This document shows, one piece after another, positions 1-64,000 of a DNA stretch of 64,000 nucleotides; position 1 is the stretch's first letter, and every line of letters starts with the position of its first letter. Both the position numbers and the translations under genes were made by a program. This stretch comes from Psychrobacillus sp. BL-248-WT-3 (GTDB lineage Bacteria > Bacillota > Bacilli > Bacillales_A > Planococcaceae). The stretch is taken from NCBI RefSeq assembly GCF_012843435.1, contig NZ_JABAFC010000006.1:62001-126000 (forward strand), read 5' to 3'. The notes below the pieces were generated by a model. It was not told where the DNA came from. It was given only the letters and a program-made list of their open reading frames with translations, and made no database searches.

Positions 1-433
1 TCCCGAGCTTTTCGCAATCTTTTTCAAGAGAATCAATCTTGAAATCTTCTATATGAAACATAGCATTCATTCGTTTACTCCAGCTTTTACTTTGCAGAAG
101 ATTCAAATAGAAGTCCTTTAAGTATTCATTAGAAAATTGACTAATTTTCTCTTGAATGGATTCGTTAGAGAGATTCTTTAAGTAGGTCGAAAATATTACT
201 TCTATGCCTATTATCTCTTCTCTACTTTTAGGAATGACCTCCGGATTAAAGGGTACCCCTTCTATTAAGTAGCGACGCCAATTCTCTTCATGCTTGCTGA
301 CATAAGATGCTATTTTCGCTTTTATCTTTACTTCTTTGACTCTCTTTATAATTAAGTAAAGACCGATAGAAACGAGTAACAATGTTAATAGACAGATCAG
401 TAGGAGGACAAATTTAATGGAAATTTGAATCAT
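1..433 (-). CDS. Membrane-anchored protein, 3' part outside window
   Basis: The reading frame starts at the ATG at 433-431 and runs off the left window edge, giving about 144 residues. The N-terminus is one strong hydrophobic segment (about residues 5-28, rich in Leu, Ile and Val) followed by a basic, charged helical region. The start codon overlaps the stop of the upstream response-regulator gene as ATGA, so the two are translationally coupled; an AAAGG sequence 8 bases upstream supports this start over the ATG at 439. In many Bacillales a membrane-anchored HEAT-repeat-like protein follows this kind of response regulator and precedes a glycosyltransferase; I infer it could be that protein, but too little is visible to prove HEAT repeats. 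Confidence 0.6.
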   Translation of the reverse strand, partial: MIQISIKFVLLLICLLTLLLVSIGLYLIIKRVKEVKIKAKIASYVSKHEENWRRYLIEGVPFNPEVIPKSREEIIGIEVIFSTYLKNLSNESIQEKISQFSNEYLKDFYLNLLQSKSWSKRMNAMFHIEDFKIDSLEKDCEKLG

Positions 434-1302
434 AGCCATAACCTTTCGAAAGTCCTTCTTATCTGTGCCTCAAAAAGTCTAATATTAAATGGTTTTATCA
501 AATACTCATCTACTCCTATTTCGTAGGCATAGAGCATGTCCTCCTCCGATTTCTTCTTGGTCATCATGTACGTTATAAAGCGTTGTTCATTAGGGAGCTG
601 TTTAACCATATGCAAAACTTCGAGTCCATTTTTTCTAGGTAAAATATCGTTCATAATGATGATATGTGTATGGCTAGAACGATACCAATTAGATTCTAAA
701 AAATCATACCCATTAGAGAAAGCTTTTATCTCTAATTCGAACATATCAACATTCATATTTTCCATGGAAGAGCTTAGGACATTCCGAAATATTTCATTTT
801 CCTCTAGAATACTAACCTTAATTTTTTCTATGTCTTTTTCTTTAAATTGTGATATGTATGTTACTTCAAAGGGACTTCCAGTACTAATGACCTCATCTAA
901 AGCTCTGTTTCCAACCTCTAATAATTCCTCAAACTCTACGCGATTGTTCCCTATCTCTATAATAGTTGCCGATAGAGTCAGAGAAGAGACAATGTTAGTG
1001 TCTGCAAACAACCTATTAAGAAAGGCTTGCGCTTCCTCCTCGCCACTTTGGGATAGTATGATACACCATTTATGAGGCTCCTTAAGCTCAAAAAGAAAAT
1101 CAGTTTTTCTAATTTTGCTTCCAAGATAGGATGTTAAATCCTCTTGCTGAAATCCTAACCTTTTAAAAGAAGCCGATAAAAAAACAGCAGTAATTGTCGT
1201 ACGAGAGCGAACAACATTTGCTTTTAAAACGTTAAAAAAATCTTTTATTTGATTAAAGGCTTGTTTAGAGTCATACTCGCCGTTATGTATAGTTAAGCTC
1301 AT
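430..1302 (-). CDS. Atypical response regulator (degenerate GGDEF-like + receiver)
   Basis: A 290-residue protein. The N-terminal half (about 15-160) resembles a degenerate diguanylate-cyclase fold without a GGDEF motif. The C-terminal half (about 165-290) is a receiver domain that keeps the switch lysine in YLIKPF. In the canonical D-x-x-L-P segment the acceptor aspartate is replaced: the sequence reads MNDILPRKNG, with Asn at the acceptor position, and the acidic pocket reads EE instead of DD. It may therefore act without phosphorylation. The start at 1302 is chosen because AGGGGG lies 7 bases before it; an in-frame ATG at 1326 has no good site. It overlaps the next membrane gene by 4 bases. 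No partner kinase is adjacent. Confidence 0.7.
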   Translation of the reverse strand: MSLTIHNGEYDSKQAFNQIKDFFNVLKANVVRSRTTITAVFLSASFKRLGFQQEDLTSYLGSKIRKTDFLFELKEPHKWCIILSQSGEEEAQAFLNRLFADTNIVSSLTLSATIIEIGNNRVEFEELLEVGNRALDEVISTGSPFEVTYISQFKEKDIEKIKVSILEENEIFRNVLSSSMENMNVDMFELEIKAFSNGYDFLESNWYRSSHTHIIIMNDILPRKNGLEVLHMVKQLPNEQRFITYMMTKKKSEEDMLYAYEIGVDEYLIKPFNIRLFEAQIRRTFERLWL

Positions 1303-1457
1303 TTTAATCCCCCTAACTTTTTCCATTATTTTATTTTTGTTTACAAATAATATAATTTTACCATTTATATACCCAATTTATAGAAGATTAGACAATTTAA
1401 AATTTTCAATTGAGTAATTTCTCACAAATGTTATTTAATGATTATATTTAGTAGTCC

Positions 1458-1504
1458 AAAAGACCTCACGAACTATACCTTTGGTACAGTTTGTGAGGTC
1501 TTTT
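1458..1504. terminator. Bidirectional rho-independent terminator
   Basis: The arms AAAAGACCTCAC and GTGAGGTCTTTT pair perfectly around a further short AACT/AGTT stem. A-tract and T-tract on the two sides allow termination in both directions. It lies upstream of the response-regulator gene, after an AraC gene that has its own hairpin. Confidence 0.75.
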
Positions 1505-1586
1505 CTATAGGCTATGTAAGAAACTAATTGAACTGTAAATTATTAGGTTGAAGAAGAAAGTATATCTTGCCTCCATTCAAAAATCC

Positions 1587-1617
1587 CACTAGTCGTTTTG
1601 GCGTCGACGAATGGGAC
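1587..1617 (-). terminator. Weak terminator of the AraC/GyrI gene
   Basis: Read on the minus strand, TCCCA and GTCG arms pair with CGAC and TGGGA and are followed by ATTTTTG, 12 bases after the stop codon at 1630. The stem has internal mismatches, so confidence is modest. Confidence 0.45.
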
Positions 1618-1629
1618 CTCTATTTCAAA

Positions 1630-2484
1630 TTATTTTAATGGAATCCAAATTTCTGAATAGCAATCTGGACTGAATGGATCATCCTCTGTATACCTTTCGA
1701 ACTCTGGAGTTCCTGCATGTTGATATCCGTTAGCAGGGAACCATTCAGAGAAAATTTGTTTCCAAACTTTTGTCATTGCATCAGGCATTGGACCATGTAC
1801 TTCAAAAACACCCCATTTAGAAGCTGGAAGTTCGATTACTTCAAATCCTTCTTTAACGTCACCTGCATATTCTGTAGCAATCCAATAGTCAATTTTCTCA
1901 TGAGGTTTTTCTATACAAATACCGAGCATTCCTTTAATTTGTCCATTATTAATTTGTACTAGCTTGTCAGTAGTGCCATCCCCATTTAATTCATCCCACA
2001 TTTTAGGAATTCCGATTAAATTTCCCTCATTCTCAAGTAAAAATTCTTTTTTTATACCTATTGCTTGAAAGCCTTCACGTTCTACGATTTGATATTTCAT
2101 TGGTTCTGCCCCTTTCAATCTCACCTCTATCACGAGGCGGTTATATGATTTGATCTTGCCAATATTTTTTCTAGCGTCACTTGGTGAAACCCCATGCTGA
2201 CGCCTAAAGGCTTTTGAAAAAGCCTCAGGAGTATCATAGCCGTACTTAAATGCAAGGTCGATAATCTTACTGTCTGTTCTTTTTAACTCATCTGCTGCCA
2301 AAGTCAATCTTCTCCGTCGAATATATTCACCTACTGAGGTTTCTGTTAATAATCCAAATGCTCGTTGAAAATTGTATGCTGAAGAGCTTGCTTCCTTTGC
2401 AATGTCCTCTATCGAAATTTCTTCTAATAAGTTTTCTTCGATATAGTTAATTGCTTTTTGTAATGATTCTAACCAAGTTGACAT
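1630..2484 (-). CDS. AraC-family regulator with GyrI-like effector domain
   Basis: A 284-residue Rob-like regulator. Residues about 8-106 hold two AraC helix-turn-helix motifs (ISIEDIAKEASSSAYNFQRAF and IIDLAFKYGYDTPEAFSKAF), and residues about 125-284 form a GyrI-like small-molecule-binding domain beginning MKYQIVEREGFQAIGIKKEF. Proteins of this build sense amphipathic drugs or dyes and activate efflux or detoxification genes in the cytoplasm; the ligand here is unknown. The gene stands alone, with AGGAGG-like sequence (aaggagg) just before the ATG at 2484. No obvious target gene is next to it. Confidence 0.85.
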   Translation of the reverse strand: MSTWLESLQKAINYIEENLLEEISIEDIAKEASSSAYNFQRAFGLLTETSVGEYIRRRRLTLAADELKRTDSKIIDLAFKYGYDTPEAFSKAFRRQHGVSPSDARKNIGKIKSYNRLVIEVRLKGAEPMKYQIVEREGFQAIGIKKEFLLENEGNLIGIPKMWDELNGDGTTDKLVQINNGQIKGMLGICIEKPHEKIDYWIATEYAGDVKEGFEVIELPASKWGVFEVHGPMPDAMTKVWKQIFSEWFPANGYQHAGTPEFERYTEDDPFSPDCYSEIWIPLK

Positions 2485-2639
2485 GCTATTTCCTCCTTAA
2501 GTAAATAGTAAATTTATTTCAGTTTAAATACCTGTCTTTAAATGCTAGGTTCTGTCAGAATTTATTTCTATAAATAATTTTATCTTTTAATTCACCAAAA
2601 TAAAGGGGCATCCTAAAAGTTACAGGGAAGTAAAACTCT

Positions 2640-2868
2640 TAAGTAAGGTGAAATAAAGAATCTACTAGCTTTTCACTGGGAGGCAACGTGTGCTGTTTTA
2701 GCAGGAATCCCACAAAGATTGCAAAATGCAGCGTTCGAAATCCTTCAATCATTCGCTGGTGAGAATTCGATGGGGCGTTTAATGAGTGGAATAAAAGAAT
2801 TGATAAAAAAAGATGCACTTAAAGTAAGGGGGGCTTTAGTAAAAAACAATAATAAAAGGCTATGTTAA
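2640..2868 (+). pseudogene. Possible gene remnant, no start codon
   Basis: An open frame of about 72 codons, without a usable start or ribosome site, reads with protein-like composition (for example HWEATCAVLAGIPQRLQNAAF) and ends at a TAA inside the first bases of the MITE-like repeat. It could be the 3' end of a lost gene truncated upstream and then capped by the repeat insertion. I do not recognise the family, and chance cannot be excluded. Confidence 0.25.
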
Positions 2869-3245
2869 AGGTTATGGTTGATTTAGGATGCAAAGAAATA
2901 TTAAATCAGAGAGTAGAATTGATTTCCGCCCCAGCCGGACGCTTTCCGTGGGGTGAGCGATAAGCCATCACCCGTCGCTAACGCGCGCGGTTGTGATGTC
3001 TTATCTGTCTCACTCATCCCACTGGAGTCGCCGTCTGGCGCTCCAATCAATAAATGGGAACAGCTTTAGGATCGAAAAAGCGATAATCAATTTACTCGCA
3101 TAAACAAAGCTGAAAAACTGTCACCAACCCACATTTACATCATCTATTTATGTTTTTAGCCATTTGAAAGTTCCTTTTTTAATTTTTACAGTAACTATAA
3201 AAAAGAATGGTTAGTCAAAATCAACCAATAACTTTAACAAAGCTT
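2857..3245 (+). repeat. MITE-like intergenic repeat, copy 1
   Basis: A ~388-bp sequence that recurs at 32443-32830 (inverted) and 52511-52896. Its ends are related inverted repeats: the left end reads GGCTATGTTAAAG and then GGTTGATTT, and the right end, reversed, reads AGCTTTGTTAAAG then GGTTGATTTTGAC. The middle is GC-rich and contains an imperfect long hairpin (GATTTCCGC..CCAGCCGGACGC against GGCGACTCC / GCGCCAGACGG on the other strand). AATAAAA occurs immediately outside both ends, a possible target duplication. It encodes no plausible protein. Confidence 0.7.
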
Positions 3246-3248
3246 AAT

Positions 3249-3288
3249 AAAAAAATGAGTCAGGAAAAAAATATCCTAACTCATTTTT
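3249..3288. terminator. Hairpin terminator
   Basis: AAAAATGAGT and ACTCATTTTT arms with an inner AGGA/TCCT stem sit between the repeat and the flavin reductase gene; read on the minus strand it follows that gene's stop at 3355. Confidence 0.6.
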
Positions 3289-3354
3289 ATGTGTATTATA
3301 AAACCAACTTACCTTTAACATATCGTATTTATTTCTTCCCTAGCCATCGAATAC

Positions 3355-3852
3355 TTATTTATAAAATTCTTTAGGAATAGCCCCGACAAAGCGACGGTGG
3401 TATAGTAAAGGATTTTTTTCCTCATTCTTTATATCCTTAACTTCTCCTATTAATATAGTATGGTCTCCAGCGTCTACTTGTTTAAATAATGTACATTCTA
3501 AAACAGAAAGACTATTTGCTAATATCGGCTGATTTAATTCGGATGCTCGCCATTCACAGCCAGAAAAACGATCTTCCACTCGGCTGGCGAACAAATTACA
3601 AAGGTCACTTTGATCCTCTGCTAATATGTTCACCACAAACTTGTCCGCTTTTAAAAATTCTTCATATAAGAACGCTTTTTTATCAATAGACCAAAGAACA
3701 AGTAATGGATCCAAAGAGACAGAGGCAAAGGAGTTAACAGTCATTCCCATCGGCTTACCTTGTTGATCTAAAGCAGTTACCACGGTTACTCCTGTCGGGT
3801 AATTTCCCATTGCAGTCTTAAAACTTTCTATTCGTTTAGATTGGTTTTCCAT
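3355..3852 (-). CDS. Flavin reductase-like FMN-binding protein
   Basis: A 165-residue single-domain protein of the flavin reductase (HpaC/RutF/ActVB) family. The typical opening YPTGVTVVTA and GMTVNSFASVSLDPLLVLWSID (which contacts FMN in this family) are visible near residues 18-60, and HRRFVGAIP closes the fold. Members use NAD(P)H to reduce FMN/FAD for a partner monooxygenase, or act as stand-alone flavin-binding proteins. There is no oxygenase gene beside it, so the partner is unknown. It is monocistronic and divergent from the YflT stress gene. Confidence 0.8.
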   Translation of the reverse strand: MENQSKRIESFKTAMGNYPTGVTVVTALDQQGKPMGMTVNSFASVSLDPLLVLWSIDKKAFLYEEFLKADKFVVNILAEDQSDLCNLFASRVEDRFSGCEWRASELNQPILANSLSVLECTLFKQVDAGDHTILIGEVKDIKNEEKNPLLYHRRFVGAIPKEFYK

Positions 3853-3928
3853 CCGGCAACTTCCATTCTATTTTTCTTTCATCATAACAAATACCATTTA
3901 TTGTTTCACATAATACGTTTTGTATTTA

Positions 3929-3953
3929 GTTTAAATTTATTTAGGACGGGTAA
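3929..3953 (+). promoter_or_regulatory. Sigma-B-type promoter
   Basis: GTTTAA and GGGTAA separated by 13 bases match the general-stress sigma-B consensus (GTTTAA, 12-15 bases, GGGWAW). It lies 36 bases before the ATG of a YflT-family general stress gene, a family usually under sigma-B control. Confidence 0.65.
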
Positions 3954-3988
3954 AGTATGAAGGAGAACAAATACTGGAGGGATTTTAT

Positions 3989-4315
3989 ATGACAGTCAAA
4001 TTAACTGTAGAAAATGCCGTACAGGCTAAGCAAGAAATCGAACGATTAGAAACTCAAGGGTACCATAAAGACCATATTCATATTTTTGCACATTCAAAAG
4101 ATCGTGCAGACGACGTAAATGACGCATTAGATACTTCTGATGTTGGAGTGAAGGAGATGGGATTCCTTCAATCAATGAAGAATATGTTCTCTTCACGTGG
4201 AGATGAACTACGAGCTAAAATGAGCGGTGCAGGATTAACCACTCAAGAAGCAGAAGCTGCAGAAAAAGAATTAGATCAAGGTAAATTAGTAATTATTGCT
4301 CATGATCCTAAATAA
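3989..4315 (+). CDS. General stress protein, YflT/GSP17M family
   Basis: A 108-residue protein with the YflT domain: an alpha/beta start (VENAVQAKQEIERLETQGYHKDHIHIFAH) followed by an acidic helical tail and the closing GKLVIIAHD strand. Homologues (general stress protein 17M) are cytoplasmic sigma-B regulon members of unknown biochemical activity. A TGGAGG site precedes the ATG and a good sigma-B-type promoter lies upstream. A longer paralogue of this domain is encoded at 31336-32184. A strong hairpin follows. Confidence 0.85.
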   Translation: MTVKLTVENAVQAKQEIERLETQGYHKDHIHIFAHSKDRADDVNDALDTSDVGVKEMGFLQSMKNMFSSRGDELRAKMSGAGLTTQEAEAAEKELDQGKLVIIAHDPK

Positions 4316-4323
4316 GAAGTAGA

Positions 4324-4357
4324 AACAGCCTCTTGTTAGACAAGGGGCTGTTTTTTA
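4324..4357. terminator. Bidirectional terminator between convergent genes
   Basis: AACAGCC and GGCTGTTTTTT flank a CTTG/CAAG inner stem. The MFS gene on the other strand ends inside the hairpin, so one hairpin serves both genes. Confidence 0.75.
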
Positions 4358-5553
4358 GTGTTCCAATATTGTATGAGCATTACAAAAACTACATAAATCA
4401 CGGGAACTACGGCTGTAAATGTAACAAGTCCACTCCATCCAAGTCGCTCCCATAGCGGTCCTAATAAGGTACTTCCCACCCCTACCCCTATATAGTAGGA
4501 AACGAGATATAGACTGGAGGCACTTCCTTTATGATGACTCGCATCTCTACTAACGGAGGACGCTGCCAAGGAATGGGCTGTAAAAAATCCTAAGCACACT
4601 ACACATAAGCCAACTACAATCATCCAAACTGAACTACTGTTTGTAAGTAAAATACCCAAACTCAGCATAAAAACTCCAGATATGAGGACCTTTCTTTGTC
4701 CTATTTTTCCTGCCATCCAGCTAGCTAACGGGGAGCCAATTACCCCAAGCCCATATGCGAAAAATATATTTGAAACAGCATCAATTGAAAGTGAAAAAGG
4801 TGAATCAGTCAGATGGAATGGTATATATGTCCAAATTCCAGTAAAAGAAAGCTGAAGCACGATTCCCAATCCGAACATTAACATCAGGGAAGGATTTTTA
4901 AAATGATAAGCAAATCCATCTAGATCATCTCTAAAGCTCGCTTCCTGAGGCTGGAAATTTCTTGAGTTAGGTAAAGTAACCAATACTAATATAAAAACAA
5001 ATATGCCACTAACCGCTAAAATATAAAAAGCTATCTCCCAAGAGAAATGCTCTGTTGCATAACCTGTCACGACGCGCCCTATCATTCCTCCTAAAGCATT
5101 ACAGGATATATATAGGGCGGTTGCTACACTCAAAAATTTCCTATCTATTTCCTCACTTATATAGGCTAACGCTGCAGCTGGCACTCCAGCAAGTAGGAAG
5201 CCCTGGATAAATCGTAAAATAATAATCCACACAAAATTATCCGAAAGAGTCATAAGAAAAAAAGGTATCACCGAGCCAATTATAGAAAATCTAACGAAAT
5301 TAGTTCTGCCAATCCGATCAGAGAAAAAACCTAAAACGATTAAACCAATTATAAGACCAACTGTTGTTAAGGACATCATCATACTAGAGTAAGAAACCTT
5401 AACGTCAAACTCCTTCGTAAACATCGGAAGTATTGGTTGAACTGAATACATAGAACCGAATATAAACATGGACGCTAAGCCCAGGCTCCCTACTATTCTC
5501 CAAAATTGAAAATCTCTAATAGAATATCCTTTAAAATTACTTGAATCACTCAA
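4336..5553 (-). CDS. MFS transporter, YnfM-like
   Basis: A 405-residue integral membrane protein with about 12 hydrophobic segments and the MFS motif GFFSDRIGRTNFVRF between segments 2 and 3 (about residues 80-95). The RFIQGFLLAGVPAAALAYISEE stretch is typical of the YnfM/AraJ-like drug or sugar exporters. It likely exports small molecules using the proton gradient; the substrate cannot be told. The start is a TTG at 5553 with only a weak ribosome site. It is a single-gene unit that converges on the YflT stress gene and shares its terminator. Confidence 0.8.
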   Translation of the reverse strand: MSDSSNFKGYSIRDFQFWRIVGSLGLASMFIFGSMYSVQPILPMFTKEFDVKVSYSSMMMSLTTVGLIIGLIVLGFFSDRIGRTNFVRFSIIGSVIPFFLMTLSDNFVWIIILRFIQGFLLAGVPAAALAYISEEIDRKFLSVATALYISCNALGGMIGRVVTGYATEHFSWEIAFYILAVSGIFVFILVLVTLPNSRNFQPQEASFRDDLDGFAYHFKNPSLMLMFGLGIVLQLSFTGIWTYIPFHLTDSPFSLSIDAVSNIFFAYGLGVIGSPLASWMAGKIGQRKVLISGVFMLSLGILLTNSSSVWMIVVGLCVVCLGFFTAHSLAASSVSRDASHHKGSASSLYLVSYYIGVGVGSTLLGPLWERLGWSGLVTFTAVVPVIYVVFVMLIQYWNTKKQPLV

Positions 5554-5835
5554 TATTATCCCATTCTTTCAGGAAGCTTCAAAAATAGCTGAAGCAACAA
5601 GAACCCCAACTTTTTCTTAATCAAAACCCCTCACTACAATTCCCTCAAGTGAGCGGTCAATACTAGCTTCATATTAATTGTCATAATTATAGCAAAATTC
5701 ATTAGGTTAATGTTAAAGAATATCAACAACGTCAATTAAACTTTCTCCCAACTGAAAATTTAAGATACGTTAGCCCTTTGTATTTTACTCCAATTTAATG
5801 CACAATAAATATATGAATCTTGAAGAGGTGAAAAT

Positions 5836-6801
5836 GTGAAACCAGTCATACTCGCTGAGAAGCCAAGTCAAGCGAAGGCATATGCAGACGCTTTTTCAGT
5901 AAAACGCCATGAAGGCTATATTGAAATTCTCCCCTCACCTATCTTTCCCGAAGGAGCTTTTATTACTTGGGGAATTGGGCATCTAGTAGAATTGAAGGAA
6001 CCTAAAGCATACGATCCTAAGTGGAATAGATGGTCACTCGCTAGCCTTCCGATATTACCTGAACGCTATGAATTTCAAGTAGCTAAAGGAAAAGCAAAGC
6101 AATTTACGATAGTGAAAAAACTCATCAAATCTACCGATACAGTCATTAATGCATGCGATGTTGACCGCGAAGGCTCTAATATCTTTTATAGTATTTATAA
6201 CCAAACAGGCGCTAGAGGGAAAACGATTAAACGTTTATGGATTAACTCACTAGAAGTAGATGAAGTTCGTAAAGGCTTTACTAACCTGCAGAACAATCAA
6301 AAGGACTTACTCATGTATGAAGAGGCAAAAGCTAGACAAATCAGTGATTGGCTTGTTGGTATGAATGCTTCTCGCCTATACTCCCTTTTATTAAAGGAAC
6401 AAGGCATACAAGACGTATTTCCCATAGGACGCGTTCAATCCCCTACACTATATTTGATTTATCAGCGTCATATGGAAATCGAGAACTTTGTTTCAGAGCC
6501 CTTTTATGAAATAGAAGCATTATTTACTGCAGAGCATGGAAGCTATAAGGGAAAAGCAAAAGCAAAAGAGCCTAAAAGGGAAATTATTCGAGCGCTTTTA
6601 GCTAAGCATGATATTCAGCCTAATTCGCCAGGTGTGATTACCTCTGTAGTAAAACAGGACAAGAGAATTCCACCGCCACAGCTACATTCATTATCGACAT
6701 TACAGGCTACAGCTAATAGATTGTGGAAAATCAGTCCAGCAGATGTGTTAAAAACGATGCAGGGACTATATGAAAAAAAGTTAGTCACTTATCCTCGGAC
6801 T
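5836..6801 (+). pseudogene. topB: topB (topoisomerase III), 5' fragment of interrupted gene
   Basis: The first 322 codons of a type IA topoisomerase: Toprim domain opening ILAEKPSQAKAYADAF, acidic DVDREG motif near residue 115-120, GRVQSPTL near 200, and the active-site segment LVTYPRT, whose Tyr319 would attack DNA. After codon 322 the frame enters foreign sequence and stops 18 codons later at 6858. The gene resumes at 19611 exactly in frame (YPRT joined to DSRHITPNEFAYIVG), so joining 6801 to 19611 restores a 713-residue protein of normal TopB length. The interruption removes the residues after the catalytic Tyr together with the C-terminal part, so the fragment should be inactive. Confidence 0.93.
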
Positions 6802-6831
6802 TTATCTAAAAAATATTACATGGACATAACT
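6800..6831 (+). repeat. Left terminal inverted repeat of the topB element
   Basis: CTTTATCTAAAAAA (6800-6813) and GGACATAACT (6822-6831) both recur in inverted orientation at the right end (19593-19606 and 19579-19588), with spacers of 8 and 4 bases. They look like the recombinase-binding arms of the element ends. Confidence 0.8.
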
Positions 6832-6858
6832 GAATGCTATACGAAGGTAACGAACTAA

Positions 6859-7293
6859 GGTATAAAAAAGGATGGGCATTATTCTCTGCTGGGCATAATG
6901 GAATAATATACAAATTCTGTTATGAAGGTAAGCAAGTTAGAAATCCTTGAATATAAAGGATTTTACAGTACGAGATTTTACCAACAAAAGCAAAAAACAT
7001 ACGCTAAGCAAATTTCGACATAAAGAAAGCCGAGTTTTCCTACGCTAAGGATGTCAATTTAGGAGTTATTTTGCATCTGTTTTAAGTACTATTTTGCACT
7101 ATAAGTAAATATAAAAACCCCAATTTCTCAACATTAAATTGAAAAAAGGGGATTTTAGTTATCCTAAAAAGCACGAGGTACTTTAAGTACAATCCTTCAC
7201 AATATCTTTTTACTACTTATGCATAAAAACCGATTTTATACTTTTGAGAAAACAGAGGTATGAGGGAACATATCAACGAAGGCATCACACCAC
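6859..7293. other. Left end of the element, non-coding
   Basis: No gene is visible in these 435 bases. They hold the outer end region with one clear recombinase-arm-like repeat just outside (6822) and, near 7115-7160, a possible terminator of the mph operon. Confidence 0.5.
7115..7160 (-). terminator. Possible terminator of the mph operon
   Basis: On the minus strand CCCC-TTTTTT-CAATTT pairs with AAATTG-GGG and is followed by TTTTTA. The hairpin has an internal bulge, and it lies about 135 bases after the mph stop codon. Confidence 0.4.
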
Positions 7294-8202
7294 TTACGAA
7301 CTTATCACTCCCAACGCTTCCTTTGCCATCTGTTCATATTCCTCGATGCCAGACACTAATGCAAACTCAGCGATTGAAACTGGATATGCTGCGTCAAGTT
7401 CGATAATATGCTCTTTCATCTTAGGCCAGTAATATCCACCAGCTTCTTTATAAGCAAAAATTAGGGCTTCTAACCCTTCTTCTCCAAAAGCTTTATAGTT
7501 GAAAACAAAGTCATTCGAAATATCTGTAACCTTAGCTTCAGTCCAGTCAATTAAACCAGTCACATTAGCATCTTCATCAATCATAGTATGTCCGGCATGT
7601 ACATCTCCATGAATCAGTCCAGTTTTCTTAGGCCACATATCATCATCATTCATCCATGCTTGCCATCTTTTCCATAGACTCTCACCCACACCAAACTTTG
7701 CTCTTACCGCCTCCATACGCTGCTTCATTGACATTCTTGCTTCTTCTGGTGTGTGCACTACTAGGTCAAGCTTCGCGGCTTTATCACTAGGTATGCTATG
7801 AAGTCCTGCTAACACTCTACCAAGAGACTTGTGAAACGATTCTGGAATATTGTTAATATCGATTTCCCAAACATAGTTGCCTATATTATGATCTATAGTT
7901 CCTGCTGGCACACCATCTAACTTCCTGTAAGCGATTAGCTCATCTGTGTAAATAATCCAGTTTGGTGATTGAAAATATTTGGGGTACTGATTCACCAAAT
8001 CTAATGCTTGTTTTTCTACCTTTGTTCTAGGCATCACATCTTCCCGCCTAGGCAATCTTAGAACCCACTCAGTTCCACTCTCATCTAGTGCAAAAACAAC
8101 TTGAAAATCCATCCCGGATTCATTAAACTGCATTGTTTCTTCCTTAAGAATAAGATTATGTTTTTTAGTTATTTCAATAACGTGTTTAGTATTTTTAGTC
8201 AT
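7294..8202 (-). CDS. mph: Macrolide 2'-phosphotransferase, Mph(B)-like
   Basis: A 302-residue antibiotic kinase that should phosphorylate the 2'-OH of the desosamine/mycaminose sugar of macrolides in the cytoplasm. Visible family marks: [10 protein letters not shown] near residue 50, the catalytic-loop [10 protein letters not shown] near residue 197-206 (the HGD Brenner motif), and the metal-binding [10 protein letters not shown] just after. From memory the whole sequence follows Mph(B) very closely, including [23 protein letters not shown] and the C-terminal [18 protein letters not shown]. The start at 8202 has AGGAG 8 bases upstream. It is the last gene of a TetR-hydrolase-mph operon inside the mobile element. 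Exact Mph subtype needs alignment. Confidence 0.9.
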
Positions 8203-8236
8203 TAAAATCACTCCTGTCTCAATTTTTATCTATCAA

Positions 8237-9076
8237 TTAGGAACTTACTGCATGCTTAGATATAGCATTAATAATTTCTTCCCAATCATTATAGTGTAGC
8301 TCATGCCCAGCACCATCTAGGGTAACTAATACAGCATTTGGTATAATTTTAGAAAGATAAGCTCCATGCTCATACGGTACAACAGGATCCTTTGTCCCGT
8401 GAATAACTTGAGTAGGAACATTAATTTCATGGGTTCTGGATAAATATGACCCCCAGCCTTTTACGTATTGATGGTTTTCCATACTCTGCAATTTAGTAGT
8501 TCTTTTAAAATCCTCCCCAGCTAATTTCCTTATTTTCTCTTCATTAAATGGATGCTTAGGTCCAGCAAGAACTTTACTCCTATCGATAACATACTCGATC
8601 ACTTTCTCTTTATCTTGCCAGTTGTCGATGCTAATCTTCTCAAAAGCTTCTGTTACTTTTCTATTCTTCTTAGGAAGACTAGTATCATAATTCGATGTCA
8701 TAACTAGTGAAATAGTAAGTACACTACTAGGGTGTTTAAGAGCCACTATCTGCGTAATAATTCCTCCCATAGACATACCAACTATGTGAGCCTTATCAAC
8801 CTTATAGGCATCTAGTACCTGAATTGCATCATCAGCCAAATCCTCAAAGGTATATTGTGGATGACCATATTCGTAAGTAATTGATTTACCTACATCTCTA
8901 TTGTCATAGCGTATAACATGAAATCCTTGATTGCTTAGTCTATTACAAAACTCTTCCTCCCACCAGATCATTGATGCAGTAGCCCCCATAATTAACAAGA
9001 TAGTTGGATTTCTAATATCTCCAAAACTCTCAGTACAGATATGAACATTATTAAAACGAATTATTTTTTCTGTCAT
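8237..9076 (-). CDS. Alpha/beta hydrolase, candidate macrolide esterase (EstT/EstX-like)
   Basis: A 279-residue single-domain alpha/beta hydrolase. The oxyanion strand and loop ILLIMGATASMIWWEEEFC (about 27-46), nucleophile elbow GMSMGG (Ser about 101), late Asp in HGTKDPVVPYEHG and His in GAGHELHYNDW form a complete catalytic triad. The IMGATASMIWW segment and overall length resemble EstX/EstT-type esterases and aclacinomycin methylesterases. EstT opens the lactone of 16-membered macrolides; placement between a TetR gene and an mph gene makes a macrolide esterase the best hypothesis. AGAGGTGA precedes the ATG, and only 34 bases separate it from mph. Substrate is inferred, not shown. Confidence 0.75.
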   Translation of the reverse strand: MTEKIIRFNNVHICTESFGDIRNPTILLIMGATASMIWWEEEFCNRLSNQGFHVIRYDNRDVGKSITYEYGHPQYTFEDLADDAIQVLDAYKVDKAHIVGMSMGGIITQIVALKHPSSVLTISLVMTSNYDTSLPKKNRKVTEAFEKISIDNWQDKEKVIEYVIDRSKVLAGPKHPFNEEKIRKLAGEDFKRTTKLQSMENHQYVKGWGSYLSRTHEINVPTQVIHGTKDPVVPYEHGAYLSKIIPNAVLVTLDGAGHELHYNDWEEIINAISKHAVSS

Positions 9077-9128
9077 GAATTATCACCTCTTTACTACTTT
9101 CATCTGATATTACATTACCTAGACCAAA

Positions 9129-9728
9129 TTAAGGCCGAGTAATTCGATTAGCAATAGCTTCGAATAATAACTCTCTAATCCTTTCATAATTGTATTGCTG
9201 TAACTCTTCCTTTTGAGAACCTATTAACCAAGCTGATCTTAAAACGCCAGCTATAACGCCTGGGTCTTCATCGATAATCTCCTTAGAGTCTTGGCGTGCC
9301 CTGATAAAGTCCGTAAGGGGGACGATGCTTCTAAGATTCTCTGAGCCAACATACTCAGGATTTAGCTTTCTAGATACGAGCTTGTACTCCTCAAGGTCGT
9401 AAACTAACCTTTGAGTTAAAATCTTATCTTCTAGTTCCAAAGACATCTCATTTAAGTATATCTTTATTGCTAATCGTATATCCTCAGCAGCTATAACCTT
9501 TGGCCATACCTGCTTTTCAATTTGCTCTCCCTCATGTGCTAACAATTCCATATATAGCATTTCTTTTGATTCGAAAAATGCATAAAAAGTACTCTTTGCA
9601 ATGCCAACGGATGAAGTTATATCCTCAAGAGAAGTACTCTTTAAACCCTTTTCAATGAAAAAACGATATGCTACTTCAAGTAATTTCTTTTTAATCCTTT
9701 CTTTTTCTAGTTGAGTGAATTTAGCCAT
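9129..9728 (-). CDS. TetR-family repressor of the mph-esterase operon
   Basis: A 199-residue TetR protein. The N-terminal helix-turn-helix is clear (GLKSTSLEDITSSVGIAKSTFYAFFESKEMLYMEL, about residues 22-56) and the C-terminal helical domain would bind the inducer. The start at 9728 is chosen over an upstream one at 9773 because AAAGGAG lies just before it and because the longer form would read through the operator. It is the first gene of the operon with the hydrolase and mph, and a perfect palindrome overlapping its promoter indicates autoregulation. By analogy with MphR(A), the inducer may be a macrolide. Confidence 0.85.
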   Translation of the reverse strand: MAKFTQLEKERIKKKLLEVAYRFFIEKGLKSTSLEDITSSVGIAKSTFYAFFESKEMLYMELLAHEGEQIEKQVWPKVIAAEDIRLAIKIYLNEMSLELEDKILTQRLVYDLEEYKLVSRKLNPEYVGSENLRSIVPLTDFIRARQDSKEIIDEDPGVIAGVLRSAWLIGSQKEELQQYNYERIRELLFEAIANRITRP

Positions 9729-9753
9729 CGCCCTGAATCTCCTTTTGTAAAAA

Positions 9754-9784
9754 CATAAAAACAAATATTTCATTTGTTTTTATG
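9754..9784. promoter_or_regulatory. TetR operator (perfect 13-bp inverted repeat)
   Basis: CATAAAAACAAAT (9754-9766) and ATTTGTTTTTATG (9772-9784) are perfect complements separated by ATTTC. The site sits between the TetR promoter and its ribosome site and overlaps the -10 box, as expected of an autorepressor. Confidence 0.75.
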
Positions 9785-9810
9785 TTAGCATGTTGTGCTT
9801 TGTAAATCAA
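9782..9810 (-). promoter_or_regulatory. Promoter of the TetR-hydrolase-mph operon
   Basis: On the minus strand TTGATT and TAACAT are separated by exactly 17 bases, and the -10 box touches the palindromic operator. Each box matches four of six consensus bases. Confidence 0.55.
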
Positions 9811-10303
9811 GTCCACTTAGTTTAGTATCTGTACGCAGATTGTGCAGGAATCAACGCCTTATGATTGTTATCCATATTGTTTACTCAACCACGTATCCAC
9901 TTATAATCATTCAAAATCCTAATTATATTTTTACAAAGCAGTATATCCATTCTAATCATTATAAAATTTTTTAACGTTATTATAACTGTAACCGTTGCTA
10001 AACCATCGCCTGTTTCCTCTCATTTTGATAAAAAACTGGTTTGTTCACAAATAACAGCTCTCTTGCCCGATTCTGGGATAACATGATAAACATTATTAAA
10101 ATATACTTACTTAGGGTATATGTCTACCATATGTGTTCCAAAACCCGTCCTTTTCTGAACACGCTTCTTTTTAATTCATAAGGGGCGTTTTTCACCGTTT
10201 AGAATGTAACAAAACTCCGTTCATTAATCTATGTTCATTAACCATGTATTTAATACCTTATGTTACAATGAAACAGAGGAAAAATGAGGAAAGAGTGATT
10301 TTG
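9811..10303. other. Non-coding stretch between cargo and recombination genes
   Basis: No gene is visible. Just before the resolvase, GTTCATTAA occurs twice (10219-10227 and 10233-10241) with a period of 14 bases, a possible site for the resolvase or another binding protein. The region could hold a res site, but no resolvase-type triple site is obvious by eye. Confidence 0.35.
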
Positions 10304-10855
10304 GTGTTAATTGGATATGCACGTGTGTCAACAGGGTTACAAAATTTGGATTTACAAACAGATGCGTTAACGCAACATGGATGTATGAAAACTTTTCACG
10401 ATAAAATGAGTGGGGCAAAAAAACAACGTCCCGGTTTAGAGGAAGCACTTCAGTATGCACGTGAGGGAGATACAATTGTCGTTTGGCGATTAGATCGCCT
10501 TGGGCGCAACATGCAGGACTTAATACAAATTGTAAATACTTTGAACGAACGGGGCGTGGGATTTCACAGTTTACAAGAAAACCTGACCATGGACAAAAGC
10601 AATGCAACGGGGCAATTAATGTTTCACCTGTTCGCAGCATTTGCGGAATTTGAACGTAATTTGATTGAGGAGCGCTCGGCTGCGGGACGAGCAGCTGCAA
10701 GAGCGTGTGGTCGTCTTGGTGGTCGACCCGAGAAGTTTGGAAAGAAAGATATTGAAATGATGAAAGCACTGATTGAGAGCGGTACACCGATTAAGGATGT
10801 TGCAGAAAAGTGGGGCGTGTCTCGAACGACAATATATCGTTATTTAGAAAAATAG
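10304..10855 (+). CDS. Serine recombinase, resolvase/invertase family
   Basis: A 183-residue small serine recombinase. IGYARVSTG carries the nucleophile Ser near residue 9, followed by DKMSGAKKQRPGLEEAL and WRLDRLGRNMQDL with the catalytic arginines, the E-helix AAFAEFERNLIEERSAAG, and a C-terminal helix-turn-helix IKDVAEKWGVSRTTIYRYL. It should resolve or invert DNA at short paired sites. The GTG at 10304 is chosen because family members start M-L-I-G-Y-A-R and GAGGAAA lies upstream; longer starts at 10295 or 10244 are possible. It is directly upstream of the tyrosine recombinase operon, 36 bases away, and may be an accessory resolution function. Confidence 0.88.
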   Translation: MLIGYARVSTGLQNLDLQTDALTQHGCMKTFHDKMSGAKKQRPGLEEALQYAREGDTIVVWRLDRLGRNMQDLIQIVNTLNERGVGFHSLQENLTMDKSNATGQLMFHLFAAFAEFERNLIEERSAAGRAAARACGRLGGRPEKFGKKDIEMMKALIESGTPIKDVAEKWGVSRTTIYRYLEK

Positions 10856-10891
10856 TAAATCGGAATTTTGATTTTCAAGGGTGGTTTATTG

Positions 10892-12148
10892 ATGGAACAA
10901 AATAAAAATGTTCTATATGTAAAGAACTTTAAAAAGAAATATAAGTTTGTAGTACGCTCCATATGGGGGCAATACGCAGCTAATTCAGATGGATCACCAA
11001 TTTCTAAACAATATGTGGTTCTTAAGATTCAAGATATTGAAACAAAATCCGAAGTAATTCATCCAATTACAGACTTTATCCTATCAAATTGGAAACACCT
11101 TTCCTTTAATACGATGAAAGCATCAGCTTTTACAGTGGCCATGTTTTTAAATTTCCTTATAGAAAATAAACAGTATTATGATTTGAAAAAATTAAGTCAG
11201 TTGGAACTTTTTCATGGGACTGCATTTTTAAATGAACTGACGTATAACAAAACGCCCAAGAAAACAGTAAAAAAACACGAAAGAATACTAATAAGACTTT
11301 TTAAATTTTTATCTGAAAAGGAAATAATAGATAAAAATAAATGTGAATTTAGAGAAAAGGTTGTAGCCAACCATTCAAATGCAGAAGTAGTAATGAAATC
11401 TCCATTTAAAGACGTTGAATACTACAACAATAGTTTAAGTTACTCAATCCATCAGTTACCCGATGAATATATTTTAAAGTTTTTGGAAGTAGCTTATCAA
11501 TTAAACAGTTGCATAGCTTTAGGAATTTACATGCAATTCTTTGGGGGTTTAAGAACGGGGGAAGTTTGCAATTTGAGGATAAAAGATGTCCAATTGCTTG
11601 GTTCATATGGGGAGGATGGTTTTATTTTAAATTTAAGTGAGGATCGACATCTAAGGGATGACCTTAATAATACAGCAGGATCTGATTATATAAAAAGTAA
11701 GAGATGGCAAATTGTTTTTGGTTTTAAAAACTGGTCAAGACTATTTTTTGAAAAGCATATGACAAGCCACCCTACAAAGCATGTTTCCGGTGATTCCCCC
11801 TTGTTTATTAATAGGGATGGATTAGGATTAACCGGTTCGAGTTATTATTACCATTTCAATAGAATAAGAGCAGCGTTTTTGAAAACATTGAGAGAGTCAA
11901 CTAATACAAAAGATAGATTAAATGCTATTACGCTGGAAGGTAGCAAATGGTCCTCACATCTCGGCCGAGGGATTTTTTCTAATTTATTGGCAGAGGAAGC
12001 CGATAATTTATATGACGTTAGTTTTCCAAGGGGCGATAAAAGTTTTAGTTCAGTCAAGCCATATTTAGCAAACACAAGCCGAATAAAAAAGAAAATCGAA
12101 AATAAATTGTCTGAAATTTATGAAAGTAACCAACCCTTTTTGGATTAG
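10892..12148 (+). CDS. Tyrosine recombinase 1 (TnpA-like)
   Basis: A 418-residue phage-integrase-fold protein. The catalytic region shows Arg I in FFGGLRTGEVCNLRIKD (about residue 225), the HLGR box in SSHLGRGIFSNLLAEEA near residue 350, and a candidate nucleophile Tyr in SVKPYLANTSRI near residue 388. The N-terminal part is a core-binding domain. The start at 10892 has AAGGGTGG upstream. It is the first of three different tyrosine recombinase genes followed by a small coiled-coil gene, with gaps of 28 bases or overlaps, so the four are an operon. The setup is like Tn554 TnpA-TnpB-TnpC, where the recombinases act together at the element ends. Confidence 0.82.
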   Translation: MEQNKNVLYVKNFKKKYKFVVRSIWGQYAANSDGSPISKQYVVLKIQDIETKSEVIHPITDFILSNWKHLSFNTMKASAFTVAMFLNFLIENKQYYDLKKLSQLELFHGTAFLNELTYNKTPKKTVKKHERILIRLFKFLSEKEIIDKNKCEFREKVVANHSNAEVVMKSPFKDVEYYNNSLSYSIHQLPDEYILKFLEVAYQLNSCIALGIYMQFFGGLRTGEVCNLRIKDVQLLGSYGEDGFILNLSEDRHLRDDLNNTAGSDYIKSKRWQIVFGFKNWSRLFFEKHMTSHPTKHVSGDSPLFINRDGLGLTGSSYYYHFNRIRAAFLKTLRESTNTKDRLNAITLEGSKWSSHLGRGIFSNLLAEEADNLYDVSFPRGDKSFSSVKPYLANTSRIKKKIENKLSEIYESNQPFLD

Positions 12149-12176
12149 GTAACTTAATAAAATGAGGTGAACAAAT

Positions 12177-14933
12177 TTGGAAAAAGAGAAGCAGAATGAC
12201 GAACATTTAAATGTTCGTCAGACAGCAGAGCGTTTAGGAGTCAGTGCCAGTACTGTAATAAAATTGATAAGAAACGGAAGAATACCGAATGCATTTATTT
12301 TTTCAAGACGTTCAGGATATAGTATACCTTTATCAGATATTGTACTAATAGAACAGCAAATTAAAAAGGATGAAAAACAAAATGAAGACTATCTCTCTGT
12401 GTCGGAGATGGCCCTCATGCTTAATTGTAGTGATTCAAATATAAGATATGCAATTAGAAATGGAAAGATAAAAAAATATAGACTTCATAATAAAATGTAT
12501 TTGGTGCATATAAGTGACTTTGATGAGTACATTCATGAATACCTGAAAAAGAACCCGGATTGTTTAAATTTACAAGAAACCGCAAATCGCTTGAATGTTT
12601 CTAAGGCTACTATAGGAAATTATGTAAAGGATAATGTATTTCCAAATGTTTTCATAAGAAACCAAACTGAAGGGTTCTTAATACCTTTATCAGACATAGA
12701 AAGCTTCGAGTATACGATTAAAATTCCTGATGGCTTTATAGCAGTTAAAGAAATCGCAAAAATTTTAGATTGCCACCCGGAATCAGTTCGGGAACTAATA
12801 AGAAACGGCAAATTTAAAAATGTAAAGAGCCATTTGGGGAAAAGTTATATTGTATCGACCGATGAGGTTGAAAAATATTATGAATATAAAATAGATCAGA
12901 TAAAGGATTATCTAAACATTACTAATGCGGCAGAATTTCTGTCGTGTGATAAAGATACAATCCGAAGTTATTTAAAAAAGGGAGTCCTTAAAAATTACCT
13001 ATATCGAGAAAAAAGAGAGGGTTATTTAATACACAAGGATGATTTATTAAGATTAAAAGAAACGTTAATCATGCCAAACGGTTTTATGAAACCTGAAGAG
13101 GCTGCAAAAAAGTTAGGCATTGGTGTAGGACAGGTATTGAATTTAGCCCGAAATAAATTTGTGAACTCTTATAAAATCAAAAAAAATAACGGAGCGGAAA
13201 CTTGGATTGTGTCTGAAGAAGATGTCTTCATGTATAAAAAAGTGAAGGAGCAAAGATTCACTCCTGAAAATCCCGGTGAATATACCACTTTGGACGCAGT
13301 AAATAAATTTAAATTTGAAACGAAAGATCTTATTGTTCAAGTACCGGAATCAATGGGTAAAACATATGAGTTGTTTTCAAGCTACGCTAAAAGTAAATTA
13401 TCAAATAGTAATGCCAGAGCAGAGACTTTAAAGAAAAAAGTTGCCTACTATATTAAAACCCTAGAAATAATACTACAAATACTCGATAAAAACATATATG
13501 ATTTAACGGATGATGAAGTCGAGGATATTTTAAATGATCCTAACATTGTAGAGTATGTAAAACAGTATTTTATTGGCTTTACGCAATTTTGCTCAGAAAA
13601 TGTGGAGGGTTGCAAATTTAAAAATGACTATAAAACTAGCAGAGAAAATACCACTGAAACTGAAATTTATTCTTTACATACTTTTAAAGACTATTTTGAG
13701 CATGTTAAAGACATTGACTCCCATCTTGTCCATGCGATCAAGCTTAAGACATATGCACAAACCTGGTTGTACTTAATTATGCACTTAATGAACGCTTGGA
13801 GAAGTGGAGATATCATCTATGGCCTTCCAAAAATTGATTTTGATGAATTGGATATAAAAGATTTTACATATTTCACGAATCATAAACTAACCAGAGAGCA
13901 ATCCCAACTTATTATAAATCAGGTTCATATAAAAGTAGGAAAAATAAAATTTTCTAAAACCGGAGCACTTGGACAATTTTTATGTATTGATAGTTTGGCA
14001 ATCCCTTTTGCGACTGCTATCTCGATAGTGGAACTCCATCGAAGAAAAAGAGATGACCGATTATTGTTATCATCCATCAATTCAAATGGTGTTAACAAAA
14101 AGTTCTTCCAAAAAAATCGCTCTTTGGAGAACTTTGATAGTTTAAAAATGAACCGAACGCTTATAACCTATTTTTTTCATTATGTCTCCAAATCTGAAGG
14201 GGATGCCCATTTGTCTTATGAGGCCTCTCAAATATTACGAAGTCATATAAACGAAGACACAACTATGGTATATATTAAATTCTCAAATTCTGAGGGTTCA
14301 CTAGATGAAATATCGTTTAATATATGTGAACGTGGTCATTTCGGATGGGTCTTTAATTGTATGATTAATCTATTTTTTGATCAAGAACACCAAACAATCC
14401 AAGAAAGAACTAAAATGATCCAAGCTTTTCAAGAAAATTACACTGTTCCAGCAATAGAGACCTATGCATCTTTTCTATTAGCTGAACGAAATCAAAAAGA
14501 GTCTTTAGCGTTAAGGATAGCGAAAATGTCAAAAGAAGAGTTGAAAGACGTGATCACTATGATTTTTCGCGGAGAAATGCCTGCTAAAACGGAATTGGCA
14601 CAATGTCTTTCGCATCCTAATTGTCCATACCCTACAAGAAAAACTTGTATAGGTTGCGAGTACCTTGTACCCACCGAATATTTGCTTATATCAGCCACTG
14701 AACAAATTAAAACGACTATGTTAAATCTATACAACTCCAAAACGGCAAGGATAAGAGAAAGGGAATTGCATTTCTTAAAAAATCTATTTCTTTTGATTAA
14801 CCAGGCAATTGTTGAAAAAGGGAATGAGTATGTGGATACGTTTATTGATCGTAAGCAACTAAAAGAGCTATTTTTAGCATTAACTGAATATAAGGGGAGG
14901 GAAATAGTTATTGATACTCCAAAAAAAAATTAG
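12177..14933 (+). CDS. Tyrosine recombinase 2 with six N-terminal excisionase-like HTH repeats
   Basis: A 918-residue protein, far longer than usual tyrosine recombinases. Residues about 10-355 contain six tandem units of a MerR/excisionase-type helix-turn-helix, each about 55 residues (starting near 10, 71, 128, 184, 244 and 301; e.g. NVRQTAERLGVSASTVIKLI, NLQETANRLNVSKATIGNYV). The rest is recombinase: LMNAWRSGDIIYGLP carries Arg I near residue 540, and the catalytic C-terminal box is around RGHFGWVFNC near residue 718. A cysteine cluster CLSHPNCPYPTRKTCIGC (about 806-823) is a likely zinc site, as in TnpB of Tn554. The start is TTG at 12177 with GAGGTGA 6 bases upstream. Its end overlaps the next gene. 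Confidence 0.82.
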   Translation: MEKEKQNDEHLNVRQTAERLGVSASTVIKLIRNGRIPNAFIFSRRSGYSIPLSDIVLIEQQIKKDEKQNEDYLSVSEMALMLNCSDSNIRYAIRNGKIKKYRLHNKMYLVHISDFDEYIHEYLKKNPDCLNLQETANRLNVSKATIGNYVKDNVFPNVFIRNQTEGFLIPLSDIESFEYTIKIPDGFIAVKEIAKILDCHPESVRELIRNGKFKNVKSHLGKSYIVSTDEVEKYYEYKIDQIKDYLNITNAAEFLSCDKDTIRSYLKKGVLKNYLYREKREGYLIHKDDLLRLKETLIMPNGFMKPEEAAKKLGIGVGQVLNLARNKFVNSYKIKKNNGAETWIVSEEDVFMYKKVKEQRFTPENPGEYTTLDAVNKFKFETKDLIVQVPESMGKTYELFSSYAKSKLSNSNARAETLKKKVAYYIKTLEIILQILDKNIYDLTDDEVEDILNDPNIVEYVKQYFIGFTQFCSENVEGCKFKNDYKTSRENTTETEIYSLHTFKDYFEHVKDIDSHLVHAIKLKTYAQTWLYLIMHLMNAWRSGDIIYGLPKIDFDELDIKDFTYFTNHKLTREQSQLIINQVHIKVGKIKFSKTGALGQFLCIDSLAIPFATAISIVELHRRKRDDRLLLSSINSNGVNKKFFQKNRSLENFDSLKMNRTLITYFFHYVSKSEGDAHLSYEASQILRSHINEDTTMVYIKFSNSEGSLDEISFNICERGHFGWVFNCMINLFFDQEHQTIQERTKMIQAFQENYTVPAIETYASFLLAERNQKESLALRIAKMSKEELKDVITMIFRGEMPAKTELAQCLSHPNCPYPTRKTCIGCEYLVPTEYLLISATEQIKTTMLNLYNSKTARIRERELHFLKNLFLLINQAIVEKGNEYVDTFIDRKQLKELFLALTEYKGREIVIDTPKKN

Positions 14934-16563
14934 TGGTATTGGAAGTTCATTAAACGTTAGTATTACAGAGGCACATTCATTTGATAAGAACGATTTATCC
15001 AAATACAAGAAAATATTTAACGAGTACAAATTAAAGAAAGTAATTGAAGCAAGTTCATTTGAAGATATGGATTGGGCCATAGTTGACTCTATTGGAAATA
15101 AACGGAATCTATATTTTGATTTGGATATGTACCCAGATTTAAATAGCGCTTTGAAATGTTTTATTATAATCCAAATTTCCTCTAACTTTACAATTCAGCA
15201 TATAGCGTTCGTTCAATCAATCGCACGGAAGGCGATTATTTTAACCGAAGGATTTAAAGAGGACAAAGTAGATGAACTGGAGGAATATGCACAAAAGTTA
15301 GGATATTCCACTCGGTTTAGAATGATTATCTACACCAATAAATTTCTTCAATTTATAGAACACCGATACAAAAGTAAATATGATGTAAAGATATCTTCTT
15401 TACAAGAAATGTATAACAAGAATCGGGACTTACCTAATTATGAAGCAATCGTAGATTTTCATTATTTTATGGAAGAATTCGAAAGAAACAGTACATCTTT
15501 TGAAAAGGAAAAATTCTTTCCCATTATTTTATGGTGGAAAATTACGGGATTGATTCCTATGAGACCAAAAGAATTTTGTTTTTTGGATTACGATTGTACA
15601 CTTAAAAGAGACAGTAAATATTTCTTAAAAATTCCCAGATCAAAAAAGAAGGCACAGTCCTATAGCGAGTTGAATGTTGAAAATACGATTAGGATAAATA
15701 AGGAGATTTATGAAAGTATAGAGGAATATAAGGATACTATTCCAGTAAACCTGAAAGGAAAATTTTTATTTTCTTACGAAATTCAATCAAGGTTTTTAAC
15801 CTCCAAAAGATCCTACAAACGAAGGAAGGATGTTTTCCCTCCAGATATACTTCGTTCTCTGTTATCGTCTTTTTACAAGGAAATTGCGGGCTGGAAAACA
15901 AAGGACTTCATCAAAATTATAGACAATAACAAAGAAGTTAGAAACTACATAACCCCCGGGGATACAAGACACTTTTCTATGTGCAATTTAATGCTTCAGG
16001 GAATTAATCCCCTATCAATTGCAAAAATGGCCGGACATGTTCGATTAGGAACACAAAGGAACTATTGGGGGCATATAGAATATTTTGTTGAATCCTTTGT
16101 TTATATTCTAACATCCAAGTACAGGGTGAATCGTTTGGAAAAAGAACTAAGCGAGGGTATTTTTGGTGTAATGGATAAAGTAGATGAATCAAAAATCTTT
16201 TCCCCTCAGGATTTCGAGTTTGTTCAAGAGGTTGAACATGGCTTTTGTAGAAATGCTATCTTTCCGGAAAATTGTCCTGGAGAATGCAGATATTGTGAAC
16301 ATTATTTTTTTCACCCTCAGGATTTCGAGGAAGGGATTAAATGGTTGCAAGACGGGTCTGATTTGTTAGAACAGCAGCTAACCGTTGAATTGCGCAGCTT
16401 ATTAGACCTTTATAAAAACATGAAATTTAATTTAAATACAGAAAGCTATTCTATTATCGATCAGGAAAGTGCCCTGAGTAAAGCCAACTTATTGAACCGT
16501 TTGATAAAACAAAAAGCAATGTTAGATTCTCTTATACCTGAAACAAAAGGGGTGAAATTGTAA
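14911..16563 (+). CDS. Tyrosine recombinase 3 with cysteine-rich C-terminus
   Basis: A 550-residue tyrosine recombinase. Arg I lies in GLIPMRPKEFCFLDYD (about residue 218), and the full C-terminal box is visible in DTRHFSMCNLMLQGINPLSIAKMAGH followed by QRNYWGHIEYF, giving Arg, second His and nucleophile Tyr around residues 353-390. The C-terminus has CRNAIFPENCPGECRYCEHYF (about 447-467), a likely zinc-binding knuckle. The TTG start at 14911 has GGGGAGG 10 bases before it and overlaps the end of the 918-residue recombinase gene by 23 bases, implying coupled translation. It would act with the two upstream recombinases at the element ends. Confidence 0.83.
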   Translation: MILQKKISGIGSSLNVSITEAHSFDKNDLSKYKKIFNEYKLKKVIEASSFEDMDWAIVDSIGNKRNLYFDLDMYPDLNSALKCFIIIQISSNFTIQHIAFVQSIARKAIILTEGFKEDKVDELEEYAQKLGYSTRFRMIIYTNKFLQFIEHRYKSKYDVKISSLQEMYNKNRDLPNYEAIVDFHYFMEEFERNSTSFEKEKFFPIILWWKITGLIPMRPKEFCFLDYDCTLKRDSKYFLKIPRSKKKAQSYSELNVENTIRINKEIYESIEEYKDTIPVNLKGKFLFSYEIQSRFLTSKRSYKRRKDVFPPDILRSLLSSFYKEIAGWKTKDFIKIIDNNKEVRNYITPGDTRHFSMCNLMLQGINPLSIAKMAGHVRLGTQRNYWGHIEYFVESFVYILTSKYRVNRLEKELSEGIFGVMDKVDESKIFSPQDFEFVQEVEHGFCRNAIFPENCPGECRYCEHYFFHPQDFEEGIKWLQDGSDLLEQQLTVELRSLLDLYKNMKFNLNTESYSIIDQESALSKANLLNRLIKQKAMLDSLIPETKGVKL

Positions 16564-16566
16564 ATT

Positions 16567-17175
16567 ATGAGCCAAAGAAAACCTGGTAAACCAGAGGATT
16601 ACAGTGAAAAACAACTAAAAGAACTTTTATCCGTATATAGGAAAAAACATCAAGGGGTAATATCATTTTCTGGATTAGAAAAAGCAACTGGTATTAGCCG
16701 TAAAACATGGAAAAGACGGATGGGAGAAGTTATTGAAGAGCTGAATCAAATAGTTACCCTACAGAACGCTAGGATTGGTGATGACGAGTTACCATTACCA
16801 AATATAGATTTAATTTTTGATAAGTTTTCCAGTAACCCAAAAGGATTACGAGATGCTCTCTTTCATTTGAACGAAGTTATATTGAAAACTTATGAAGAAA
16901 ATATTAAATTGCAAGAAACTGTTGACGAAAAGAATAAGGTGGAAAAAGAGCTAAACATCAAAGTTAAAAAACTAGAAAAAGAAAAAAGTAAACTTTCAAA
17001 TGAGGTTGCTTATTATGAAAAAGTGATGATAGAAAGCATGAATCCTAGTATGCGAAAAAGGATTGGGATAAAAAGTAATTTGATAGAAATTAATAAACAT
17101 AATCAAGAATCGGCAGCATCTTTAGAAATAGAAGAGGAATTCCCAGAACTATTTGGTGACTTGGATAAAGAGTAA
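16567..17175 (+). CDS. Small coiled-coil accessory protein (TnpC-like)
   Basis: A 202-residue charged protein, last in the recombinase operon, starting 4 bases after the previous stop. It opens with a possible helix-turn-helix (ISFSGLEKATGISRKTWKRRM, about residues 31-51) and continues with a long heptad-like coiled coil (about 108-158, rich in Lys and Glu). Position, size class and coiled coil resemble TnpC of Tn554, which influences the efficiency and orientation of transposition, but sequence identity to TnpC is not something I can assert. It probably binds recombinase or DNA at the ends. Confidence 0.65.
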   Translation: MSQRKPGKPEDYSEKQLKELLSVYRKKHQGVISFSGLEKATGISRKTWKRRMGEVIEELNQIVTLQNARIGDDELPLPNIDLIFDKFSSNPKGLRDALFHLNEVILKTYEENIKLQETVDEKNKVEKELNIKVKKLEKEKSKLSNEVAYYEKVMIESMNPSMRKRIGIKSNLIEINKHNQESAASLEIEEEFPELFGDLDKE

Positions 17176-17176
17176 C

Positions 17177-17220
17177 TTCTGTGTGGCGGTTGATCTTAAT
17201 ACCTGCCACACAGAAATTTT
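17177..17220. terminator. Bidirectional terminator between recombinase operon and element topB
   Basis: TTCTGTGTGGC and GCCACACAGAA form a perfect 11-bp stem followed by ATTTTT. It separates two convergent units inside the element. Confidence 0.85.
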
Positions 17221-19394
17221 TACCTGTTAAATTTAAATTCTATTTTGTTCTCCTTTTCATTCCAGAGAAGGACCGCATCAAAACCTTTTTCACCTTTTTT
17301 AAAACCTTTAATTAAATTAGATTCTCCAGCTTTTAAAAGCTTTTTCATGTTTGCCTGTGAAATGGTTTTACCGAGTATTTTTTTTGAAATAGAAAACTTA
17401 CAGTTAGAAACTTTATAGTTTGTACATCCATAGAACTTTCCAAAGTCCAGTATATTACCACTACACATTCTACATTTTCCAAGTACTGTTTTCTCGTTCT
17501 TGTTATACCTTTTATTTTGGGGATTAGAACCAATCTTCTCAATTTGGATATTCTCGAAAGACCAATGAACTTTTTGCTCTTTGGCATCTACCATTAACTT
17601 TTGCGATAATTTTTTTACCTGTTCTAGAAAGTTTATTGGTGAAGCTTTCCCTTCACCAATTTCCGATAGTCTTTGTTCCCATTTACCTGTCATACCTGGA
17701 GAGGCTAGAATACTTTCACCTAACGCTTCTATCAGTAGTAATCCTTTAGGGTTTGCAAATACTTGGTTTTTACTGACTTCAATATAATTTCGGTCCTTTA
17801 AAAGGTTAATAATACCGGCCCTGGTTGCCTCTGTTCCTAGTCCTTCAGTTTTAGCTAAAACTTTTTCTAACTCTGTATCATCCAAATGCTTTCCAGCTGT
17901 TTTCATTAAGGTAATTAAATTTCCTTCTGTGTATCTTTTAGGTGGCTGAGTTTCACCTTTTTTAAGATCGACCTTAGTTACCTGCCCCAATTCCCCCTCC
18001 TGTAAGCTAGGAAGGTTTTGCCCTTCGTCTGAATCTGAATTTTCCTTGGAATAATAAATGACTTTCCTCCAGCCTTCCTCAATTTGTTCTTTCCCTTTCG
18101 TAATGAACTCTGCCCGGTTGTCAACCAAGGAATGTATCGTTGTGTAATTAAAGATCGCATTGTTATAATGGGCAGCAATTACTTGCCGTACAATAAGATC
18201 ATATATCTTTCCCTCGTCCGAGGTTAATTTTGAAACATCAGGTATTTGTTCAGTTGGAATGATGGCATGGTGATCCGTTACTTTTTTTTCATTTACATAC
18301 CTTTTGTTATGAATAATTGAATCACAAGGAGGGGGCAAAAGATCCTCATATTGCTTAATTCTACTTAAATGATTTAAAATACTGGGAAGTCCTTTAGCTT
18401 CCTCGTTCGTTAAAAATTGCGAATCTGAACGTGGGTAAGAAACCACCCCTTTCAGATAAAGTTTTTGCAATACGTCTAGTGTTTTCTGTGGCGAGAACTT
18501 CAACGTTTTATTTGCGGTTGCTTGAAGAGCTGAAAGGTTAAACAGTAATGGTGGCTGATACTCTTTTCTTTCTTTTTTTATGTTCGTAATTCTTACATCT
18601 TTATTTTTACAAAAATGAGCAATGGCTATTCCCTGCTTCTCCTCTAAAACTCTTGTCACATTGTTCTTGTGCCATTTACCTGTTATTGTTTTACCGTTGA
18701 AGTTAAAATTTGCTTCCACTTCCCAAAAGGGTTCTGATTTAAAATTTGCAATTTCATGCTCTCTTTTGACAATTAATGCAAGAGTCGGGGTCTGAACCCG
18801 TCCAACAGAAAAGACATCTTTTAACCCTTTTTCTTTTAGTAGAATGGTATATATTCTCGATGAATTAATTCCTATTAACCAATCTGCACAAGACCGGCTT
18901 AATGCTTCATAATAGATGCTACGTGTTTCTTCTTCTGTAAGTAAATTAGAAAATCCTTTCTTTACCGCACCTTCCGTTAAGGAAGATATCCAAAGACGTT
19001 TCATAGGTTTATTTACACCACAAACCTTTATTATGTTACGAATGATTAACTCACCTTCTCGCCCTGCATCTCCACCAATGATAATTTCCTTAATATCTGT
19101 TCGCTTCAATAGATTCTTAATGATATTAAACTGTTTAATCTTTGTTTTTGTTACCTTATATTCAAATCTATCCGGAATGATTGGTAATGTATCTAAAGAC
19201 CATTTTTTCCAAGTTGGGTTATATTCTTCCGGAGGTTTTAATTCACAAAGGTGCCCTATCGCCCAAGTGATTAACGCCCCATTTGGAAAATGAGAATTAG
19301 GTTTGACTTCAAAATAACCTGTCTTTTTTATAAAGGAAAAGGGAGCTGCCAACTTAGCTGCCTGATCTGGTTTTTCTGCAATTACTATTTTCAT
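17220..19394 (-). CDS. topB: DNA topoisomerase III carried by the mobile element
   Basis: An intact 724-residue type IA topoisomerase. Visible: Toprim opening IVIAEKPDQAAKLAAPF, acidic GDAGREGELI near residue 115, GRVQTPTLAL, catalytic Tyr320 in VVSYPRSDSQFL, GLGTEATRAGIINLL, and a C-terminal Cys4 zinc-ribbon-like region CRMCSG..YGCTNYKVSNC. It relaxes or decatenates single-stranded-region DNA in the cytoplasm. The start at 19394 has AGAGGGG upstream. It is clearly homologous to, but well diverged from, the interrupted host topB. At the target position it reads CGTTCAGATTCG where the host reads CGGACTGATTCT, so it lacks the element's own insertion sequence. It probably supplies the lost host function. 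Confidence 0.93.
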   Translation of the reverse strand: MKIVIAEKPDQAAKLAAPFSFIKKTGYFEVKPNSHFPNGALITWAIGHLCELKPPEEYNPTWKKWSLDTLPIIPDRFEYKVTKTKIKQFNIIKNLLKRTDIKEIIIGGDAGREGELIIRNIIKVCGVNKPMKRLWISSLTEGAVKKGFSNLLTEEETRSIYYEALSRSCADWLIGINSSRIYTILLKEKGLKDVFSVGRVQTPTLALIVKREHEIANFKSEPFWEVEANFNFNGKTITGKWHKNNVTRVLEEKQGIAIAHFCKNKDVRITNIKKERKEYQPPLLFNLSALQATANKTLKFSPQKTLDVLQKLYLKGVVSYPRSDSQFLTNEEAKGLPSILNHLSRIKQYEDLLPPPCDSIIHNKRYVNEKKVTDHHAIIPTEQIPDVSKLTSDEGKIYDLIVRQVIAAHYNNAIFNYTTIHSLVDNRAEFITKGKEQIEEGWRKVIYYSKENSDSDEGQNLPSLQEGELGQVTKVDLKKGETQPPKRYTEGNLITLMKTAGKHLDDTELEKVLAKTEGLGTEATRAGIINLLKDRNYIEVSKNQVFANPKGLLLIEALGESILASPGMTGKWEQRLSEIGEGKASPINFLEQVKKLSQKLMVDAKEQKVHWSFENIQIEKIGSNPQNKRYNKNEKTVLGKCRMCSGNILDFGKFYGCTNYKVSNCKFSISKKILGKTISQANMKKLLKAGESNLIKGFKKGEKGFDAVLLWNEKENKIEFKFNR

Positions 19395-19610
19395 TATTTG
19401 TTCCCCTCTATTAATACTAATATACTGGCACAATAAGTTATAGTTTGTGGTATCAATAATAGATTAAACTAAAAGCCAACCTCTAGCATGTACAATAAAT
19501 ATGTCCACCTATCTTTATAGCATACTTTGCTGTTTACTTGTAGGTTAAGCGTTTCCAAACTTTGTTTATGTCCAATTTAGTTATGTCCATTCTTTTTTAG
19601 ATAAAGAACT
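19395..19610. other. Right end region of the element
   Basis: Non-coding. It holds three inverted copies of a GGACATA motif (ends at 19506, 19573 and 19588), the terminal inverted repeat and presumably the promoter of the element topB. Confidence 0.5.
19579..19606 (-). repeat. Right terminal inverted repeat of the topB element
   Basis: AGTTATGTCC (19579-19588) and TTTTTTAGATAAAG (19593-19606) are exact reverse complements of the two left-end blocks. A second TTATGTCC is at 19566-19573. Confidence 0.8.
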
Positions 19611-20786
19611 GATTCTCGTCACATTACTCCAAATGAGTTTGCCTATATCGTCGGACAAGTGGATGAGTACCAAAAACTAATCAATAAACCGTTCCCAATA
19701 GCCTCTCGCTCTCCAAAAAAACGTTATGTGGATAGCTCAAAGGTACAGGAGCATTATGCTATTATCCCAACTAAAAAGATTCCATCTCAATCTGTACTTG
19801 CCAGACTGTCACCGATAGAGAGAAATCTTTACGAGGAAATTATTCGTACGACGCTCGGGATGTTTCATACGGACTATCTTTATACAGAAACAAAGGTTAC
19901 CACTGAGGTAAACGGATTGCTATTCTTTACAACCGGCAAAACAGAGGTCGACAAAGGCTGGAAGGCTCTTTTTATTCAGTCATCTAATGAAAAGGAAAAA
20001 GAAGAACCAACGCTTCCTCCTTTAACCGAGCAGGAATCAGTAGCAAGTAAGATTGAAATTAAAGAAGGCAAGACAACTCCTCCAAAACCATATACAGAGG
20101 GTCAATTAATCGCAATGATGAAAACCTGCGGTAAGCTAATAGAAGATAAAGATGAAACGGAGATTTTAAAGGAAGTAGAAGGTCTAGGAACCGAGGCCAC
20201 GAGAAGTGGGATTATTGAAACCTTAAAAAGACATAACTATATAAAGGTAACCAAAAATATTGTTTCTATTACTGATAAAGGGCGTGTTCTTTGTCAGGCT
20301 ATTGAAGGAAACCTTCTCTCCAGCCCTTCTATGACTGCTAAATGGGAAAACTATCTACGGAAAATAGGAAATGGTGAAGGCTCTCAAGATCGTTTTCTTG
20401 GTAGCATAGCTAAGTTTATCTATAGCCTGATTAATGAAACACCTACCCAACTTAAAACCAAAAACATTACGATCAAGCTTCCTCCAAGAGAACCAAGTTC
20501 GAAATATGCAAAGTTTAAGCAGGAACCGATTGCTCCATGCCCTAAATGTGGACAAGGATCCATTGTAGCACGTAAAAATTTTTACGGCTGTACCAATTAT
20601 AAAAATGGGTGTACTCAAACATTTAATGGATTTTTCTTAAAGAAAAAAATTACTCCCAGTCAAATCAAGCTGCTTTGTACAAAAGGAATAACAAACACTA
20701 TCAAGGGGTTTGAAGCTGAAAATGGTCAAAAGTTTGATGCAAAGCTTGCTCTAGAAGAAGGCAAAGTAAAACTAGAGTTTAAATAA
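19611..20786 (+). pseudogene. topB: topB (topoisomerase III), 3' fragment of interrupted gene
   Basis: The remaining 391 codons of the host gene, resuming in frame at DSRHITPNEFAYIVGQVDE. It keeps EHYAIIPT, the PPKPYTEGQLIAMMKTCG segment, GLGTEATRSGIIETL and a C-terminal zinc-ribbon-like CPKCGQ..YGCTNYKNGC. It has no native start; an internal ATG at 19659 has only a weak upstream site. Without the Toprim domain and the catalytic Tyr it cannot act as a topoisomerase. Precise excision of 12,809 bases would regenerate the intact gene. Confidence 0.92.
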
Positions 20787-20812
20787 CCCAGACTGTTTAT
20801 ATGTTAAAGAGT

Positions 20813-20852
20813 GAAAGGAACCGAGCCATTTACCTCGATTCCTTTCGCTTTT
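20813..20852. terminator. Bidirectional terminator
   Basis: GAAAGGAA-CGAG pairs with CTCG-TTCCTTTC (one mismatch) and is followed by a T-rich stretch; it lies between the convergent topB 3' fragment and the peptidase gene. Confidence 0.7.
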
Positions 20853-20856
20853 TCTT

Positions 20857-21912
20857 TTATTCAAATGGATAGGCGTACGCTGTCTCACCAAGACGTCCTT
20901 TTGTAGTAACGGCTTGAGATAAGGAGTTTACAATCGCCTCCTCTGTCACTTCTGCTGCAGCTTGGAATAGATCATTCATGACAGCATGATCATCCCTTAG
21001 GACACTCCTTGGTTCCACGCTGTTTTCGGAGACATGTGGTATTTTATGAGCAGTTGAAAATGCAATAACAATATCGCCACTTCCATTGCTAAAGTGACTC
21101 CCTGTCCTCCCTAATCCAATACCACAACGCTTGGCCACTCGCTTAAGCTGGCTATTTCCGAGAGGTACATCCGTTGCCAAAACTATTATGATGGAACCAT
21201 CTGCTGGTATAGGATATGACGGTACGGAACTATCACCCTTTGCTTTATATCGTTCAGCCTGGAATTCTTCTTTCTTTCCAAAGTTACTTAGCACCATGCA
21301 CCCGATAGTATAGGCTGTATCGCTGGAGGTATCATACACTATTCTGGAGGATGATCCTATCCCTCCTTTATGACCGAAACAAATCATTCCTTTCCCTGCA
21401 CCAACCGCTCCTTCTAAAGATGCCTCTGAAGTTGCATTTTGAATTGCCTCTACTGCATGCTTAGGTTCCACTGGAAGCTCACGTATAGAATTTAGTCTCC
21501 CATCGTTACATTCTCCAACCACAATATTGATCGTACCTGTAGACACCCCAATATCAGGATTTTCTTTTAGCATATACGTCAAGGTACCTTGCGTAACCGC
21601 TGGGACGCCAAATGTATTGGTTAGCATAATAGGAGCCTCAATAACCCCTAACTCATCTACCTGTACGAGACCAGTTGTTTTGCCAAAGCCATTTAATATA
21701 TAGCTAGCTCCGACCACTTTTTGATGAAATAGGTTATCGCCATGTGGAAGTATGGCAGTGACTCCTGTACAAGCATGCTCACCCTCACTAAGTTGGTGAT
21801 CTAGTGTTACATGGCCAACTTGGACTCCTGCTACATCAGTAATGCAATTTTTTTCGCCCACTGGTAGTTTTCCGATTGTAACGCCACGTTGTCGTATTTT
21901 CATTGGTTTCAT
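20857..21912 (-). CDS. P1-family aminopeptidase (DmpA-like)
   Basis: A 351-residue protein of the DmpA/BapA (peptidase family S58) N-terminal-nucleophile hydrolases. These self-cleave before a Ser to form the active two-chain enzyme, and release N-terminal amino acids or cleave beta-peptides. The self-cleavage site is seen as ADGSIIIVLATDVPL, with Ser about 240. The N-terminal TDVAGVQVGHVTL and the glycine-rich GAVGAGKGMICFGHKGGIGSSSRIV are also typical. No signal peptide is present, so it should be cytoplasmic. The gene lies 3 bases after a YunD-like gene on the same strand, so they form an operon. Confidence 0.87.
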   Translation of the reverse strand: MKPMKIRQRGVTIGKLPVGEKNCITDVAGVQVGHVTLDHQLSEGEHACTGVTAILPHGDNLFHQKVVGASYILNGFGKTTGLVQVDELGVIEAPIMLTNTFGVPAVTQGTLTYMLKENPDIGVSTGTINIVVGECNDGRLNSIRELPVEPKHAVEAIQNATSEASLEGAVGAGKGMICFGHKGGIGSSSRIVYDTSSDTAYTIGCMVLSNFGKKEEFQAERYKAKGDSSVPSYPIPADGSIIIVLATDVPLGNSQLKRVAKRCGIGLGRTGSHFSNGSGDIVIAFSTAHKIPHVSENSVEPRSVLRDDHAVMNDLFQAAAEVTEEAIVNSLSQAVTTKGRLGETAYAYPFE

Positions 21913-21915
21913 ATG

Positions 21916-23307
21916 CTATCCCCTTATTTTAGCTACTTGCTTCCATCTATTTTGATAAGCAGACTCTACAAACTCAGGTTTCTCTCCATATATTCGAATG
22001 ATATCCTTAATTTCTTCTGCCCAATAGGTTTCATTGCGATTAATGGCTAAACTAGGATAACCAGATCCCCTATGCAAATAGTCAGAGCTTGCAACTAAAT
22101 ACCATTTCTCTTCTTCCATTGGAAACTCATTTAAATAGATACTTTTAATATGTTTTCCATCGTGCTCAACTTCTAGTCCAGACACGTGTAATCTTCCCAC
22201 AAATCTCCCCCTAAAACCTGGACCTCTACCCTCGGCCAAGCAAACCTGGGCATCTAAGGATGATTGCAGTGCTTCCTGAATATGTTTTCCTTGAATCTCA
22301 AAAAGAGTAGGATTCAAGGGAGAAGGACAAATTTCTATTAGTTTTTTTCTAGACATCTCATGGAAGATACCTGCATTACAAATACCACTGTTAATAAGTC
22401 CAATGTCTGCCTTTAGCATATCCTTCAATCCATCAGCAATCAGATTACTAATAGGATTCTCCTCCACTACATCGTGCCAAAGAGGATTCCCTAAGGTATA
22501 TAGCGGTTGACTTAATACGTTAACTGCCTTTGTTTTATTCACTTTTAAAACTGAAATAACCTGAGGGTCCTCTTGTATTTCTTTAGTTGATATAGTCTGT
22601 GAGTGGATTAGGTCGACCTTTCCTCTTGTCACTTCTATTTCAACTATTCCTAGGTACTCCCCATAGTTACCAGCACTATTCATAATCGTATTATTAATTA
22701 ATTTCGCTTCTGTGAATAGTTTATGGTCATGAGCTGATATGATAATATCAATTTCCTCTATTTCATTGGCTAACGGTTCATCTGCAAATGTGCCCACGTG
22801 GCTTAACAGAATACATACGTCATATTTCCCTTTGTTTCTTTGAATCTCTTCCTTGATAGCAACCGTATAATCACTCATGTAGAGGCCAAGACCCTCGTTA
22901 AACACTCCCATATCAGGGGAAGAGCCTGTAATGAGGAGACGCAAACCGTTCTTTTCTAGAATCGTACTCTTACATACTCCCTTTATAGCTGTTAAATCTT
23001 TTTTCACTAAATTGTTACTTATAAAAGGAATTGAGCTATTACTAGCCATATGTTCTAGCGTATCGACTCCGTTGAACATTTCGTTGTTACCGATTGTAAT
23101 TGCATCATAACCACCAGCCTCTAGTAGCTCGAGGGCCGCTATCCCCCTAGTCCCCTGTAGCTCGATGCTTTTAAAATCTGCAAAATCTCCTCCATCTAAT
23201 ACAATCGTATTTTCATCTCGATGCTTTCGAATTAAAGAAACGATCTTTTTATAATTATCAAATTGACTATGTATATCATTCGTATGTAAGATTTTTAATC
23301 TTGTCAT
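21916..23307 (-). CDS. Cytosolic 5'-nucleotidase-like phosphoesterase (YunD-like)
   Basis: A 463-residue calcineurin-type metallophosphoesterase of the 5'-nucleotidase/UshA group. The metal-binding motifs appear in order: LHTNDIHSQ (residue 6-14), VLDGGDFADF, TIGNNEMFNG (GNHE variant with Asn-Glu), LLSHVG and ISAHDHKLF. The second half (about 265-440) is the substrate-specificity domain with NPISNLIADGL. It has no signal peptide, like YunD of Bacillus subtilis, and lies next to the DmpA-like peptidase with a 3-base gap. Its physiological nucleotide or ester substrate is unknown. Confidence 0.82.
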   Translation of the reverse strand: MTRLKILHTNDIHSQFDNYKKIVSLIRKHRDENTIVLDGGDFADFKSIELQGTRGIAALELLEAGGYDAITIGNNEMFNGVDTLEHMASNSSIPFISNNLVKKDLTAIKGVCKSTILEKNGLRLLITGSSPDMGVFNEGLGLYMSDYTVAIKEEIQRNKGKYDVCILLSHVGTFADEPLANEIEEIDIIISAHDHKLFTEAKLINNTIMNSAGNYGEYLGIVEIEVTRGKVDLIHSQTISTKEIQEDPQVISVLKVNKTKAVNVLSQPLYTLGNPLWHDVVEENPISNLIADGLKDMLKADIGLINSGICNAGIFHEMSRKKLIEICPSPLNPTLFEIQGKHIQEALQSSLDAQVCLAEGRGPGFRGRFVGRLHVSGLEVEHDGKHIKSIYLNEFPMEEEKWYLVASSDYLHRGSGYPSLAINRNETYWAEEIKDIIRIYGEKPEFVESAYQNRWKQVAKIRG

Positions 23308-23445
23308 GAGCTATGTCTCCCCCTAATTATTCTCCTATCATATCATATTCTAATAATTCCATTAACTCTAATATTTTCAAAATTTAAGCGTATTCCAATG
23401 TAATTAGGGAATAATTTTTACATAAGACTATTTAGGAGGTAATCA

Positions 23446-23945
23446 AATGGAAGTATTAAAAGTAAACGGTGAGTTAGATAAAAAAAAAACTAGCTATTAG
23501 CATTCTAGTACCTGTTATAGGAGGTTCTATTACAGGCTGGTTAGCCAATCGTAATGCACAAAAAAAATACAAAAAGCTTAAACAGCCTTCCTTCGCTCCC
23601 CCTGCTCCTGTCTTCCCTATAGTATGGACGTCCTTATACGCAATGATGGGACTAGCCAAATATCGAGCTGATCAAAAAGTTCAACAAGGGGATAAGGAAT
23701 CACCTGCAATTCCTCTCTATGACTTACAGCTAGGTTTAAATTTCTTATGGTCTTTCTTGTTTTTCCGTTGGGGTCTTAGAGGAACAGCACTTATTGAAAT
23801 GACCATTTTATTAGGTGCCATAGCCATGACAGCATATGAATTCCAAAAGAAAGATACTACTGCCGGCGCATTAATGGTACCGTACATCGGATGGGTAACC
23901 TTTGCCTTAGGATTAAACTTTGCAGTATGGAAGTTAAATAAATAA
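23446..23945 (+). pseudogene. tspO: tspO homologue with single-base frameshift
   Basis: A TspO/MBR-family membrane protein (tetrapyrrole-binding, five transmembrane helices) broken by one extra base. The ATG at 23446 with TAGGAGG upstream opens MEVLKVNGELDKKK, then a run of ten A's (23481-23490) shifts the frame into TAG; removing one A restores LAISILVPVIGGSITGWLANR and joins the rest through KQPSFAPPAPVFPIVWTSLYAMMG (the PxFxPPxxxFxxVW hallmark) to VTFALGLNFAVWKLNK. The intact protein would be about 166 residues. The break may be a sequencing error, a real mutation or slippage-based phase variation. Confidence 0.8.
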
Positions 23946-23957
23946 ATTGAGAACACC
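23895..23957 (+). repeat. Direct repeat, original tspO 3' end
   Basis: About 62 bases covering the last codons of tspO and the start of its terminator (GTAACCTTTGCCTTAGG to GAGAACACC) recur at 24824-24886 with two or three mismatches. Confidence 0.8.
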
Positions 23958-23985
23958 AGATTTTGTAATCTGGTGTTTTTTAACC
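23950..23985 (+). terminator. Terminator after tspO
   Basis: AACACCAGATT and AATCTGGTGTTTTTT form a strong stem directly after the stop codon. Confidence 0.8.
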
Positions 23986-24165
23986 TATTGTTTTGATACA
24001 ATTAATGTAAATTAATAAAATATATAGGTTTATATAAGTCTTAAAAATTATGATGACGTTGCGAAATATCATATTAAAACAGTTTAATTAGGATAAAAAT
24101 TAAAGGCTAATTTTCAACTTACCGAATATATTTTTAATAGTACAAAATGTATAGTGGGGGGATAA

Positions 24166-24807
24166 ATGGTGTTACATAACCAGAACGAGAGATTTTCAAA
24201 GATTGACACAGAACGTTTAAATATTGTTGATAAGTCTGGAAAAGTAAGACTTTCCTTGTTTAATGATGATAATATTCCACCGGCTATAATGGATGGGGTA
24301 GATATTCTTCCAGGTCACAGGAAAAATGATCCTATTTCAGGCTTAATGTTTTATAATGCAGAGGGTGATGAATGCGGCGGCTTAATTTATGGGAATGAAG
24401 TTAAGGAAAATGGAGATTACAGTGCCTTTGCTTCACTTACCTTTGACCAATATAAACAGGACCAAGTTGTACAAATGAGGTATGTAGGCGAAAACGGGAA
24501 TCATAATTATGGGTTTGCCATTTTTGATAGACCAAATAAAAATCTTGGAGAAATGATAAAGAGAACTAATCAAATTGAGAAATCGGATCTTACAACTATA
24601 GAAAAAGAAGAAGCAATAGAGAAAGAGTATGCGGGGAGTGTTCAACGAGCATATATGGGTAAAGCCGAAAATGGAGATATTTCGGTACAACTAATGGATA
24701 GCAAAGGGAATTCACGCATAAGAATGGTTGTTGACGAAAACGATATACCTAAATTAGAGTTCCTTGATGAAAAAGGGAAAGTTACATATAAACTCCCACC
24801 TGATTAA
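24166..24807 (+). CDS. Conserved-type hypothetical protein, function unknown
   Basis: A 213-residue soluble, acidic protein without signal peptide or membrane segment. I do not recognise a named family. It is built of beta-rich units beginning with similar phrases: LNIVDKSGKVRLSLFNDDNIPPAIMDG near the start and VQLMDSKGNSRIRMVVDENDIPKLEFLDEKGKVTYKL at the end, which look like two copies of one repeat. GGGGGG precedes the ATG. It lies between tspO and a stray duplicate of the tspO 3' end, so it was probably inserted here by a recombination that duplicated that end. Confidence 0.65.
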   Translation: MVLHNQNERFSKIDTERLNIVDKSGKVRLSLFNDDNIPPAIMDGVDILPGHRKNDPISGLMFYNAEGDECGGLIYGNEVKENGDYSAFASLTFDQYKQDQVVQMRYVGENGNHNYGFAIFDRPNKNLGEMIKRTNQIEKSDLTTIEKEEAIEKEYAGSVQRAYMGKAENGDISVQLMDSKGNSRIRMVVDENDIPKLEFLDEKGKVTYKLPPD

Positions 24808-24823
24808 GTGGGATGCACTTCCA

Positions 24824-24886
24824 GTAACCTTTGCCTTAGGATTAAACTTTGCAGTATGGAAATTAAATAAATAAATTGAGAACCCC
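24824..24886 (+). repeat. Direct repeat, duplicated tspO 3' end
   Basis: A second, non-functional copy of the end of tspO directly after the 213-residue gene. It carries over the tspO stop codon and leads into its own hairpin. Confidence 0.8.
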
Positions 24887-24916
24887 AAATTGTATAAACA
24901 AATCTGGGGTTGTTTG
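24880..24916 (+). terminator. Terminator after the duplicated tspO end
   Basis: AACCCCA and TGGGGTT arms with an AGATTTG-like interior and following T-rich sequence; related in position to the tspO terminator but with changed stem bases. Confidence 0.65.
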
Positions 24917-24971
24917 TTCATTTGTTTTGATATACTTAATGGAATAGATAAACACATTAGGGAGTGACAAT

Positions 24972-25412
24972 ATGAAAAATATAAAACTAACAATGATGGA
25001 AGCAGTTTTACTAGAATCCTTACGAAGTAATGGCGTATCCAACCAGGAATTACTAGATTGTTTAGATGGTCGTTCCTGGGAGGAGACTTTTTCTACCGAA
25101 TATGAAACATTACTTAATATTTACAACCAAGATAAACAACAATTTATTGAGCTCTTGGAAAATGGTTACTCCGTCAAATTTATTACTTTTAATGGTTTAA
25201 GGAACTTACTTAAAATGAAATTCAACAAACTAGAGGAACAGGACTATAAAATTGTCGATAATACGTTTGAATTATTAGAGCTTAACCCCCAACAATTAAG
25301 TACTCTAAGACAGCTTCTTTCTATTAACTGGGTAGTAGAAGAGCATGAGCGAGAAGGATTAGATACTGACTCGATTCTAGTTAAATTAAAGCCTGTTGTG
25401 GTGCCTGAATAA
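24972..25412 (+). CDS. Hypothetical protein, 146 residues
   Basis: A soluble, Leu- and Glu-rich, mostly helical protein with no signal peptide, membrane segment or motif that I recognise. An AGGGAGTGA site lies just before the ATG at 24972. The phrase LLKMKFNKLEEQDYKIVDNTFELLEL near the middle suggests a four-helix arrangement. It is monocistronic, with a hairpin 20 bases after the stop. Short uncharacterised proteins of this sort are common in Bacillaceae; no function can be inferred from context. Confidence 0.6.
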   Translation: MKNIKLTMMEAVLLESLRSNGVSNQELLDCLDGRSWEETFSTEYETLLNIYNQDKQQFIELLENGYSVKFITFNGLRNLLKMKFNKLEEQDYKIVDNTFELLELNPQQLSTLRQLLSINWVVEEHEREGLDTDSILVKLKPVVVPE

Positions 25413-25431
25413 TCCATCGTTTAGCTAAAGT

Positions 25432-25458
25432 AGCAGGATCCTTTTCAGGTCCTGCTAA
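25432..25458 (+). terminator. Hairpin after the 146-residue gene
   Basis: AGCAGGA and TCCTGCT pair perfectly around an 11-base loop, with AGCTAA/TTGGCT-like outer pairing; no strong T-tract, so it is a moderate terminator. Confidence 0.5.
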
Positions 25459-25836
25459 ATTGGCTAACTCTTCTTAGGAGGTGAGCAATAAGCAACCAAC
25501 GGTCCATACTAGAGCAGTTAATGTTGTTTACCTGCCTCACCTTTCTCCCTGGATTCTCCTCCTGTCTCTCCAAAAGAAGTTGTTAAGCTGATATCGATTC
25601 TACTATATTATTAAAAAGCTTATATTCCTAATACTTATTATTCAGCATCCTTTCTACCTCTCCGATATTTACTACTACATTTAAGTAAATCAATTATCCT
25701 AGTTTTCTCCTCACTTCCCCCTACCTCTATCCTGTTTTTAATAAAAAAACTAAAAATTTATGGAAATTAAATAATTTTGCAATAATCCTCTGCTATACTC
25801 CTTTTGAACTTAAAATATTTTCCTAGGAGTGAATGT
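25459..25836. other. Non-coding gap before the large secreted nuclease gene
   Basis: No gene or clear structure seen in about 380 bases; it presumably holds the promoter of the secreted protein gene. Confidence 0.4.
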
Positions 25837-28800
25837 ATGATAAAAAGAGTGAGCGATAAAAGTGCAGTTAGCAAGATATTCCTTTCGCTACTGTTAATTG
25901 TTTCCATGGTTATTCCTTTTCTATCTGTATCCAAAGTCGAAGCAGCTGAACCTATTTCAGTGGCAGACGCAATTAGCAACAATACCGGAACAGCAACCAT
26001 ACAAGGATATATAGTAGGTACCGCATCGTCTGGCACATCTTACGACCAAGATGCGCCCTTTACTGTAGCAACCAATATTGGCTTAGCTGATTCTCCGGAA
26101 GAGACTGATCCAGCTAATATTCTCCCAGTACAGCTTCCGACCGGTACTGTACGTTCTGGACTAAATTTAGTAGACAATCCAAGCTTGTTCCAAAGTGAGG
26201 TTACGGTAACAGGAACTTTGGCTGCCTATTTCTCAGTTCCTGGCATGAGAAGCGCAAGTGCCTATACTATAATTTCTGAAGGAGAGACCCCGCCGACTGA
26301 CGTTGAAATAGTGGACAATATTGCAGAAGCGCGAGCTATTACAGACCAAAATAAAGTGATACGTGTGACTGGAACCGTGACAACTGGTCTTGGCTATTGG
26401 GGAGGTAAAGCTTTCTATATTCAAGATGAAACTGGTGGTCTCTATGCATATACTAGCTCTGCTGATTTAGAACCAGGGGATATCGTTGAATTAGAAGGAA
26501 AGGTTAGCCCATATAGTGGAGAGCTGCAAATTCAGCCTACTACTATAAAAAAGCTCTCTTCTGGTAACCCTTTACCGTCTGTTCAAGAAATAACACCTGC
26601 GGGAGTCAATGAACAGACACAAGGAGAAAGAATACTATTAAATAATGTAACGATTTCTAATTTAACAGCGGTTAATGATTTCGGAACTTTTGAATTCACT
26701 GCCACACACGAAAACGGTGAATCGATCATTATTCGCAATGATAATCGCAACGGTCTTGATTATGAAACCTTTACTAAGCAATATAAAAATGGTGATCTAA
26801 TTAATGTATCAGGTATTGGATCCATTTTTAACACTACTTACCAAGTTAAAACACTTGGTTTAGAAAGCTTTGAGCAAGTAAACAAGCCTGCCGTGTATCC
26901 AAATATTTACCCCGGAACTGTCTCTGAAGGAACAGAAATTACATTAACAACTCCTTGGGATAATGCAAGTATTTATTACACACTAGATGGCTCTGCCCCA
27001 ACGGTATTAAGTACAAAATATACCGAACCAATTACATTAACAAAAGATACAACGATTAAAGCAATCGCAATTGGAGACACTACCTCTGAAATTTTTACAT
27101 TTACGTATAACGTTTTAAAAACACAGAACCTTTCTATTCGTGATATCCAAGGACAAGGTCACTTTTCTGATTATGAAGGTGCGACTGTACAAAATGTTAC
27201 TGGTGTAGTAACACACTTGTATAATTCAGCTAATTTTGTTATTCAGGATATCAACCCAGATGATAACCACCATACATCTGAAGCAATTATTGTTAATAAA
27301 AGCTCTAATGGTTTAAAGGTTGGCGACTTAGTGACAGTTGCCGGGACAGTAGAGGAATGGTATTACGATGGCTATTCTGACATGAAAGCAAATGACCTAC
27401 CAATCACTAGAATCAGAGCTACTGAAACACTTAAAACAGGAACTGCAGAGCTACCAGAACCATTAGTAATCGGAGAGGATATTCATCCTCCGACAGAGCT
27501 TATTGATAACGATGGTCTGACTTCCTTCGATCCTTTTGAGGATGGAATAGACTTTTGGGAATCCGTGGAGTTAATGCGCCTAGCTGTGCCAAATGCAAAA
27601 GTCGTTGGACCTCAGGATTATGGTGAAATTGTGGTCGTGGCTGGCAACTCGGTTAATACTACATTTAATGCTCTAGGTGGTATTAATATTTCTGCTGATG
27701 ACTATAACCCTGAAAGAATTACAGTATTAATCGATAATGAGAACTATGATGCAAAATCTGGTGATTATTTTACAGAGGAGATTGTCGGAGTCATGGGCTT
27801 TGGTTTTGGAAACTTTAAGCTATGGACTGATGAGGAATCGCTCCCTCCTATCACTCGTGTTGAAAAACCTATTACGATAACAGAAATCGTTCCAAGCGAA
27901 GAGAAGCTGACGGTCGCTGCTTATAATATAGAGAACTTCTCCGCTAACATCGAAAGCACACCAAACGAGAAGGTTGTAAAAATTGCACGATCATTTGTTG
28001 AAAATATGAAATCCCCAGATATTATTACATTAGTAGAAGTTCAAGATAACGACGGTCCTACTGACTCTGGAAATTCCGATGCTTCTGCGAGCTATGAGCG
28101 GTTAATTGCTGCCATTGTGGAGGAAGGCGGACCTGCGTATGCATGGACGGATATTGCACCTGAATATAATCGTGATGGTGGACAACCTGGGGGAAATATT
28201 CGAGTTGGCTACCTATACAACCCGGAAAGGGTAACACTTTCTGAGGGTACGAAAGGAAGTTCAACTGATTCGGTTGCTTGGGATGAGGGAGGAAATCTCA
28301 CTTTAAATCCTGGACGTATTTTAGACTTACCTTTGGAAAATACCCGTAAGCCCCTTGCTGCACAATTTGAGTTCCAAGGTGAAAAAGTAGTTGTAATCGG
28401 TGCTCACTTAAATTCTAAGGGTGGAGATCAACCTTTATTCGGGAAAAACCAGCCACCTTTGTTAGGTTCAGAGGCTGAGCGAATCGAGATTGCGACTATG
28501 ATTAACAATTTCGTAAAAGCAGGACAAGCAAAAGACCCTAACTTGAAGGTGATAGTGGCCGGAGATATGAATGACTTTGAATTTACTCCTGCATTAGCAG
28601 CTTTAAAGGGTGGAATATTAACTAATATGGTAGAGAAGGTTCCTGCAGGTGAACGATTCTCCTATTACTATCAAGGGAACAACCAAGTCTTAGACCATAT
28701 TTTAATAACAAATAATTTAGTAGAAAAAACAGCAGTGGATATGATTCATATCAACGCTAACTATATGGATATTCATGGACGTGCTTCTGACCATGACCCA

Positions 28801-29127
28801 ATTATTATTCAAGTTGACTTGAAGGAACAAGAGTCACCACCATCTCTGCCTAAAATCCTTAATCTAAAAGTGGATAAAAAGCATATTAAAATAGATGTTA
28901 ATAAATCATCAACATTTAAGCTTACCGCTATGTTAAAGAACAAAGGAAAGAAAAATTCTACTATTGATGTAACTGCAGATGCAGAATATAGTGGCTATGA
29001 TACAAATATCATTTCTGTTAATGAGGGAGTAATTACGGCTAAATCTGCTGGAAGTACTACCATTAAAGCTACTTATAGTAACAAATCCGTTACTATTAAA
29101 GTAACTGTACAAGCAGCAAAAAAGTGA
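25837..29127 (+). CDS. Large secreted endonuclease/exonuclease-phosphatase-fold protein
   Basis: A 1096-residue exported protein. A signal peptide (about residues 14-38, ending near VEAAEP) is followed by OB-fold-like units (DUF6359-type, DAISNNTGTATIQGYIVGTA, and YhcR-like ITDQNKVIRVTGTVTTG), a chitobiase-C-terminal-type domain (SIYYTLDGSAPTVLSTKYTEPITL, about 370-430), another OB-like unit, then an endonuclease/exonuclease/phosphatase domain (about 695-1000) with AAYNIENFS, LVEVQDNDG, VIGAHLNSKGGD, VAGDMNDFE and GRASDHDPIIIQ. A bacterial Ig-like domain closes it. There is no LPXTG anchor. It probably degrades extracellular DNA or nucleotides. The start at 25837 follows AGGAGTG. Confidence 0.83.
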   Translation: MIKRVSDKSAVSKIFLSLLLIVSMVIPFLSVSKVEAAEPISVADAISNNTGTATIQGYIVGTASSGTSYDQDAPFTVATNIGLADSPEETDPANILPVQLPTGTVRSGLNLVDNPSLFQSEVTVTGTLAAYFSVPGMRSASAYTIISEGETPPTDVEIVDNIAEARAITDQNKVIRVTGTVTTGLGYWGGKAFYIQDETGGLYAYTSSADLEPGDIVELEGKVSPYSGELQIQPTTIKKLSSGNPLPSVQEITPAGVNEQTQGERILLNNVTISNLTAVNDFGTFEFTATHENGESIIIRNDNRNGLDYETFTKQYKNGDLINVSGIGSIFNTTYQVKTLGLESFEQVNKPAVYPNIYPGTVSEGTEITLTTPWDNASIYYTLDGSAPTVLSTKYTEPITLTKDTTIKAIAIGDTTSEIFTFTYNVLKTQNLSIRDIQGQGHFSDYEGATVQNVTGVVTHLYNSANFVIQDINPDDNHHTSEAIIVNKSSNGLKVGDLVTVAGTVEEWYYDGYSDMKANDLPITRIRATETLKTGTAELPEPLVIGEDIHPPTELIDNDGLTSFDPFEDGIDFWESVELMRLAVPNAKVVGPQDYGEIVVVAGNSVNTTFNALGGINISADDYNPERITVLIDNENYDAKSGDYFTEEIVGVMGFGFGNFKLWTDEESLPPITRVEKPITITEIVPSEEKLTVAAYNIENFSANIESTPNEKVVKIARSFVENMKSPDIITLVEVQDNDGPTDSGNSDASASYERLIAAIVEEGGPAYAWTDIAPEYNRDGGQPGGNIRVGYLYNPERVTLSEGTKGSSTDSVAWDEGGNLTLNPGRILDLPLENTRKPLAAQFEFQGEKVVVIGAHLNSKGGDQPLFGKNQPPLLGSEAERIEIATMINNFVKAGQAKDPNLKVIVAGDMNDFEFTPALAALKGGILTNMVEKVPAGERFSYYYQGNNQVLDHILITNNLVEKTAVDMIHINANYMDIHGRASDHDPIIIQVDLKEQESPPSLPKILNLKVDKKHIKIDVNKSSTFKLTAMLKNKGKKNSTIDVTADAEYSGYDTNIISVNEGVITAKSAGSTTIKATYSNKSVTIKVTVQAAKK

Positions 29128-29134
29128 TACCCAT

Positions 29135-29180
29135 TCACAAAAGAATCCTATCCCTTTTCAAAGGTGATAGGATTCTTTTA
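29135..29180. terminator. Terminator between nuclease and MBL genes
   Basis: AAAAGAATCCTATC and GATAGGATTCTTTT form a perfect long stem around CCTTTTCAAAGGT, serving the convergent genes on both sides. Confidence 0.85.
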
Positions 29181-29183
29181 TGT

Positions 29184-30035
29184 TTATTCATGGTCTAAAA
29201 ATTTCCCGTGGCTTGGTTTGGCAATTCGTTTAAATTCACTAACTAATAAATGAAGATTGCTTTTAAGTATTTCACCGCGCATTGGAAGTCCGTGACCAGT
29301 TACCGCTATATCAGGCTTCAAGGAATCTAGAAGTTTTACGGAGTATTCTGCATCCTCCCAATTTGTTGTCAAATAACGAGGGGGTCCACTTATTTCTTGT
29401 TCTTGTGTAAACACCTTGTATAAATACTCTTGTTTGACCGTAACAAATGCATCACCGGCGATCAATAGTCCATCTTCTTTTCTAAATAGCGAAACATGCC
29501 CTGGGGAATGACCTGGAGTATGAAACCACTTAAAACCTGGCATAAAAGGAACAGAGCCATCCTCTGGTAAGATGTGTACATGATCTCCCAGGTCTATTGC
29601 TTTAACAGGAAACATCCCAGACATTTTGGAAACCATTCCTCCTTCTACGGAAGTATCCGGATCTGGGTAATCCTGCGCTCCCGTTAAAAAAGGAAGTTCC
29701 AGTGGATGAGCATATACAGGGACATTCCACTTTTCAACTAGCTCTTTAATAGCTCCTACATGATCAAAATGTCCATGTGTTAAGATGATCGCCCTTGGTT
29801 TTTTATTCTCACCAAAACGTTCCTCCACTATCTCTATAATCTTATCAGCAGACTTAGGCATTCCAGCGTCTACTAAAACGAAATCATCTGTACCTGGCTT
29901 CCCTACTAAACAAACGTTTACAATTTGAATGGTGTAACAAAAGACATCTGGTAGAATCTCTAAACCTACACCACTACCAACAGATGTCGTCGGTATATAC
30001 TTATAATCGTCTCCGTAAGATATCGAATTGTCCAT
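29184..30035 (-). CDS. MBL-fold metallo-hydrolase
   Basis: A 283-residue cytoplasmic metallo-beta-lactamase-fold enzyme. The zinc motif THGHFDHVG is at about residues 86-94, followed by HTPGHSPGHVSLF (about 170-180), AGDAF and VTGHGLPMRG for the remaining ligands. Such proteins are general hydrolases (lactones, thioesters and similar); the substrate is not predictable here. A short ATG region with AGGGGATT precedes it. It stands alone with terminators at both ends. Confidence 0.82.
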   Translation of the reverse strand: MDNSISYGDDYKYIPTTSVGSGVGLEILPDVFCYTIQIVNVCLVGKPGTDDFVLVDAGMPKSADKIIEIVEERFGENKKPRAIILTHGHFDHVGAIKELVEKWNVPVYAHPLELPFLTGAQDYPDPDTSVEGGMVSKMSGMFPVKAIDLGDHVHILPEDGSVPFMPGFKWFHTPGHSPGHVSLFRKEDGLLIAGDAFVTVKQEYLYKVFTQEQEISGPPRYLTTNWEDAEYSVKLLDSLKPDIAVTGHGLPMRGEILKSNLHLLVSEFKRIAKPSHGKFLDHE

Positions 30036-30280
30036 AATATTTAATCCCCTTCCATTATTATCTTAGTTTCTCTTCCCTCCTCAAATTTATACTTTATTAT
30101 CGTTTACACTTTTACCGACCATTTTAAACCTTCTATCTCTTTATTTTGTATAAATACCATAAAGTCTCTGCAATAGTCTCGATATATAGCTTCTCTTCTT
30201 ACATTAATATTTTCCTATGGGGAAACAATAATCCAACCTCTCTCCCAATGATTAAAGAATAATTTAGTGTACGTATAAAA

Positions 30281-30316
30281 AAACAAAGGATGGCTTTTAT
30301 AATCATCCTTTGTTTT
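30281..30316. terminator. Terminator after the exonuclease gene
   Basis: AAACAAAGGATG and CATCCTTTGTTT form a perfect 12-bp stem with flanking A and T runs, 12 bases after the stop codon of the minus-strand gene. Confidence 0.8.
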
Positions 30317-30327
30317 CATCATAATAT

Positions 30328-31242
30328 TTAATGTTTAACTAACCTTAAAAAATCCTGCTCTCCAACTATTTCTAAAGGAATCCCCTTTTGGATTAAGTCC
30401 TCAGCTTTTTGCATTTTGGAGCTTTTTACACCCTCTACATACTTCATAAGCGCTTGATCTCCAACTACTAAAAAGTTTGTATCTATGTCTACGGCCCCTT
30501 TACAGGTAGCTCCACGGTCAGCTGCATATTTAGCTGCATTCGATCTTGTCATAGAATCCATTTTCCCTGTAAAAACAATATTTGCACCATAAAATGGATG
30601 ACGAGTATTTTTCTCAATATTGTCTGGAACTATAAAAGGAAGGGCCATGTCTTCCTTGCTCTTTTTTACTCTGGAAGGGGCTTTCTTAGTATCAAGGGAA
30701 CTATTAACTTTGATCTTGTGTAAAAGAGACATTTCTTTTAATGAGCTCGTTCTTGTTTTTTTCATTGCTTCGATTGTAATTAATGCTGCAGCTCTTGCAT
30801 CCTCCAATGCATCATGATGTTTGAATTGGATACTTAAATAGTTGGCTACTGTGGATAGTTTATGGTTGTACAAATCCGGCCATATTTTTTTAGCAATTCT
30901 ATAAGAACAAGCATATTGGAATTGAGGTTGTTCTTCGTAGCATCTATTAACCGATTCTTTTAGTACGCCAATATCGAAACTTGCATTATGGGCTATAATC
31001 GTTTGTTGATCTATATAAGGTTTTAGCTGCGGCCAAAACTCTTGAAATGTCGGTGCATCCTGAACCATGTAATCTGTAATTCCATGAATTTTTGTATTGT
31101 AATAATTAAACTCACTAAGTGGATTAATAAGCGTTTGAACTTCTTCTATTATTTCACCATTTCTTACTACTACAATTCCAACTGAACAAGCACTAGTTCG
31201 TAAACTATTGGCAGTTTCAAAATCTATTGCAACAAAATCCAT
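30328..31242 (-). CDS. DEDDh 3'-5' exonuclease with C-terminal BRCT domain
   Basis: A 304-residue protein related to the DNA polymerase III epsilon subunit. The exonuclease motifs are DFVAIDFETA (residue 2-11), HNASFDIGVLKE (about 84-95) and HHDALEDARAAA (about 142-153), the DEDDh set. Residues about 220-300 are a BRCT domain, GANIVFTGKMDSMTRSNAAKYAADRGATC, like that of NAD-dependent ligase. It should trim single-stranded 3' ends in DNA repair. The start at 31242 is preferred to 31275 because GAGGTGG lies just upstream and the family starts at the first acidic motif. Confidence 0.85.
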   Translation of the reverse strand: MDFVAIDFETANSLRTSACSVGIVVVRNGEIIEEVQTLINPLSEFNYYNTKIHGITDYMVQDAPTFQEFWPQLKPYIDQQTIIAHNASFDIGVLKESVNRCYEEQPQFQYACSYRIAKKIWPDLYNHKLSTVANYLSIQFKHHDALEDARAAALITIEAMKKTRTSSLKEMSLLHKIKVNSSLDTKKAPSRVKKSKEDMALPFIVPDNIEKNTRHPFYGANIVFTGKMDSMTRSNAAKYAADRGATCKGAVDIDTNFLVVGDQALMKYVEGVKSSKMQKAEDLIQKGIPLEIVGEQDFLRLVKH

Positions 31243-31335
31243 GTTTACCACCTCTAATTTTTCGTATGCTACCATTATCTCATACTAGTAGCTTCAGACA
31301 TAGAAAAACCCTCTAAATAGAGGGGATTTCAATGT

Positions 31336-32184
31336 TTAATATAATCTATTGACTGGTGAATGTTCATCTAGTTTTTTTTGACGTTCTAGTTTTTCTTCCT
31401 GCTGCTGTTGATTAACTCTTCGTTCTTCCTCATTCAGTTCCGCCTGATCGTCTCCAAAAGCTGCTGGACCTAAATTTGGATCTGAACCTGGAGACTGCGA
31501 CCCATAAGATTTTTCTTCTACAGTTATACTCTCCTCAATGGTAGGACGCTTGTTCTGTACTAACTTGTCCTCTTGCATGGTATGTCCTACATGATTCTCA
31601 TCTCTTACAAGCAATGGGTCTGTAGCAAAGGTTTCTCCTCTAACAAATTTATCCTGTGGCTCATCTAAACGGCCATCCGTTTCGTTCACCATATTATTTG
31701 TAGAGGGAGTAAAGCCACTTTCCTTAGCATAATCTGAGATTGGTGCTTCTCCTTCTGTAAATCGATTTTGCACTACATCTGTTCCTACTGTATCTGTATA
31801 ATCAGTGGTTGCAGCTGCCTCATCATTCGCGCTAGCTCCTAGGGAATCCCCTTCAGGCACAGCGTCTGTATATAATACAATACTTCCTGAAGCTACCTCT
31901 TTTGCATATTGTTCTGCTTCCTCTTCAGTTAAGTCTAGCTTTTTTAGTCCCTCTACAATTGCAGATTCTCCTGTAAACCACGATTTAAATTTGTCTATGA
32001 ATGTGCCAGCTTCGTGCGTGGTTACATCCGAATAGCGATTTAACGCATTCAAGTGAGTACTCTCTGATGAAATTACATGAATATCACTCTCTTCATATCC
32101 CTGTTTTTGCAGATGTTCTAATTTTTCGTACATATCTTCCTCAGTCCGAGCAATTTCAATCTTTCTGTTTGAATTTAAGTTCAT
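31336..32184 (-). CDS. YflT-domain stress protein with long acidic tail
   Basis: A 282-residue protein. The first 110 residues are a YflT domain (MYEKLEHLQKQGYEESDIHVIS to ASGSIVLYTDA), the rest a low-complexity, hydrophilic tail rich in Glu, Gln, Asp and Ser ending with EERRVNQQQQEEKLERQKKL. It is a longer relative of the 108-residue YflT protein at 3989. AGGAGG precedes the ATG and a sigma-B-type promoter lies 50 bases up. The tail has no recognised fold and looks disordered. Function unknown; role in general stress is inferred. Confidence 0.8.
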   Translation of the reverse strand: MNLNSNRKIEIARTEEDMYEKLEHLQKQGYEESDIHVISSESTHLNALNRYSDVTTHEAGTFIDKFKSWFTGESAIVEGLKKLDLTEEEAEQYAKEVASGSIVLYTDAVPEGDSLGASANDEAAATTDYTDTVGTDVVQNRFTEGEAPISDYAKESGFTPSTNNMVNETDGRLDEPQDKFVRGETFATDPLLVRDENHVGHTMQEDKLVQNKRPTIEESITVEEKSYGSQSPGSDPNLGPAAFGDDQAELNEEERRVNQQQQEEKLERQKKLDEHSPVNRLY

Positions 32185-32233
32185 GTGTATTCCTCCTGTT
32201 TTTTTAGTTTTTATTTAATGTGTTATTGCTTGA

Positions 32234-32258
32234 ATACCCACGTTACAAACTTTCTAAC
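32234..32258 (-). promoter_or_regulatory. Sigma-B-type promoter
   Basis: On the minus strand GTTAGA and GGGTAT are separated by 13 bases; the -10 box is perfect and the -35 matches four of six positions of the sigma-B consensus. Confidence 0.5.
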
Positions 32259-32442
32259 CTCCCCCTCTATTTTTTAACATTAATTTAATATTTTACATAT
32301 TATATTAATCACGTTATTTCTAATTCTCTACACACGTTCAATCAAGAAAGAACAAGATAATATTGATTTCCGCTTTTACAAATACCTTCTGAAGAGTAGC
32401 CTCATTCCACTGGTAAAATTAATTAATTGTTTTAAAATAAAA

Positions 32443-32830
32443 AAGCTTTGTTAAAGTTATTGGTTGATTTTGACTAACAATTCTTTTTTATAGTGACTGT
32501 AAACATTAAAAAAGGAACTTTCAAATGACTATTAAGAACATAAACTAGATTATGAAACTGGGTTGGTGACAGTTTTTAGCTTTGTTTATGCGAGTAAATT
32601 TTTTTTATGCTTTGTCGATGCTAAAGCTGTTCCATTTATTGATTGGAGCACCAGACGGCGACTCCTACGGGATAAGTGAGACAGATAGACATCACAACCA
32701 CGCGCGTAAGCGACGGGTGATGGCTTATCGCTCACCCCGAGGAAAGCGTCCGGCTGGTGCGAACAATCAATTCTACTCTCTGATCTAAGATTTCTTTGCA
32801 TTATAAATCAACCCTACCTTTAAAATAGCC
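32443..32830 (-). repeat. MITE-like intergenic repeat, copy 2 (inverted)
   Basis: The same ~388-bp unit as at 2857 and 52511, in opposite orientation. Ends read AAGCTTTGTTAAAG at the left and CTTTAAAATAGCC at the right. AATAAAA flanks both ends. Short open frames inside are not genes. Confidence 0.7.
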
Positions 32831-32838
32831 AATAAAAA

Positions 32839-32874
32839 AAGGTATCGGAGTTAATCTCCCGATACCTTTTCTCA
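32839..32874 (-). terminator. Terminator after the YusW-like gene
   Basis: AAAAGGTATCGG and CCGATACCTTTT form a perfect stem around AGTTAATCT, 17 bases after the stop codon at 32891. Confidence 0.8.
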
Positions 32875-32890
32875 CATTCATAAATAAAAT

Positions 32891-33328
32891 TTATTTATTA
32901 TCTTTATACTCAATTTCTTGACCATCCTCGTAAAGAATCTCTAGGTCAAATTCAGTATAGTCACTGATTCCAAATGCTGTATTAACCTTTTCTATTACTT
33001 CTTCCTTAGTCATATCTTTTGTTAAAGCTAAGTCAGTAAAAATTGGCTTTAAGAATTCGTAAGCTTCATCACCGTGAAGTTTTTGAGAATCTAATGAATT
33101 TACATACTCTGCTTCCACTCCGTTGGTTTCCACTTCAAAGGAAGCTTCTACTGCATCTCGCTGTTCAGCAGTATCAATATCTAAATCAAAAGAAGTAAAA
33201 CCAAACTCGCTTTCTGCTGCTTCAGTGGTAGGCGGATCGCTTACCTCCTCCTTGTCTCCACATGCCCCTAAAAGAAGAGCCGATGATAAAAAAATGCTAC
33301 TTAATACTTTACCTTTAGTACTAATCAT
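32891..33328 (-). CDS. YusW-like lipoprotein
   Basis: A 145-residue lipoprotein. The signal peptide ends in the lipobox LLGAC with Cys23, followed by an acidic linker and a YusW-type domain (about 45-140; FDLDIDTAEQRDAVEASFEVETNGVEAEYVNS) that likely forms a small antiparallel fold. It would be attached to the outer face of the membrane. Function is unknown in the family. AAGGAGTGA lies just before the ATG. It is single and has its own terminator. Confidence 0.75.
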   Translation of the reverse strand: MISTKGKVLSSIFLSSALLLGACGDKEEVSDPPTTEAAESEFGFTSFDLDIDTAEQRDAVEASFEVETNGVEAEYVNSLDSQKLHGDEAYEFLKPIFTDLALTKDMTKEEVIEKVNTAFGISDYTEFDLEILYEDGQEIEYKDNK

Positions 33329-33409
33329 AATAAGTCACTCCTTACTAATTTATTGCTATTACTATTACTAGCATTGTCTAGAAAATGTTTTCTTAAACAT
33401 TAGTAAGAA

Positions 33410-33658
33410 TTACCCTGGATATCGTTTATCTGTTGCGGAAGTATTTTTAGTCTTACTATGGTTACTTTCATCTTTTACTTTTTGATTTAATTCCTCCATA
33501 GGAATGGGATCTACATTTTTCATCGCTTCATCTCTATCAAAGATACTTTCCTTTTCAGTGTCTAGAAGATCAGGATTGTCTAATATACGTCCAGGAATAT
33601 CTTGTTTTTCTGAATCCTTATGGTTTACGTTATGGTCATTTACATTCTTTTTGTCCAT
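33410..33658 (-). CDS. Small hydrophilic protein, 82 residues
   Basis: A strongly charged short protein (MDKKNVNDHNVNHKDSEKQ start), rich in Asp, Asn and Lys with no hydrophobic stretch. AGGAGTGG lies upstream of the ATG, and the Glu/Asp-rich body with PIPMEELNQKV near the end suggests a real small stress or spore-associated protein. I do not recognise a family. The gene stands between a YusW-like lipoprotein gene and the Vpr-like protease gene, each with its own signals. Confidence 0.6.
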   Translation of the reverse strand: MDKKNVNDHNVNHKDSEKQDIPGRILDNPDLLDTEKESIFDRDEAMKNVDPIPMEELNQKVKDESNHSKTKNTSATDKRYPG

Positions 33659-34085
33659 TTTTATCCACTCCTTCTTCGTTTATTTATGTATATCCTTTTT
33701 GACAATCACTAAACATTTTCGACATGTTTCGCCAGGATAACTGAACTAAAAGACCTAATAGTATATATTTAGCACTATTTTTACAAAATAGGGGTTTTTT
33801 TTATTTTTTTCATCAAAGCATGAAATAAACTCGTAAGAATCATACTCCTTTAGATTTATCACGATTTTCTTTACAAAAACAATCATAAATACCTAACCCT
33901 TTATCAATCAAATCCAAGACTATGAAATTACTAAAAAAACAAAATAGTGCGACATATCGATTATTTTCCTTCCATATCTTCTATTTACACGTCTCACCTA
34001 TACTCTCTCACTCTATTTTAAATGTTCTGAATATATGGTAAGTTCTAGTAGATATATTAAACATATTTAAGAGGAGGAAAAGGGA
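33659..34085. other. Non-coding gap upstream of the protease gene
   Basis: No gene seen. The stretch is very AT-rich and must contain the promoter of the large protease, but I cannot fix a single pair of boxes. Confidence 0.4.
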
Positions 34086-37000
34086 TTGGGAATTAAGAAA
34101 AAAACTACTATTCTAGCTGTGGTAACATCGCTAATGTTTAGCTCTGCATCATTAGGATTAGCAAGTCCTGTAGCTGCAAAACAGATAGAAAAATCTATCA
34201 CCAATACTCAAGTGCAGAAAACACCAAGAGTACCGGAGAGGCTACGAGTTCCAGAGAATCCTAGCGAAAAGGTGCGAATCATTGTGGAACTGGAAAAGGC
34301 TCCAGCCATTGAGACAGCAACCAAAAAAGGGGTTTTATACAAGAACCTATCGAAATCTGAAAGAAAATCAGTTGAATCTGCTATTGAAACCGATCAACGT
34401 AATGTAAAAGACAAAGTTAAAAGAGTTTCAAAAAACATACAATATAAAGAAGAGTTTACTGCAATATTTAATGGATTCTCTGCTGAAGTAGATGCTAGAG
34501 ACGTTGCAGGGATTGGCCTAATTGATGGTGTCAAAAGAGTCTATGAATCTACAGAATATGACCGCCCCAAAATAACACCTCAAATGGTGCATTCTAAGGA
34601 ACTTGTACAAGCCCAATTGGCTTGGGAGAAATATTCCTTTAAAGGGGAAGGTATGGTTGTTGGTGTCATCGATACAGGAATAGATCCTAACCACCGTGAT
34701 ATGGTCCTATCGGATGAAAATACGGGAGAGATTACTTCTGCAGAAGTAAATGCGTTATTAAATGAGGGATCTATTGAACCTGGTTTATTTTTCACTCCAA
34801 AGGTTCCATTCGGTTATAACTATATGGATGAAAATACAGAGATTCGAGACATTGGTCCTGATGCTTCCATGCACGGAATGCACGTATCCGGTACAGTAGG
34901 TGCTAACGGAGATGAAGAAAATGGCGGCATTAAGGGGGTTGCCCCAGAAGTGCAGCTTCTTGCACTGAAGGTATTTGGTAACGACCCATTATTCCCTTCT
35001 ACTTATGGAGACGTTTATGTAAAGGCAATGGATGATGCTATTAAACTTGGCGCGGACGCGTTAAACATGTCCCTTGGTTCAACTGCAGGATTTGTAAATA
35101 GTGAAAGTCCTGAACAGCAAGCAGTAACTCGCGCGCAAAATAATGGATTACTTGTAGCTATCTCTGCCGGTAATTCTGACATGTTTGGCTCAGGCACTTG
35201 GTATCCATATGCTTCTAACCAAGATTATGGTTTAACAGGTTCCCCTTCTGTTTCAGAAGATTCATTTGGAGTAGCTTCCTATGAGAATGATTCCATAACT
35301 GCTTCTAGCTTCCAATATGCTTTTGATGGAACTGATGCTGGACGAGCAATGTTCTTACTGGCAAATGATAAGGAGCCTGCTGATTTACCTGGCGATTCCT
35401 ATGAGGTAGTTGAAGCTGGTTTTGGTACACCAGAGGATTTTGCTAGTAAAGATGTAGCTGGCAAATTTGCTTTAGTTTCTCGTGGTAGTATTTCATTTGT
35501 CGAAAAGGGCTTAAATGCTCAAGAAGCAGGCGCAGTTGGAGTTATTGTATATAACAATGCTGCAGGAACTATTAATATGGCTTCTGACCCTGCGATTCGT
35601 ATTCCGTTTATGTCTGCACTACAAGCTGACGGACTAGCTATCAAAGCTGGAATTGATGCTGGCCAAACAGTAACTGTTTCATTTGATGGTAAATATATTG
35701 ATACACCAAACCCTACTAAAGGTAAGATGAGTTCATTTACTTCTTGGGGTCCAACACCTAACTTAGATTTTAAACCAGAGATTACTGCTCCAGGTGGCAA
35801 TATTTTCTCTACATTAAACGATGATAATTACGGATTAATGAGTGGTACATCCATGGCAGCTCCACACGTTGCAGGTGGTACCGCATTAGTGTTAGAGCGT
35901 GTAAATGAAGAATTTGGACTAACTGGCGCAGAACGTGTTCAATTCGCTAAAAATCTAATGATGAATACAGCTAAGCCAATTGAGTTAAAAGCTGGTGAAT
36001 ACGTATCTCCTCGTCGTCAAGGTGCTGGAATTATGCAACTTGCTAATGCTTTAGAAACGGATGTCTTAGTTACTAATAGTGCAACTGGCGAAGCTAAAGT
36101 AGCATTAAAAGAAATCAGTGGAAATCAATTTAACTTCTCTTTAAAAGCTAAGAACTATAGCAATGAAGCAAAAACTTATAATGTGGATGTACAATTACAA
36201 GTAGACCGTCCAGTTAACGCTGGAGCTAACTACGTAACTATTCCAAATGATTCAACTTATGGCTCTTATGTTTTAGAAGAATCAGATGCTGACGTGTCCG
36301 CACCTACGACTGTCACAGTTCCTGCAAATGGTGAAACGACTATTCAGGTATCCGTAGACGCTTCTAACTCTGAGTGGTTAAAGCAATACTTCTCTAATGG
36401 TTACTTCATCGATGGATTCGTGCGTTTAGTTGATCCTTCTGAAGAAACTTCTGGAAATGTGCCATTAACTGTTCCATTCTTTGGTTTTAATGGATCTTGG
36501 GATGATGCTTCAATTTTTGATGAATTCCTATGGGAAGATTTAACGTATTGGGGATTCCAAGGTTTAGCTGACGATAAAGGGAACTTTATCAATGGGTCTA
36601 CTTTAAATGAAGAGTTTGATCCTACTAAATTTGCTTTCTCCCCTAACGGAGATGGAACTTTAGACAAAGTAATTCCTGTGTACTCATTAATGCGTAACGT
36701 TAAAGATCTTCAAATTAATGTGTTAGATGCAAATGGGAAAAAACTACGTACCATTCGAACAGAAAAGTATTTAAGAAAACATTATATTGCTTCCAACGCA
36801 TATACATTCTCAAATGCAAATGCATGGGACGGCATGATTAACGGTAAACCTGCTGCTGATGGTCAATATAAAATTCAGCTAAGAGGTGTCATCGATTATG
36901 CAGGTGCTGAGTGGCAAACTATTGAGTACCCTATTATCTTAGATACAAAAGCTCCTACAGCTGAAATTGCATTTGACTTGGAAACAAAAACACTTACTGT

Positions 37001-37823
37001 AGCTAATGCAAGCGATCAAGGTGTTGGAATTGATCGTATTGAAGTGTACTTGAATGATGAAGAAATTACGGAAGCTGCAACATTAGAAAGCTATGTAGTA
37101 GAACAAGCTAAAGTTGGAGATAAAATTACAGTAAAAGTATGGGATATCGCTGGTAACTCAACCGTAGAAGAAATTACTGTTGAAGAAGCACCTGAAACGG
37201 AACCAGCTCCAGAAAAAGAAACAAAAGAACCTGTCATCTACATCCAATCACCTGAGTTTTTCGGTTACTATAAAACAGGTGAAGTTTTAGTACAAGGTAC
37301 AGTTGAAGATGATTCTAAGATTAAATCATTAAAAATTAATGGAGTACCAGCTAGCTCATTTGACGGCAAAGCATTCTCTCATACGTTATCGCTTAAAGAC
37401 GGGGTACAAAGTGTGAATGTAGAAGCTATAGACGAATTTGATAATAAAATGGCTATTACTCGCAAAATTATTGTAGATAGTCAAAAACCGACTGTAGAAG
37501 CTGTTAAAAAGTCTCTTCCAAAAGGTAAACTAGAGGCAGATGCAGAAAATCCTGTCATCCAAGTAAAGGTTGGAGACAACTTTGATGAAGTTCGCCTTTA
37601 TTTAAACGATAGCGAAGTCTTCTATCGACCTGTTTCATCTCCGTACGCAATGAATGGCTATAGCGAAACAGTTGATGTAGAGCTACCTTTAGAGCCAGGA
37701 AAAAATGAATTTGTTTTAAAAGTTGTAGATTTAGTAGGCCATGAAACTACTCAGACCATTACAGTGGAGAAGAAAGAAAACGGTAAGGGTAATGGCAATG
37801 GGAAAGGAAATGGAAAGAAGTAA
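34086..37823 (+). CDS. vpr: Secreted subtilisin-like serine protease, Vpr-like
   Basis: A 1245-residue exported S8 protease. Order: signal peptide (about 8-30), inhibitor I9-type propeptide (about 55-155), catalytic domain with Asp in VVGVIDTGIDP (about 196), His in MHGMHVSGT (about 265) and Ser in GTSMAAPHVAGG (about 588), with a PA domain inserted between His and Ser (about 395-530), then Fn3/Ig-like domains and a tail of GN/GK repeats (KGNGNGKGNGKK). Compared with Bacillus Vpr (about 800 residues) the C-terminal part is longer. The start is TTG at 34086 with GAGGAGG upstream. It would degrade proteins outside the cell; the basic tail may bind the wall. Confidence 0.87.
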   Translation: MGIKKKTTILAVVTSLMFSSASLGLASPVAAKQIEKSITNTQVQKTPRVPERLRVPENPSEKVRIIVELEKAPAIETATKKGVLYKNLSKSERKSVESAIETDQRNVKDKVKRVSKNIQYKEEFTAIFNGFSAEVDARDVAGIGLIDGVKRVYESTEYDRPKITPQMVHSKELVQAQLAWEKYSFKGEGMVVGVIDTGIDPNHRDMVLSDENTGEITSAEVNALLNEGSIEPGLFFTPKVPFGYNYMDENTEIRDIGPDASMHGMHVSGTVGANGDEENGGIKGVAPEVQLLALKVFGNDPLFPSTYGDVYVKAMDDAIKLGADALNMSLGSTAGFVNSESPEQQAVTRAQNNGLLVAISAGNSDMFGSGTWYPYASNQDYGLTGSPSVSEDSFGVASYENDSITASSFQYAFDGTDAGRAMFLLANDKEPADLPGDSYEVVEAGFGTPEDFASKDVAGKFALVSRGSISFVEKGLNAQEAGAVGVIVYNNAAGTINMASDPAIRIPFMSALQADGLAIKAGIDAGQTVTVSFDGKYIDTPNPTKGKMSSFTSWGPTPNLDFKPEITAPGGNIFSTLNDDNYGLMSGTSMAAPHVAGGTALVLERVNEEFGLTGAERVQFAKNLMMNTAKPIELKAGEYVSPRRQGAGIMQLANALETDVLVTNSATGEAKVALKEISGNQFNFSLKAKNYSNEAKTYNVDVQLQVDRPVNAGANYVTIPNDSTYGSYVLEESDADVSAPTTVTVPANGETTIQVSVDASNSEWLKQYFSNGYFIDGFVRLVDPSEETSGNVPLTVPFFGFNGSWDDASIFDEFLWEDLTYWGFQGLADDKGNFINGSTLNEEFDPTKFAFSPNGDGTLDKVIPVYSLMRNVKDLQINVLDANGKKLRTIRTEKYLRKHYIASNAYTFSNANAWDGMINGKPAADGQYKIQLRGVIDYAGAEWQTIEYPIILDTKAPTAEIAFDLETKTLTVANASDQGVGIDRIEVYLNDEEITEAATLESYVVEQAKVGDKITVKVWDIAGNSTVEEITVEEAPETEPAPEKETKEPVIYIQSPEFFGYYKTGEVLVQGTVEDDSKIKSLKINGVPASSFDGKAFSHTLSLKDGVQSVNVEAIDEFDNKMAITRKIIVDSQKPTVEAVKKSLPKGKLEADAENPVIQVKVGDNFDEVRLYLNDSEVFYRPVSSPYAMNGYSETVDVELPLEPGKNEFVLKVVDLVGHETTQTITVEKKENGKGNGNGKGNGKK

Positions 37824-37868
37824 TTCTTCCTAGTCCTTAAGGGTTTCACAAACCTTCCCACATAAAAG

Positions 37869-37909
37869 AAAGCTCCGAAAATTTACAGTTCGTAAATTTT
37901 CGGAGCTTT
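37869..37909. terminator. Strong bidirectional terminator
   Basis: AAAGCTCCGAAAATTTAC and GTAAATTTTCGGAGCTTT-type arms pair almost completely around AGTTC, between the protease and the SEC-C gene. Confidence 0.9.
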
Positions 37910-37930
37910 ATTGTTTTTACCTTTACTTTT

Positions 37931-38917
37931 TTACTGTTTTTCTTCGTAATACGCTAGCAGATCATTATAGTATTTGTTTAAAGAAGATGTTGAAACTTCA
38001 AATGTCTCGGCAATTTCTTTAACCGTTAAGTCTAATGGCTCAAAGAAACCTTTATCTTGTCCAAATCTTATGGCACCTGCAGCTATTGCTACTTCTTTTC
38101 TAGCATTAGGCTGTTGCTCAAATAAATAATCTTCTACAGCTTCTATCAATTTAGTATAGTCACGTTGATTTTTTTCTAGAAAATCCATCGCTTGCTGAAG
38201 TACCCCTGCTTCAAAGAAGGTATACTCTCCACCCTGATAGCCATTTTTACCAAGGGCAACCCAAAGTTTCAAGCCATTTTCTTTAAGGAATTCTTTGTCT
38301 GTTGTATCCTTGCCTGATTTAAATTCTTTCGTAAACTCCTCAAATACTACCTTATGATCCGTAGGGAAAAACACAAGACTTGAAACAGCCAAGTAATGGT
38401 TGTCTCCTTGGCCATCCGGCAATATAAAGCAATATATATGCATGCCAGTCGGAACCGGCTTATCATTTTCTCTTCTGAGTAAGATTACTTCATTGGTCAA
38501 TATATGCTTGACAGTTAAATACTCCGCCTCCACAACCGTTACCTCTCCAACAAAAGCACTTGGCTCATTCCAGCTATCTAACACCTTCAACGTCGAAGGG
38601 CGAGCTATTTTCTTACGTTGCTTTTCTAAATAACCTGTCCAAATATCTAAACGTTGGTGAAAGAAGAATTCATCCATTGCTATTGCTTCTATCATTTCCT
38701 GCTCCATAAAGCCTTTTAAGGATTTAATCCACGTTGCAGCATAATCTCCAAAAGCTGTATAATCTTTTCTTTCTGGATATTCATCATAAAACGTCTGTAA
38801 CACTCGTTCTAATTCTTCCGTTTTAACTTCCTCTATAGAAATAGTCTGTTTAGACTCACAGCATTTTTTATATTTTTTCCCACTACCACATGGACAAGGA
38901 TCATTTCGTCCTATCAT
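37931..38917 (-). CDS. SEC-C motif protein
   Basis: A 328-residue protein beginning with the zinc-binding SEC-C motif GRNDPCPCGSGKKYKKCC (residues 3-20). The rest is alpha/beta with a C-terminal segment (about 290-318) that reads like a helix-turn-helix, LTVKEIAETFEVSTSSLNKYY. SEC-C motifs occur in SecA and in many uncharacterised proteins. No partner gene is beside it; it is monocistronic between two terminators and a two-component pair. Function unknown. Confidence 0.75.
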   Translation of the reverse strand: MIGRNDPCPCGSGKKYKKCCESKQTISIEEVKTEELERVLQTFYDEYPERKDYTAFGDYAATWIKSLKGFMEQEMIEAIAMDEFFFHQRLDIWTGYLEKQRKKIARPSTLKVLDSWNEPSAFVGEVTVVEAEYLTVKHILTNEVILLRRENDKPVPTGMHIYCFILPDGQGDNHYLAVSSLVFFPTDHKVVFEEFTKEFKSGKDTTDKEFLKENGLKLWVALGKNGYQGGEYTFFEAGVLQQAMDFLEKNQRDYTKLIEAVEDYLFEQQPNARKEVAIAAGAIRFGQDKGFFEPLDLTVKEIAETFEVSTSSLNKYYNDLLAYYEEKQ

Positions 38918-39031
38918 TTAAAACACTTCCTTCTTATATGCTAAGTGCTTATTTTAACACGAATTTCATCCTAAATTAAGTTCTCCCCACAATAAGCAAT
39001 GAAATAGTTAAATGGAACGTTTAAACTCGGT

Positions 39032-40414
39032 TTAAAAAGCTATTTGTTTAGGTAACAAAATAACAAATAAGGTCCCCTCGTTTATATTGCTTGTCACTTC
39101 TATTTTGCCTTTATGCAATTCAACAATTTCTTTTACAATCGCGAGACCTAGACCGGAGCCTTCCTTTGTTCTAGATGAATCTATACGGTAGAATCTCTCA
39201 AAGATTTGATCTATCTCTTCTTCCTTCATACCAATTCCGCTGTCTTGGAAGGAAATTCTTACATAGTCACTACCGTCTATCACTTTAATAGAAATTTCAC
39301 CTTCTGCTACATTATATTTAATAGCATTCGTTAGCACGTTATCCCATACGTTTTCCAACAAATCTATATCTCCATAATACATAACAGGTTCCATCTCATA
39401 AGAAAGATCCATATTCTGCTCTTCTATTCTCCATCTATACTTGTAAATGACCTTCTTAAGCTGTTCGTCTAATCTAAAATCAGATTTCCTTACTGGTCTT
39501 GCAGATTGATCCAGAGAGGTTAACAACAAAAGTTGCTTGGTCAGATTGGATAATCTTTTCGCCTCCTGATCAATCACCTGAATATAATTTTCTCTTTCTT
39601 CCTTACTAAGGTCGGTTGATTTTAAAAGGTCGGCGTACCCTTGTATATTCAAAAGAGGCGATTGGAAGTCATGGGACACATTACTTATAAATGCCTTTCT
39701 TGCCTCATCGTTAAGCTCAAGCTGTTTAACCATGTTAGAGAAATTTCTAGCTAGCTGCCCAAGCTCATCGTTACGGGTAATATCTAATTCCACTCGATAA
39801 TTCTCCACCATTACATGTTTGGTTGCGTCATTCAATTGTTTAATTGGTTTAACTAGTTGCTTAGCCAGTAATAGCATAGAAGTAAGAATTATTACTGCCA
39901 GTGCGAGTAGGAAGCCTAACAGCAATAAATGCATATCAGAGAACAGTAGCTGGTTATTTGGACGAATAAATAAACCGTAAACTATTCCTTCATGCTCGAA
40001 GGGAATACCAACAGTATTTCTAACACTATTTGCATAATGATTAAAGATAAAAAACTTACCTTGATAATCACGCATCCCATGATAAATATTTCCATTTAAG
40101 ACTTCCAAACGAATTTCTTCTGGTAGCTCAGTATCTTGGAATGGTTCACCATAAGAATATTCTTCTTCATTTTCATTAATGACATATGCCTGATACCCCA
40201 GCTTAGTTATGGATTCTAGATAGTTATTGAAGCCCCCTCCATGCATTTTTTCTAAGACGGAAGTAATTTCTATAGCCACTCCAACGTTTTTCTCATCATT
40301 CTTTTCTTTAATTTGTAAATTATAAACGATACTTACAATTAGAAAACCAGCAAGAATACTAATCCCAATAATAAACAAAGTGGCTAAAGTATATTGTCTA
40401 TACAAGGATCTCAT
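39032..40414 (-). CDS. Sensor histidine kinase (OmpR-type pair)
   Basis: A 460-residue membrane kinase: transmembrane segments near 11-33 and 160-183, an external sensor loop between, HAMP-like linker near 185-235, dimerisation helix with phospho-His in SNVSHDFQSPLLNIQGYADLL (about 248), and a complete ATP-binding domain with NAIKYN, DSGIGM and GSGLGLAIVKEI. It overlaps the response regulator gene by 4 bases (ATGA). Similar pairs sense cell-envelope stress or antibiotics. The MMPL transporter downstream in the same direction would be a plausible target, but a repeat array intervenes upstream of the pair. Confidence 0.87.
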   Translation of the reverse strand: MRSLYRQYTLATLFIIGISILAGFLIVSIVYNLQIKEKNDEKNVGVAIEITSVLEKMHGGGFNNYLESITKLGYQAYVINENEEEYSYGEPFQDTELPEEIRLEVLNGNIYHGMRDYQGKFFIFNHYANSVRNTVGIPFEHEGIVYGLFIRPNNQLLFSDMHLLLLGFLLALAVIILTSMLLLAKQLVKPIKQLNDATKHVMVENYRVELDITRNDELGQLARNFSNMVKQLELNDEARKAFISNVSHDFQSPLLNIQGYADLLKSTDLSKEERENYIQVIDQEAKRLSNLTKQLLLLTSLDQSARPVRKSDFRLDEQLKKVIYKYRWRIEEQNMDLSYEMEPVMYYGDIDLLENVWDNVLTNAIKYNVAEGEISIKVIDGSDYVRISFQDSGIGMKEEEIDQIFERFYRIDSSRTKEGSGLGLAIVKEIVELHKGKIEVTSNINEGTLFVILLPKQIAF

Positions 40415-41085
40415 GGTTCTATCACATCCAGCTTATAACCAAGACCTCGCACTGTCTGAATCTCTATCTGAGCCTTTGCTTTCTCTAATCGTTGTCTTAA
40501 ACGCTTAATATGTGTATTTAATGTTTGGTCGTCTCCCTCATAATCGTAGCCCCATACTTTTTCCATTAAACTAGTTCTTGTGAAAACTTGTTCTGGCTTA
40601 GAGGACAATACACTTAAAAGCTCGAACTCCTTTAAAGGCAGTAGAAGGGTTTGTTTACCTACGGTGACCTCATGGGTAGAGCGATTAATGGTTACGTTAC
40701 CAATTACCATAATTGGCTTAAAAGTCTTGTCCAGTCTACGTAAGATAACTGCAATTCTATAAAGTAATTCCTTTGGCTCAAAAGGTTTTACTAAATAGTC
40801 ATCTGATCCTGCTAAAAAGCCTTGCTCCTTATCTTCTAATGCTCCTTTAGCAGTCAATAAAATTACCGGAATATCATATTCTTCACTTAAAATTCTCGTC
40901 AAAGCAAAGCCATCCATTCCCGGCATCATTACATCTACTATAGCTAAATCTGCCCAATCTTTCTTTAATAAAGTGAGGGCCTCTTCTCCATTTTTAGCTG
41001 TCATTACTTCATAACCTGCCCTCTTTAAATGAATCATAACTAATGTCTGTATATTTACATCATCATCTACTACCAGGATATTCAT
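40411..41085 (-). CDS. OmpR/PhoB-family response regulator
   Basis: A 224-residue regulator: receiver domain (1-118) with acid pocket VVDDDVN, phospho-Asp in AIVDVMMPGMDG (about 53), switch Lys in LVKPF, and a C-terminal winged-helix DNA-binding domain (about 128-220) with RTSLMEKVWGYDYEGDDQTLNTHIKRLRQRLE. It is transcribed first, before its kinase. Its regulon is not known; the neighbouring MMPL transporter is a candidate. Confidence 0.9.
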   Translation of the reverse strand: MNILVVDDDVNIQTLVMIHLKRAGYEVMTAKNGEEALTLLKKDWADLAIVDVMMPGMDGFALTRILSEEYDIPVILLTAKGALEDKEQGFLAGSDDYLVKPFEPKELLYRIAVILRRLDKTFKPIMVIGNVTINRSTHEVTVGKQTLLLPLKEFELLSVLSSKPEQVFTRTSLMEKVWGYDYEGDDQTLNTHIKRLRQRLEKAKAQIEIQTVRGLGYKLDVIEP

Positions 41086-41118
41086 GGATCTACGCCACCT
41101 TCTTTAATGCCTGTTTTA

Positions 41119-41165
41119 AAAGAGGGTGTTTTGTAAGTAACCTTACGAAACACCCTCTAATTGTT
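41119..41165. terminator. Hairpin next to the two-component pair
   Basis: AGAGGGTGTTT and AAACACCCTCT pair around GTAAG/CTTAC, a perfect long stem upstream of the response regulator, at the edge of the tandem repeat. Confidence 0.7.
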
Positions 41166-41193
41166 TTAAGTTATTATAACAGCTTACAACCTG

Positions 41194-41728
41194 CCTGTCG
41201 GGGCAGAGATAGGCGCTTGCGCTTTTCTTTGTGTCTAGCGCAAGCAGCCTTGCCCCTCGGGGTCAAATGGCTAAAAGCTCCGGTGGCTTTGGACTGCCTC
41301 CTCGCTTTTTTCCATTTGCCTGTCGGGGCAGACATAGGCGCTTGCGCTTTTCTTTGTGTCTACCTCCAGCGCCTTGCCCCTCGGGGTCAAATGGATAAAA
41401 GCTCCGGTGGCTGTGGAACTGCCTCCTCGCTTTTCTCCATTTGCCTGTCGGGGCAGAGATAGGTGCCTTCGCTTTTCTTGGTGTCTAGCTCCATCGCCTT
41501 GCCCCTCGGGGTCAAATGGATAAAAGCTGTGGTGGCTGTGGAACTGCCTCCTCGCTTTTCTCCATTTGCCTGTCGGGGCAGACATAGGCGCTTGCGCTTT
41601 TCTTGGTGTCTAGCTCCGGCGCCTTGCCCCTCGGGGTCAAATGGTGAAAAGCTCCGGTGGCTGAAGAGCTGCCTCCTCGCTTTTTCCCATTTGCCTGTCG
41701 GGGCAAAGACAGGCGCCTCCGCTTTTCT
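41194..41728. repeat. GC-rich tandem array, 125-bp period, four full units plus a part
   Basis: Units start at 41194, 41319, 41444, 41569 and 41694 (each CCTGTCGGGGCA). The period is exactly 125 bases each time. Inside each unit are inverted elements around GCCTGTCGGGGC and TTGCCCCTCGGGGTCAA. The GC content is far above the rest of the window. Since 125 is not a multiple of three, open frames in it are by-products. Confidence 0.9.
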
Positions 41729-41731
41729 ATA

Positions 41732-43834
41732 TTACTTCTTATCGTTTTCGAATAGGAGTATTAGAGCTGGGAGAAGCATTCCGCGAACTAGGAATGTGTC
41801 TATAATGATCCCTATTGATACGATGAAGCCAAAGACGAATAGATCTGCTATTGGCATTGTTGTTAGTGCTGCAAATGTTGCCGCAAGAATGATACCAGCT
41901 GAAGAAATTACTCCACCTGTATTACGGATCGCTATTTCCAGAGCGTCTTTTACCTTGTAGTTTTTACGTTCTTCTATGAACCTGGAGACTAAAATTATAT
42001 TGTAGTCGATCCCAAGTGCAACTAAGAAGATGAAGGAATAAACTGGAACTCGTGTGCTTATTGCCTCGTAACCAAATAACACATCTACAAGGAAAATCCC
42101 TAATCCTAATGCTGATAAATAGGAAAGAAGAATAGTTGCCATCATGTATAGAGGCATTTTCCATGATCGAGTCAAAACAAATAATAGAACTACTATTAAT
42201 AATGTTTCCAATAACACTATCTTATAGATATCACTGCTGTTAGTTTCCCGCTCGTCTACAAGCTTAGCTGTAGTGCCAGCAAAATGAATATCTCCATCAA
42301 TTTGTGCAGCCTTGAGTATATCCTTACTACTTGTGCGCATATCATCCATATGATCAATTGCTTCAGTAGAATAAGGATTGATATCAAATGCTAGACTATA
42401 TTTTACTAAGGATTGTTCTTCATTAGCGTTAGTTAACCTCACAGAAGCTACATTCTCTTGCTCCTCAAGTAAGACTCTTAAGTCTTCTACTTGATCATCT
42501 GAAAGGTTTGAATTACTTTCTACTAAAATAGACGTAGGAGCAAGCTCACCTTTGTCAAAGTTAGATTCAACTATTTCATAACCCTCACGAGAAGGTAGGT
42601 CTTCTGGGAATGACTTAACGGTATCGAATTCAAATTTTAGATTAAACATATTTAAAGCAGTGATAACCATCAATACAAAGACAAGACCACCTGTCAAAAA
42701 TGGTTTGTTAACAACAAATTTAGCAACTGGCCCCCATATGCCATGTTTTACTTCTTTTTGCTCTCCATACTTTGGTACTTTTGGCCAAAATGCTTTGCGA
42801 CCAAACAAAGTAAATAAGGCAGGCACTAATGTAATGGAAGCAATCATAATAATAAATACAGCTGTCCCAAAAATTGGTGCAAAGTTTTGATAATCACGGA
42901 AATCAGCAAAGAATAGAACAAGCATAGCAGCTAGGACTGTTCCTCCAGCGAAGAATACTGGCTCACCAGTAGCACGCATCGCATATTTCATTGCCTCATA
43001 TTTACTTTCATAATGATTCAACTCTTCACGATAACGTGAGAATACGAATAACGAATAATCAATTACAGCTGCAAACAATAAAATACTCATAATCGAAGTA
43101 GTAGAGTTATTAATTTCTAACCCACCTGCTCCCAAAAGAGCAATCGTTTGGTTTGCTACCTGATAAACGATAACAGTTGCTAACAATGGGATAAATGCCA
43201 GCAATGGTGATCTATAAATAACTATTAATAATATTAAAATAATAACTATAGTAGCAAGTAACAATTGGATATCTGCCTGTTCAAATAGCTTTACAGTATC
43301 TCCTGCAATACCCGCAGGACCAGTAATATAGAATTGTGTATCCCCAGTGCTTTTAGCTATGTCGTTCCCAATCTTGGAAGCTTCATCATTAATCTCAGCA
43401 TATTGATCATTTCCTAATCCAGCCTCGAGATTCATAGGTACAATCATAGTTGTACCGTTCTCAGAGATAAAAGATGCTAGTGCTTGTTCTGGTAATGAAG
43501 CAATATCAACGATGGTGTCAATCCCATCAATATTTGCTTGTTGAATACCTTCAAGAATATTTTTTACACTTTCAACATTTACTTCTCCATCCTCGTTATG
43601 AAAAACTAGGATTCCAGGGGTCCCTTGATCATTAGGGAAGTATTCATCTAATTTTTCACTGGCAATTATAGAAGCTGCATCGTCAGGTAAAGATTGAAAA
43701 TTAGTTACCTTATACTCTCCAAGTTGTGGCCCAGCACTTAGTCCAATCATGAGGACTAACCAAGCAATAATGGTAATCCACATGCCTCGTTTAGTTGAGA
43801 CCCAGTCAGTAATTGGGTGTAATAGTTTTTTCAT
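41732..43834 (-). CDS. MMPL/RND-family transporter (YdfJ-like)
   Basis: A 700-residue membrane protein with about 12 hydrophobic segments arranged as two halves, each with a large external loop (about 35-175 and 400-530) and a block of transmembrane helices beginning near 185 and 540. The GIDYNIILVSRFIEE segment (about 627) and the matching AVIDYSLFVFSRYREE (about 245) are the MMPL motif with conserved Asp in the membrane. Such proteins export lipids, drugs or peptides driven by protons. The C-terminus lies 4 bases from the tandem repeat array. It is monocistronic, downstream of the two-component pair in transcription order only across the array. Confidence 0.85.
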   Translation of the reverse strand: MKKLLHPITDWVSTKRGMWITIIAWLVLMIGLSAGPQLGEYKVTNFQSLPDDAASIIASEKLDEYFPNDQGTPGILVFHNEDGEVNVESVKNILEGIQQANIDGIDTIVDIASLPEQALASFISENGTTMIVPMNLEAGLGNDQYAEINDEASKIGNDIAKSTGDTQFYITGPAGIAGDTVKLFEQADIQLLLATIVIILILLIVIYRSPLLAFIPLLATVIVYQVANQTIALLGAGGLEINNSTTSIMSILLFAAVIDYSLFVFSRYREELNHYESKYEAMKYAMRATGEPVFFAGGTVLAAMLVLFFADFRDYQNFAPIFGTAVFIIMIASITLVPALFTLFGRKAFWPKVPKYGEQKEVKHGIWGPVAKFVVNKPFLTGGLVFVLMVITALNMFNLKFEFDTVKSFPEDLPSREGYEIVESNFDKGELAPTSILVESNSNLSDDQVEDLRVLLEEQENVASVRLTNANEEQSLVKYSLAFDINPYSTEAIDHMDDMRTSSKDILKAAQIDGDIHFAGTTAKLVDERETNSSDIYKIVLLETLLIVVLLFVLTRSWKMPLYMMATILLSYLSALGLGIFLVDVLFGYEAISTRVPVYSFIFLVALGIDYNIILVSRFIEERKNYKVKDALEIAIRNTGGVISSAGIILAATFAALTTMPIADLFVFGFIVSIGIIIDTFLVRGMLLPALILLFENDKK

Positions 43835-44026
43835 ATGAGCGTTTTTCCTCCTTCAAAATTTCTATCAAATAGTTAGTTTACAGAAGGTATATGAACTCTC
43901 TATGAACTTTCCTTTTACTTTTATATTCTTTCTAATCAAATTTGAAATATTCAAGTCAAAGTAAATTTACCACTTGTGGAAAAGATATTTAATCATTAAA
44001 CTGAGGTTTTGAGAGGAGAGATAATA

Positions 44027-44425
44027 ATGGAAAAAACTTGGAGTATACGATTAATTCGTTTTGCAGCATTATTTGGACTGATTGGAACTTATATTGGTTC
44101 GCATATGGCGGGCCAGATGGACTACTCACTAAGACCAATCCACGCTCACATACTTTTAGTAGGATGGTTATCTGTCTTTGCATGGGGGATTTTTTATCAA
44201 GTATTTACAGTCAAACATAAATGGATGGTAACTGTACAAAGTATTAGTGCCATGATAGGCGCATTAGGATTAACATTGGGCATGTGGATGTATAATCTAA
44301 ATCCCTTTGACTTAAATGAAACATTGGTTATGGTCTTCTTTATCGTAGGTGGAACTGTTTTACTTTTTGCATTCTTTATGTTCTTAGTTATCACCTTCTT
44401 TACCGAAAAATCAAGTAAAGCATAA
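44027..44425 (+). CDS. Four-helix membrane protein with HAH motif
   Basis: A 132-residue integral membrane protein with four hydrophobic segments (about 9-27, 39-58, 66-88, 98-123). The segment RPIHAHILLVGWLSVFAWGIFYQVF resembles helices of NnrS/heme-copper oxidase subunit I-like proteins, where His residues bind heme or copper, so a small haem-binding membrane protein is possible. GGAGAGATAATA precedes the ATG at 44027. It has its own terminator. Function unknown. Confidence 0.65.
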   Translation: MEKTWSIRLIRFAALFGLIGTYIGSHMAGQMDYSLRPIHAHILLVGWLSVFAWGIFYQVFTVKHKWMVTVQSISAMIGALGLTLGMWMYNLNPFDLNETLVMVFFIVGGTVLLFAFFMFLVITFFTEKSSKA

Positions 44426-44443
44426 TTTAGATTATTATATAGA

Positions 44444-44475
44444 AAAGGCCCTTACAAAATAAGGGCCTTTTATTA
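44444..44475. terminator. Bidirectional terminator
   Basis: AAAAGGCCCTTA and TAAGGGCCTTTT pair perfectly around a 5-base loop, between the small membrane protein and the SDR gene. Confidence 0.9.
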
Positions 44476-45237
44476 TTGGGCTGTATAACCACCATCTAAA
44501 ACGATTGCCTGGCCTGTCATTCCTTTGGCAGATTCACTTGCCACGTACAAAGCTAAGTCTGTGATTTCTTGAACGTCTAATAATCTTCTTTGGGGAACTA
44601 GGGGATACAATACTTCTTCCAGTACCTGTTCCACCTTGATATTTCTCGTTCTAGCTAAATCTTCAAATTGGTTGCGTACAAGCAATGTATCCACATAGCC
44701 TGGACATATTGCATTCACTGTAATTCCATCAGCTGCAGCCTCTAATGCGGCAACCTTTGTTAACCCAATCACCCCATGCTTAGCCGAATTATAGGCGGCT
44801 TTTCCTGCAAATCCTATCAAGCCGTTTATAGAAGCCATATTAATAATCCGGCCAAATTGTTGCTTTTTCATGTGTGGTAATGCATATTTCATAGCTACAA
44901 AAGGAGCTGTTAGCATTATTTTTATTAATAGCTCGAACTTTTCTGTCGGGAAATCTTCTATTAATGAAACATGCTGCATGCCTGCATTATTTATCAATAT
45001 ATCTATTCTTCCAAAGGAATCTACTGTAGATTCAATGGCGTTCTTTATGTCCTCTTCTTTCGTTACATCACAGACAATACCCTTTACTTGCCCATTTAGA
45101 GTGGAGACAGCCTCGTCTAATGCCACTTTATTCAAATCTGAAATAACTACGCTTGCTCCTACCTCTAAAAATGCCTTAGCGACATCATAGCCAATTCCTC
45201 TGGCAGCCCCAGTTATAAATACTACTTTACCCTTCAA
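44473..45237 (-). CDS. 3-hydroxybutyrate dehydrogenase-like SDR
   Basis: A 254-residue short-chain dehydrogenase. NAD motif TGAARGIG (residues 7-14), NNAG near 88, catalytic Ser in NMASINGLIG, and YNSAKHG with Tyr and Lys (about 152-156). The phrase RQ/QHVSLIEDFPTEKF and ALEAAADGITVNAICPGYVDTLLVRNQ match 3-hydroxybutyrate dehydrogenases, which convert 3-hydroxybutyrate to acetoacetate. The TTG start at 45237 has GGAGG 9 bases upstream; longer starts lack a site. It lies at the end of a catabolic operon with a second SDR, a 3-hydroxyacyl-CoA dehydrogenase, a GntP permease and a HisD-like enzyme. Confidence 0.82.
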   Translation of the reverse strand: MKGKVVFITGAARGIGYDVAKAFLEVGASVVISDLNKVALDEAVSTLNGQVKGIVCDVTKEEDIKNAIESTVDSFGRIDILINNAGMQHVSLIEDFPTEKFELLIKIMLTAPFVAMKYALPHMKKQQFGRIINMASINGLIGFAGKAAYNSAKHGVIGLTKVAALEAAADGITVNAICPGYVDTLLVRNQFEDLARTRNIKVEQVLEEVLYPLVPQRRLLDVQEITDLALYVASESAKGMTGQAIVLDGGYTAQ

Positions 45238-45253
45238 TTGAATTCCTCCAATC

Positions 45254-46018
45254 TTAAATTGCAGTCCATCCACCATCAACCTTTAAAGTTTCGCCAGTCA
45301 CGAAATTCGCCAAATCAGAGGCTAAATACAACACTGCTCCAGAAATATCCTTTGGCTGCGAAAGTCCCTTTAAGAGAATTCTATTTTCGACATCCCTTTT
45401 AAAATCTTCATCTTCAAACATTTTGGCAGTTAACTCTGTTTCTATAAAGGTAGGTGCCACCGCGTTAACGTTAATACCAAGCTTAGCCCATTCAACTGCC
45501 AAAGCCTTTGTTAGTTGAACTAGACCTCCCTTACTAGAACAATATGCCGCTCTATTGTAATAGCCTACAAAGGCCATTTGAGAGGCTATATTAATAATTT
45601 TACCATTTTTTTGTTTACTCATAAATTTAGCCGCTGCCTGGCTTGTAAAGAATGCAGACTTTAAATTCAAATCTAAGACAGTATCCCAGTCATTCTCCGT
45701 TACTTCTAATGCAGGCTTTGCAATATTAACTCCTGCATTGTTGATAAGTACATCAATTGTTCCAAACTCTTTTACTGTCGTCTCTATTAAATTATTAATG
45801 TTCTCCATTTTACTTAAATCGCCTTGAACAGAGATGCATCGATCGTTATAGCCTTGTAGTTCTTTCAGCGTTTCCTCTAATGCTATACCTTCTCGTCCGG
45901 AAATCACCACATTAGCTTTTAGCTTAGCAAATGTATGGGCTATATCTTTCCCTATTCCTTTGCTACCCCCTGTTACAATTACAGTTTTATGCTCTAACTC
46001 AGAAAAGAAATTATTCAT
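45254..46018 (-). CDS. Short-chain dehydrogenase/reductase
   Basis: A 254-residue SDR of the gluconate-5-dehydrogenase/3-oxoacyl-reductase type. It has the TGGSKGIG cofactor motif (about 16-23), NNAG (about 93), Ser in IINIASQMAFVG and YCSSKGG (Tyr about 158, Lys 162). It overlaps the preceding 3-hydroxyacyl-CoA dehydrogenase gene by 8 bases and is followed 16 bases later by the hydroxybutyrate-dehydrogenase gene, so they are co-transcribed. Substrate unknown; cluster context suggests a hydroxy acid or polyol. Confidence 0.8.
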   Translation of the reverse strand: MNNFFSELEHKTVIVTGGSKGIGKDIAHTFAKLKANVVISGREGIALEETLKELQGYNDRCISVQGDLSKMENINNLIETTVKEFGTIDVLINNAGVNIAKPALEVTENDWDTVLDLNLKSAFFTSQAAAKFMSKQKNGKIINIASQMAFVGYYNRAAYCSSKGGLVQLTKALAVEWAKLGINVNAVAPTFIETELTAKMFEDEDFKRDVENRILLKGLSQPKDISGAVLYLASDLANFVTGETLKVDGGWTAI

Positions 46019-46958
46019 CGCTACCTCCTAAATTCATGTCTCCCTTAAGAAAATGAATTAACATCTGTTCACGTTCTACATTTTTAAGCTGAGAAAATTG
46101 CTCGTCCCATGTATAGAAGCCTTCTCCACTTTTGTCTCCAAGCTTATTCTCTTCCACTAACTGTGTAAGCACTCTACCGGATTTTTGATCGGTGCTCAAG
46201 TCCTCAAAAAGATAATTTGAAATAGCAGAAAAAACATCAAGACCTCCCATATCCGCAGTCATTAAAGGACCTGTTACCGGAAGACGACGCCCAATACTAT
46301 ATGTTACTGCTGCATCGATGTCCTCTTTAGTTGCTACCCCTGCATCAAGTAGGGATTGTGCTTCCCGAAATAACGCGTACTGTAAGCGATTCCCTATAAA
46401 TCCTGGAATCTCTCTGTTTAATAAAACCGGTTTCTTCTTCATATGCTGAAGTACTTGCATAGCTCGCTGAACCGTACCGTTATCTGTCTTTTCACCCTTT
46501 ACTACTTCAACTAAAGGAATTAGATGACCGGGATTCCAAAAGTGTGTAACAACAAAACGATTAGGGTGATCCATTCCCTCTGCCAATAAACTTGGCATAA
46601 AGCCAGACGTATTGCTTGCTATAATAACATCCTTATCCACTAGAGCCTCTAATTTTTTATACATATTTTTTTTAAGATCTAGTACTTCAGGTATTACTTC
46701 AATAATAAAGGTTGTCTCTTTTACAACCTCTTCTAGAGATATAGATAACTTAATGAGATCCATAATGCGTGCTGCTTCCTTTTCATTAAATAATCCATTA
46801 TCCTTCATTACTTTTATTTTATTTTGAAGGCCTTTTTTAGCAATCTCCAGATCCTGCTCACTAACTCCATATACTTTTACATGTAACCCTGCCCACGCTG
46901 CGGATAAAGCAATGGAGTGTCCCATTGTCCCACAACCTAAAATTGATACATTTTCCAT
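46011..46958 (-). CDS. 3-hydroxyacyl-CoA dehydrogenase-like protein
   Basis: A 315-residue protein of the 3-hydroxyacyl-CoA dehydrogenase/L-carnitine dehydrogenase group. It has an N-terminal Rossmann start (VSILGCGTMGHSIALSAAWAGLHVKVYG), the catalytic-region phrases VTHFWNPGHLIPLVEVVKG (HFxNP with His about 140), and RLQYALFREAQSLLDAGVATKEDID in the C-terminal domain. It oxidises a 3-hydroxy group with NAD. The gene is in the operon downstream of GntP; the exact substrate (CoA ester or free acid) is not clear. Confidence 0.8.
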   Translation of the reverse strand: MENVSILGCGTMGHSIALSAAWAGLHVKVYGVSEQDLEIAKKGLQNKIKVMKDNGLFNEKEAARIMDLIKLSISLEEVVKETTFIIEVIPEVLDLKKNMYKKLEALVDKDVIIASNTSGFMPSLLAEGMDHPNRFVVTHFWNPGHLIPLVEVVKGEKTDNGTVQRAMQVLQHMKKKPVLLNREIPGFIGNRLQYALFREAQSLLDAGVATKEDIDAAVTYSIGRRLPVTGPLMTADMGGLDVFSAISNYLFEDLSTDQKSGRVLTQLVEENKLGDKSGEGFYTWDEQFSQLKNVEREQMLIHFLKGDMNLGGSDE

Positions 46959-47035
46959 TTGTTCACACCCCTAATATGTATTTTAATAACCAATACCCAA
47001 CAAGCAAATGCACCACTGCTTGTTGGGTATTGTGA

Positions 47036-48358
47036 TTATATCCCTATGCCAAAAGAGAAAAGAATAACTGCTAATATTACACCGAGTATCGGCACAACAA
47101 CGGTTAAAGCCCCAAAGGCCGGATAAGCATCCTTATGTGTTTCTCCACAGATTGAACGAATAGTCGTAACTACATAGCCACCTTGTGGCAATGAATCTAG
47201 AGACCCAGAAGAAATGGCAACGGATCTGTGAAGCGCTTCTGCATTTACACCTAAATCTAAATAATGTGGTGCTAAAAGCGGTAAGGCAATTGCCTGTCCA
47301 CCTGAAGATGAACCGGTTAAACCCGCGATAACAGCTACGGCTAACGCGCCACCAATTAGTGGACTACCTGGTATACCAGTCATTACATCAACTGCTGATT
47401 CAAATGCGGGAGTAACCTTTACTACACCACCAAAGCCCACAACAGCCGCGGTATTGGCAATGGCGATAACAGCACCCATTGCTCCTTCAGCAACAGCACC
47501 ACTGAAATTTTGAAAATACTTTTTGTTTATTAGATAGGTAGCAATAATACCACCGGTCAATGCAAGGATTAATGCCGAAGTTTCCAATTCCTTATGTAAG
47601 ACAAATGAAATAATTAATACTACACCTAAAGGGATCATACTTAGTAATGGATTGGGCAATTCTTTACGAGCAGCCGTGGTTACATCAGATTCCCTACTCA
47701 CAAATGACTCGCCATTATCCATTGCTTTCTTAATCATCTTTTTCAGCCACCAATAACCAAATGCCATCATGAAAACAGCTACAATAATGCTTACTTCCCA
47801 ACCTGCATAAGGAGATGTTTTTAAGAATGGGATAGGAATCCAGTTTTGAATTTCTGGTGAGCCCGCTGACGTCATTGTAAAGGTTGTAGAACCAAAGCCA
47901 AGAGCAGCTGGTATAAAGCGTCTTGGCAAATCTGCTTGCTTAAATAAACTCAAAGCCATTGGATATACCGAGAAGGCTACTACAAATAAACTTACTCCCC
48001 CATAAGTTAAAACAGCACAGGCAATTACAACAGCTAGCGCTGCACGCTTAATACCAATTTTACTAACAATCCATTGGGACACGCTATCTGCTGCCCCACT
48101 ATCCTCCATGACTTTACCAAAAATGGCACCCGCTAAGAACATTAACCACCAAGAAGCTATGAAGCTAGTAAAGCCTCCCATATAATTAGTTAAGAAATTA
48201 TCAGCACCCTTCTCTACAAGCTGTGGAAACAATGGAAGTCCATTAAATACCCCAACGAACAGAGCTGTGAGTGGTGCGGCAATGAGAAGGTTCATCCCCT
48301 TCATAGTTAAATAAATCAATAACGCGAGACCACCAAATAATCCTATGAAACCTAACAT
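47036..48358 (-). CDS. GntP-family permease
   Basis: A 440-residue membrane protein with about 12 segments of the GntP type, which imports gluconate, D-beta-hydroxybutyrate or related hydroxy acids by proton symport. Family marks are GGVSLFVVAFSVYPMALSLFKQADLPRRFIPAALGFGSTTFTMTSAGSPEIQN and the C-terminal GLTGSSSGGQAIALPLLAP. It sits between the HisD-like gene (26 bases upstream) and the 3-hydroxyacyl-CoA dehydrogenase gene, so it probably takes up the substrate of this pathway. Confidence 0.85.
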   Translation of the reverse strand: MLGFIGLFGGLALLIYLTMKGMNLLIAAPLTALFVGVFNGLPLFPQLVEKGADNFLTNYMGGFTSFIASWWLMFLAGAIFGKVMEDSGAADSVSQWIVSKIGIKRAALAVVIACAVLTYGGVSLFVVAFSVYPMALSLFKQADLPRRFIPAALGFGSTTFTMTSAGSPEIQNWIPIPFLKTSPYAGWEVSIIVAVFMMAFGYWWLKKMIKKAMDNGESFVSRESDVTTAARKELPNPLLSMIPLGVVLIISFVLHKELETSALILALTGGIIATYLINKKYFQNFSGAVAEGAMGAVIAIANTAAVVGFGGVVKVTPAFESAVDVMTGIPGSPLIGGALAVAVIAGLTGSSSGGQAIALPLLAPHYLDLGVNAEALHRSVAISSGSLDSLPQGGYVVTTIRSICGETHKDAYPAFGALTVVVPILGVILAVILFSFGIGI

Positions 48359-48384
48359 CCTTTTTCCCCCTTCACCCCTACGAA

Positions 48385-49662
48385 CTATTTATTTCCGTAA
48401 CGTCTTACTCTTAATAGTGCCTGCTCGGCGTGTCCAGCAAAGTTCTCTAACTGACATAAACGTGCTGCATATTCCCCAATATAAGCACTTGCCTCCGGTG
48501 TTACCTTTTGATAAGTTACTGTTTTAATAAATTTACCTACCCATAAGCCGCCCGTATACCTTGCCGCACCCTTAGTTGGAAGTGTATGATTTGTACCAAT
48601 AACTTTATCTCCATAGGCAACATTCGTTTCTGGCCCTAAGAAAAGGCAGCCATAGTTCGTCATATTTTCTAAGAAGTAATTAGGATCTTCTGTCAAAATT
48701 TCCACATGCTCAAATGCTAAACGATCAGCCTCTACTCTAGCTTCTTCAATAGAATCTACTAAAAGAATTTGACCATAATCTTCCCATGAGACTCTCGCTA
48801 CATCGGCCGTAGGTAAAGTTTGTAACTGACGCTCAATCTCTATTAACGTTTCCTCTGCCAATTTTTCTGAAGTAGTTATTAAAGCTCCTGGAGAAGTTGG
48901 ACCATGTTCTCCTTGCCCTAGAATATCTGTAGCAACCATTTCTGCATCTGCTGTATGGTCCGCTACAACTAAGGTTTCAGTCGGACCAGCAAACAAGTCA
49001 ATACCAACGCGGCCATAGAGCTGACGCTTTGCCTCTGCTACAAATGCATTACCAGGGCCAACAATCATATCTACCGGTTGAATAGTCTCAGTCCCAATTG
49101 CCATTGCAGCCATTGCCTGAATACCACCTAGCAAATAGATTTCATCTGCCCCTGCCAACGACATAGCAGCAATAGTAGCATAAGGGATTTCTCCATTAAT
49201 CGGAGGGGTGCATGCAATTACTCTTTTTACTCCAGCGACTTTTGCAGTTAATACGCTCATATGAGCTGAGGCAACCATTGGGTACCGCCCACCAGGTATA
49301 TAACAGCCTACGCTATTTACTGGGATATTTTTATGTCCTAAAATTACTCCTGGAATATTTTCTACTTCTACATCCTGAAGGGATGCAAGCTGTGCTTCTG
49401 CAAATTCTCGAATATTTTTTTGAGCAAATTTTATATCCTCAATTACCTCTGACGGTACTTGAGCTACCATTTCTTCAATTTGCTTGCTTGATAAACGGAA
49501 TGAATCAGGTGACCACTTATCGAATCTTTCTGATAATTCACGGACTGCTTGATCTCCTCTTGTTTCTACATCCTTCAAGGCCTCTGACACTATTTGAGAT
49601 ACCTTTAAATCATTAGCACTTACTTCTTCTTGTGACTTTCCAGACTTAATTACTTTTACCAT
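48385..49662 (-). CDS. Histidinol dehydrogenase-like oxidoreductase
   Basis: A 425-residue HisD-family enzyme. The family signature [28 protein letters not shown] (about 205-232), [15 protein letters not shown] and [21 protein letters not shown] are visible. There are no other histidine-biosynthesis genes nearby; it begins a catabolic operon with GntP, and the clade that includes sulfopropanediol dehydrogenase (HpsN) also looks like this. So it likely oxidises an alcohol group of an imported small molecule. The start at 49662 follows GGGGAGG. A cre site and palindromic operator lie just upstream. Confidence 0.8.
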
Positions 49663-49682
49663 TTGTAATTCCTCCCCTTTGT

Positions 49683-49698
49683 TTGAAAACGCATTCAT
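49683..49698 (-). promoter_or_regulatory. CcpA cre site
   Basis: TTGAAAACGCATTCAT fits the consensus WTGNAANCGNWNNCAW at every position and lies 21 bases before the HisD-like start codon, indicating glucose repression. Confidence 0.7.
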
Positions 49699-49714
49699 AA
49701 AAATACAATCCTTC

Positions 49715-49732
49715 TTTGCATACGTATGCAAA
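49715..49732. promoter_or_regulatory. Operator palindrome of the LacI regulator
   Basis: TTTGCATACGTATGCAAA is a perfect 18-bp palindrome between the LacI gene and the HisD-like operon; its size and central CG fit LacI-family operators. Confidence 0.7.
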
Positions 49733-49775
49733 AATATATACAAGTAAGATTATTCTAAAAACATTAATTAGTCAA

Positions 49776-50768
49776 CTATTTATATGTTGAATTACGAACA
49801 ATTAGTTTTCCCTCAATCTCTATATTTTGGGCCTGACCAGAGTATTCGCTGATTTCCGTGGTTAAATAGTCCACTGTTACGTTTACCATTTCATTTATTG
49901 GCTGCTCCCAAGTAGTTAAACTATAAGAAGGCCAAGCGGACATCTCAATATTGTCGAATCCCACCACCTTCACTTCATCCGGAACAGCTATATGATGTTT
50001 TTTTAAGGAATCAATCACTCCTAGAGCCATAATATCATTCGCCACGAATATCGCTTCGGGTACTTTTCCCTGAGACACTACTTTCTCGATTGTTTTATAC
50101 CCACCCTCGTAAGTAAAATCAGAAATATATTTTTTATATTCTACTTTATTTTCCTTTAATACTGTTACAAAGCCTTTTTCTCTCTCTATACTAGTTGATG
50201 TGTTTTCATTGCCAGAAATATAAATCATATTAGAGCAACCTGCCTCCAATAGGTACTGTGCAATTTGTTTACTCGCCTCTAAATTGTTACAGCATACCGA
50301 ATAAAACTTATTACCATCAATCTTTCTATTAAACAAAGCTAAAGGAATTCTGTTATTAAATAGATCCTCGTTTGCCTTCAAAGACAACGTGGCATCCGTA
50401 ATAATGACACCCGCAACATTATAGTTAAGTAATGTATCAATATCCTCCTGTTGAATCTCATCGTTATTTGTATACACAAATAAAATGCTGTAGCCCAACT
50501 TTTTAAATGCAGTTGTAAATTGCTTTAATACCTGTGGATAAAAAGGGTTCTGGACCCCCTTCATAACTAAACCAATTATTTTCGTTCTATTTGTAATTAA
50601 ACTACGGGCAAATTCATTCGGTCTATAACCTAATTCCTTAGCGGCAGTTAATACCTTCTCACGAGTTTTTTGAGACACAGTCGCCCCTTTAAAATAAACA
50701 CGTGAGACAGAAGATTGAGAAACGCCGGCAAGCTTCGCAACGTCCTTAGCAGTAACTCCTTGATTCAT
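49776..50768 (-). CDS. LacI-family transcription regulator
   Basis: A 330-residue regulator: N-terminal helix-turn-helix VTAKDVAKLAGVSQSSVSRVYF (residues 4-25) followed by YRPNEFARSLITNRTKIIGLV and a periplasmic-binding-protein-like effector domain (about 60-325). It is directly upstream of, and on the same strand as, the HisD/GntP operon with a palindrome in between, so it probably represses that operon until the pathway substrate appears. The start at 50768 is the one immediately before the DNA-binding domain; an ATG at 50786 is possible. Confidence 0.87.
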   Translation of the reverse strand: MNQGVTAKDVAKLAGVSQSSVSRVYFKGATVSQKTREKVLTAAKELGYRPNEFARSLITNRTKIIGLVMKGVQNPFYPQVLKQFTTAFKKLGYSILFVYTNNDEIQQEDIDTLLNYNVAGVIITDATLSLKANEDLFNNRIPLALFNRKIDGNKFYSVCCNNLEASKQIAQYLLEAGCSNMIYISGNENTSTSIEREKGFVTVLKENKVEYKKYISDFTYEGGYKTIEKVVSQGKVPEAIFVANDIMALGVIDSLKKHHIAVPDEVKVVGFDNIEMSAWPSYSLTTWEQPINEMVNVTVDYLTTEISEYSGQAQNIEIEGKLIVRNSTYK

Positions 50769-50880
50769 CTTACTCACTACCTTCATAAAAGTTTAATTAT
50801 TTCAAACTATACAATAATATTGTTTTTTTGGAAATAATAAACACTAACCTCTATTAAAAGATTAGCGTTTATCAACAGCT

Positions 50881-52017
50881 TTAATCTTCTTCACCTTTCT
50901 TCCCCTTAAACAACCACGATCCTCCAACTAGAAAAACACCACTAAAAAGAAATACGCCTGCCACTCCAACAGAGCCTCCAATTACCCCAAAAAAAGCTGG
51001 TGCTATGAGCTGAAATAAGCGATTTATAGTTATTCGTAGTCCTAAAACTTCCCCTGTCCGTTCTGGTGGAGATGCATTATAAGTCGTTGTCATGGAGATT
51101 GGCTGTCCGCACCCTAAACCTAATCCCATCATAATAGCAAGAAATGCAATTACAATAACGGAGCTTGTCAAAGGCAACAATAAAAAGGCAATCCCTGCGA
51201 CAAATATGGATACGAATAGGATAAATTCTCTCTTATATGTTTCTAAAAGCTTTGGTAATACAAAACGGACAAACATGGTTGCTAATCCCTGGAGCGCTAT
51301 GATCCAACCAATTGTAGACGTAGACAAGTCCATTTGTTTTCCTAATAACGGAAAATAGGCAACAAAGATGTCTTTTGAATAAAGAACTAAGGCACTGGAG
51401 AACAAGGCCCTTCTTATTAACGGGCTTTCTAATAGCTTGATAGAGTCAATCATTTTAGTTGGCTTTCTATGTATTTGTTGCTCTGCCTTAGGGATTTTTA
51501 AAGAGAAGATAATGCCAGCTAATCCTATCCCCACGCATACTATATAAACAATTTGAAAGGATATATGTTCAGATAAGTATCCACCCATGAGAGGACCTAT
51601 TACAGCTCCAAAAGCAACACACAAACTAAACATACTGAAATAATAATCTCTATTTTTCTTAGTCGTTTGGTGACCTAACTGATTTTGTAACGCAATAGGT
51701 ATACTTATATTCCCTATCCCTAACAGTAACTGACTTGCAAACAATGACCATATAGTAGAAAAAACAGCTGGTACAATCATTCCGGCTATAAGGCTAACAA
51801 ACCCAATAACAATAGGGAGCCTATCTCCTCTTTTATCTATTATTTTGCCTGCATGAATCGAAAATATTAATGGTAAAAAGGCAAACGTAGAGGTTAAAAT
51901 ACCAATAATCCAAATAGAAGCCCCATATTCATCCGCTGAAAGTGTAATGACAGGTCTAGTTGCGTTTACAACAGTATGAAATAAGAATATTAATAGTAAG
52001 ACTCCTTTTAGATTCAT
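50881..52017 (-). CDS. MFS transporter
   Basis: A 378-residue membrane protein with about 11-12 hydrophobic segments. The motif HAGKIIDKRGDRLPIVIGF follows segment 2 (about residues 55-75) and QISMTTTYNASPPERTGEVLGLRITINRL lies between segments 9 and 10. It belongs to the drug/solute exporter branch; substrate unknown. GGAGGGAGA precedes the ATG. It follows the LacI gene in the opposite transcription order, and is probably its own unit. Confidence 0.8.
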   Translation of the reverse strand: MNLKGVLLLIFLFHTVVNATRPVITLSADEYGASIWIIGILTSTFAFLPLIFSIHAGKIIDKRGDRLPIVIGFVSLIAGMIVPAVFSTIWSLFASQLLLGIGNISIPIALQNQLGHQTTKKNRDYYFSMFSLCVAFGAVIGPLMGGYLSEHISFQIVYIVCVGIGLAGIIFSLKIPKAEQQIHRKPTKMIDSIKLLESPLIRRALFSSALVLYSKDIFVAYFPLLGKQMDLSTSTIGWIIALQGLATMFVRFVLPKLLETYKREFILFVSIFVAGIAFLLLPLTSSVIVIAFLAIMMGLGLGCGQPISMTTTYNASPPERTGEVLGLRITINRLFQLIAPAFFGVIGGSVGVAGVFLFSGVFLVGGSWLFKGKKGEED

Positions 52018-52176
52018 ATATCTCCCTCCATCCCATTATGTATAGTTCAATATTATATCAATACATAAGCCACTATGTTTAAAAGAATATAGACCATTTG
52101 TTCATAAGCTTGGCTATAATAATGGTAGTCATACAATACATAAACCATTTTATGGTTACAAAAGGGGCAGAAGAAT

Positions 52177-52473
52177 ATGAAGGAATTAACAGAGGAAATT
52201 TTAGAGTTCAACAAAAAAAGAGGTTGGGTTCGCAATACCGATGCTCGTAGTCTCGCGATCTCTATATCTTTAGAAGCTAGTGAACTATTAGAGCATTTTC
52301 AATGGCGTACCCCAGAAGAAGCTATAGCAAATGATAAACAAGGCATTGAAGAAGAAGCGGCAGACGTTTTAATCTACCTCCTTCAACTGGCAAACCTATT
52401 AGACATAGACTTAAAAGAAGCGGCAAAAAAGAAAATAAAAAAGAATGCTATAAAATATCCTTTACCTAACTAA
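52177..52473 (+). CDS. MazG-like nucleotide pyrophosphohydrolase
   Basis: A 98-residue all-helical protein of the MazG/RS21-C6 family, with the metal-binding EASELLEHFQW (about 32-42) and EEEAADVLIYLLQLA (about 60-74) helices carrying the ExxE...ExxD acidic residues. Such enzymes hydrolyse (d)NTPs to monophosphate, cleaning the nucleotide pool. GGGGCAG-type site precedes the ATG. A MITE-like repeat lies directly downstream, before the nearest terminator. Confidence 0.85.
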   Translation: MKELTEEILEFNKKRGWVRNTDARSLAISISLEASELLEHFQWRTPEEAIANDKQGIEEEAADVLIYLLQLANLLDIDLKEAAKKKIKKNAIKYPLPN

Positions 52474-52510
52474 GACGATTTCAGCTGTCGATCACTCAAG
52501 GCTTTTTTAA

Positions 52511-52896
52511 AAGCTATGTTAAAGAGTAGGGTTGATTTATGATATAAAGAAATCTTAAATCAGAGAGTAGAATTGATTTCCGCGCCAGCCGGACGCTTTC
52601 CTCGGGGTGAGCGATAAGCCATCACCCATCGCTAACGCGCGTGGTTGTGATGTCTTATCTGTCTCACTCATCCCGTAGGAGTCGCCGTCTGGCGCTCCAA
52701 TCAATAAATTGGAACAGCTTTAGCATCGATAAAGCGCTAATAAATTCCCTCGCATAAACAAAGCTAAAAGTTCACCAACCTAAATTTCATACTCTAGTTC
52801 ATGTTCTTAGCAGCCATTTGAAAGTACCTTTGTTTATATTTACAGTCACTAAAAAAAATTGTTAGTCAAAATCAACCAATAACTTTAACAAAGCTT
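52511..52896 (+). repeat. MITE-like intergenic repeat, copy 3
   Basis: Third copy of the ~388-bp unit, same orientation as the first. AAGCTATGTTAAAG at the left and CTTTAACAAAGCTT at the right, with TTTTAA just outside both ends as a possible target duplication. Confidence 0.7.
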
Positions 52897-52944
52897 TTTA
52901 AGGTTACAAATTAAGAATGTTGATATATATATAGTTAAATTTAA

Positions 52945-52990
52945 TGGGGCACCGAGTAGTCAAAAATATGACTACTGGTTTGCCCCTCTT
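52945..52990. terminator. Terminator-like hairpin
   Basis: GGGGCA and TGCCCC outer arms with AGTAGTC/GACTACT inner arms and a following TCTTT. It may be the original mazG terminator separated from its gene by the repeat. Confidence 0.6.
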
Positions 52991-53159
52991 TCAATACAAT
53001 CGACTATGTACAAAGTTACATAAACTTCTTTTAACTCTTCAGACATAATCTTTGCTCCCTCAACATAATATTTTATTAGCTATCTATTCTCCAAATTCAC
53101 TAAAATACCTTTTCTAATATTTTTGCTTTATTAAACAAACACAAATTGGAGGAATTTAA

Positions 53160-54065
53160 ATGAAAACTACAAAAGTATTATTAGCATTAGCCACGATTAC
53201 TCTATTACACACCTCATTTATTCCGATAACAGAGGCAGCCACAACAGGGAATATAAAGAGTAACCAAACCGTTATTCAAAAAGATCAGCTAACTGACAAA
53301 CTAGCTGTGGACCTAGCTGCTAAATATCAGGAGGCCTATCTGTTTGTAAGTAGTGGAGGAGGCTATAAGGATAGAGAATATGATACTTTTCTATATAATG
53401 ACTTAGCCTATCGTTACCTATCAAATAACATTAATACCAAGGCCAAGCTCATGAAATATTTAACAGAGGCTATGACATCACAGGCAGCAGAACAGTTTAT
53501 AAAGGACTTAGAGATTTTAGAATATAAAGGAAAGCTTGCTCAAAAAGAAGCCGACATAGGCTCTTTAGAGGAATGGAAAAAAGCTACCTCAGAGGTTATA
53601 AAAAAGGATAAGGATAAGGTTCAATATCGATTAACTGTACCTATCGGTGAGCCTTCAGAAAAAATAATGTACAGCGTAGAATATCAATTAGTTGAAAGCA
53701 TAGGTTGGCGTGTTAGTAAGAGACCAGTGGTTGACCTAGATATTCCAGACAAAATAAATCCTGTTCATATTTTATTTACCAAATTATTAACTAGCCCACA
53801 AGTTGCTCAAAAGCAGCTATTACCGACTTCTTATTTTGAAGTAAACGAGTTTAAGAAAGGGCTCAAAAAAGTAGATCTATCAAAGATTAAAGAAATAGAT
53901 AGAGGCTCACACCACGTGGAGTATATTGCTACAATTTTTGTAGAGCTTGAAAAGGACTACAAAGGACCTCTAGTTTCTGGGGAAAATAAAATGTATTTTA
54001 TTGTTCAGCCCAATGGATATATGGATTTTAAAATTCATCAGGTAGGTCAAATAGAAATGTATTGA
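53160..54065 (+). CDS. Secreted protein of unknown function
   Basis: A 301-residue protein with a signal peptide (about 1-27, ending EAATTG) and no other membrane segment or wall-anchor motif. The mature part is mixed alpha/beta with an aromatic-rich phrase (YQEAYLFVSSGGGYKDREYDTFLY) near residue 57. I do not recognise a family. GGAGGAATTTAA precedes the ATG and a strong terminator follows. The upstream 170 bases presumably hold its promoter. Confidence 0.7.
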   Translation: MKTTKVLLALATITLLHTSFIPITEAATTGNIKSNQTVIQKDQLTDKLAVDLAAKYQEAYLFVSSGGGYKDREYDTFLYNDLAYRYLSNNINTKAKLMKYLTEAMTSQAAEQFIKDLEILEYKGKLAQKEADIGSLEEWKKATSEVIKKDKDKVQYRLTVPIGEPSEKIMYSVEYQLVESIGWRVSKRPVVDLDIPDKINPVHILFTKLLTSPQVAQKQLLPTSYFEVNEFKKGLKKVDLSKIKEIDRGSHHVEYIATIFVELEKDYKGPLVSGENKMYFIVQPNGYMDFKIHQVGQIEMY

Positions 54066-54084
54066 TATTATATTTCCTAATTTT

Positions 54085-54122
54085 AAAAAGACAGCAAATC
54101 AAAGTTGATTTGCTGTCTTTTT
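54085..54122. terminator. Strong terminator
   Basis: AAAAAGACAGCAAATC and GATTTGCTGTCTTTTT pair perfectly around AAAGTT, between convergent genes. Confidence 0.9.
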
Positions 54123-54191
54123 ACTTTATTCTTATTTAGCTTTTATCAACCCCTGAGACCCGCTATCAGTCATTGGCAACTTACACTTTCC

Positions 54192-55577
54192 TTATTTATC
54201 TTGCAAATCTATTTCAATCTTTACGTTTTCATCCTCAATCCAAGAAGGATAATAATCTAAGACCAATCTAACCTGTTTGCTATTTGGTGGAATTTGAAAT
54301 TCAAATTTTGTTTTCCCATCTGGGAGATCTGTAAAAGAGCTAGTCACATATTGAGTGCTTGGATAATAGGGACTGTCGTCATACTTAAATGTATACTCCT
54401 CTTCCCTTTCATTTGTTATTTTTGGAAAATAGACGAACTCTTTGTTTCTATCTACATCGATAACAAAGCTAACTTGATTGTTTTCAATTTTTAAATCTGA
54501 GAAGATAGAATCCTTTGGCTGCTTTATAAACTTAGATAAATTTGTATCAATGAGTAAATAAGCCTCGTCTTTATCGATTGCAGCCACTTTTCCAAAATTT
54601 ATCGTAAGTTTTTTAGGACTATAAAAATAAAAGCTATCAGGCACGGAAACCGTAAATTTATTTTGCTCCCAATAATAGCTATCAGCGTGCGTGGACCATT
54701 CTCTGCCTTTTTCATCTACCAATCGGATATTATTAAATGCACCATATAAAAACTTTTTGGTATTACTTGGTTTTGCCTCTAAAAATAACTTCATTCCCGT
54801 CGGATCTACTACAATAAATTTTAGTTCTATTATTTGCCCCTCTATCTCTACTTCCTTATTCACGGTAAAAGTTTTGCTCTCCAAGTTATTTATTTTCTCG
54901 TAGGAAAAGGGTATTTTAAAGTTTTCAATTTTATCTCCATTGATAATTCCTATTTCTAATCTATGGCCTTCAGAAGGCAGACTTGACTTATACCTAGATT
55001 CTATACGATGACTAGAGCTGAAAGCCTTCAATCCCTTTTCTGTAGCTAAGGGATAAAAGCTATTACGGATTTCCATACTATATTCATATGGCGATCTTTT
55101 ATTTGACTTCACTCGCCAATATTTATATCCTAATTCACTCAAATCCTTTTCCTTCGATTCCACGGTATAAAAAATAACCATCCCTTTCTCATCAACAATC
55201 ACTCCATCCAACGTAACCGTAATTCCGTGTTCGGTTTGGGATACATTTACCGGTTGATAGATGTCATGTTCTACTGCTGCTACAAGACCCTTGTCATTTT
55301 GAATAAGAGCTACTACTCTATCCAAGCCAGGAATCGCTGATACTTTGCTGGCAAAGGCTGGAGAAACGTTTACCGAGGTTACAAATGCTATGAATAAAAT
55401 GGCTACCATAGCAATGGACAATATACTGCGCTTCGCAATCATTCTCTTCCTTGTTTTCTCTTGTTTTGCTTTTTCAAAGCCATTTCTTACGGACATCTGT
55501 AGCTTATCCAAAGGAATCTCTACCTGATTGATCACGTTTTTGCGTTTCTCTAACTTCTGCTTTTCCTCTTCAAACAC
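54192..55577 (-). CDS. Membrane anti-sigma factor with DUF4179-type domain
   Basis: A 461-residue protein. The N-terminal ~45 residues are cytoplasmic and basic, a single transmembrane segment follows (about 48-68), and the rest is an external DUF4179/DUF5643-like domain beginning near SAIPGLDRVVALI. The GTG start at 55577 lies inside the end of the sigma factor gene (8-base overlap), with GGGGAGA upstream, so they are coupled. In this arrangement the protein binds and holds the sigma factor at the membrane until an envelope signal arrives. Confidence 0.78.
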   Translation of the reverse strand: MFEEEKQKLEKRKNVINQVEIPLDKLQMSVRNGFEKAKQEKTRKRMIAKRSILSIAMVAILFIAFVTSVNVSPAFASKVSAIPGLDRVVALIQNDKGLVAAVEHDIYQPVNVSQTEHGITVTLDGVIVDEKGMVIFYTVESKEKDLSELGYKYWRVKSNKRSPYEYSMEIRNSFYPLATEKGLKAFSSSHRIESRYKSSLPSEGHRLEIGIINGDKIENFKIPFSYEKINNLESKTFTVNKEVEIEGQIIELKFIVVDPTGMKLFLEAKPSNTKKFLYGAFNNIRLVDEKGREWSTHADSYYWEQNKFTVSVPDSFYFYSPKKLTINFGKVAAIDKDEAYLLIDTNLSKFIKQPKDSIFSDLKIENNQVSFVIDVDRNKEFVYFPKITNEREEEYTFKYDDSPYYPSTQYVTSSFTDLPDGKTKFEFQIPPNSKQVRLVLDYYPSWIEDENVKIEIDLQDK

Positions 55578-56094
55578 GCTTCATCTCCCCTTTTCCTTCA
55601 AATTGATGTCGTAATGAGCGGAGTGCCTTATGTAGTCTAGTTTTAATCGTCCCTTCTGGTGTCTTCCACATGATTGCAATATCTTTAATTTTGATGTCTT
55701 CAAAGTATTTGAGATGGAGTAGCTCTCTTTCGTAGTCAGTCAGATGTTTAAGTGCCTCTTCTATTTCTAGAAAGGTAAAATTCTCCTCTACTCCAATTAA
55801 GTGTAGTAAGTCATCCTCCACTAACTCACGCTTACTTTTTCGAATTTCATCCTGGCAATAGTTCATCATAATCCGTATGATCCATGTTTTGAAATACGCT
55901 GGCTCTTTCAGTTTTCTTATATGTTTAAAGGCTCTATAGGTAACTTCCTGCACAGCCTCCAATGCATCCTCTTCATTTTTTAAAAAGGATATAGCAGTCC
56001 TATATAATGCTTCCTGATGCACATGCATCAAGTCCAAAAAAGCTTCCTCATTCCCCTTTATCGCTCTTTTTACTAATAACAGTTGTTCGCTCAA
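55570..56094 (-). CDS. ECF-type RNA polymerase sigma factor
   Basis: A 174-residue ECF sigma factor: region 2 (about 20-85, with AVQEVTYRAFKHIRKLKEPAYFKTWIIRIMMN) and region 4 (about 115-165, DYERELLHLKYFEDIKIKDIAIMWKTPEGTIKTRLHKALRSL). It is the first gene of a two-gene unit with the membrane anti-sigma factor. An ECF-type promoter precedes it, so it is likely autoregulated. Its regulon is unknown. Confidence 0.85.
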   Translation of the reverse strand: MSEQLLLVKRAIKGNEEAFLDLMHVHQEALYRTAISFLKNEEDALEAVQEVTYRAFKHIRKLKEPAYFKTWIIRIMMNYCQDEIRKSKRELVEDDLLHLIGVEENFTFLEIEEALKHLTDYERELLHLKYFEDIKIKDIAIMWKTPEGTIKTRLHKALRSLRHQFEGKGEMKRV

Positions 56095-56123
56095 ACCATC
56101 ACCCCATTTCTACGTCCCTATTA

Positions 56124-56155
56124 ATTAGACAGACTAATTGAAAAAAAGTTTTACA
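56124..56155 (-). promoter_or_regulatory. ECF-type autoregulatory promoter
   Basis: On the minus strand TGTAAAAC and TGTCTAAT are separated by 16 bases, close to the TGAAAC-N16-CGTC pattern of Bacillus ECF sigma factors. It lies 30 bases before the sigma gene. Confidence 0.5.
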
Positions 56156-56423
56156 TTTTTATTGTAAACGTACTTTAATATGTTTTTGTGTAAAATTAAT
56201 TTCATTTAATTTGTCCTTCTATAAAAATTTTTACATTATAGGAATTAAGTGTTTCTACTCAAAATATACTTAGTAGGAAGGCCATTTTTATATATTTTTT
56301 GGTTTTTTTTACGAAAAATCAGTAAATTATTAATTTTATTATGCTTAACTTAAGATATTAATGAGAAAATGGGGTATACTTAATAGTAATGAGTTTGTGG
56401 ATTTGTAAAGGAGGCACTACTTT
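56156..56423. other. Non-coding intergenic gap
   Basis: No gene seen; an AT-rich divergent promoter region for the sigma factor gene and the 145-residue gene. Confidence 0.4.
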
Positions 56424-56861
56424 ATGTCAGTCGCTAGTGAAGCATCACAAGTAAATCTCGATTTTTTAATTAACGAGTTAGGTCTACAACAGGTTTCTAA
56501 TACTTCCGTGTTTCGTAAAGGAAATATATTCGTCATTTCGCCATCGGTTCAAAATAAATCAAACACCTTTGAGCTAGGTGAATCACTTATGAAAAAGTTT
56601 AACCCTGAAACAGATGATGGATATTTACTCATACGTCTAAAAGAAAAATTCCTTATGTGTAAGTTACATCCCTTCCAACGTAAAATGATGACTTCGGATA
56701 CCGAAAAAAGCACGAAAAGTAAGCCATCTTTTTGGAAGTTCCATGTAATAGAATCCATCATCCCACGTATTGAAAATAGCGGTGATAGAGAGCTAACGTT
56801 TAAAATCCAAGCTCCTACTAATAAGCAGCTAATTTCTTTTTTTAATAAAGAAACCCTATAG
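56424..56861 (+). CDS. Hypothetical protein, 145 residues
   Basis: A soluble protein without signal peptide or transmembrane segment and with no family I recognise. Near the start is NLDFLINELGLQQVSNTSVFRKGNIFVISPSV; the middle carries KEKFLMCKLHPFQRKMM. AAAGGAGG precedes the ATG at 56424, and a hairpin follows the stop codon. Its neighbours are an ECF sigma pair and two membrane kinases, with no clear link. Confidence 0.6.
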   Translation: MSVASEASQVNLDFLINELGLQQVSNTSVFRKGNIFVISPSVQNKSNTFELGESLMKKFNPETDDGYLLIRLKEKFLMCKLHPFQRKMMTSDTEKSTKSKPSFWKFHVIESIIPRIENSGDRELTFKIQAPTNKQLISFFNKETL

Positions 56862-56867
56862 TAAAAA

Positions 56868-56902
56868 CCAGATCTAGCTTATAGATCTGGTTTTTATTTA
56901 CT
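56868..56902. terminator. Terminator
   Basis: AAAACCAGATCTA and TAGATCTGGTTTTT pair perfectly around GCTTA after the 145-residue gene. Confidence 0.85.
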
Positions 56903-57004
56903 TTCATTTTATTAAATTTTCCAAATAATTAAATAAAAACTTGAATACCCTTCGATTTAAAGATAATATAAATTTATAATCTTAAGGTGAGATGAGGTAT
57001 TAAA

Positions 57005-58216
57005 TTGGAGCTTATTACCGTTAATTTTCTATTCAATTTATCCTTAATTATCATCTTGTTTTTCCTTTGTTTCACTAACTTAAGAAAACCTGGTAGCCTG
57101 CTTAAAAGAAAAAAAACCTCTTTAATATTTTTTGTTATTACATTACTTCTGTGCTATTTGTTTTCCTATCATTTAACGGATGAATTAATGCTAGATTTAC
57201 GAATGGTCCCTTTACTTATAGGAAGCCTCTATTTTAGGTTGAGTCCAATTTTGTGCGCAATCGTCATTTTACTAAGAGGTCTACATGGAATAGATTTAGG
57301 TTTCTATATGACTCTTACGATCAATGGCATACTAAGTATTGCATTATGGATAGTATCTCCTTATTTTATGCGATTAAAATCTAAATATCGTATAATTTGT
57401 TCCTCCTTTTTAGCTCTTATAATGAGCCTTTTTATATTATTAGTTGTACTAAACACTAGTGGGAGCGCACATACTTTAGATTTATATATAGCATATATAG
57501 TTATTCCCCCACTTGGCATTGCCATCATTACATATATTATTGAAGCCTTTGAAAAAATAAATACCCAAAGGAAGCTTTTAATAAAAGTAGAAAAAAAAGA
57601 AGCCGTAGAACAAATGGGTGCGGCTATATCACATGAAATTAGAAATCCTTTAACTTCAGCAATTGGATTTGTCGAATTATTAACTAGAGAACCCCTAGAT
57701 TCTGAAAAAAGCAAGCAATACCTTGCTATTTTAAAAGACGAACTTGATTTGGCAGAGAAAATTATTCAAGATTATTTAACTTACTCTAAGCCTATAACAG
57801 AACATACAAAAGAATTAAATATTCAAGAGGAACTCCCTATTGTTCTAAAGCTTTTACAACCATTAGCTAACTATTATTCCGTTAAGATTGTCTCTGATTT
57901 ATCGTCTACTAGTTTAATAGACGGAGATCGTGCAAAGTTCCAGCACACATTCATAAATATCATTAAAAATAATATAGTTTCCTTAACAGATGGAGGCGTT
58001 ATATCTATCACAACTAAGGAGACTAAAAACAAAATTCTTATTACAATAACTAGTCCTACCACAGAAAATCAAATGGAATCTAAAGTACTAGACACATCCA
58101 TTGATTTCGGTATTATAAGAAATATAAAAGGTACTGTTCGAACGAAGAGAACCGAACAGGAAACTACTTATTACTTTACCTTCCGCAAACAAAAAACTTC
58201 ATATATATTCTGGTAA
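57005..58216 (+). CDS. Membrane histidine kinase-like protein with degenerate ATP-binding domain
   Basis: A 403-residue protein: six hydrophobic segments (about 6-190, a 5TM/LytS-type sensor) then a dimerisation helix with AISHEIRNPLTSAIGF (His about 211). The C-terminal ATPase domain keeps an N-box (NIIKNNIVSL) but lacks D-x-G-x-G and G-x-G-L-G boxes; where its neighbour has them, it reads TITSPTTENQMESKVLDTS. It should not bind ATP and hydrolyse it in the usual way, but could still be phosphorylated by the neighbouring kinase. The TTG start at 57005 follows AGGTGAGATGAGG. It resembles KinB-type sporulation kinases. Confidence 0.75.
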   Translation: MELITVNFLFNLSLIIILFFLCFTNLRKPGSLLKRKKTSLIFFVITLLLCYLFSYHLTDELMLDLRMVPLLIGSLYFRLSPILCAIVILLRGLHGIDLGFYMTLTINGILSIALWIVSPYFMRLKSKYRIICSSFLALIMSLFILLVVLNTSGSAHTLDLYIAYIVIPPLGIAIITYIIEAFEKINTQRKLLIKVEKKEAVEQMGAAISHEIRNPLTSAIGFVELLTREPLDSEKSKQYLAILKDELDLAEKIIQDYLTYSKPITEHTKELNIQEELPIVLKLLQPLANYYSVKIVSDLSSTSLIDGDRAKFQHTFINIIKNNIVSLTDGGVISITTKETKNKILITITSPTTENQMESKVLDTSIDFGIIRNIKGTVRTKRTEQETTYYFTFRKQKTSYIFW

Positions 58217-58258
58217 AGTTTTAATTCACATTCAATCTTTCTGAAAAGAGGTAATACT

Positions 58259-59542
58259 ATGGAGCTGACGCTACATTTTTTTTTCAACCTATCTCTTTTA
58301 ATAGTATTACTTTTTTTCAGCTTGATTTGGCTTGAAAATACGAAAAAGGTACAATTCATTGCGACGTTGTATTGTTTCGCCAGCCTCATAATTTGCTACG
58401 GATTTAGCTATCCTTTATCTGAAAATATCTTATTGGACTTAAGAAATATTCCTTTTGTAATTGGTGCGCTTTATATTGGTCTAGGTCCATACCTAGGTCT
58501 AACAGCAATTATTATTAGAGCCTTTTTTGGAATAGATTTAGGATTTTGGGTAACAGTATCTTATTATGCTATTTTCTCTCTTATTTTATGGAAGATACAC
58601 CCTTGGTTTTTGGGAAAAAATAGAGAACAACGAATTTGGATAGCAATAGGCTTTATTTATATCGTAGGAATTTATCAAACCACTCCCTTACTTTTTATGT
58701 TAGATGGTTATGACATACTTGATGTAAGTTTTGCATTTTTATTTTTACAACCTTTAGGAGTAGGGATGATCACCTACTTTTTAGAGGAGGTTGATAAATT
58801 TACAATCTACAGACAGCAACTTGTAACTTTAGAAAGGCAAGGAGTTGTGGAAAAGATGGGTGCCGCTATCTCTCATGAAATACGCAATCCATTGACTGCT
58901 GCTATAGGTTTTGTCCAACTTTTACATAACGACTCAATTTCAGCAGACACAAAAAGGCAGTATTTATCTATCGTTAAAAGTGAGCTTCAGTCAGCTGAAA
59001 GAGTTATTCAAGATTATCTTACAATTTCTAAAGTTGATCCAGAAACTGAAAACACTATTCTCATCAACAAGGCATTAAATCAAGTCATACAAATGCTTAT
59101 ACCACTGGCACAAAATAGGTCTGTGGAAATAATTACAGATTTCGCAGAGGAATCCATAATTATGGGTGACAGTCAAAAATTTCATCAAAGCTTAGTTAAT
59201 ATTATGAAGAATGGAATAGAATCTATGTCTTCAGGAGGAATTTTAACTGTGGGGACAGAAGCTACGCCTACGAACGTCGTCATCACGATCAAAGATACTG
59301 GTTCAGGAATGACTGATGAGCAATTAAGTCGTTTAGGAGAGCCGTATTACTCTACAAAAGGGAACCAAGGAACTGGTCTTGGTATATTGGTTGTTTTTAG
59401 TGTTATCCGTGCAATGAATGGAAATATTCATGTAGAGTCCGAGGTAGGCGTTGGAACTACATTCGAATTAAATTTTAGATCGTCATTAGCTTACATTCCA
59501 CCTGTAGTGGAACAAGAAAAAGGAAAAATGATTTCTAAATAA
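58259..59542 (+). CDS. Membrane histidine kinase, KinB/5TM-type
   Basis: A 427-residue kinase: a six-segment membrane sensor (about 1-185) like its neighbour, AISHEIRNPLTAAIGFVQLL with phospho-His (about 210), N-box NIMKNGIESM, DTGSGMTDEQL and NQGTGLGILVV intact. It shares sensor architecture and many residues with the preceding degenerate kinase (FGIDLGF, SYPLSENILLDLR-type phrases), so the two arose by tandem duplication. The KinB/KinE-like form suggests feeding phosphate into the sporulation phosphorelay; this is inferred. The start at 58259 follows AAGAGGT. Confidence 0.83.
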   Translation: MELTLHFFFNLSLLIVLLFFSLIWLENTKKVQFIATLYCFASLIICYGFSYPLSENILLDLRNIPFVIGALYIGLGPYLGLTAIIIRAFFGIDLGFWVTVSYYAIFSLILWKIHPWFLGKNREQRIWIAIGFIYIVGIYQTTPLLFMLDGYDILDVSFAFLFLQPLGVGMITYFLEEVDKFTIYRQQLVTLERQGVVEKMGAAISHEIRNPLTAAIGFVQLLHNDSISADTKRQYLSIVKSELQSAERVIQDYLTISKVDPETENTILINKALNQVIQMLIPLAQNRSVEIITDFAEESIIMGDSQKFHQSLVNIMKNGIESMSSGGILTVGTEATPTNVVITIKDTGSGMTDEQLSRLGEPYYSTKGNQGTGLGILVVFSVIRAMNGNIHVESEVGVGTTFELNFRSSLAYIPPVVEQEKGKMISK

Positions 59543-59619
59543 GTTTTATTCCCAGGAGTAAAATTACCTTTTCTTCTCATCTTAATAAAGAGAAAATTTT
59601 AGAAAGGGAGTATCACACC

Positions 59620-59769
59620 ATGGGTAGAGACGACAAAAAGGGAAGTAGTAATAACACTGGTTCCTTACCTCAGACACCAAAGAATATGAAGATTAAGCCT
59701 AAGGATGTCCGAGAAGAATTTGCTCGAGAATTTGCAGAACTGAGACATTCCTCTAGAAAAAATAAATAG
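59620..59769 (+). CDS. YfhD-like small protein
   Basis: A 49-residue protein starting at the ATG at 59620 after AAAGGGAG. It begins MGRDDKKGSS, then LPQTPKN, and has VREEFAREFAELRHS near the end, which resembles the small Bacillus protein YfhD (MGR... LPQVP... EEFS.EL). It is strongly hydrophilic, as usual for small sporulation-related proteins. It lies just upstream of a strong terminator and convergent to the germination operon. Confidence 0.65.
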   Translation: MGRDDKKGSSNNTGSLPQTPKNMKIKPKDVREEFAREFAELRHSSRKNK

Positions 59770-59772
59770 TAT

Positions 59773-59811
59773 GATTTAAGGAGGACTTGATATTCATGTC
59801 CTCCTTAAATC
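59773..59811. terminator. Bidirectional terminator
   Basis: GATTTAAGGAGGAC and GTCCTCCTTAAATC pair perfectly around an 11-base loop. It ends both the YfhD-like gene and the germination operon. Confidence 0.85.
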
Positions 59812-59816
59812 ATCTT

Positions 59817-60914
59817 CTAGTGAAGTACACCTGTACTTAAAATAGACATATCAACCTCAATATCCCACTTCATTTTACTTATAGTTTTACGGGTAAGCTC
59901 GGTATCCCACTTAACTCGCTGATGTCGACGTACGTTTTCTGTCAATCCAATGGGATCGACCTCTAATTTTTGCATTTCTTCTAAGAAATCATTGATTTTT
60001 TTTTTCAAATCCTTCTCTGCATCTTTTTCTAATCTTTCCATGATTTCTGGGTCTTTAAAGGAAATATTTTTACCTTTATACTCTGACATCGTTCCCTCTA
60101 TCTTAAGTATAATTTTTAATCTTGGGGATTCTAAGCTTTTATTACTTATAATTTTTACACTGTTATCAATGAAATCAAGTAAGAGTGTATCTCCTCCCCC
60201 CACATTTAAGGTAAAGGGAGATAGTTTTTTCTTCCCCTGTATTGCTTGAATATATAAGGCATCATCTGGATGAAGTACGTTTTCCATATGATCCCCTTTA
60301 AATAAGGCGACACCAGTTAACTCCAACTTTTTCCCTTTAAGCTCAATTACAGGCATAATTGAATCTATATTAGGATTAGTTTGTGTATACATCAAGTCAT
60401 GTATATTAGTATTTGGGTTAAATGCTAAGTTTACACTTGGCTGGAGCAGGTCACTGACATAGTTTATGACGCTTGCCTTGTCAGTATAATCCTGTCGCAT
60501 TAACTCCTCAGCACTACCTTTTACAATAGCCAGCAAAACCTCATTGCCTACTTGTGTGTTTCGGTATAAATGCTTGATTACTTCTTCAACCTTTCCACTA
60601 GTAGCAAATTCCTCACTAAATAAAATGACACGTAATTGATTTAAAACTACTTTTTTCTCTGTTTTTTTCTCAATGTCAACCATTCCTGTTGTGACTAATT
60701 CAGTTGTAGTTGTATAGATTTGTGTTCTTTCATTAGCATACTTGGATTTTTGAGGAATGGCTGCAGTTAGTTTATAAGTGCCTTCTCCCTCATAGTCAAA
60801 TCCAAGAATTCCTACCATATCAATACCTTCAATCGGGACCTTCTTTTCATTCAAATTGCAGCCCGTCAAAAAAACCATTCCTATTAATAATATTAAAATG
60901 ATTTTTTTACTCAT
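59817..60914 (-). CDS. gerKC: Spore germination lipoprotein, GerKC-like
   Basis: A 365-residue Ger(x)C-family lipoprotein. The signal peptide ends with the lipobox FLTGC (Cys19), and the body follows the GerAC/GerKC fold, with KPVEGI-type opening VPIEGIDMVGILGFDYEGEGTYKLTAAIPQ and C-terminal RVKWDTELTRKTISKMKWDIEVDM. It anchors the germinant receptor's C subunit on the outer face of the spore inner membrane. It overlaps the permease gene by 8 bases. AGGTGG precedes the ATG at 60914. Confidence 0.85.
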   Translation of the reverse strand: MSKKIILILLIGMVFLTGCNLNEKKVPIEGIDMVGILGFDYEGEGTYKLTAAIPQKSKYANERTQIYTTTTELVTTGMVDIEKKTEKKVVLNQLRVILFSEEFATSGKVEEVIKHLYRNTQVGNEVLLAIVKGSAEELMRQDYTDKASVINYVSDLLQPSVNLAFNPNTNIHDLMYTQTNPNIDSIMPVIELKGKKLELTGVALFKGDHMENVLHPDDALYIQAIQGKKKLSPFTLNVGGGDTLLLDFIDNSVKIISNKSLESPRLKIILKIEGTMSEYKGKNISFKDPEIMERLEKDAEKDLKKKINDFLEEMQKLEVDPIGLTENVRRHQRVKWDTELTRKTISKMKWDIEVDMSILSTGVLH

Positions 60915-61986
60915 GATTCCACCTGCTTTTTTTAATAAAGTGAAGGGCAATTAAAATAATTGGCCACAGTAATAGTCCATAACCAATTCTATAACTTACA
61001 ATAAAAGCCCTCTCTAAATTTTCATGAGAAAGTGGTAGCGTAAGGATTACGAAAATGGTAGTAGCTATTATATAAACGTGGGAACTTTTTCTTTTGGATA
61101 TAATAGAATTTACACCTTTCATAGAAGCCCAGATATATCCTGACACAGATGAAAGCACTAAAAATACCCACAAGGTAATACCAAAAATATCTATTCTCTC
61201 CACAAAAGAAAATCCCCCTGCTTTAAATAGATGTAAAACAGAGTACTGAACATTACTTAGCTGCCATTCAGAAAAATACATGACACTTACCAGGGTAGTC
61301 AAGAAGAACAAAGATACACTAATCCAAATACCTATTAATGCATGCTTAAACGCTTTTTGTTTATTAATAATATAAGGAAAGAATATTAATATTACCTCAT
61401 ATCCGAATACAGTATTAAAGCCTTGGTCAAATGCCACAAAAAAATCATTCCAACTATGATTAAACAAAGGGAAAACATGGCTTATATCACCTTTATTTAT
61501 AGACCATTTTAAAAAATAAACCATCGGTATTGTAATAAAAAATGCCATTATACAAAATCTAGCAACATTTTTTATACCACCATTAACGATATACAATACC
61601 AATAGCAAAACTAAAATAAGAGGTATGCTTGTCGTTTGTTCTTGGAGAGCCGTGCTTTGAATCAGCTGTACATAATTGCTGACCTTTGCAGTTGCTAGTA
61701 AAATTAACTGAATTACTATAAAGGCGTTAATACACTTTCCTAAAGACTTACCTAATATTTCTTCATTAATCTCAAACAAGTTTTTTGCATGATATTTTGA
61801 ACATATCCAGATCATTGGCCATAGAGATATACTTGCAATTACTCCAAATAGGATTGGCATCAATGCCTGGCTGTACCCTAGACTACTCAATCTTTCAGGC
61901 AGTGACAGAACTCCTGTACCAAACATAATACTCTGTACCAAAAAAATGACATGATAGCCTTTTAAACTCTCTTTATTAGCACTCAG
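60907..61986 (-). CDS. gerKB: Spore germination permease, GerKB-like
   Basis: A 359-residue, about 10-segment membrane protein of the amino-acid-permease-like GerAB/GerKB group; VQSIMFGTGVLSLPERLSSLGYSQAL matches the start of the first helices. Family members have a few residues before this, and the frame here extends upstream without a standard start to CTG at 61986, giving SANKESLKGYHVIFLVQS; AGGTGA lies 6 bases before this CTG. A start at TTG 61941 would lose those residues. It lies 14 bases after the GerKA-like gene and overlaps GerKC by 8. It forms the receptor's membrane subunit. Confidence 0.8.
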   Translation of the reverse strand: MSANKESLKGYHVIFLVQSIMFGTGVLSLPERLSSLGYSQALMPILFGVIASISLWPMIWICSKYHAKNLFEINEEILGKSLGKCINAFIVIQLILLATAKVSNYVQLIQSTALQEQTTSIPLILVLLLVLYIVNGGIKNVARFCIMAFFITIPMVYFLKWSINKGDISHVFPLFNHSWNDFFVAFDQGFNTVFGYEVILIFFPYIINKQKAFKHALIGIWISVSLFFLTTLVSVMYFSEWQLSNVQYSVLHLFKAGGFSFVERIDIFGITLWVFLVLSSVSGYIWASMKGVNSIISKRKSSHVYIIATTIFVILTLPLSHENLERAFIVSYRIGYGLLLWPIILIALHFIKKSRWNHE

Positions 61987-62000
61987 GTATGTTCACCTAC

Positions 62001-63473
62001 CTATATACTTCGTTTTTTGGAACGAGAAATCCCGCTTTTCCTCTTTAAGAAAGATATTGGAAAACGTACAACACTGTCCATCAAATCAGACACCCTTCTC
62101 GGTATAACGGGTGACATAAAAGGCGTACCGAGGGATTTTACTCTTAATAAGTGGGCAATTAGCCATGCAAATGCGAGCATTTGACCAAACAAACCAAAGA
62201 TACCGGCTGAAAGTATAAAGACATAACGAATAGTCCTGCTCGTATTACTCATATGGAAAACCGGTGGAAGGAAGGACAACAGAGCAGAAGTAGCCACAAT
62301 AACGATTAGAATATTACTGACTAGGCCAGCTTCAACTGCTGCAGTACCAATAACAATCCCTCCAACAATCCCTATCGTTTGGCCAATTTTCGCTGGCATC
62401 CTGGCCCCTGCTTCTTTTAATACCTCTACAATTAGTTCAATAAATAACACCTCAAAGAGAGGAGAAAAAGGCACTTTCATTCTAGATTCTTGAAGATTTA
62501 AAAGGAGCTCATAAGGAAGCACCTCCTGGTGAAAGGTTAATGCGGAAATATAAGTTGGAGTAATCATAATGGTTAAGAAAAAACCAAAAAATCGAAGAGA
62601 TCTAACTAAGCTAGCAGATGGCCAGCGATTATAATAATCCTCCGCACTAATGAACATTTCTAAAAAGGAGGTTGGGCATACAAGAGCTGCTTGACTGTTA
62701 TCCATTAAAATAACTATTCTGCCATCTGCAAGGTAATGTGATGTGGTATCCGGTTTTACAGTCATATAATATTGAGGAAATAGTGAATAGGGATTATCTT
62801 CTATTAATTGCATAAGAGTAGAAATATCAAAGAACTTTGGATAATCAAGCTTGGTTAAGCGACTCTTTAATTGCTCGAGAGATGTTTTATCTACTAAATC
62901 ATCTATATATATAATAGTGATTTTGGTATTAGAAACGCTTCCTATTGTTAAGTCTTCATTTTTAAGCATTGGATTAACTATTCGTCTTTTAACAAGCGAA
63001 AGATTTGTCTGTATGGATTCAGTAAATACATCTTGAGGGCCAATGAATGTACTCTCCATCTCTGAAGTAGTTACTTCCCGCTCCTTTACACTATACGTAT
63101 GAATACTTAACAGTTGGTTTGTCTCATGGAAGTATAATAACGTTTCACCAATAGCAAGTTTTTTTGTAATCTCATCAATATTGGAGGGGTTCATATATTC
63201 TGCCACCTGATGTATTTGGTGAATATAATTTGCTAAAGGAATTAAAACCATTATTTCTAAAGTTTTGATATCTGTTAAGGATTGAGAAAAAATAATCGTA
63301 ACAATGCCTTCGTTAGTTGGGATATTTTTATATAAAACGTCATTATTATCTTTAGTAATCTTTTTATAATACCTAATCCTTTTTTCAACTAAAGCATTCG
63401 TCGATGTGGTACCATCCATAAAATATGCAAGCATCGGCTTTTTTACTAATTTCATCTTTGTTATAAGAATCAC
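62001..63473 (-). CDS. gerKA: Spore germination protein, GerKA-like (GerA family)
   Basis: A 490-residue GerA-family protein: large N-terminal soluble region (about 1-250), then 4-5 transmembrane segments (about 290-440) and a cytoplasmic basic tail ending with KKRSI. Marks include FIGPQDVFTESIQTNLSLVKRRI, VVLIDNSQ-type VILMDNSQAALVCPTSF, PFSPLFEVLFIELIVEVLKEAGARMPAKIGQTIGIVGGIVIG and FMSPVIPRRVSDLMDS. It is the A subunit of the nutrient receptor that triggers germination; which nutrient is not knowable here. The GTG start at 63473 and an in-frame ATG at 63455 are both possible. Confidence 0.85.
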   Translation of the reverse strand: MILITKMKLVKKPMLAYFMDGTTSTNALVEKRIRYYKKITKDNNDVLYKNIPTNEGIVTIIFSQSLTDIKTLEIMVLIPLANYIHQIHQVAEYMNPSNIDEITKKLAIGETLLYFHETNQLLSIHTYSVKEREVTTSEMESTFIGPQDVFTESIQTNLSLVKRRIVNPMLKNEDLTIGSVSNTKITIIYIDDLVDKTSLEQLKSRLTKLDYPKFFDISTLMQLIEDNPYSLFPQYYMTVKPDTTSHYLADGRIVILMDNSQAALVCPTSFLEMFISAEDYYNRWPSASLVRSLRFFGFFLTIMITPTYISALTFHQEVLPYELLLNLQESRMKVPFSPLFEVLFIELIVEVLKEAGARMPAKIGQTIGIVGGIVIGTAAVEAGLVSNILIVIVATSALLSFLPPVFHMSNTSRTIRYVFILSAGIFGLFGQMLAFAWLIAHLLRVKSLGTPFMSPVIPRRVSDLMDSVVRFPISFLKRKSGISRSKKRSI

Positions 63474-63495
63474 TTGCCCTTCCTATAGATTTGAT

Positions 63496-63524
63496 TAGTT
63501 TGTCCATTTATATTTTATGTATGC
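63496..63524 (-). promoter_or_regulatory. Possible sigma-G promoter of the ger operon
   Basis: On the minus strand GCATA and CAAACTA are separated by 17 bases, near the sigma-G pattern (GHATR, about 18 bases, CATNHTA). One mismatch in the -10 keeps this tentative. Confidence 0.3.
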
Positions 63525-63556
63525 AAGTGAATCTATTGGATTCTTTACTAGCATAT

Positions 63557-63591
63557 AAAAACACTCAAAACTTTGTCGTTTTGAGTGTTTT
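63557..63591. terminator. Strong terminator
   Basis: AAAACACTCAAAAC and GTTTTGAGTGTTTT pair perfectly around a 6-base loop, separating the ger operon from the last gene. Confidence 0.85.
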
Positions 63592-63596
63592 AGAGG

Positions 63597-64000
63597 TTAA
63601 AATTCAACTATTTCTGGACCTTCGCCTTTTGTATTCATAACTCTAACTTGTGTTGGAGTAATTTTCAAAATGATTAAATCCGGATCATCTGGACCTTTAA
63701 ACCATCCTTTTAAAGCATCATTCCAAACCTTTTCTTTCATCGATTCGTCATCCGATTCCTCGACCTTCCCTTCAATTTCCAGGAAGGAATCACCTAATCC
63801 TTTTCCATCGTACCCTAGGAGGATGTGTGTGTATGGATTATGTTCAATTTCTTCTACTTTATGCGTTTTCTTACTTGTTGCGGTATAGAGGATAAAATCG
63901 TCATTAAAAAAGGTCATATATCGGGAATGTGGCTTATTTTGCTGCACTGTCGCCATAGTACCAATCATATTACTATTTAATATTTTTAGTGCTTGTTCTT
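63597..64000 (-). CDS. Pyridoxamine 5'-phosphate oxidase-fold protein, 5' end outside window
   Basis: At least 133 residues of a small flavin-binding split-barrel protein (general stress protein 26 group). The reading frame stays open to the window edge (EQALKILNSNMIGTMATVQQNKPHSRYMTFF), so the gene starts beyond 64000; the Met at 63968 is internal. Typical phrases are DDFILYTATSKKTHKVEEIEHNPYTHILLGYD and FLEIEGKVEE. It likely binds FMN or F420-like cofactor and serves stress protection; biochemical role unproved. Confidence 0.8.
   Translation of the reverse strand, partial: EQALKILNSNMIGTMATVQQNKPHSRYMTFFNDDFILYTATSKKTHKVEEIEHNPYTHILLGYDGKGLGDSFLEIEGKVEESDDESMKEKVWNDALKGWFKGPDDPDLIILKITPTQVRVMNTKGEGPEIVEF

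Follow-up and report, generated by a model that had tools for sequence, protein, structure and literature searches.

A tripartite-recombinase element that cuts topB at its catalytic motif carries a complete topB, and many relatives carry copies of the genes they cut

Introduction

How can a mobile element afford to land in the catalytic motif of a conserved housekeeping gene? The question is raised by a stretch of 64,000 nucleotides from Psychrobacillus sp. BL-248-WT-3 (GCF_012843435.1, contig NZ_JABAFC010000006.1, positions 62,001 to 126,000; hereafter the window), in which a topoisomerase III gene (topB) is cut by an insert that carries a complete topB of its own. Some integrative elements limit the damage at a conserved site by restoring just the severed end of a gene, which is rebuilt in frame where element and host DNA join; the window element instead carries a whole separate gene.

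Elements of related kinds have been described. Tn552-II, a Tn554-related element of Staphylococcus aureus, has two different 7-bp att cores, with an 'att-brought-in' that arrives through a circle, and among its genes is a target-gene homologue, tgl, for which the authors suggest a possible rescue of disrupted target genes (PMC12486829, where a paper on the related Tn553 is cited as reference 22). In the passages of PMC10214605 drawn on here, strand-biased circularizing integrative elements (SE) are reported only in Gammaproteobacteria and have an operon in which two tyrosine recombinase genes flank one for a large, non-catalytic protein and the gene for a small protein comes last (intA-tfp-intB-srap), imperfect inverted ends, a 6-bp footprint and no mobilization system. 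The parts of PMC5385486 used here describe GInt elements as having three integrase-like genes and a small protein, resistance cargo, 10-11-nt imperfect direct repeats and site-specific insertion at conserved genes, with sites that are either intergenic or at the end of a gene; one pair of GInt islands lies at a 'duplicated' ribonucleotide-reductase alpha-subunit gene.

Results

Insertion site and empty site

The gene that is cut in the window is a second type of topB, for which we use the label beta, and an element of 12,803 bp (6802-19604) interrupts it at Y-P-R-T|D (Table 1). An earlier note on this DNA had read the host gene as split after codon 322, with parts that rejoin in frame (YPRT + DSRH), and both the open reading frames and an empty site bear this out. 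The same-species genome G011 has an uninterrupted orthologue (locus L065), to which the two flanks are 99.36% (1101 bp) and 99.30% (1290 bp) identical and at which they meet exactly at the site. Because the gene is uninterrupted in G011 and the flanks match up to the site, the insertion of a mobile element into the beta-type topB is confirmed as genuine.

The element ends in a perfect 12-bp inverted repeat (TTATCTAAAAAA, 6802-6813 and 19593-19604). Two of the seven differences between the left flank and G011 lie inside the 6-bp core, and parsimony suggests that the core that was brought in lies on the border opposite to that of the SE rule (brought-in core far from intA). If the left end is taken as attL, core polarity in the window is the reverse of the rule reported for SEs and for Tn552-II; REG-type elements such as G080 have the native core on the RecA side, matching the SE rule.

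Table 1. Positions, within the window, of the insertion site and of the genes carried by the element
Feature	Position	Strand	Remarks
5' part of host beta-type topB	5836..6801	+	322 codons, GTG start, from ORF and families; ends L-V-T-Y-P-R-T
Left border core CGGACT (codes R-T)	6796..6801		unlike AGAACT of the empty site
Left terminal inverted repeat TTATCTAAAAAA, then subterminal motif TGGACATAA	6802..6813		
Mph(B)-like macrolide 2'-phosphotransferase, cargo	7294..8211	-	NCBIfam NF000242, 649.9 bits, cut-off 615
Alpha/beta-fold macrolide esterase, cargo	8237..9076	-	NF052610, 425.9 bits, cut-off 420
TetR-type regulator, cargo	9129..9773	-	PF00440
Serine resolvase/invertase, cargo	10244..10855	+	PF00239 and PF02796
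RecA, tyrosine recombinase	10868..12148	+	conserved R229, H364, R367, Y399 (alignment, 11 rows)
RecB, large protein	12177..14933	+	N-terminal repeated HTH_17/excisionase domains; C-terminal part conserved
RecC, tyrosine recombinase	14911..16563	+	conserved R218, R353, H376, Y385 (alignment, 7 rows)
CC, 202-aa protein, last in operon	16567..17175	+	TnpC/GinD/Srap position
Complete cargo topB, YPRSDS at active site	17220..19433	-	ATG at 19394
Right terminal inverted repeat TTTTTTAGATAA	19593..19604		
Right border core AGAACT	19605..19610		same as the empty site
3' part of host beta-type topB	19611..20786	+	D-S-R-H-I-T onward to stop

Genes of the element

We coined the labels RecA, RecB and RecC for this analysis, and RecA here is distinct from host recA. 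RecA matched XerA/Int structures at E values of 0.0009-0.0055 and gave no match in a Pfam search, and RecC scored 25.7 bits against PF00589, slightly below the cut-off of 27.1, and matched the phrog_1 integrase family, with no relative found in a PDB profile search. In the C-terminal part of RecB, R542 and other residues are conserved and a clear catalytic tyrosine is absent; its PDB profile search returned a repeat-protein match only. CC follows RecC in many relatives and had no match in family searches. Two tyrosine recombinases and a small gene in one operon, site-specific insertion, the lack of a full target duplication and a short core that differs between borders are features that the element shares with the broad Tn554/SE/GInt-like class. 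The gene order is that of the SE operon as given in the passages of PMC10214605 drawn on here, including a large protein that in the window has R542 but no clear tyrosine; a tblastn search (E<=1e-5) with RecA and RecC against plasmid pAQU1, an SE bearer according to that source, gave no match. No relaxase or transfer gene of a conjugation module, as an ICE would have, was found among the nine element ORFs scanned. A search for sigma-70 promoters was uninformative (41 sites, against 52.7 expected from shuffles).

Counted from TTG, the cargo topB has 737 aa; it is full length (PRK07726, 771.5 bits, cut-off 597) and oriented opposite to the host topB. It reads CGT TCA GAT TCG where the host gene has the target site, which confirms the earlier statement that the insert has a full topB with different DNA at the matching place. 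Immunity to self-insertion through such recoding, which the earlier note also proposed, is possible on sequence grounds, and the mobile topB clade differs from the beta type at 4/5 target motifs (SS/AS after YPRT, GRVL, METCGK, SIGTPATR). The proposal is nevertheless not supported, because sibling elements sit in topB genes that code for YPRS, the same residues as in the window cargo copy (L086 with border CGTTCT, G265 with border AGATCG), and because the cargo copies in G230 and G173 retain the DREG arm residues of their own target site.

Related elements and their targets

Among 20 split-topB loci, 14 have a complete topB within or adjoining the element, two lack one and four are cut off. 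Five insertion sites occur within topB, all in conserved motifs, and in B. massiliglaciei two elements interrupt a single topB, and each of them has placed a full topB of its own after the 5' part. Of 20 loci where the named target is another gene, 10 likewise have a full homologue of that gene; the genes re-supplied there are thyA, a Y-family polymerase, DNA ligase, the BCP peroxiredoxin, YwbE, YfbR and an integrase-like gene, and operon partners are brought too (thyA comes together with folA, and the Y-family polymerase with yolD). For insertions in comGA, DUF72 (two) and rtcB, no target copy was found within 45-56 kb. Often the target copy sits outside the recombinase operon, following the host 5' fragment and reading in its direction.

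Several target names were given by eye from translations (comGA, katE, SDR, yolD, the integrase-like gene and aspartate kinase; also the polymerase of L094, the ligase of L099, DUF72 in L101 and G263b, YfbR in L109 and BCP in L092). The target in G283 was ruled out as FBPase, since Pfam gives RtcB. Further split topB pieces (G188, G073 (L176), G221 (L182), G280 C46 and C67, G265 C1 and others) fall outside the 20, a count limited to loci that were followed up and had an operon in view alongside.

These counts support the earlier claim that a whole substitute gene is carried, and the empty site, ends, cores and relatives together support the claim that a mobile element uses a conserved active-site stretch as its attachment site. 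Three expectations of the earlier note fared less uniformly. That the split should not occur without an element topB fails in G264 and G272, each with a split topB and a genome that lacks an intact one (the G264 assembly is missing the topB 5' part, and G272 has broken recombinase genes). That copies of the element should keep to the same gene agrees with the near relatives (RecC about 45% or more), all at topB YPRT wherever the target is visible, and fails for distant relatives, which insert into other genes. As to the expectation that the element topB should not occur only as a random passenger, a window-type topB without recombinases is also present in another genus.

Recombinase and topB trees

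In the recombinase tree, clades mostly track target sites. The RecC tree has 49 rows, two of them repeating others (L039 and G080 are one locus); rows below 400 aa (L035, L095, L096) were excluded, the trimmed G265_1 (380 aa) was kept, and L116, L088 and G287b were not entered. The YPRT clade has six rows (100/98; inner five 100/100) and the REG clade ten (100/99), the latter from nine loci with the target seen in seven, inferred in one and unseen in one. A Y-polymerase clade has four rows, with the target seen in three, and small clades of two rows each belong to BCP, YfbR and MMKT. Clade and target disagree in the ligase clade, which includes the rtcB insertion of G283, and in DUF72, which is reached from two separate clades. 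In the topB tree the host genes stand apart from a single clade (100/100) that unites seven cargo topBs, whose elements between them use five different target sites.

We ran a background control on 39 oriented loci. ORFs adjoining the recombinases had a downstream homologue in 12/39 loci, and 10 of these 12 were target copies, against 6/167 for more distant ORFs, where one of the six was a true target (G277). Loci with the copy on the RecA side or the target not beside RecA were excluded (the window, G248, L035, L085, L086, G265 and others). Near matches in G011 (tandem-repeat ORF) and G285 (68-aa piece) were not read as target copies; copies in G286, G287, L092 and L109 (weak, 28%) were added by hand beyond the control.

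Host copies and selection

Elsewhere in the genome that holds the window, contig C28 has an intact canonical topB (732 aa) and contig C23 a topA-like gene, and matches to two topBs plus topA were found in all 19 genomes of the genus. Because the canonical topB and topA remain, a need of this host for the element topB is not supported, and neither is the earlier suggestion that the element spares this host harm. The beta-topB of G004 carries an insert as well.

In two other hosts the copy on the element is the only intact one found: thyA in Metabacillus malikii (G289), in whose genome no thyX was found, and topB in Lysinibacillus alkalisoli (G080). It is plausible from gene content that these hosts depend on the element copy. 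The pN/pS of cargo topBs, 0.13-0.24 (0.13-0.21 among the copies of the window, G248 and G054), suggests purifying selection on them.

Discussion

We consider it very probable that the window contains a site-specific tripartite-recombinase element whose topB replaces the gene it breaks, and that its family uses this break-and-replace strategy. Mobilisation would depend on the RecA-RecB-RecC operon and a small accessory protein, as in Tn554, SE and GInt elements, and on recognition of the conserved topB sequence that flanks a 6-bp core, which itself varies. Borders, cores and empty site are observed; judging from its kin, the element would insert by way of a circular form bearing the core of the site it had left, which is why two different 6-bp cores would be left at the borders. 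Lineages may specialise on one conserved motif of a conserved gene, many of them bringing a complete diverged copy, and the element topB would be a substitute for the broken host topB. Copies behind a host 5' fragment could be driven by the host promoter; the window copy faces the other way and would therefore need a promoter of its own. Such a copy would make insertion less costly, and a host with no other intact copy might come to depend on the element.

The spare topB in the window host, the window-type topB without recombinases in another genus and the topB-like proteins encoded in at least 5000 plasmid records could all suggest that topB is an ordinary passenger of plasmids and ICEs whose meeting with a topB target is coincidental. 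We think this very unlikely, given that the match between cargo and target recurs with thyA and folA, the Y-polymerase and yolD, DNA ligase, BCP, YwbE and YfbR, that downstream homologues are rare for host ORFs at a greater distance from the recombinases, and that one cargo topB clade accompanies recombinases whose targets are five different places in topB. It is highly improbable that the cargo enzyme instead aids transposition by nicking or decatenating its circular intermediate: circles are the proposed route of movement for related elements (PMC12486829 and the passages of PMC10214605 drawn on here), and topoisomerases could help resolve them, but relatives at other genes for which a copy was found carry copies of those genes, with no topB in the stretches read, and copies often lie outside the recombinase operon.

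An explanation by which the element hits a dispensable paralogue and copies are kept for dosage, drug-target by-pass or phage defence is unlikely, although the topoisomerase genes matched across the genus, the insertions in comGA, DUF72 and rtcB without a copy, and the ability of folA copies to by-pass antifolates all fit it. It accounts poorly for G289 and G080, for thyA, which is indispensable unless thymidine is added, and for the low pN/pS of cargo topBs. An assembly chimera is scarcely conceivable; the genome is a draft of 91 contigs, and a 9.3-kb contig encoding proteins identical to those of the element is filed under another genus (a MAG), but the borders are precise, with inverted ends, and the same architecture recurs in G248 and G054, both single-contig genomes.

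For the break-and-replace reading one precedent was found. A literature search that covered few subscription papers and no preprints showed, among the results listed, no topB-targeted elements and no general strategy of carrying target-gene copies, the sole precedent being Tn552-II (PMC12486829), which resembles the topB element in its differing att cores and its homologue of the target gene. Tn552-II is one element with one kind of small target gene and three named tnp genes; the elements described here comprise many lineages, cut catalytic motifs of large genes such as topB and thyA, bring operon partners and, in two hosts, supply the sole intact copy that was found. A target-gene copy is not mentioned for SE in the passages of PMC10214605 drawn on here. 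The window element resembles GInt in its three recombinase-type genes and small protein, its resistance cargo and its conserved-gene site, and 6-bp cores are seen at its borders and those of its relatives; target replacement is not described in the parts of PMC5385486 used here.

We favour, with less assurance, the broader view that a large class of elements in Bacillota lives by breaking and replacing genes, that separate recombinase lineages have each come to cut one catalytic motif, that tolerance is followed by dependence, that substitutes are traded and that core enzymes of some bacteria are now element-borne. If so, one mobile topB clade would serve five insertion sites and be passed between elements, and repeated cycles could swap a host core enzyme such as thymidylate synthase or topoisomerase III for an element-borne version. 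The window element carries two macrolide-resistance-type genes and is therefore relevant to the spread of resistance, and the target copies offer a handle for locating element borders. To the question raised by this locus the finding offers an answer: a catalytic motif, being best conserved, is the most reliable landing site, and it may be affordable when the element brings the gene along. This would constitute a testable addiction mechanism without a toxin and a route by which foreign versions may replace core enzymes.

The insertion and its contents

The mobile insertion splitting topB that the earlier note described is real, as seen from its borders and from an empty site in G011, a genome of the same species. 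The uninterrupted orthologue there (locus L065) aligns with the left flank at 99.36% over 1101 bp and with the right flank at 99.30% over 1290 bp, and the two matches meet at the insertion site. At its outer ends the insert has a 12-bp inverted repeat without mismatches (TTATCTAAAAAA), with TGGACATAA motifs directly inside it on either side. The border hexamer, i.e. the last six host bases, is CGGACT on the left and AGAACT on the right, and AGAACT at the empty site. Two of the seven left-flank differences from G011 fall in this hexamer, which fits a core carried in from a previous site, and by parsimony the foreign core would be the left one. Because CGGACT encodes R-T in frame, that previous site was probably another topB cut at the YPRT motif.

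From left to right the insert carries genes for an Mph(B)-like phosphotransferase, a macrolide esterase, TetR and a serine resolvase, then an operon encoding RecA (426 aa; our name, not the host recA product), RecB (918 aa), RecC (550 aa) and CC (202 aa), and lastly, on the strand opposite to the operon, a complete topB. RecA keeps R..HxxR..Y in an alignment of 11 rows and weakly matches XerA/Int structures (E 0.0009 to 0.0055). RecC keeps R218, R353, H376 and Y385 in an alignment of 7 rows; its Pfam integrase score is just under the cut-off and a PDB search gave no match. In RecB, excisionase-type HTH domains are repeated, and a clear catalytic tyrosine is lacking.

Over 2.4 kb the mph(B)-esterase-TetR module shares 86.9% identity with E. 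coli plasmids, and it shows 82% identity to an Exiguobacterium plasmid; a similar module in genome G215 (L052; 80-89% protein identity) adjoins an intact topB and a distantly related recombinase trio. Six complete and two partial proteins, from mph to CC, encoded on a contig (L083, DVLR01000243.1, 9,283 bp) of a MAG assigned to Candidatus Merdenecus are 100% identical to those of the element, which points to very recent transfer or else to misbinning of the contig.

Coordinates of features in the window and in compared genomes (G, genome; L, fetched locus; C, contig)
Feature	Sequence	Position
Host topB 5' part, 322 codons, ending ...LVTYPRT	window	5836-6801
Insert, 12,803 bp	window	6802-19604
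mph(B)-esterase-TetR module	window	7294-9727
Host topB 3' part, first residues DSRHIT	window	19611-20786
Interrupted beta-type topB	G004 C2 (L070/L073)	185853-188807
Recombinase trio and 649-bp array	G011 L047	15683-18568
Full topB of REG element	G265 C16	343571-345706
Full topB of YPRT element	G265 C16	392531-394675
YfbR-type cargo copy	G277 L133	3979-5181

The broken gene in its host

Matches to the split gene (beta-type topB, our label), to canonical topB and to a topA-like gene occur in all 19 genus genomes. The beta-type gene is whole in 16, the exceptions being the window genome (split by the element), G004 (an interruption of ~0.8 kb) and G013 (stops). The G004 interruption lies around residues 171-182, where a 1019-aa open frame is reported; is it an intein or similar? 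Since the window genome retains intact canonical topB (732 aa) and topA, the broken gene is a second topoisomerase III and rescue is not obviously needed. The rescue proposed in the earlier note is thus not borne out for this host, nor did its idea of immunity by recoding of the element topB find support.

Elements that break a gene and carry its copy

Split topB genes with a recombinase operon were found at 20 loci, and at 14 of them a complete topB is part of the element or adjoins the 5' part of the host gene. The G282 assembly spreads the two gene parts and the operon with topB over three contigs, so that we infer their link; the G174 5' parts, and one border in each of G262, G263 and G266, are on another contig. 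No topB copy was seen at two loci: G264, whose assembly lacks the 5' part as well, and G272, where the recombinase genes are also broken. The remaining four loci run into the end of a contig or of the fetched stretch; G279, G281 and G280 each have an intact topB elsewhere in the assembly, on another contig.

The clearest case is Bacillus massiliglaciei (G265, contig C16), in which a single topB is cut by two elements in the order residues 4-107, REG element, residues 106-338, YPRT element, residues 317-718. All fragments and both element topBs share one orientation, and the element copies begin 3.0 kb (REG) and 0.4 kb (YPRT) behind the respective 5' parts. In G173 (C425), G230 (C1) and G281 (C3) two topB 5' fragments lie near each other, sharing a contig with one 3' fragment in G173 and G230. 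This arrangement points to insertions at one site, either in tandem or one after another.

Genes cut by elements, by presence of a copy (e, name assigned by eye from translations, not by family search, as also for yolD and aspartate kinase in the text; in the third column, 45-56 kb past RecA were read where marked + and 6-16 kb at other non-topB loci)
Target	Copy of cut gene	No copy seen	Cut by contig or fetch end
topB, YPRT	window, G248, G054, G262/L085, G263/L086, G265b	G264/L087, G272/L096	
topB, TEATR	G266/L089		
topB, REG	G230, G173, G080/L039/L116, G265a, G282/L112		G279/L104, L105, G281/L111
topB, MMKT	G166		G280
topB, GRVQ	G174		
thyA	G289		
Y-family polymerase	G267, G268	L094 (e)	
BCP peroxiredoxin	L092 (e), G287		
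DNA ligase	L097 (cut at PKIDG motif)	L099 (e)	
YwbE/DUF2196	G286		
YfbR-like	G277, L109 (e; weak, 28%)		
Integrase-like (e)	G174 C39 (93% identical)		
DUF72		G036+, G263b+ (e), L101 (e)	
rtcB		G283+	
comGA (e)		G054b+	
katE (e)		L103	
rarA		L108	
SDR (e)		L119	

Another named target is cut at 20 further loci; a full homologue of that target is present at 10, and no copy was seen at 10. Elements also copy partner genes: yolD accompanies the polymerase in G268 (42%), and folA accompanies thyA in G289 (56%). In the YfbR-type copy of G277 two HD domains are fused.

Of 39 oriented loci, 12 had a downstream homologue of an ORF lying no more than 600 bp from RecA, compared with 6 of 167 control ORFs (100 aa or longer) at greater distance. 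Target copies account for ten of the 12, whereas G011 and G285 are not read as such, and a true target is also among the six (G277); hand reading added four loci with copies (G286, G287, L092, L109).

In Metabacillus malikii (G289, L120) thyA matched nothing but two broken halves and the copy on the element; thyX was found in neither of two genomes searched, the control search being positive in 6 of 14 known genomes. In Lysinibacillus alkalisoli (G080) the element topB is the only intact topB found. Sole-copy status in both means absence of others from the assemblies.

Distribution and origin

RecC matches occur in 2 of 19 genus and 20 of 261 family genomes (own genome included in each), and a scan of a species-genome collection with the 7-row RecC profile gave 38 loci. 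In the RecC tree (49 rows, 47 different) target sites mostly track clades, although hosts are mixed: YPRT (6 rows, 100/98; inner five 100/100), with a TEATR row as sister (100/99); REG (10 rows, 100/99; 9 loci, target seen in 7); Y-polymerase (4 rows, target seen in 3); and BCP, YfbR and MMKT (2 each). There are exceptions: besides two rows whose target is not recognised, the ligase clade includes G283, an insertion in rtcB, and insertions in DUF72 come from two clades. From these placements, elements in at least four separate parts of the tree target topB.

Among more distant relatives, a recombinase trio in G011 adjoins a tandem array of 649-bp units, each encoding the same lipoprotein-like start. 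An Enterococcus faecalis plasmid carries RecA/RecC relatives flanked by genes for streptogramin and glycopeptide resistance, and a 5.1-kb Campylobacter jejuni plasmid carries a RecA relative (L193 and NZ_CP029055.1).

In the topB tree (53 rows) a single clade (100/100) unites seven cargo topBs whose elements have five different target sites; it is distant from sampled host topBs, its exact position being unsure owing to long branches. The window copy clusters with those of G248 and G054. Close kin of this copy (E<=1e-180) are present in 24 of the 261 family genomes, its own included. In four genomes of one genus these kin are neighbours of the same aspartate-kinase gene, and the nearest 1.5 kb hold no recombinase, so that the window-type cargo was probably captured from such a gene. 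Between cargo pairs pN/pS is 0.13 to 0.24, with synonymous change near saturation in several.

Relation to known elements

Operon layout and footprints fit the Tn554/SE/GInt class. A tblastn search with RecA and RecC (E<=1e-5) found no match on pAQU1, for which an SE is reported, and the element is therefore not classed as an SE. REG-type elements such as that of G080 have the native core on the RecA side and a foreign core on the far side (V-D vs native A-G), the polarity described for SEs. SEs and Tn552-II are reported to move through a core-carrying circle (PMC10214605 and PMC12486829, respectively), and by analogy our element would move in the same way. A literature search found no general account of elements copying their target genes; PMC12486829 describes one element with a target-gene-like gene, for which its authors suggest rescue.

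We observed exact borders, short unlike cores, motif-level target choice and repeated gene copies, and the window element is one case of a wider habit of breaking a gene and replacing it. The element copy would rescue the broken function, and some hosts would depend on it.
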